From Candidatus Azambacteria bacterium (lineage in GTDB: Bacteria > Patescibacteriota > Minisyncoccia > GWC2-36-17 > M10-OD1-4): DNA of 15,154 nt. The stretch spans positions 1 to 15,154 of the forward strand of contig JACQDS010000033.1 in the NCBI GenBank assembly GCA_016200995.1. The letters are read 5' to 3'. The notes beneath the pieces are model-generated. The model had not been told where the DNA came from. It worked only from the letters and a program-made list of their open reading frames with translations, and did no database searches. The stretch's first letter is position 1, and every line of letters begins with the position of its first letter. Shown one piece after another: positions 1-15,154 of the stretch. Made by a program: the position numbers and the translations under genes.

Positions 1-2
1 CC

Positions 3-1472
3 GGTTACTTTATCCGAAAAGCAACAGCCAAGCAAAAAGCGGATGCTTTGGAGTCAAAGATCTCCAAGATGACAGAGGAGGCGAAGGATAAGACAAGATC
101 ATTGATAGAAAAAGCCAAGGAGGAATCTCTTGCTATCCTTGATGAGGCGAGAAAAGAGGAGCGCGAGAGAAAGGCCCAGATCACCAAGCTTGAGGAACAT
201 CTTTTGAAGCGCGAGGATACTTTGGAAAAAAGGCTTGAGAAGCAGGAAAAGGATGAGAAGGATCTGAGAGAAAAGGTTGAAAAAGTAAAAAGCGTTCATG
301 AGGAGGTGAACAACATCAAGCAAAAACAAATTGAAAAACTTGAAGAGATCTCCGGCTTGAGCGAGACAAAAGCAAAAGATGCTGTTTTTGAAATGGTGGA
401 GCAGAAAAACAAAGATGATCTGCTTATCAGAATGAAAAAGCTTGAGCAGCAGACGAATGATGAAGTTGAGAAAAAAGCCAAAGAGATCTTAACGGACGCA
501 ATGCAAAGATTTTCCGGTTCGCAAGCCGGCGAGGTGACGACCACCACTCTTAAAATTCCTTCCGATGAGATCAAAGGAAAAATTATCGGAAGAGAGGGTA
601 GAAACATCAAGGCAATTGAAAAGATGACCGGCGCGGAGATCATAGTTGATGACACTCCGGGAGCTGTGCTTATATCATGCTTTGATCCGATACGCAGGCA
701 AGTTTGCAGGCTTGCCCTGGAAAAGCTTATCAGCGATGGCAGGATCCAGCCGGCAAAGATAGAAGGGGCTGTTGAGCAGGCAAAGATCGAGATCACAAAG
801 AGCATTCAGAAGGCCGGCGAGGATGCGATCGCCGAAGCGAAAGTCATCGGTGTGGATCCTAAGCTTGTGAATCTTTTGGGCAGACTCAAATACAGAACCA
901 GTTTTGGTCAGAATGTCTTGGAGCACTCTTTGGAGGCGGTGCATATAGGCGCGATGCTTGCCACAGAGCTTGGCGCTGATGTTAAGATCACAAGGATGGG
1001 GGCGCTGTTTCACGACATCGGAAAAGCTGTTGATCATGAAGTTCAAGGCACGCACGTTGAGATAGGCATTAAAATACTTCAAAAATTCGGCATTGATGAA
1101 AGGGTGATCTTGGCGATGAGATCGCACCATGATGAGTATCCTTATGAAACCATTGAATCTAAAATAGTCGCGACCGCCGAGGCGCTTTCCGCTTCAAGGC
1201 CGGGCGCCAGAAGAGGAACGCTTGAAACATACATCAGAAGACTTGAAGAGCTTGAGGCCATCGCGATGTCGCACGAAGGCATAGAAAAGGCTTATGCAAT
1301 ATCAGCCGGCAGAGAGCTTAGAGTTTTTGTGACTCCGGAAAAGGTTGATGATTTGGGAGCGAGAAAACTCGCAAGATCCATAGCGGACAAAATAGAAGAG
1401 GAATTGAAATATCCGGGAGAAATCAGGGTCAATGTTATACGCGAAAACAGGGTTATTGAATATGCTCGATAA
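3..1472 (+). CDS. rny: Ribonuclease Y, 5'-truncated by window edge
   Basis: Endoribonuclease that starts mRNA turnover, membrane-anchored in the family. The frame is open to the window edge (first full codon at 3) and begins GYFIRK, the stretch that follows the N-terminal membrane helix in RNase Y, so only about 20-30 residues including the anchor are missing; the TTG at 48 is not a real start. 489 residues are visible. In order: a highly charged coiled coil (about 10-150), a KH RNA-binding domain with its GXXG loop as GREG (196-199, nt 588-599), and an HD metal-dependent phosphohydrolase domain with the His-Asp pair in FHDIGKAVDHE (337-338, nt 1011-1016). The C-terminus, ending VIRENRVIEYAR, matches the family end, so the 3' part is intact. 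No clear hairpin terminator follows. Confidence 0.96.
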   Translation, partial: GYFIRKATAKQKADALESKISKMTEEAKDKTRSLIEKAKEESLAILDEARKEERERKAQITKLEEHLLKREDTLEKRLEKQEKDEKDLREKVEKVKSVHEEVNNIKQKQIEKLEEISGLSETKAKDAVFEMVEQKNKDDLLIRMKKLEQQTNDEVEKKAKEILTDAMQRFSGSQAGEVTTTTLKIPSDEIKGKIIGREGRNIKAIEKMTGAEIIVDDTPGAVLISCFDPIRRQVCRLALEKLISDGRIQPAKIEGAVEQAKIEITKSIQKAGEDAIAEAKVIGVDPKLVNLLGRLKYRTSFGQNVLEHSLEAVHIGAMLATELGADVKITRMGALFHDIGKAVDHEVQGTHVEIGIKILQKFGIDERVILAMRSHHDEYPYETIESKIVATAEALSASRPGARRGTLETYIRRLEELEAIAMSHEGIEKAYAISAGRELRVFVTPEKVDDLGARKLARSIADKIEEELKYPGEIRVNVIRENRVIEYAR

Positions 1473-1476
1473 AATG

Positions 1477-1505
1477 TTGCATAAATAAAAGGTTTTTGCT
1501 AAAAT
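1477..1505 (+). promoter_or_regulatory. Candidate promoter for the HU-like gene
   Basis: TTGCAT (1477-1482) and TAAAAT (1500-1505) are separated by 17 nt in the very AT-rich gap after rny. This is a good match to a sigma-70 type promoter and would give a leader of about 50 nt before the HU start at 1566. The AT-rich background raises the chance of coincidence. Confidence 0.4.
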
Positions 1506-1565
1506 TAGATTAGTGGTATTTAAAATAAAAAAAGGTCTAAATTATAATTATTTAAATTATATAAT

Positions 1566-1784
1566 ATGAACAAAGACGCTTTAGCAGAGGCAGTGCAGTC
1601 AAAAGCAGGCCTCGATACAAAAAAATCAGCGCAAGACGCTGTAGACGCTGTGTTTGATACGATCTCAGCCGCTCTTTCAAAGGGTGATGAGGTTTCTATC
1701 GCCGGATTCGGCTCTTTTAAAACAGATAATAATTTTCTCTTCCGCTTTTTTTTCAATGATCGAGGCGGCGCTTTTTGCCGTTAA
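1566..1784 (+). pseudogene. HU-family DNA-binding protein, C-terminal half missing
   Basis: HU proteins are small dimeric nucleoid proteins of about 90 residues. The first 53 residues here (MNKDALAEAVQSKAGL to GFGSFKT) are a textbook HU N-terminal half: the two dimerisation helices and the start of the beta sheet, with the conserved GFGSF at nt 1704-1718. After Thr53 (nt 1722-1724) homology stops. The DNA-binding beta arm (the RxGRNPxTG region) and the C-terminal helix are absent, and the frame reads 19 unrelated residues to TAA at 1782-1784. The sequence after the break is the CNNM gene in another frame. The product could not form the HU DNA clamp. No Shine-Dalgarno site is evident. Either a real deletion or a false assembly join. 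Confidence 0.85.
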
Positions 1785-2739
1785 TTTAAGGCGCGCTCAA
1801 ATTTTAAGAGAGCAGAAAAAGATGGGCGCCGAGGCGCTGGTAAAGATAAAAGAAAGAATGGGCCGTCCGATAACGGTGCTGGTCGTTTTTAATAATGTCG
1901 TCAGTATTGTCGGAAGTATGTTTGTCGGAGCAGTGGCGGCCGAAACTCTGGGTGGCGCGTGGCTTGGCTATATGTCGGCCATTATCACATTTTTGATCAT
2001 TATTTTTGGAGAGATAATACCAAAAACATTCGGTGAGAATTATGCCGAGAAGATATCTCTTCTTACCGCAAGGCCACTGCTTTTTATGGCGAGGATATTT
2101 TCCCCGATTATCTGGCTTCTTGAAAAGCTGACAAGCGGATTTTCAAAAGACAAAAAATCCGTTTCCGAGGACGATTTGAAAATACTAAGCAAGCTTGGAT
2201 ATATGGAGGGGAGCATAGAGGAGGATGAGATGGACATCATTCAAAAAGTTTTCACCTTAAACGACATTAGAGCAAAAGACATAATGGTGCCGAGAGTTTT
2301 GGTCATGGCCTTGCCGGCGGACAAGGCGCTTGAAGAGATAAAAGATGAGATCTATAATTTTCCAAATTCAAGATTTCCGATCTATTCCGGAAGCATAGAT
2401 AACGTCATAGGCGTTTGCCACAGGCAGGATCTTCTTGTCGCGCTTGGCAGGGGCAGAGGCGATGTAAGGGTGAAAGACTTCGCCATTCCGCCGATATTTG
2501 TAAATGAAAATACCAAAGCCGACGAACTGCTACCGCTTTTCCAGAAAAAAAGATTTCATTTGGCTGTGGTGAGGGATCACTTTGGCGGCACCGCCGGGAT
2601 CGTCACTCTTGAGGATGTGCTTGAACAGCTTGTTGGCGATATAGTGGATGAAAAAGATGAGTTTATAAATTTAAGAAAAAGAGCTTTGGGCGGTATTTCA
2701 AAACCCAAAAAACAGAAAACAAAACCGGAAGAAAAATAA
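1654..2739 (+). CDS. CNNM (DUF21)/CBS-pair membrane protein, N-terminus lost
   Basis: Relative of the CNNM/CorB transporters (often called hemolysin-like), which link a DUF21 membrane domain to a cytoplasmic CBS pair and are tied to magnesium handling. Family sequence begins at IIIFSSAFFSMIEAALFAV (nt 1726), the first membrane helix, and continues through further hydrophobic segments and GEIIPKTFGENYA. The CBS pair spans roughly residues 210-332, starting at the MVPRV motif and including the SRFPIY and GIVTLEDVLEQLVGDI motifs. There is no C-terminal CorC domain; the protein ends soon after DEKDEF. The first 24 codons from the only upstream ATG (1654) are the HU gene read in another frame, so the natural start and perhaps 5-15 residues are gone. 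A later ATG at 1756 would cut the first helix. Expression as a functional protein is doubtful unless the join is an artefact. Confidence 0.85.
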   Translation: MIRSQPLFQRVMRFLSPDSALLKQIIIFSSAFFSMIEAALFAVNLRRAQILREQKKMGAEALVKIKERMGRPITVLVVFNNVVSIVGSMFVGAVAAETLGGAWLGYMSAIITFLIIIFGEIIPKTFGENYAEKISLLTARPLLFMARIFSPIIWLLEKLTSGFSKDKKSVSEDDLKILSKLGYMEGSIEEDEMDIIQKVFTLNDIRAKDIMVPRVLVMALPADKALEEIKDEIYNFPNSRFPIYSGSIDNVIGVCHRQDLLVALGRGRGDVRVKDFAIPPIFVNENTKADELLPLFQKKRFHLAVVRDHFGGTAGIVTLEDVLEQLVGDIVDEKDEFINLRKRALGGISKPKKQKTKPEEK

Positions 2740-2753
2740 AAAAATATAAACAC

Positions 2754-2781
2754 TTGAAAAAATACGGTAATTATGTAGAAT
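2754..2781 (+). promoter_or_regulatory. Promoter of tRNA-Gly / glyS
   Basis: TTGAAA (2754-2759), a 16-nt spacer and TAGAAT (2776-2781) lie in the gap between the CNNM stop and the tRNA. The predicted transcription start near 2788 leaves about 10 nt before the mature tRNA 5' end, as is usual for tRNA genes. No other promoter fits before glyS, so it probably drives both. Confidence 0.55.
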
Positions 2782-2798
2782 AAAGAGTATTGAAAAAA

Positions 2799-2870
2799 GC
2801 GGGTATGGTATAATGGCTATTATCTCTGCCTTCCAAGCAGATGATCGGGGTTCGAATCCCCGTACCCGCT
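2799..2870 (+). tRNA. tRNA-Gly (anticodon UCC)
   Basis: Full cloverleaf. The acceptor stem GCGGGTA (2799-2805) pairs with TACCCGC (2863-2869). The D arm is at 2808-2823 with a 3-bp stem. The anticodon stem TCTGC/GCAGA encloses the loop CTTCCAA with TCC at 2832-2834. A 4-nt variable loop is followed by T stem CGGGG/CCCCG around TTCGAAT (2851-2857). The discriminator is T at 2870. CCA is not encoded (next bases CAA), so it must be added by CCA-transferase. UCC reads GGA and, by wobble, GGG. The gene for the cognate synthetase starts 5 nt later. Confidence 0.96.
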
Positions 2871-2875
2871 CAATT

Positions 2876-4264
2876 ATGCAAAAAGAAAAAGAACAGGATT
2901 TGATGCAAAAAGTCATATCCCTTTGCAAAAGAAGGGGGTTTGTTTTTCCCGCTTCGGAGATTTACGGCGGATTTGCAAATTCATATACCTACGGGCCTTA
3001 CGGAGTGACGCTCAAAAACAATATTAAAAAACTTTGGTGGAAAAAGTTTGTCGAGGACAGAGAGGATATCGTCGGAATAGACGGGCCGATAATTTTGCAC
3101 CCGAGGGTTTGGGAAGCCTCCGGTCATATAGGCGGGTTTAACGACGCGCTTGTGGATTGCAAAAAATGCAACAAGCGTTTCAGAGCTGATCATTTGGTGG
3201 AGGATGCGACCGGAAAAGATATGGAAGGAAAGCTCTCGGAGATGAAAAATATTCTTGATGAAAAAGTTGATTGCCCGAATTGCAAAAAGCGGGACTGGAC
3301 GGATGTCAGAAATTTCAATTTGATGTTTGCGACAAAGACGAATGCGGTTGCCGGAGAGGAAGAGCAAATTGCGTATCTGCGTCCGGAAACCGCCGGAGCG
3401 ATCTTTATTGAATTTAAAAATGTCGTTGATTCAACGCGCGTAAAAATTCCTTTTGGCATAGCGCAAATAGGCAAAGCTTTCAGAAATGAAATAGTCGCCG
3501 GAAATTTTATTTTTCGTTTGCGCGAATTTGAGCAGATGGAGATAGAGTATTTCATCAAGCCGGACGCCGACTGGGAAACTCTGTTTGAAAAATGGCTTTC
3601 GCTCCAAGAAGAGTTTGCTATGGAGCTTGGCGCGAAAAAAGAAAAATTAAGGCGCCTTGAGCACCCAAGAGAAAAACTTTCGCATTATTCAAGAAAAACC
3701 GTTGATATAGAATTTGACTATCCTTTCGGCGGATTCAAGGAGCTTTTCGGCCTCGCGCACAGAGGGGATTTTGATCTGACTCAGCATGCGAAGTTTTCCG
3801 GAGAAAAATTGGAATACTTGGACCCGGAAACAAATACAAAATACACCCCGCATGTTTTGGAGCCGACATTCGGCTTGGACAGATCAATTTTGGCATCCCT
3901 GCTTTCCGCTTATGCTGAAGAGGAGGTAAATGGAGAGATGAGAACGGTCATGAAATTTCCAAAAAAGATCGCTCCTGTGCAGGTGGCGGTATTTCCTCTT
4001 TTGAAAAACAAGCCCGAGCTTGTGCAAAAAGCCAGAGAGATATTTTTGGAACTTAAGAAAGATTTTGTTTGCGAATTTGACGACAACGGGAATGTCGGAA
4101 AAAGATACAGAAGGCAAGATGAAATAGGCACGCCATATTGCGTGACGCTGGACTTTGAATCTTTGGAAGACAGCTCTGTCACTGTTCGCGACAGAGACTC
4201 AATGAAACAAGAAAGGATAAAAATTTCGGAACTCACGGAATATTTTAAAAAATCTCTCAAATAA
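2876..4264 (+). CDS. glyS: Glycyl-tRNA synthetase, single-chain class II type
   Basis: Charges tRNA-Gly with glycine in the cytoplasm. 462 residues, normal for the alpha2 single-polypeptide family rather than the alpha2beta2 enzyme. Visible: the N-terminal catalytic start KRRGFVFPASEIYGG; a zinc-ribbon-like insertion with Cys pairs at 95/98 and 133/136; motif 2 at about 202-224 (FRNEI ... REFEQMEIE); motif 3 near 330-340 (EPTFGLDRS, Arg336); and a C-terminal anticodon-binding domain from about KIAPVQVAVFP. I chose ATG 2876, the first after the tRNA; it leaves almost no leader and no Shine-Dalgarno. ATG 2903 (MQKVISLCKRRG), preceded by a weak ACAGGA, is a credible alternative that keeps all conserved sequence. 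An in-frame ATG at 2813 lies inside the tRNA and is rejected. Confidence 0.95.
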   Translation: MQKEKEQDLMQKVISLCKRRGFVFPASEIYGGFANSYTYGPYGVTLKNNIKKLWWKKFVEDREDIVGIDGPIILHPRVWEASGHIGGFNDALVDCKKCNKRFRADHLVEDATGKDMEGKLSEMKNILDEKVDCPNCKKRDWTDVRNFNLMFATKTNAVAGEEEQIAYLRPETAGAIFIEFKNVVDSTRVKIPFGIAQIGKAFRNEIVAGNFIFRLREFEQMEIEYFIKPDADWETLFEKWLSLQEEFAMELGAKKEKLRRLEHPREKLSHYSRKTVDIEFDYPFGGFKELFGLAHRGDFDLTQHAKFSGEKLEYLDPETNTKYTPHVLEPTFGLDRSILASLLSAYAEEEVNGEMRTVMKFPKKIAPVQVAVFPLLKNKPELVQKAREIFLELKKDFVCEFDDNGNVGKRYRRQDEIGTPYCVTLDFESLEDSSVTVRDRDSMKQERIKISELTEYFKKSLK

Positions 4265-4293
4265 ATAACTTGGAGATTGAGTCTCCAAGTTAT
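4265..4293. terminator. Perfect 12-bp hairpin between convergent glyS and dedA
   Basis: ATAACTTGGAGA (4265-4276), loop TTGAG, TCTCCAAGTTAT (4282-4293): a perfect 12-bp stem directly after the glyS stop. Its right arm contains the stop codon of the minus-strand DedA gene (4290-4292). Read on the minus strand, the stem is followed by the T-rich TTATTTATTT, a reasonable intrinsic terminator. On the plus strand the downstream tract is less T-rich. Likely bidirectional, stronger for the minus-strand operon. Confidence 0.75.
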
Positions 4294-4985
4294 TGATGTT
4301 CTATCTTATCAAGGATCTTTTCCGATCTTTCAATAATTTTTTGTTTGAATTTCTTATCGTATATATTTTTTATATATAATATCAATATAAGCAGAGTCAC
4401 GATGACAAGCAGAGTGTGCTCCACCTTTTTCGCTTTGCTGACTATGACATCAACACTGCCGCCGAAGAGATAGCCGACGCTAATATATACAAGCACCCAT
4501 AAGATGGCGCCAGCGATGTTAAAGTACATAAATTTCACAAATGGCATACCGGAGGTGCCGGCTATAAAAGGTATGAACGGCCTGACCATACCGACGAACC
4601 TTCCGAAAAAAACGCTTTTTCCGCCGTGTTTTTTGAAAAACTTTTCTCCGTACCCAAGGTAATTTTTTTTATCAAGAACTTTGTCTATGTTTGCCAGTTT
4701 TTTTAATTCATATTTTTTAATGGCGTAAATGCCAAGAAGAAAGCTGACCAGGTCGCCAAGAACGGCTCCAAGCAATGCCAAAAACGCTGAATCAAAAGGG
4801 TCAATATAGTTTTGATAAATGAGGAATCCGACGATCATTAAAAGTGTGGTGCCGGGTATCAATATGCCGATAAAAACCACCGCTTCAAGAAGCGATACTG
4901 AAAATATCACCCAATAGCTCAAGATCCTATGGTTTAATATGAAACTGTAAATTATTTCAAGGATTGAAATTTCTGCTGTTGCCAT
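4290..4985 (-). CDS. DedA / VTT-domain family membrane protein
   Basis: 231 residues, several hydrophobic segments. DedA proteins are polytopic inner-membrane proteins; some members act as undecaprenyl-phosphate or phospholipid flippases and affect membrane homeostasis. Seen here: an early acidic residue in a membrane segment (SLLEAVVFIGILIPGTTLL), the family motif FGRFVGMVRPFIPFIAGTSGM with its arginines and the proline/glycine stretch, and a long C-terminal membrane helix (LLVIVTLLILILYI) with a basic tail. Length is usual for the family. It follows the nucleotidyltransferase gene by 6 nt on the same strand, so the two are co-transcribed; a link to surface glycan or lipid-carrier recycling is plausible but inferred. 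The stop lies inside the terminator hairpin. Confidence 0.9.
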   Translation of the reverse strand: MATAEISILEIIYSFILNHRILSYWVIFSVSLLEAVVFIGILIPGTTLLMIVGFLIYQNYIDPFDSAFLALLGAVLGDLVSFLLGIYAIKKYELKKLANIDKVLDKKNYLGYGEKFFKKHGGKSVFFGRFVGMVRPFIPFIAGTSGMPFVKFMYFNIAGAILWVLVYISVGYLFGGSVDVIVSKAKKVEHTLLVIVTLLILILYIKNIYDKKFKQKIIERSEKILDKIEHQ

Positions 4986-4991
4986 GATATT

Positions 4992-5711
4992 TTATTTTTT
5001 TCTTTTCTCGGCGACCCAGTTGTTCACCGCAAGAAGAGAGTCAAATGTGCCGGCATCTGTCCAATGGCCTTTTAAAATCTCAAAGGTCATCTCATTGTTT
5101 TTTACGTAAAAATTATTCAGATCGGTCACTTCGTACTCGCCTCTTTGCGAAGGCTTAAGGGTTGCGATGATGTCAAAAGCTTTTTTGTCGTACATATAAA
5201 GCCCAACAACCGCCAAATTGCTTTTTGGGTTTTTTGGTTTCTCTTTAATGGCGATGACCTTGCCATCTTTTACTTCCGCTACGCCGAATCTTTCAGGGTC
5301 GGAGACCTCTTTTAAAAATATCTTCGCGCCTTCTTTTTGATCTTTAAAATCTTCGCAGGCTTTTTTTATGTCATATTCAAATATGTTGTCTGAAAATATG
5401 ACAACGATTTTTTCTCCTCTGGCAAAATCTTTGGCGACATTGATGGCATCCGCCGGACCAAGAGGTTCTTTCTGGACCTCATAATGAAGCTTGACTCCAA
5501 ACTCGTCGCCAGACTCCAAGAGATTGATGAACTGGCCGGAATGTTCCGTGCCGGTGACTATTAAGATCTCTTTTATGCCAGCATCTCTTAACATCTCTAT
5601 GGAATAGTAGATCATCGGCTTGTCGTATATAGGCAGTAAGTTTTTATTAATCGTTTTTGTCAGAGGATAGAGCCTTGAGCCTTTTCCTCCGGCTATGATT
5701 ACACCCCTCAT
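4992..5711 (-). CDS. rfbA: Sugar-phosphate nucleotidyltransferase, RmlA/RfbA-like
   Basis: Would activate a sugar 1-phosphate with NTP, most likely glucose-1-phosphate with dTTP to dTDP-glucose, for surface polysaccharide synthesis. The N-terminal nucleotide-binding signature is GVIIAGGKGSRLYPLT (3-18) and NKNLLPIYDKPMIYYSIEML follows. FSDNIFE holds the metal-binding Asp (usually written GDN in the family), EKPKNPKSNLAVVGLYMYD carries the sugar-binding part, and WTDAGTFDSLL is the C-terminal signature. At 239 residues it is shorter than the classical RmlA of about 290, lacking the C-terminal allosteric extension, so substrate specificity is uncertain. First gene of a two-gene minus-strand operon; no other dTDP-rhamnose pathway genes are in the window. 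No clear Shine-Dalgarno site upstream. Confidence 0.88.
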   Translation of the reverse strand: MRGVIIAGGKGSRLYPLTKTINKNLLPIYDKPMIYYSIEMLRDAGIKEILIVTGTEHSGQFINLLESGDEFGVKLHYEVQKEPLGPADAINVAKDFARGEKIVVIFSDNIFEYDIKKACEDFKDQKEGAKIFLKEVSDPERFGVAEVKDGKVIAIKEKPKNPKSNLAVVGLYMYDKKAFDIIATLKPSQRGEYEVTDLNNFYVKNNEMTFEILKGHWTDAGTFDSLLAVNNWVAEKRKK

Positions 5712-5729
5712 AAAATTTTATTTCAAGCC

Positions 5730-5849
5730 ATAAAGCACCATCTGCTTTGTTGCGCCTCCGTGTCTCGCCTCAAAGTACATATAAGTACATCTCGGCTTCG
5801 ATACTCGGAGCGCCTCGCATCTGATGCCTTCTTGCTTGGAATGCTTTAT
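5730..5849. repeat. Outer inverted repeat around copy A
   Basis: ATAAAGCA (5730-5737) and TGCTTTAT (5842-5849) are exact inverse complements that bracket repeat copy A. With the inner imperfect stem they could extend it to a hairpin of about 120 nt. Copy B has no such flanks, so this may be a local pre-existing structure or chance. Confidence 0.4.
5738..5823. repeat. Dispersed GC-rich repeat, copy A
   Basis: About 86 bp between the divergent rfbA-like and zinc-ribbon genes. Its first 23 nt (5738-5760) are identical to 11558-11580, and its last 22 nt (5802-5823) match 11624-11645 with one change. The middle is variable but both copies keep ATAAGTACA. Both ends carry CATCTG in direct orientation. 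Internally an imperfect hairpin can form: CTCCG (5756-5760) with CGGAG (5806-5810), plus flanking GCG/CGC and a central GTAC pair. It is clearly more GC-rich than the surrounding AT-rich gap. No open frame looks coding. Confidence 0.85.
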
Positions 5850-5862
5850 TGTAAATATCTTT

Positions 5863-5871
5863 ATCATAGCA
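5863..5871 (-). promoter_or_regulatory. Candidate minus-strand extended -10 for rfbA-dedA
   Basis: On the minus strand TGCTATGAT (5871 down to 5863) is an extended -10 element. A -35 match is poor. Transcription from here would start near 5856 and place repeat copy A in the leader of the rfbA-like transcript. Confidence 0.35.
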
Positions 5872-5909
5872 GAAATTTTGAAATATTCCACTTTTTTCCT
5901 AAAAAGAGC

Positions 5910-5925
5910 TATACTATAAGGAGAG
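5910..5925 (+). promoter_or_regulatory. Candidate -10 box and GGAG site of the RNA-repair operon
   Basis: TATACT (5910-5915) resembles a -10 box; no convincing -35 at the right distance. AAGGAG (5918-5923) follows but is about 19 nt from ATG 5943, too far for an ideal Shine-Dalgarno. Only a weak indication of where the operon promoter lies. Confidence 0.3.
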
Positions 5926-5942
5926 CATTAATTTTAAAAAAT

Positions 5943-6443
5943 ATGAAAAATATAAGAAACAAACAAGCTCAAGAAAAGGATGAATTTCCGGTCGGCAAGA
6001 AGGGTTTTGCCGTCTGTTCCGGATGCGATGCCGTTTATCATAAAAAAAGCTGGCATCATGAAGAAAAGTTCGCGGATAAAATTGAAGGTATAAGAAAAGA
6101 GGCGGGAAGCGTCATCTGTCCGGCTTGCGAGAGGGAGAAAAACGACCTTTGCGAAGGATTTGTTGTCTTGATAGATATTCCGGAAGAAAAGATGCAAGAG
6201 GTCTTTAATCTTATACAGAATGTGGGAGAGAAAGCGATCAAAAATGATATCCTAAGCAGGATCACCAAGATGGAGGAAAGGGACGGGGATATTTATATCT
6301 GCACGACGGAAAATCAGCTTGCCGTCTCTTTGGGCAAGCAGATCCAAAAGGCATTTAAGGGCGAGGTTGATACTAATTGGTCCGGCAGAGACGGCATTGC
6401 CAGGGTGACTTGGAGATATCCGGCGCCCAAGCATGGAAAGTAG
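5943..6443 (+). CDS. BCAM0308/NMD3-like zinc-ribbon protein
   Basis: 166 residues, cytoplasmic, no membrane segment. Two Cys pairs form a zinc ribbon: C25-x2-C28 (VCSGCDAVYH, followed by a Trp) and C59-x2-C62 (ICPACER). Then come an alpha/beta region GFVVLIDIPEEKMQEVFNLIQNV and a C-terminal part containing CTTENQLAVSLGKQIQKAFKGEVD and a final WRY. This matches the layout of the uncharacterised BCAM0308 family as I remember it; its biochemical role is unknown, but its ribbon resembles RNA-associated NMD3-type proteins. I start at ATG 5943; the frame is open further up, but that region contains repeat copy A and intergenic sequence. The archease gene overlaps its end by 11 nt, so the two are translationally coupled; a role in RNA handling is inferred from this. 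Confidence 0.8.
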   Translation: MKNIRNKQAQEKDEFPVGKKGFAVCSGCDAVYHKKSWHHEEKFADKIEGIRKEAGSVICPACEREKNDLCEGFVVLIDIPEEKMQEVFNLIQNVGEKAIKNDILSRITKMEERDGDIYICTTENQLAVSLGKQIQKAFKGEVDTNWSGRDGIARVTWRYPAPKHGK

Positions 6444-6846
6444 ATATAAAATTTTAGAGCACACTGCCGATCTTAAGATACGATCATTTGGCAAAGACTT
6501 AAAAGAGCTTTTCTCAAACACCGCTTTTGCGATGACGGAGTTCATCTACGGAGAAAACTTAGCCGGAAAAACAGCGGATAAAAAAGAAAGGATAGAGATA
6601 AAAAGCAAAGACAGAGAATCGCTTTTGGTGGATTGGCTTTCCGAGATATTGTATCTTAGCAATGCAAATCGCATGGCTTACATAGGATATGATATAAAAG
6701 AAATTACCGATGTCAAGATAACAGCCGAAGTTTTTTCTTGTGAAGCAAAAGCCGCGGAGGATATAAAAGCGGCGACTTTTAACGATTTGGAGATCAAACA
6801 GCAAGAAGATGGAAATTGGACGGCGGTAGTCGTTTATGACATATGA
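6433..6846 (+). CDS. Archease, RtcB activator
   Basis: Archease speeds guanylylation of the RNA ligase RtcB and lets it turn over many times. 137 residues, the family length. Seen: YKILEHTADLKI (H10 to D13, the metal-site Asp region), SFGKDLKELFSNTAFAMTEFIY, the central DRESLLVDWLSEILYLSN motif, and the acidic C-terminus ending VVVYDI, where the last Asp belongs to the active site in the family. It overlaps the upstream zinc-ribbon gene by 11 nt and rtcB by 4 nt (ATGA at 6843-6846), a strong sign of coupled translation with its partner. Confidence 0.93.
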   Translation: MESRYKILEHTADLKIRSFGKDLKELFSNTAFAMTEFIYGENLAGKTADKKERIEIKSKDRESLLVDWLSEILYLSNANRMAYIGYDIKEITDVKITAEVFSCEAKAAEDIKAATFNDLEIKQQEDGNWTAVVVYDI

Positions 6847-8279
6847 TCTCAAAAAAAGATCTTAAAAAAATATCCGAGTATGTTTGGGAGATCCCAAGAT
6901 CTTTTCGTTCCGGCATGAGAGTGCCGGCAAGAATATATATAACGGAAAAAATGCTTGACGAAATATTGGATGAAAAAGCGATCGAGCAGCTTGTGAATGT
7001 TGCGACTTTGCCCGGTGTGGAGAGATGCGCGCTTGCGATGCCGGATATTCACCAGGGATACGGCTTTCCGATCGGCGGGGTGGCGGCTTTCAGGACGGAA
7101 GACGGAGTAATCTCTCCCGGAGGGGTCGGCTACGATATAAACTGCGGCGTCAGGCTTCTTTTAAGCAAATATTCTTATTTTGAAATAAAAGACAAGCTTC
7201 CGGAGCTTGCGACCGGCATTCAAAAAAGCGTGCCTTCCGGAGTCGGCAGAGGCGGCAAACTGATCTTAGGAAGGAGGGATTTTGATGAGGTTTTAAATAT
7301 GGGCGTTAATTGGGCGTTGAAAAATGGCTATGCCAAAAAAGAGGATCTGGAAGTTTTGGAGGAGAGCGGATGTTACGCTGGCGCCGACGCTTCATTAGTT
7401 TCGGATCACGCGAAAAAAAGAGGAGCCGATCAGCTCGGCACGATAGGTTCCGGCAATCATTTTTTGGAAGTTCAGGAGGTGGATGAAATTTATGACGAAA
7501 AGATTGCAAAGGAGTTTGGCTTGAGCGTCGGACAAGTGACCGTGATGATCCATACCGGATCTCGCGGGCTTGGGCATCAAGTCTGTACAGACTATGTCAG
7601 GCTTATGGACAGAGTGATAGAAAACTACAATATTCATTTGCCTGACAGAGAGCTTGCCTGCGCGCCGTTTCGTTCAAAAGAAGGCCGGGAATATTTTCAA
7701 GCTATGGCGGCCGCCGCCAACTTTGCTTGGACAAACAGGCAAGTCATAACTCACTCAATACGAGAAGTTTTTAAAAATCTTTTAAAGAATGGAGAAAAGG
7801 ATGAGCTTGATATCTTATATGATGTTGCGCACAATATCGCCAAACTTGAAAAGCATGAAGGCAAGGAATATATAGTTCATAGAAAAGGCGCGACAAGGGC
7901 GTTTGGTCCGGAAAGTCCGGAGCTTCCGGGGAAGTACCAAAAAACTGGCCAGCCGGTCTTGATCCCCGGCTCAATGGGGACTTACTCGTATGTTCTTGCG
8001 GGAACGGAAAGGTCGATGACCGAGGCTTTTGGTTCCTCTTGCCATGGCGCCGGAAGGCGGATCTCCAGAGTGGAGGCAAAAAGAAGGATCAGCCATGAAA
8101 GATTAAAAAATGAATTGGACAAATACGGCGTGGTTGTCAGAGCGGGCTCAAAAAGAGGCTTGGTGGAGGAGGCGCCGGAAGCCTACAAAGATGTGAATGA
8201 TGTTGTTGATGTTGTTTCAAAAAGCGGGCTGGCAAAAAAAGTCGCAAAATTGAAACCATTGGCTGTCATTAAAGGTTGA
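6843..8279 (+). CDS. rtcB: RNA-splicing ligase RtcB
   Basis: GTP-dependent RNA ligase that joins 2',3'-cyclic phosphate or 3'-phosphate ends to 5'-OH ends, used in tRNA splicing or RNA repair. 478 residues, full length, ending in the family signature LKPLAVIKG. Metal ligands and catalytic residues are present and in register with the archaeal enzyme: D98 and C101 (GYDINCGVRLL), H206 (GSGNHFLEVQ), H237 (HTGSRGLGHQV), H330 (YDVAHNIAKLE), and the guanylylated H401 (SSCHGAGRR) after PGSMGTYSYVLAG. It starts in a 4-nt overlap with archease. Bacterial RtcB usually serves repair of cleaved RNA, since introns in bacterial tRNA are rare; tRNA maturation cannot be excluded. Confidence 0.97.
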   Translation: MISKKDLKKISEYVWEIPRSFRSGMRVPARIYITEKMLDEILDEKAIEQLVNVATLPGVERCALAMPDIHQGYGFPIGGVAAFRTEDGVISPGGVGYDINCGVRLLLSKYSYFEIKDKLPELATGIQKSVPSGVGRGGKLILGRRDFDEVLNMGVNWALKNGYAKKEDLEVLEESGCYAGADASLVSDHAKKRGADQLGTIGSGNHFLEVQEVDEIYDEKIAKEFGLSVGQVTVMIHTGSRGLGHQVCTDYVRLMDRVIENYNIHLPDRELACAPFRSKEGREYFQAMAAAANFAWTNRQVITHSIREVFKNLLKNGEKDELDILYDVAHNIAKLEKHEGKEYIVHRKGATRAFGPESPELPGKYQKTGQPVLIPGSMGTYSYVLAGTERSMTEAFGSSCHGAGRRISRVEAKRRISHERLKNELDKYGVVVRAGSKRGLVEEAPEAYKDVNDVVDVVSKSGLAKKVAKLKPLAVIKG

Positions 8280-8285
8280 TCAATA

Positions 8286-9146
8286 ATGAAAAGAAATATG
8301 ATGACATATATTTTAATACTGGTTTTAAGTTTATTGTTCATAAGCTTGCTGGGTTTTTGGTCTAATGTCAGGCCTCAAAAGATAGACCTTGGATATCTGC
8401 CTGCTGATTTTTCCTTGGAGCCTGAAGGTGTTGTTTTAAATACAAAAGATAATTTACGCTTGTCGGCTTGGTATATTCCAAAAAAGGATAAAAATAAAAA
8501 TGACAGATCAGTGATAATGATATTGCACGGCTATCCTGCAGAGAAATCCGATATGCTTAGTTTTGCGAAAGCCCTTAATCCTTATTTTTCAACGCTGCTT
8601 TTGGATATGCGTTATTTCGGGAAAAGCGAAGGAAAATATTCAACGCTTGGATGCAGGGAGCAAGATGATCTCTCGCAGGCGGTGGACTTTTTAAAAAACA
8701 AAGGCTATGAGAAAATAGGAGTGCTTGGTTTCTCGCTTGGCGGCGCTGTCGGTATAATGGCGGCAGAGAAAGATGAGAGAATAAACGCCGTGGTCTCTTA
8801 TGCTTCATTTTCCAATTTGCCTAAGCTCGCAAGAGAGCTTTATTGGTTTTTGCCTGTCGTTAATTATCCGATGGTTGAGCTGATGGATCTTTTTGGAAAA
8901 GCTTTTTTCGGCTGCGATTTTAAAAAAGATTCTCCGGAAAATTCCGCCAAGCAATTAAAAATTCCCGTTTTGATATCGCATTCAATGGAAGACGAACAGA
9001 TTTCGTTTTCTCACGCCAAAGACTTGGAAAGATCTTTGAAAGGAGATCAAAATGCCGAATTTTATTTTTTTGAAAAAGGCAGGCACGGATATTTGCCGGC
9101 GGATTTTAATGAAAGGCTTATAAAATTTTTTGAAAAAAGCTTATGA
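8286..9146 (+). CDS. Membrane-anchored alpha/beta hydrolase
   Basis: 286 residues. The N-terminal hydrophobic helix (about 8-24) looks like an uncleaved anchor or signal, putting the catalytic domain outside the cytoplasmic membrane. An alpha/beta-hydrolase fold follows: MILHGYPAEKSDM with the oxyanion-hole HG, LLLDMRYFGKSEGKYSTLG, the nucleophile elbow GFSLGG with Ser150, then Asp236 (SMEDEQ) and His267 (KGRHGYL) completing the triad. It resembles the BEM46/FrsA-like esterase or peptidase group; the substrate is unknown. The gene follows rtcB by 6 nt and overlaps the next gene by 4 nt, so it belongs to the same operon, although a role in RNA repair is hard to square with an extracytoplasmic enzyme. 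Confidence 0.88.
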   Translation: MKRNMMTYILILVLSLLFISLLGFWSNVRPQKIDLGYLPADFSLEPEGVVLNTKDNLRLSAWYIPKKDKNKNDRSVIMILHGYPAEKSDMLSFAKALNPYFSTLLLDMRYFGKSEGKYSTLGCREQDDLSQAVDFLKNKGYEKIGVLGFSLGGAVGIMAAEKDERINAVVSYASFSNLPKLARELYWFLPVVNYPMVELMDLFGKAFFGCDFKKDSPENSAKQLKIPVLISHSMEDEQISFSHAKDLERSLKGDQNAEFYFFEKGRHGYLPADFNERLIKFFEKSL

Positions 9147-9781
9147 TCTTTAAAGACAGAAAAGAGGCCGGAGAGAAGTTGGCGGAAAAACTTAGGAACT
9201 ATGCAAATAAAAAAGATACGGTTGTTTTAGGGTTGCCAAGAGGCGGAGTGGTGGTCGCTTTTGAAGCGGCGCAAAAGCTAAATTTGCCGCTGGATATTTT
9301 AGTGCCAAGAAAGATAGGTCTTCCGCAAGATCCGGAAATGGCGATCGGAGCGATCGCGGAGGGTTTTGACGGCATATTTAACAATGAGATCATAAAGGAG
9401 TTGAATATTTCAAAAGAAGAGATCAAAAATGAGGTTAAAAAAGAAAAGGAGGAAATGGCAAGACGGCTGAAGCTGTACAGAGGCGAGAAGCCGCCGCTTG
9501 ATCTTAAAGGAAAAACCGCGATAATCGTTGATGATGGGATAGCGACCGGATACACTATGCTTGCTTCCATTTTTTCCGCAAAGGCGAAAGGCGCAAAAAA
9601 AGTCATAGTAGCGGCGCCGGTGATCGCTCTTGACACCATTGGAAAAATAAAAAAAGAATCGGATGAGCTTGTCTATCTTGATGCGCCGGAGATCTTTTGG
9701 TCGGTCGGAATGTTTTACGAAGATTTTCCGCAGATTGAGGATAATGAAGTGATGAGGCTTTTGAAAATTGCATATAAATGA
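9143..9781 (+). CDS. Phosphoribosyltransferase family protein
   Basis: 212 residues of the type I phosphoribosyltransferase fold. The PRPP-binding loop is TAIIVDDGIATGYTM, with the acidic pair D130-D131; LGLPRGGVVVAFEAA gives the pyrophosphate-binding loop. The basic LVPRKIGLPQDPEMAIGAIAEG stretch is typical of the stand-alone predicted phosphoribosyltransferases often found beside dienelactone-hydrolase or alpha/beta-hydrolase genes. The base acceptor is unknown. Starts in the ATGA overlap with the upstream hydrolase (9143-9146); the neighbouring pair hydrolase plus phosphoribosyltransferase recurs in other bacteria. Last gene of the tightly overlapped block; the adaptor gene starts 21 nt later. 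Confidence 0.9.
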   Translation: MIFKDRKEAGEKLAEKLRNYANKKDTVVLGLPRGGVVVAFEAAQKLNLPLDILVPRKIGLPQDPEMAIGAIAEGFDGIFNNEIIKELNISKEEIKNEVKKEKEEMARRLKLYRGEKPPLDLKGKTAIIVDDGIATGYTMLASIFSAKAKGAKKVIVAAPVIALDTIGKIKKESDELVYLDAPEIFWSVGMFYEDFPQIEDNEVMRLLKIAYK

Positions 9782-9802
9782 TTTTATGTTTAAAATAAAA
9801 AG

Positions 9803-11536
9803 ATGATAGATTTTATCAAAAAAAGATATATTGTTATTTTGGTTTCCATTTTGGCGGTTTTTGTCTTTGGGTTTTTGTATTTTGGCGGAGCAAAAGCGCC
9901 AGCTTATGAATCGGCGATCGCAAACAGAATGAACATAGTACAAGAGGTGAGCGCGACGGGAAGCATAAAGCCGGTTGATAGAGTGGATCTTGCTTTTGAA
10001 ATTTCTGGAAAGATCTCCGAGGTATTTGCCAATGTCGGCGACAAGGTTGATGCTGGAAAGGCCTTGGCCGGCTTGGATAAAGCGGAGCTTTACGCCGGTC
10101 TTTTGCAGGCTAAAGCGGGAGTGGATTCCGTAAAGGCCCAGCTTAGTCAATATGAAGCGGCTCTAAAAGTTCAGCAGTCTGTTTTTGACGAAATGAAAAA
10201 AGGCACGAGAGCCGAGGAGATGCAGCTTGCGGAAACAAAAGCGGAAAATGCAAACAAAGCGTTTTCCGACGCCAAAGTTAATTTGACAAATATAGAGAGC
10301 AAGGCGAACATCGACCTGAATAATCTTTATAATGATGTTGATGACATTTTAAACGATTCATACGCAAAAGCCGACGATGCGGTCAATAAGCAGATAAGCG
10401 ATCTTTTTTCAGAGCTTGTTCCAAATGACCCTAAGCTGACATTCAGCGTTTTGGATTTCTCCTTAAAAAATAAAGTTGAACAGGAAAAATATTCTGCAAA
10501 AAACTATTTGAGCTCTCTGAAGTCTGAAATAAGCGGTTTGGGCGCTTCGTCCGATTTTGATGGCGCGCTTTCAAGATCAAGGAATCATCTTTCATCGATC
10601 AGAGATTTTTTATCCGATCTTAATTTGACAGTTGATAGCGCTATAGGACTTTCCTCCACAACAATTAATACCTACAGAGGCTATGTGAATACGGCAAAGA
10701 CGAATGTGAATACTGCGATATCAAATATAAATAATCAAGTACAGCTTATCGCTGCGCAAAAAATCACAAATCAAAACAATATTTTTTCCGCAGAGTCCAA
10801 GGTAAGCGATGCAGAGAGCGCTTTAAAAAGCGCGAAAGATGAACTAGCTTTAAAAAAGGCCGGTTCAACGAAAGAACAGCTTGATGCGCAGGCAAATAAA
10901 GTGGCCCAAGCCGAGGCGAATGTAGAACAGCAAAAGTCGGCAATAAAACAAGCGGAGGCATCGGCGGAATCTTACAAAGCTAAACTTTCCAAGTCTGTTT
11001 TGCATTCTCCGATAAGCGGCACAATAACAAAACAAGATGCAAAGATCGGCGAAGTGGCGGTGACGAATCAGACAATAATATCAATAATAAATGAATCCGC
11101 TTTCAAGATAGAGGTTAATATTCCTGAAGCCGATATCGCAAAGATCCAAGTCGGCAATGAGGCGAAGGTGACGCTCGACGCTTACGGGGAGGATCTTATC
11201 TTTAAGGCGAAAGTCTCACAGATTGATCCGGCGGAGACGGTGATAGAAGGAGTTTCAACATACAAAACTACGCTTGTATTTGAAGATGGCAACGGCAAGA
11301 TAAAATCCGGCATGACGGCAAATATAAACATACTGGCCGGAGAGAAGAAGGGTGTCATTGCCGTTCCGCAAAGATCACTGATTGCAAAAAATGGAGATAA
11401 ATTTGTTCGTGTTATAAATAAAGACGGCTCGATCGAGGAAAGAAAGGTCAGCGTCGGACTCAGAGGGTCTGACGGTATGACGGAAATTTTGGATGGATTA
11501 GGCGAGAATGAAAGAATAGTCCTTCTCTTTAAATAG
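9803..11536 (+). CDS. MacA/HlyD-type efflux adaptor, long hairpin form
   Basis: 577 residues, longer than the usual 370-400 of MacA. N-terminal membrane anchor (about 8-28, YIVILVSILAVFVFGFLYFGG), then the first lipoyl half (VDLAFEISGKISEVFANVGDKVDAGKALAGLD, about 58-92). A very long alpha-helical, Ala/Lys/Glu-rich region to about residue 390 includes an inserted stretch rich in Asp/Asn/Ser (about 165-310). The second lipoyl half is SVLHSPISGTITKQDAKIGEVAV, followed by the beta-barrel and membrane-proximal domains to the end. It would link an ABC permease to the outside. In an organism without an outer membrane the long hairpin would reach through the cell wall rather than to a TolC channel; that is inference. 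The ATPase and permease genes follow, but repeat copy B intervenes. Confidence 0.9.
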   Translation: MIDFIKKRYIVILVSILAVFVFGFLYFGGAKAPAYESAIANRMNIVQEVSATGSIKPVDRVDLAFEISGKISEVFANVGDKVDAGKALAGLDKAELYAGLLQAKAGVDSVKAQLSQYEAALKVQQSVFDEMKKGTRAEEMQLAETKAENANKAFSDAKVNLTNIESKANIDLNNLYNDVDDILNDSYAKADDAVNKQISDLFSELVPNDPKLTFSVLDFSLKNKVEQEKYSAKNYLSSLKSEISGLGASSDFDGALSRSRNHLSSIRDFLSDLNLTVDSAIGLSSTTINTYRGYVNTAKTNVNTAISNINNQVQLIAAQKITNQNNIFSAESKVSDAESALKSAKDELALKKAGSTKEQLDAQANKVAQAEANVEQQKSAIKQAEASAESYKAKLSKSVLHSPISGTITKQDAKIGEVAVTNQTIISIINESAFKIEVNIPEADIAKIQVGNEAKVTLDAYGEDLIFKAKVSQIDPAETVIEGVSTYKTTLVFEDGNGKIKSGMTANINILAGEKKGVIAVPQRSLIAKNGDKFVRVINKDGSIEERKVSVGLRGSDGMTEILDGLGENERIVLLFK

Positions 11537-11557
11537 CTTCCTTTGAACCGCAAAACC

Positions 11558-11645
11558 CCATCTGCTTTGTTGCGCCTCCGCGCCTCAGGCTCTGCGTACC
11601 CATAAGTACAGCCTCGCCTTCGGTACTCGGCGCGCCTCGCATCTG
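11558..11645. repeat. Dispersed GC-rich repeat, copy B
   Basis: Second copy, about 88 bp, same orientation as copy A. The 23-nt left end is identical and the 22-nt right end differs by one base; the middle diverges, with ATAAGTACA kept. It fills most of the gap between the adaptor stop (11536) and the ATPase. Its last base (G11645) is the first base of the ATPase GTG start codon, so the element abuts the coding sequence exactly. Confidence 0.85.
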
Positions 11646-12343
11646 TGAAAAATTTAAAAAAGATCTTTTTTAATGAAGATGTTGAGACTCGGGCGGTTGA
11701 CGGAGTTTCTTTTGCCATTGCCAAAGGGGAGTTCGTTTCCATAATGGGACCTTCCGGTTCCGGCAAGTCAACTCTGCTTCAGGTGCTCGGCTTTTTGGAC
11801 AGACAAAGCTCAGGAGAGTATCTTTTTGAAGATAAGCTGACGGATGAATATTCCGATGAAGAGATAGCGCGGATAAGAAATGAGAAAGTCGGTTTTGTTT
11901 TTCAGACCTTCAATCTTTTGCCGAGAATAAATGTTTTTGAAAATGTTAAACTGCCTTTGATGTATTCGCAAATCCCAGAACGCGATTGGGATAAGATCGC
12001 GCTTGATGCCATCAAGTCCGTCGGGCTTTCTCATAGGGCGGATCATATACCGGCAAAGCTTTCCGGCGGCGAGAGGCAAAGAGTGGCGATAGCAAGAGCG
12101 CTCGTCAATGAGCCGGATCTAATATTTGCCGATGAGCCGACAGGAAATTTAGATTCAAAATCCGGCGAGCAGGTGATGGAGCTGATAAGCAATCTTAACA
12201 AAGAAGGCCACACTATCATACTGATAACCCACGAAACATATACGGCAAATTACGCGCAGAGGATCATCAAAATTCAGGATGGAAAAATAGTCAGCGATGA
12301 AAGGGTTGAGAAAAGAAACGGCAACAGCTATTTTGTGAAATAA
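11645..12343 (+). CDS. ABC transporter ATPase, MacB/LolD type
   Basis: 232 residues; hydrolyses ATP to drive the MacB-type permease encoded next. Walker A GPSGSGKST (35-43), Q-loop FVFQTFNLLPR, signature LSGGERQRVAIARALV (about 139-154), Walker B LIFADEPTGNLD, and the H-loop in IILITHE. All catalytic motifs are intact. The N-terminus is odd: family members normally open with M-I/L plus one residue before VKNLKKIF, whereas here the codons upstream of GTG 11645 are repeat copy B and contain no ATG, GTG or TTG before an in-frame TAA at 11603. No Shine-Dalgarno precedes the GTG. The repeat has probably replaced the original start region, so initiation may be poor. The permease gene follows after 2 nt. 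Confidence 0.92.
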   Translation: MKNLKKIFFNEDVETRAVDGVSFAIAKGEFVSIMGPSGSGKSTLLQVLGFLDRQSSGEYLFEDKLTDEYSDEEIARIRNEKVGFVFQTFNLLPRINVFENVKLPLMYSQIPERDWDKIALDAIKSVGLSHRADHIPAKLSGGERQRVAIARALVNEPDLIFADEPTGNLDSKSGEQVMELISNLNKEGHTIILITHETYTANYAQRIIKIQDGKIVSDERVEKRNGNSYFVK

Positions 12344-12345
12344 TT

Positions 12346-12867
12346 ATGAATACAAAACATAGTATTCAAACAGCTTACGGAGGAATAGCCTCTCACAAAG
12401 GGAGGTCTATTTTGACGCTTTTGGGAATAGTTATCGGCATCGCCTCCATTATGATGATAATCTCAATAGGCAAAGGAGCGGAGGGCTTGATACTAAATCA
12501 GATAAACAGCATGGGCGGGGATATTGTGGTCATTCGTCCCGGCAAAGAGCCGACAGGGCCCTCCGATGTAGCCGGCACTATATTTGCCGATTCTTTAAAA
12601 AAACGCGACATTGAGGCTTTAAAGAAAAGCCAGAATGTACCGCATATTACCGATATCGCTCCGGTAGTCATTGTCACCGGTAGCGTTGCATATGAGAGCG
12701 AAACATATCGTCCGCAGATATTCGGTTGGTCGGTTGAATTTATGGAAGAGATGTTCAAAGTCTATCCGCAGGAAGGATATTTTTTCAACGAAAACGACAT
12801 CAAAGACATGAGCGAAGAGTTGAAGACCCGGCTGCGCGGATTGCGGAAGCTGATCAAGAACGAGTAA
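12346..12867 (+). pseudogene. MacB-type permease, N-terminal fragment
   Basis: Residues 1 to about 156 are a normal MacB/FtsX-family permease start: a cytoplasmic lead (HSIQTAYGGIASHKGRSILTLLGIVIGIASIMMIISIG), the first membrane helix at about 22-41, and the extracytoplasmic MacB core domain (SMGGDIVVIRPGKEP ... ITDIAPVVIVTGSV ... VYPQEGYFFNENDI). After NDIKDMS (near nt 12815) the expected continuation (an RVAVLG-like strand and on to the second half of the core domain) is missing. Instead 17 unrelated residues, Arg/Lys/Leu-rich, run to TAA at 12865-12867. This fragment keeps one of four membrane helices and cannot form the channel alone. Confidence 0.85.
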
Positions 12868-12876
12868 AGCGATTGA
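12816..12876 (+). other. Foreign-looking GC-rich filler inside the permease gene
   Basis: About 61 bp where permease homology is absent, between the N-terminal part ending NDIKDMS and the C-terminal part resuming at VVVVPYSTAQ. It is noticeably richer in G and C (for example ACCCGGCTGCGCGGATTGCG) than the flanks, reads EELKTRLRGLRKLIKNE then TAA (12865), and is followed by a TGA (12874). It looks like the tail of another gene. The flanking permease parts stay in the same reading frame. Confidence 0.6.
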
Positions 12877-12885
12877 GTTGTCGTT

Positions 12886-13503
12886 GTGCCGTATTCCACC
12901 GCTCAAACATATCTTTTGGGAATAGATTATTACAATGAAGTGATGGCAAAAGTTGAGGGTCCGGAATTTGTAGCCGGCACAGTAGAGGATATAAAGTCTA
13001 CCATTCGGGAAAATCATAATATCACCGATCCGAAAAAAGATGATTTTTTTGTCGTCACGCAGGAGGGCTTGGTCAGCCAGATATCGACGATCATCGGCGC
13101 TTTAACAGCCTTTCTTTCTTCGGTGGTTGCGATAGCCTTGGTCGTCGGAGGGATAGGGGTGATGAATATAATGCTTGTTTCCGTGACGGAAAGAACGAAA
13201 GAGATAGGTCTTCGCAAAGCTTTGGGAGCGACCGACAAAGACATCCTTTTGCAATTTTTAATAGAGGCTATAATGCTCACCGCCTTTGGCGGGATCATAG
13301 GAATAATAAGCGGAGCGGCTCTTTCTTTGATAGCTTCGTACATATTGAGAGAGTTCATGCAGTTGGACTGGGTCTTCTCTTTTCCGTTTTCCGCCGCTTT
13401 GCTAGGTTTTGGCGTTTCCGCCCTTGTCGGCTTGGTGTTTGGCATCTATCCTGCCAGAAAAGCCTCCCGGAAAAGCCCTATGGAAGCATTGAGGTATGAA
13501 TAG
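12886..13503 (+). pseudogene. MacB-type permease, C-terminal fragment (FtsX domain)
   Basis: Carries the rest of the permease: the VPYSTAQTYLLGIDYYNEVMAKV end of the extracytoplasmic domain, then the FtsX-like domain with three membrane helices (about ALTAFLSSVVAIALVVGGIGVMNIM; AIMLTAFGGIIGIISGAALSLIA; AALLGFGVSALVGLVFGIYP). The conserved coupling segment ERTKEIGLRKALGATDKDIL and the family C-terminus ARKASRKSPMEALRYE are present. GTG 12886 is only the first possible start codon after the break; there is no Shine-Dalgarno, so separate translation is unlikely. It lies in the same frame as the N-terminal fragment, with TAA (12865) and TGA (12874) between. About 30 codons net appear to be missing from the whole gene. 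Confidence 0.85.
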
Positions 13504-13514
13504 ATAAAATATGA

Positions 13515-13530
13515 TATAATGCATATATGC
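13515..13530 (+). promoter_or_regulatory. Candidate -10 box and palindrome before the histidine kinase
   Basis: A consensus TATAAT (13515-13520) is followed at once by the perfect palindrome GCATATATGC (13521-13530), overlapping the expected transcription start. TTGAGG at 13489-13494 would be a -35 with an overlong 20-nt spacer. The palindrome could be an operator. Confidence 0.4.
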
Positions 13531-13545
13531 TAAAAAAGCTTTCTT

Positions 13546-14646
13546 ATGGAAAATGTTGATGATGAATTAAAAAATATATTAAGGGACACAAGTAAGCTTT
13601 CTTCCATAATAGAGAACAGTTTTGACGGTATAGTAATTACTGACAAGGAAGGAGTGATACGCTATGTCAATAAGGCGTGGGAAAAGATGACCGGCTGGAC
13701 GAGAGAAGAGGTGATAGGAAAAGTGACACCAAGAATTCTAAAATCAGGAGAAAAAAGCCAGGAGTTTTACGAAAATCTTTGGAAAACTATCACTTCCGGA
13801 GGCGTGGCTCGGGCCGAGATACAAGATAAAAGAAAGGACGGCGCTTTGTACGACACGGATGAGATAATAATGCCGGTGAAAGGTGGCGCCGGAGAGATAG
13901 TCGGCTACGCCGGCTTTCAGCGCGACATCACAGATAGAAAAAAAATAGACAGAATGAAAACGGAGTTCATATCCGTCGCCTCGCATCAACTGAGAACTCC
14001 GATGACGACAATCAGGCTTTTTGTTGAGTTGCTTTCAAGCGAGGATTTCGGCGAACTCAACAAAGACCAAAAAGAGCATGTCGGCGAGATCTACAAAGCG
14101 ACAAAAAGAATGATCGCTCTGCTCAATGACCTCCTTGATGTCTCAAGAGCGGACTCCGGCAAGCTGAAGATCAACAGAGAGAGTGTTGATGTGGAGGAAC
14201 TGGTGCAGTCGATTTTGGAAGAGACAAAGCTTATCACAAAATCAAAACATTGCGGAATCCACTTTGATGTCCCGGGTCAAAAACTGCCGAACACCTACAC
14301 CGATCCGCACCTTCTAAGGCAGATATTCAGAAATCTTCTGGATAATGCCGTAAACTATTCCAATGTTGACTTGTGCAGAATAAGTCTTAAATTAGGCACT
14401 GAAGACGGATTCATAAAAGTCGGCATCACTGATTCTGGAATAGGAATATCCGACAGCGATAAGGAAAGAATATTCACCAGGTTTTTCAGAGCGGAAAATG
14501 CCGTCAGGATATCGCCGGACGGCACAGGACTCGGGCTCCATGTCGTCAAAAACATAGCCGAGCTTCTCGGTGGCAGGGTTTGGTTTGAATCCGAACTCGG
14601 AAAGGGCTCAACATTTTATTTTACGATCCCTATAAGCGTGGAATAA
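13546..14646 (+). CDS. Soluble PAS-domain sensor histidine kinase
   Basis: 366 residues, no membrane helix or signal, so a cytoplasmic sensor. PAS domain with its C-terminal motif at about 15-130 (SFDGIVITDKEGVIRYVNKAWEKMTGWTREEVIGK ... GYAGFQRDITDRK). HisKA dimerisation domain with the phospho-acceptor His147 in SVASHQLRTPMT. HATPase domain with N box RNLLDNAVNYS, G1 ITDSGIGI, F box FTRFFRA and G2 GTGLGLHVVKN (from about 326). All catalytic boxes are intact. The ligand or redox cue of the PAS domain cannot be read; no heme or flavin motif is obvious. No response regulator gene is adjacent. It lies 42 nt after the broken permease gene on the same strand, with its own candidate promoter. No clear Shine-Dalgarno. 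Confidence 0.94.
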   Translation: MENVDDELKNILRDTSKLSSIIENSFDGIVITDKEGVIRYVNKAWEKMTGWTREEVIGKVTPRILKSGEKSQEFYENLWKTITSGGVARAEIQDKRKDGALYDTDEIIMPVKGGAGEIVGYAGFQRDITDRKKIDRMKTEFISVASHQLRTPMTTIRLFVELLSSEDFGELNKDQKEHVGEIYKATKRMIALLNDLLDVSRADSGKLKINRESVDVEELVQSILEETKLITKSKHCGIHFDVPGQKLPNTYTDPHLLRQIFRNLLDNAVNYSNVDLCRISLKLGTEDGFIKVGITDSGIGISDSDKERIFTRFFRAENAVRISPDGTGLGLHVVKNIAELLGGRVWFESELGKGSTFYFTIPISVE

Positions 14647-14768
14647 GATTACAAGGCGGCTGAATTTCGAGCGCGCGCGTGTTATTTTAATACAAGGTGA
14701 CTTCTATTCACATGCAAAAGAGTTGGCGGCAAGAGAACTGAGAGCGCACAGAAATCACAATTCAAATT

Positions 14769-14775
14769 AAAGGAG
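14769..14775 (+). promoter_or_regulatory. Strong Shine-Dalgarno site
   Basis: AAAGGAG with 6 nt to ATG 14782. It is the clearest ribosome binding site in the window and fixes the start of the last gene. The 135 nt between the kinase stop (14646) and this start hold a CG-alternating patch (GAGCGCGCGCGTG, about 14670-14682) but no gene or clear terminator that I can see. Confidence 0.75.
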
Positions 14776-14781
14776 AATGAC

Positions 14782-15154
14782 ATGCAAGTAAGCGACAAAA
14801 CACAAAAACTACTAGAAGAGATTGGACTCAAATATATTGAGACTATCGTTGAAAGACGAGGTACACTCGCTTTACGAGTCTCTTGTAATGGAAAGCGCGC
14901 AGTACTTAAATTGCAGAGCGAGGATGGAAGCAAGGAAGCGAGTTATAAGGCCAGGCTCCTTGTTGGTGAAGCGGAAATACTCTCAAAAATTCCACACCTC
15001 ACTAACCAGCTCTACATGGATCACGGAAATAACAATGGAAGGCAGTGGCTACTAGTCCGAGAAATTAATGGTGAGGAAGTTAATCAGGCAGCAAAGCGAA
15101 TACGCGAAAGCACTGCCAGTATTAAGGAGAGAACTCCGTACCTCTTGAAGCTTT
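14782..15154 (+). CDS. Protein-kinase-like protein, 3'-truncated by window edge
   Basis: Open from ATG 14782 to the window end (124 codons, no stop), with a strong Shine-Dalgarno. The visible part looks like the N-lobe of a eukaryotic-type protein kinase or related phosphotransferase: a strand pair around TLALRVSCNGKRAVLKL with the likely ATP-binding Lys43 in AVLKL, a helix with GEAEIL giving the partner Glu, and a hinge-like WLLVREINGEEV. The Gly-rich loop is poorly conserved and the catalytic HxD and DFG motifs would lie beyond the edge, so the class is tentative; an aminoglycoside-phosphotransferase-like fold is the main alternative. Codon choice (CGA, CGC, CTA, CTC) differs from the AGA/AGG, CTT/TTG style of the neighbours, which hints at a different origin. 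Confidence 0.6.
   Translation, partial: MQVSDKTQKLLEEIGLKYIETIVERRGTLALRVSCNGKRAVLKLQSEDGSKEASYKARLLVGEAEILSKIPHLTNQLYMDHGNNNGRQWLLVREINGEEVNQAAKRIRESTASIKERTPYLLKL

What the first reader, a model, noticed from the sequence alone, without database searches (positions are those of the whole stretch)
5943..8279. Zinc-ribbon BCAM0308-like gene translationally coupled to archease-RtcB
The 11-nt overlap with archease and the 4-nt overlap of archease with rtcB suggest stoichiometric co-expression. Archease and RtcB are established partners in RNA ligation. The zinc-ribbon family has no known function, so this order suggests a third component, for example one that recognises damaged RNA or ribosomal substrates. 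This is the best candidate in the window for an undescribed functional module.
Basis: partly seen in the sequence, partly recalled or inferred. Interest (0 to 1): 0.7.

Follow-up and report, generated by a model that had tools for sequence, protein, structure and literature searches.

The report
Nmd3-like protein coupled to RNA ligase
A tiny bacterium carries, in one overlapping gene run, a small zinc protein that resembles the core of a eukaryotic ribosome-assembly factor, together with an RNA-repair ligase and its activator, which suggests but does not prove that they cooperate in looking after damaged or idle ribosomes.

Summary
In detail: the BCAM0308-like gene (5943-6443) overlaps archease (6433-6846) by 11 nt, which overlaps rtcB (6843-8279) by 4 nt. 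The zinc-ribbon protein reaches Pfam's NMD3 cut-off, and AlphaFold models of it and of an alphaproteobacterial relative match Nmd3 chains best: one zinc centre plus the eL22-like domain that Nmd3 places in the ribosomal P site, without the rest of Nmd3. The neighbourhood recurs, but rarely. Of 383 class genomes 53 have the gene, 62 archease, 14 both; the two are adjacent in 2 of 14 (probably separate events) and within 20 kb in 5 of 14. Of 80 named loci, mostly Proteobacteria, 3 have archease-RtcB nearby. Against a dedicated third subunit: 39 of 53 carriers show no archease, and syntenic G002 keeps the gene in place while no archease or RtcB was found in its genome. Most likely it is a ribosome-binding stress factor that in this lineage shares an operon with an RNA-repair pair; direct partnership in ligation is untested.

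The parts
5943..6443 (+). BCAM0308-like gene, 166 aa: CxxC...CxxC zinc ribbon (residues 25, 28, 59, 62) followed by an Nmd3 eL22-like domain (about 70-162)
   Evidence: NF040826 101.3 bits, cut-off 100; Pfam NMD3 25.8 bits, cut-off 24.9; model pLDDT 90.6; Nmd3 match
6433..6846 (+). archease, 137 aa; start lies inside the first gene (11-nt overlap)
   Evidence: PF01951 103.6 bits; overlap
6843..8279 (+). rtcB RNA ligase, 478 aa; 4-nt overlap with archease
   Evidence: PF01139 590.3 bits over profile 1-426; five motifs that I recall as active-site motifs are present
8286..9146 (+). alpha/beta hydrolase, next gene of the same run
   Evidence: PF00561 47.6 bits and others; 6-nt gap after rtcB
9143..9781 (+). 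phosphoribosyltransferase, 4-nt overlap with the hydrolase; its homologues lie in 21 of 80 BCAM0308 loci
   Evidence: PF00156 70.6 bits
9803..11536 (+). efflux adaptor-like gene (name by eye); in G002 its homologue directly follows the BCAM0308-like gene with a 4-nt overlap

Best explanation
The first gene encodes a minimal bacterial Nmd3-type factor: one zinc ribbon and the eL22-like domain, which in eukaryotic Nmd3 lies in the P site of the large ribosomal subunit. It most likely binds the joining face of the large subunit of idle or damaged ribosomes. Here it heads a tightly coupled run with archease and RtcB, so that a ribosome-holding factor and an RNA ligase with its activator are made together: the Nmd3-core protein keeps the subunit out of translation while archease-activated RtcB reseals cleaved rRNA or tRNA. 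It works beside RtcB, not as an obligatory subunit of it. Shown: the genes, the overlaps, sparse recurrence of the neighbourhood, the predicted Nmd3-like fold. Inferred: one transcript, ribosome binding and its site, stress timing in this organism, and cooperation with RtcB.
Against: The gene lives without archease in 39 of 53 class genomes, and G002 has neither archease nor RtcB match. Genome-level co-occurrence is weak: p 0.028 in the class sample, 0.049 without the window, 0.12 in the 54 relatives, none corrected for kinship. 77 of 80 named loci lack archease-RtcB. G504 has no RtcB match. Some members have lost zinc ligands. No ribosome or RNA binding was tested.
Confidence: 0.42

Rival explanations
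1. Loose operon neighbours. The protein is an Nmd3-core stress factor that works alone; archease-rtcB (with the hydrolase and the phosphoribosyltransferase) is a separate cassette that came to lie between it and the efflux genes. Shared transcription is convenient and there is no joint mechanism.
For: In syntenic G002 the BCAM0308-like gene overlaps the adaptor gene directly and the four-gene block is absent. The usual left neighbour in the class is a permease, in 9 of 15 relatives. 39 of 53 carriers show no archease. Stress islands gather many unrelated genes.
Against: Adjacency in the same order in two genomes that do not group in the trees and proximity in 5 of 14 genomes exceed random placement; a same-strand run from archease to the gene in G017.
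Confidence: 0.38
2. Third subunit of the ligase: the zinc-ribbon protein binds archease or RtcB directly and recognises the damaged RNA.
For: Overlapping genes, which imply matched synthesis; recurrence; a zinc ribbon can bind RNA (general knowledge).
Against: Most carriers of the gene have no archease match, and in 9 of 12 other genomes with all three genes it is on a different contig. The fold points to the ribosome, not to RtcB. No complex was modelled.
Confidence: 0.12
3. The Nmd3 likeness is only a common alpha/beta fold, and the protein is a zinc protein of another kind.
Against: The same 14 pre-60S entries lead for both models, and a sequence profile independently finds NMD3 in 74 of 85 members, 40.8 bits in L118.
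Confidence: 0.08

Closest known systems
Archease-RtcB operon (PMC3973293; abstract and passages seen)
   Same: Archease directly before rtcB on one strand; both families over cut-off
   Different: An Nmd3-core gene is coupled in front, and a hydrolase and a phosphoribosyltransferase follow
RtcB2-PrfH ribosome-rescue module (PMC9223846 abstract and passages; PMC1586002 abstract; PMC6514570 passages)
   Same: RtcB in an operon with a ribosome-acting partner; L118 adds an RF-1/GGQ protein between RtcB and BCAM0308
   Different: No PrfH-type gene in the window run; the partner here is Nmd3-like
BCAM0308 family of the lxa low-oxygen island (PMC4981469 passages)
   Same: Same NCBIfam family; a phosphoribosyltransferase family shared with 21 of 80 BCAM0308 loci
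   Different: No Hsp20 or universal stress gene seen among the seven window proteins scanned; archease-RtcB is not usual in such islands (3 of 80)
Eukaryotic Nmd3 (PMC6393466 passages)
   Same: Zinc centre followed by the eL22-like domain
   Different: 166 aa only; lacks the first zinc centre and the eIF5A-like domain; bacterial; no evidence of an assembly or export role

Membership tests
Archease (PF01951) | Profile score over the curated cut-off across the domain | tested here: met
   103.6 bits against 25, profile 1-136
RtcB RNA ligase (PF01139) | Profile score over the cut-off across the domain | tested here: met
   590.3 bits against 27, profile 1-426
RtcB RNA ligase (PF01139) | Active-site motifs present (motifs recalled, not from a call) | tested here: met
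   All five motifs found in the translation
RtcB RNA ligase (PF01139) | GTP-dependent 3'-5' RNA ligation | not testable with these tools
   Needs an assay
BCAM0308 family (NF040826) | Profile score over the curated cut-off | tested here: met
   101.3 bits against 100, a narrow pass
NMD3 | Pfam NMD3 score over the cut-off | tested here: met
   25.8 bits against 24.9, narrow, profile 131-219 of 243 only
NMD3 | Full architecture: two zinc centres, eL22-like and eIF5A-like domains | tested here: not met
   One zinc ribbon and one domain in 166 aa, against the architecture in PMC6393466
NMD3 | eL22-like domain fold | tested here: met
NMD3 | Binds the large ribosomal subunit | not testable with these tools
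   Needs biochemistry
RtcB2-PrfH module | PrfH release factor gene directly beside rtcB | tested here: not met
   Neighbours of rtcB are archease and an alpha/beta hydrolase
lxa-type low-oxygen stress island | Hsp20, universal stress proteins and a Crp/Fnr regulator around BCAM0308 | tested here: inconclusive
   None among the seven window proteins scanned, but other window ORFs were not scanned; the phosphoribosyltransferase family is shared

The most novel reading that the evidence does not exclude
The BCAM0308 family is a bacterial, stripped-down Nmd3 (zinc centre plus P-site domain) that occupies the large subunit of damaged or resting ribosomes, and in some Patescibacteria and Alphaproteobacteria it forms, with archease-RtcB (in one case also with a GGQ release-factor-domain protein), an undescribed operon for holding and repairing ribosomes, analogous to RtcB-PrfH.
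Probability: 0.3. Interest if true: 0.75.

Novelty: new variant of a known kind. Interest (0 to 1): 0.5.

Why it matters
What bacterial RtcB repairs is established in few cases (recalled, apart from the papers cited). A link to a protein built like the P-site core of Nmd3 would point to the ribosome as the workplace, give a testable function to a stress-island family that has none, and suggest that an Nmd3-type factor, known from eukaryotes and archaea, also guards bacterial ribosomes.

Tried and rejected
PDB sequence searches gave only repeat artefacts and chance rows: designed repeat proteins and a putative transporter for the single sequence, a nanobody for the profile. Plain Foldseek gave one row with E <= 0.001, a designed protein; the best pre-60S entry had E 0.018. 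The Nmd3 reading rests on VIA-align and Pfam. A viral-contig scan with the alphaproteobacterial alignment found no relative, and the viral structure library gave no row with E <= 0.001; a phage origin is not supported, though only those two searches were made. Hydrolase and phosphoribosyltransferase as fixed companions of RtcB in the class: not supported, no homologue of either at E <= 1e-4 in the fetched stretches given. The promoter scan showed no promoter-like site at 5712-5942. An even phylum sample (8 of 379 genomes with a match) and the order of G504 (3 of 23) were not used for the adjacency counts. Literature: searches on BCAM0308, NMD3 with RtcB or archease, archaeal NMD3, Nmd3-like/COG1499, NMD3 with hibernation or lxa and NMD3-domain neighbourhoods listed no paper that I saw joining this family to archease-RtcB. 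Listings were capped at 8-20 titles, only open-licence PMC papers are held, and a 2016 review of RNA repair systems was not held, so earlier description cannot be excluded.

Full report
The observation. The BCAM0308-like gene (5943-6443) overlaps archease (6433-6846) by 11 nt, which overlaps rtcB (6843-8279) by 4 nt. Family scans name them BCAM0308 (NF040826, 101.3 bits, cut-off 100), Archease (103.6 bits) and RtcB (590.3 bits). An alpha/beta hydrolase and a phosphoribosyltransferase continue the run. The genome held has 612,635 bases in 96 contigs, 86.7% complete, with one archease match and one RtcB match.

Does the neighbourhood recur in the class? In 54 close relatives, the window's genome included, 16 have the BCAM0308-like gene and 19 archease, 8 both (Fisher p 0.12). 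In an even sample of 383 genomes of the class, 53 have the former, 62 the latter and 14 both, against 8.6 expected (p 0.028; 0.049 without the window; kinship not corrected). In 2 of the 14 the genes are adjacent in the same order: the window and G504, where the overlap is 14 nt. In 5 of 14 they lie within 20 kb (gaps between matches 23 nt, 5 nt, 7.8, 9.2 and 16.6 kb), against 0.8 expected for random placement in 700 kb (p 0.0008); without the window 4 of 13 (p 0.005). In the other nine they are on different contigs, and fragmentation makes these hard to read. In G008 the two are on opposite strands. In G017 the stretch from archease through RtcB, an ORF without a Pfam match, ThiI, a beta-CASP RNase-like gene, a SLOG-like gene, an MgtC-like gene (name by eye) and a permease to the BCAM0308-like gene is on one strand (RNase, SLOG and permease were named on their L047 homologues). 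In G504 no RtcB match was found; a reverse-transcriptase ORF follows archease and the contig ends about 1.5 kb after archease.

Independence. In the archease tree (37 class rows, of 62 genomes with a match, plus 3 alphaproteobacterial) the window and G504 do not group. In the BCAM0308 tree (46 rows) the window groups with P0004 and G002 (100/100), and G504 with P0006, G539, P0009 and P0025 (87/86). Several inner forks are weak, so separate origin is likely rather than proven.

Other phyla. A scan of named genomes with an alphaproteobacterial alignment kept the best 80 of 88 loci, mostly Proteobacteria. Three carry archease and RtcB upstream on the same strand: L118, L121 (Hyphomicrobium) and L132 (Rhodovibrio); 77 do not, some on short contigs, and the archease profile was built from only seven sequences. 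If every 5-Mb genome had one such pair, about 0.25 would be expected in the 1.26 Mb read, but these are gene-rich stress islands, so that null is generous. In L118 the order is archease, RtcB, an RF-1-domain protein with a GGQ motif, BCAM0308. In L121 a gene on the other strand and a DUF3775-type gene lie between RtcB and BCAM0308. Homologues of the window's phosphoribosyltransferase lie in 21 of 80 loci. Clusters whose tested representatives are Hsp20 (11 loci), dienelactone-hydrolase-like (14), PRPP-synthetase-like (14) and another phosphoribosyltransferase (9) recur. Two Azospirillum plasmid loci show Hsp20-BCAM0308 with universal stress proteins and no annotated archease or RtcB, in a gene table known to be incomplete. 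In Burkholderia contaminans the BCAM0308 orthologue, part of the lxa locus, was 89.9-, 11.6- and 61.8-fold higher in one isolate than in another in three media (PMC4981469, passages).

Against a dedicated trio. 39 of 53 class genomes with the gene have no archease match. The usual left neighbour in the class is a permease-like gene: 9 of 15 relatives, in one with a small ORF on the other strand between. G002, of the same family, is syntenic with the window through rny (78% identity), glyS (80%), the BCAM0308-like gene (53%), the adaptor (47%) and the ABC genes (71-73%), but the archease-rtcB-hydrolase-phosphoribosyltransferase block is missing: there the BCAM0308-like gene overlaps the adaptor by 4 nt. 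No archease or RtcB match was found in its genome (98% complete). Either the block came into the window's line or was lost in G002's; the data cannot say which. G001, same genus, has no match for any of the three.

Mechanism. I judge it most likely that the protein is a large-subunit ribosome factor of stressed cells and that, in lines like this one, it has come under common control with an RNA-repair pair. That RtcB works with ribosome-acting proteins has precedent in RtcB2-PrfH (PMC9223846, abstract and passages). Direct physical partnership is possible, but no result here demands it.

Novelty. The family, the archease-RtcB operon and RtcB operons with ribosome factors are each known. The combination was not seen in the searches, which cover open-licence papers only. 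Some databases already name members NMD3-related or 'NMD protein affecting ribosome stability and mRNA decay', so the relation to NMD3 is not new in itself.

Noticed in passing
window 1566-1784: HU-like ORF of 72 aa keeps the HU start but departs after about 51 residues from the 91-aa homologue of G002 (L036:11737-12012, comparison by eye); the following ORF 1654-2739 overlaps it. A deletion or an assembly junction is possible.
   Followed up: partly
window 12346-13503: An ABC permease reads as two ORFs (12346-12867 and 12886-13503), both matching one 414-aa ORF in G002: a broken gene or a sequence error.
   Followed up: partly
window 4290-5711: Two minus-strand genes (DedA-like and nucleotidyltransferase) lie between glyS and the BCAM0308-like gene; in G002 only 53 nt separate those two.
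   Followed up: partly
L092:10199-11185: Reverse-transcriptase ORF (PF00078, 62.3 bits) directly after the BCAM0308-archease pair of G504, in a genome without an RtcB match.
   Followed up: no
L046:8125-8673, L050:8033-8578, L096:9044-9580: Family members in which one or more of the four zinc cysteines are replaced although the rest of the protein aligns.
   Followed up: no
L047:3122-8454: A recurrent same-strand cluster in the class: ThiI-like, beta-CASP RNase, SLOG family, MgtC-like (by eye), permease, BCAM0308-like. It may be the family's older home in this class.
   Followed up: partly
L118:7602-8027: A 141-aa RF-1-domain protein with GGQ (PF00472, 67.8 bits) sits between RtcB and BCAM0308, echoing RtcB-PrfH with a shorter release-factor protein.
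   Followed up: no
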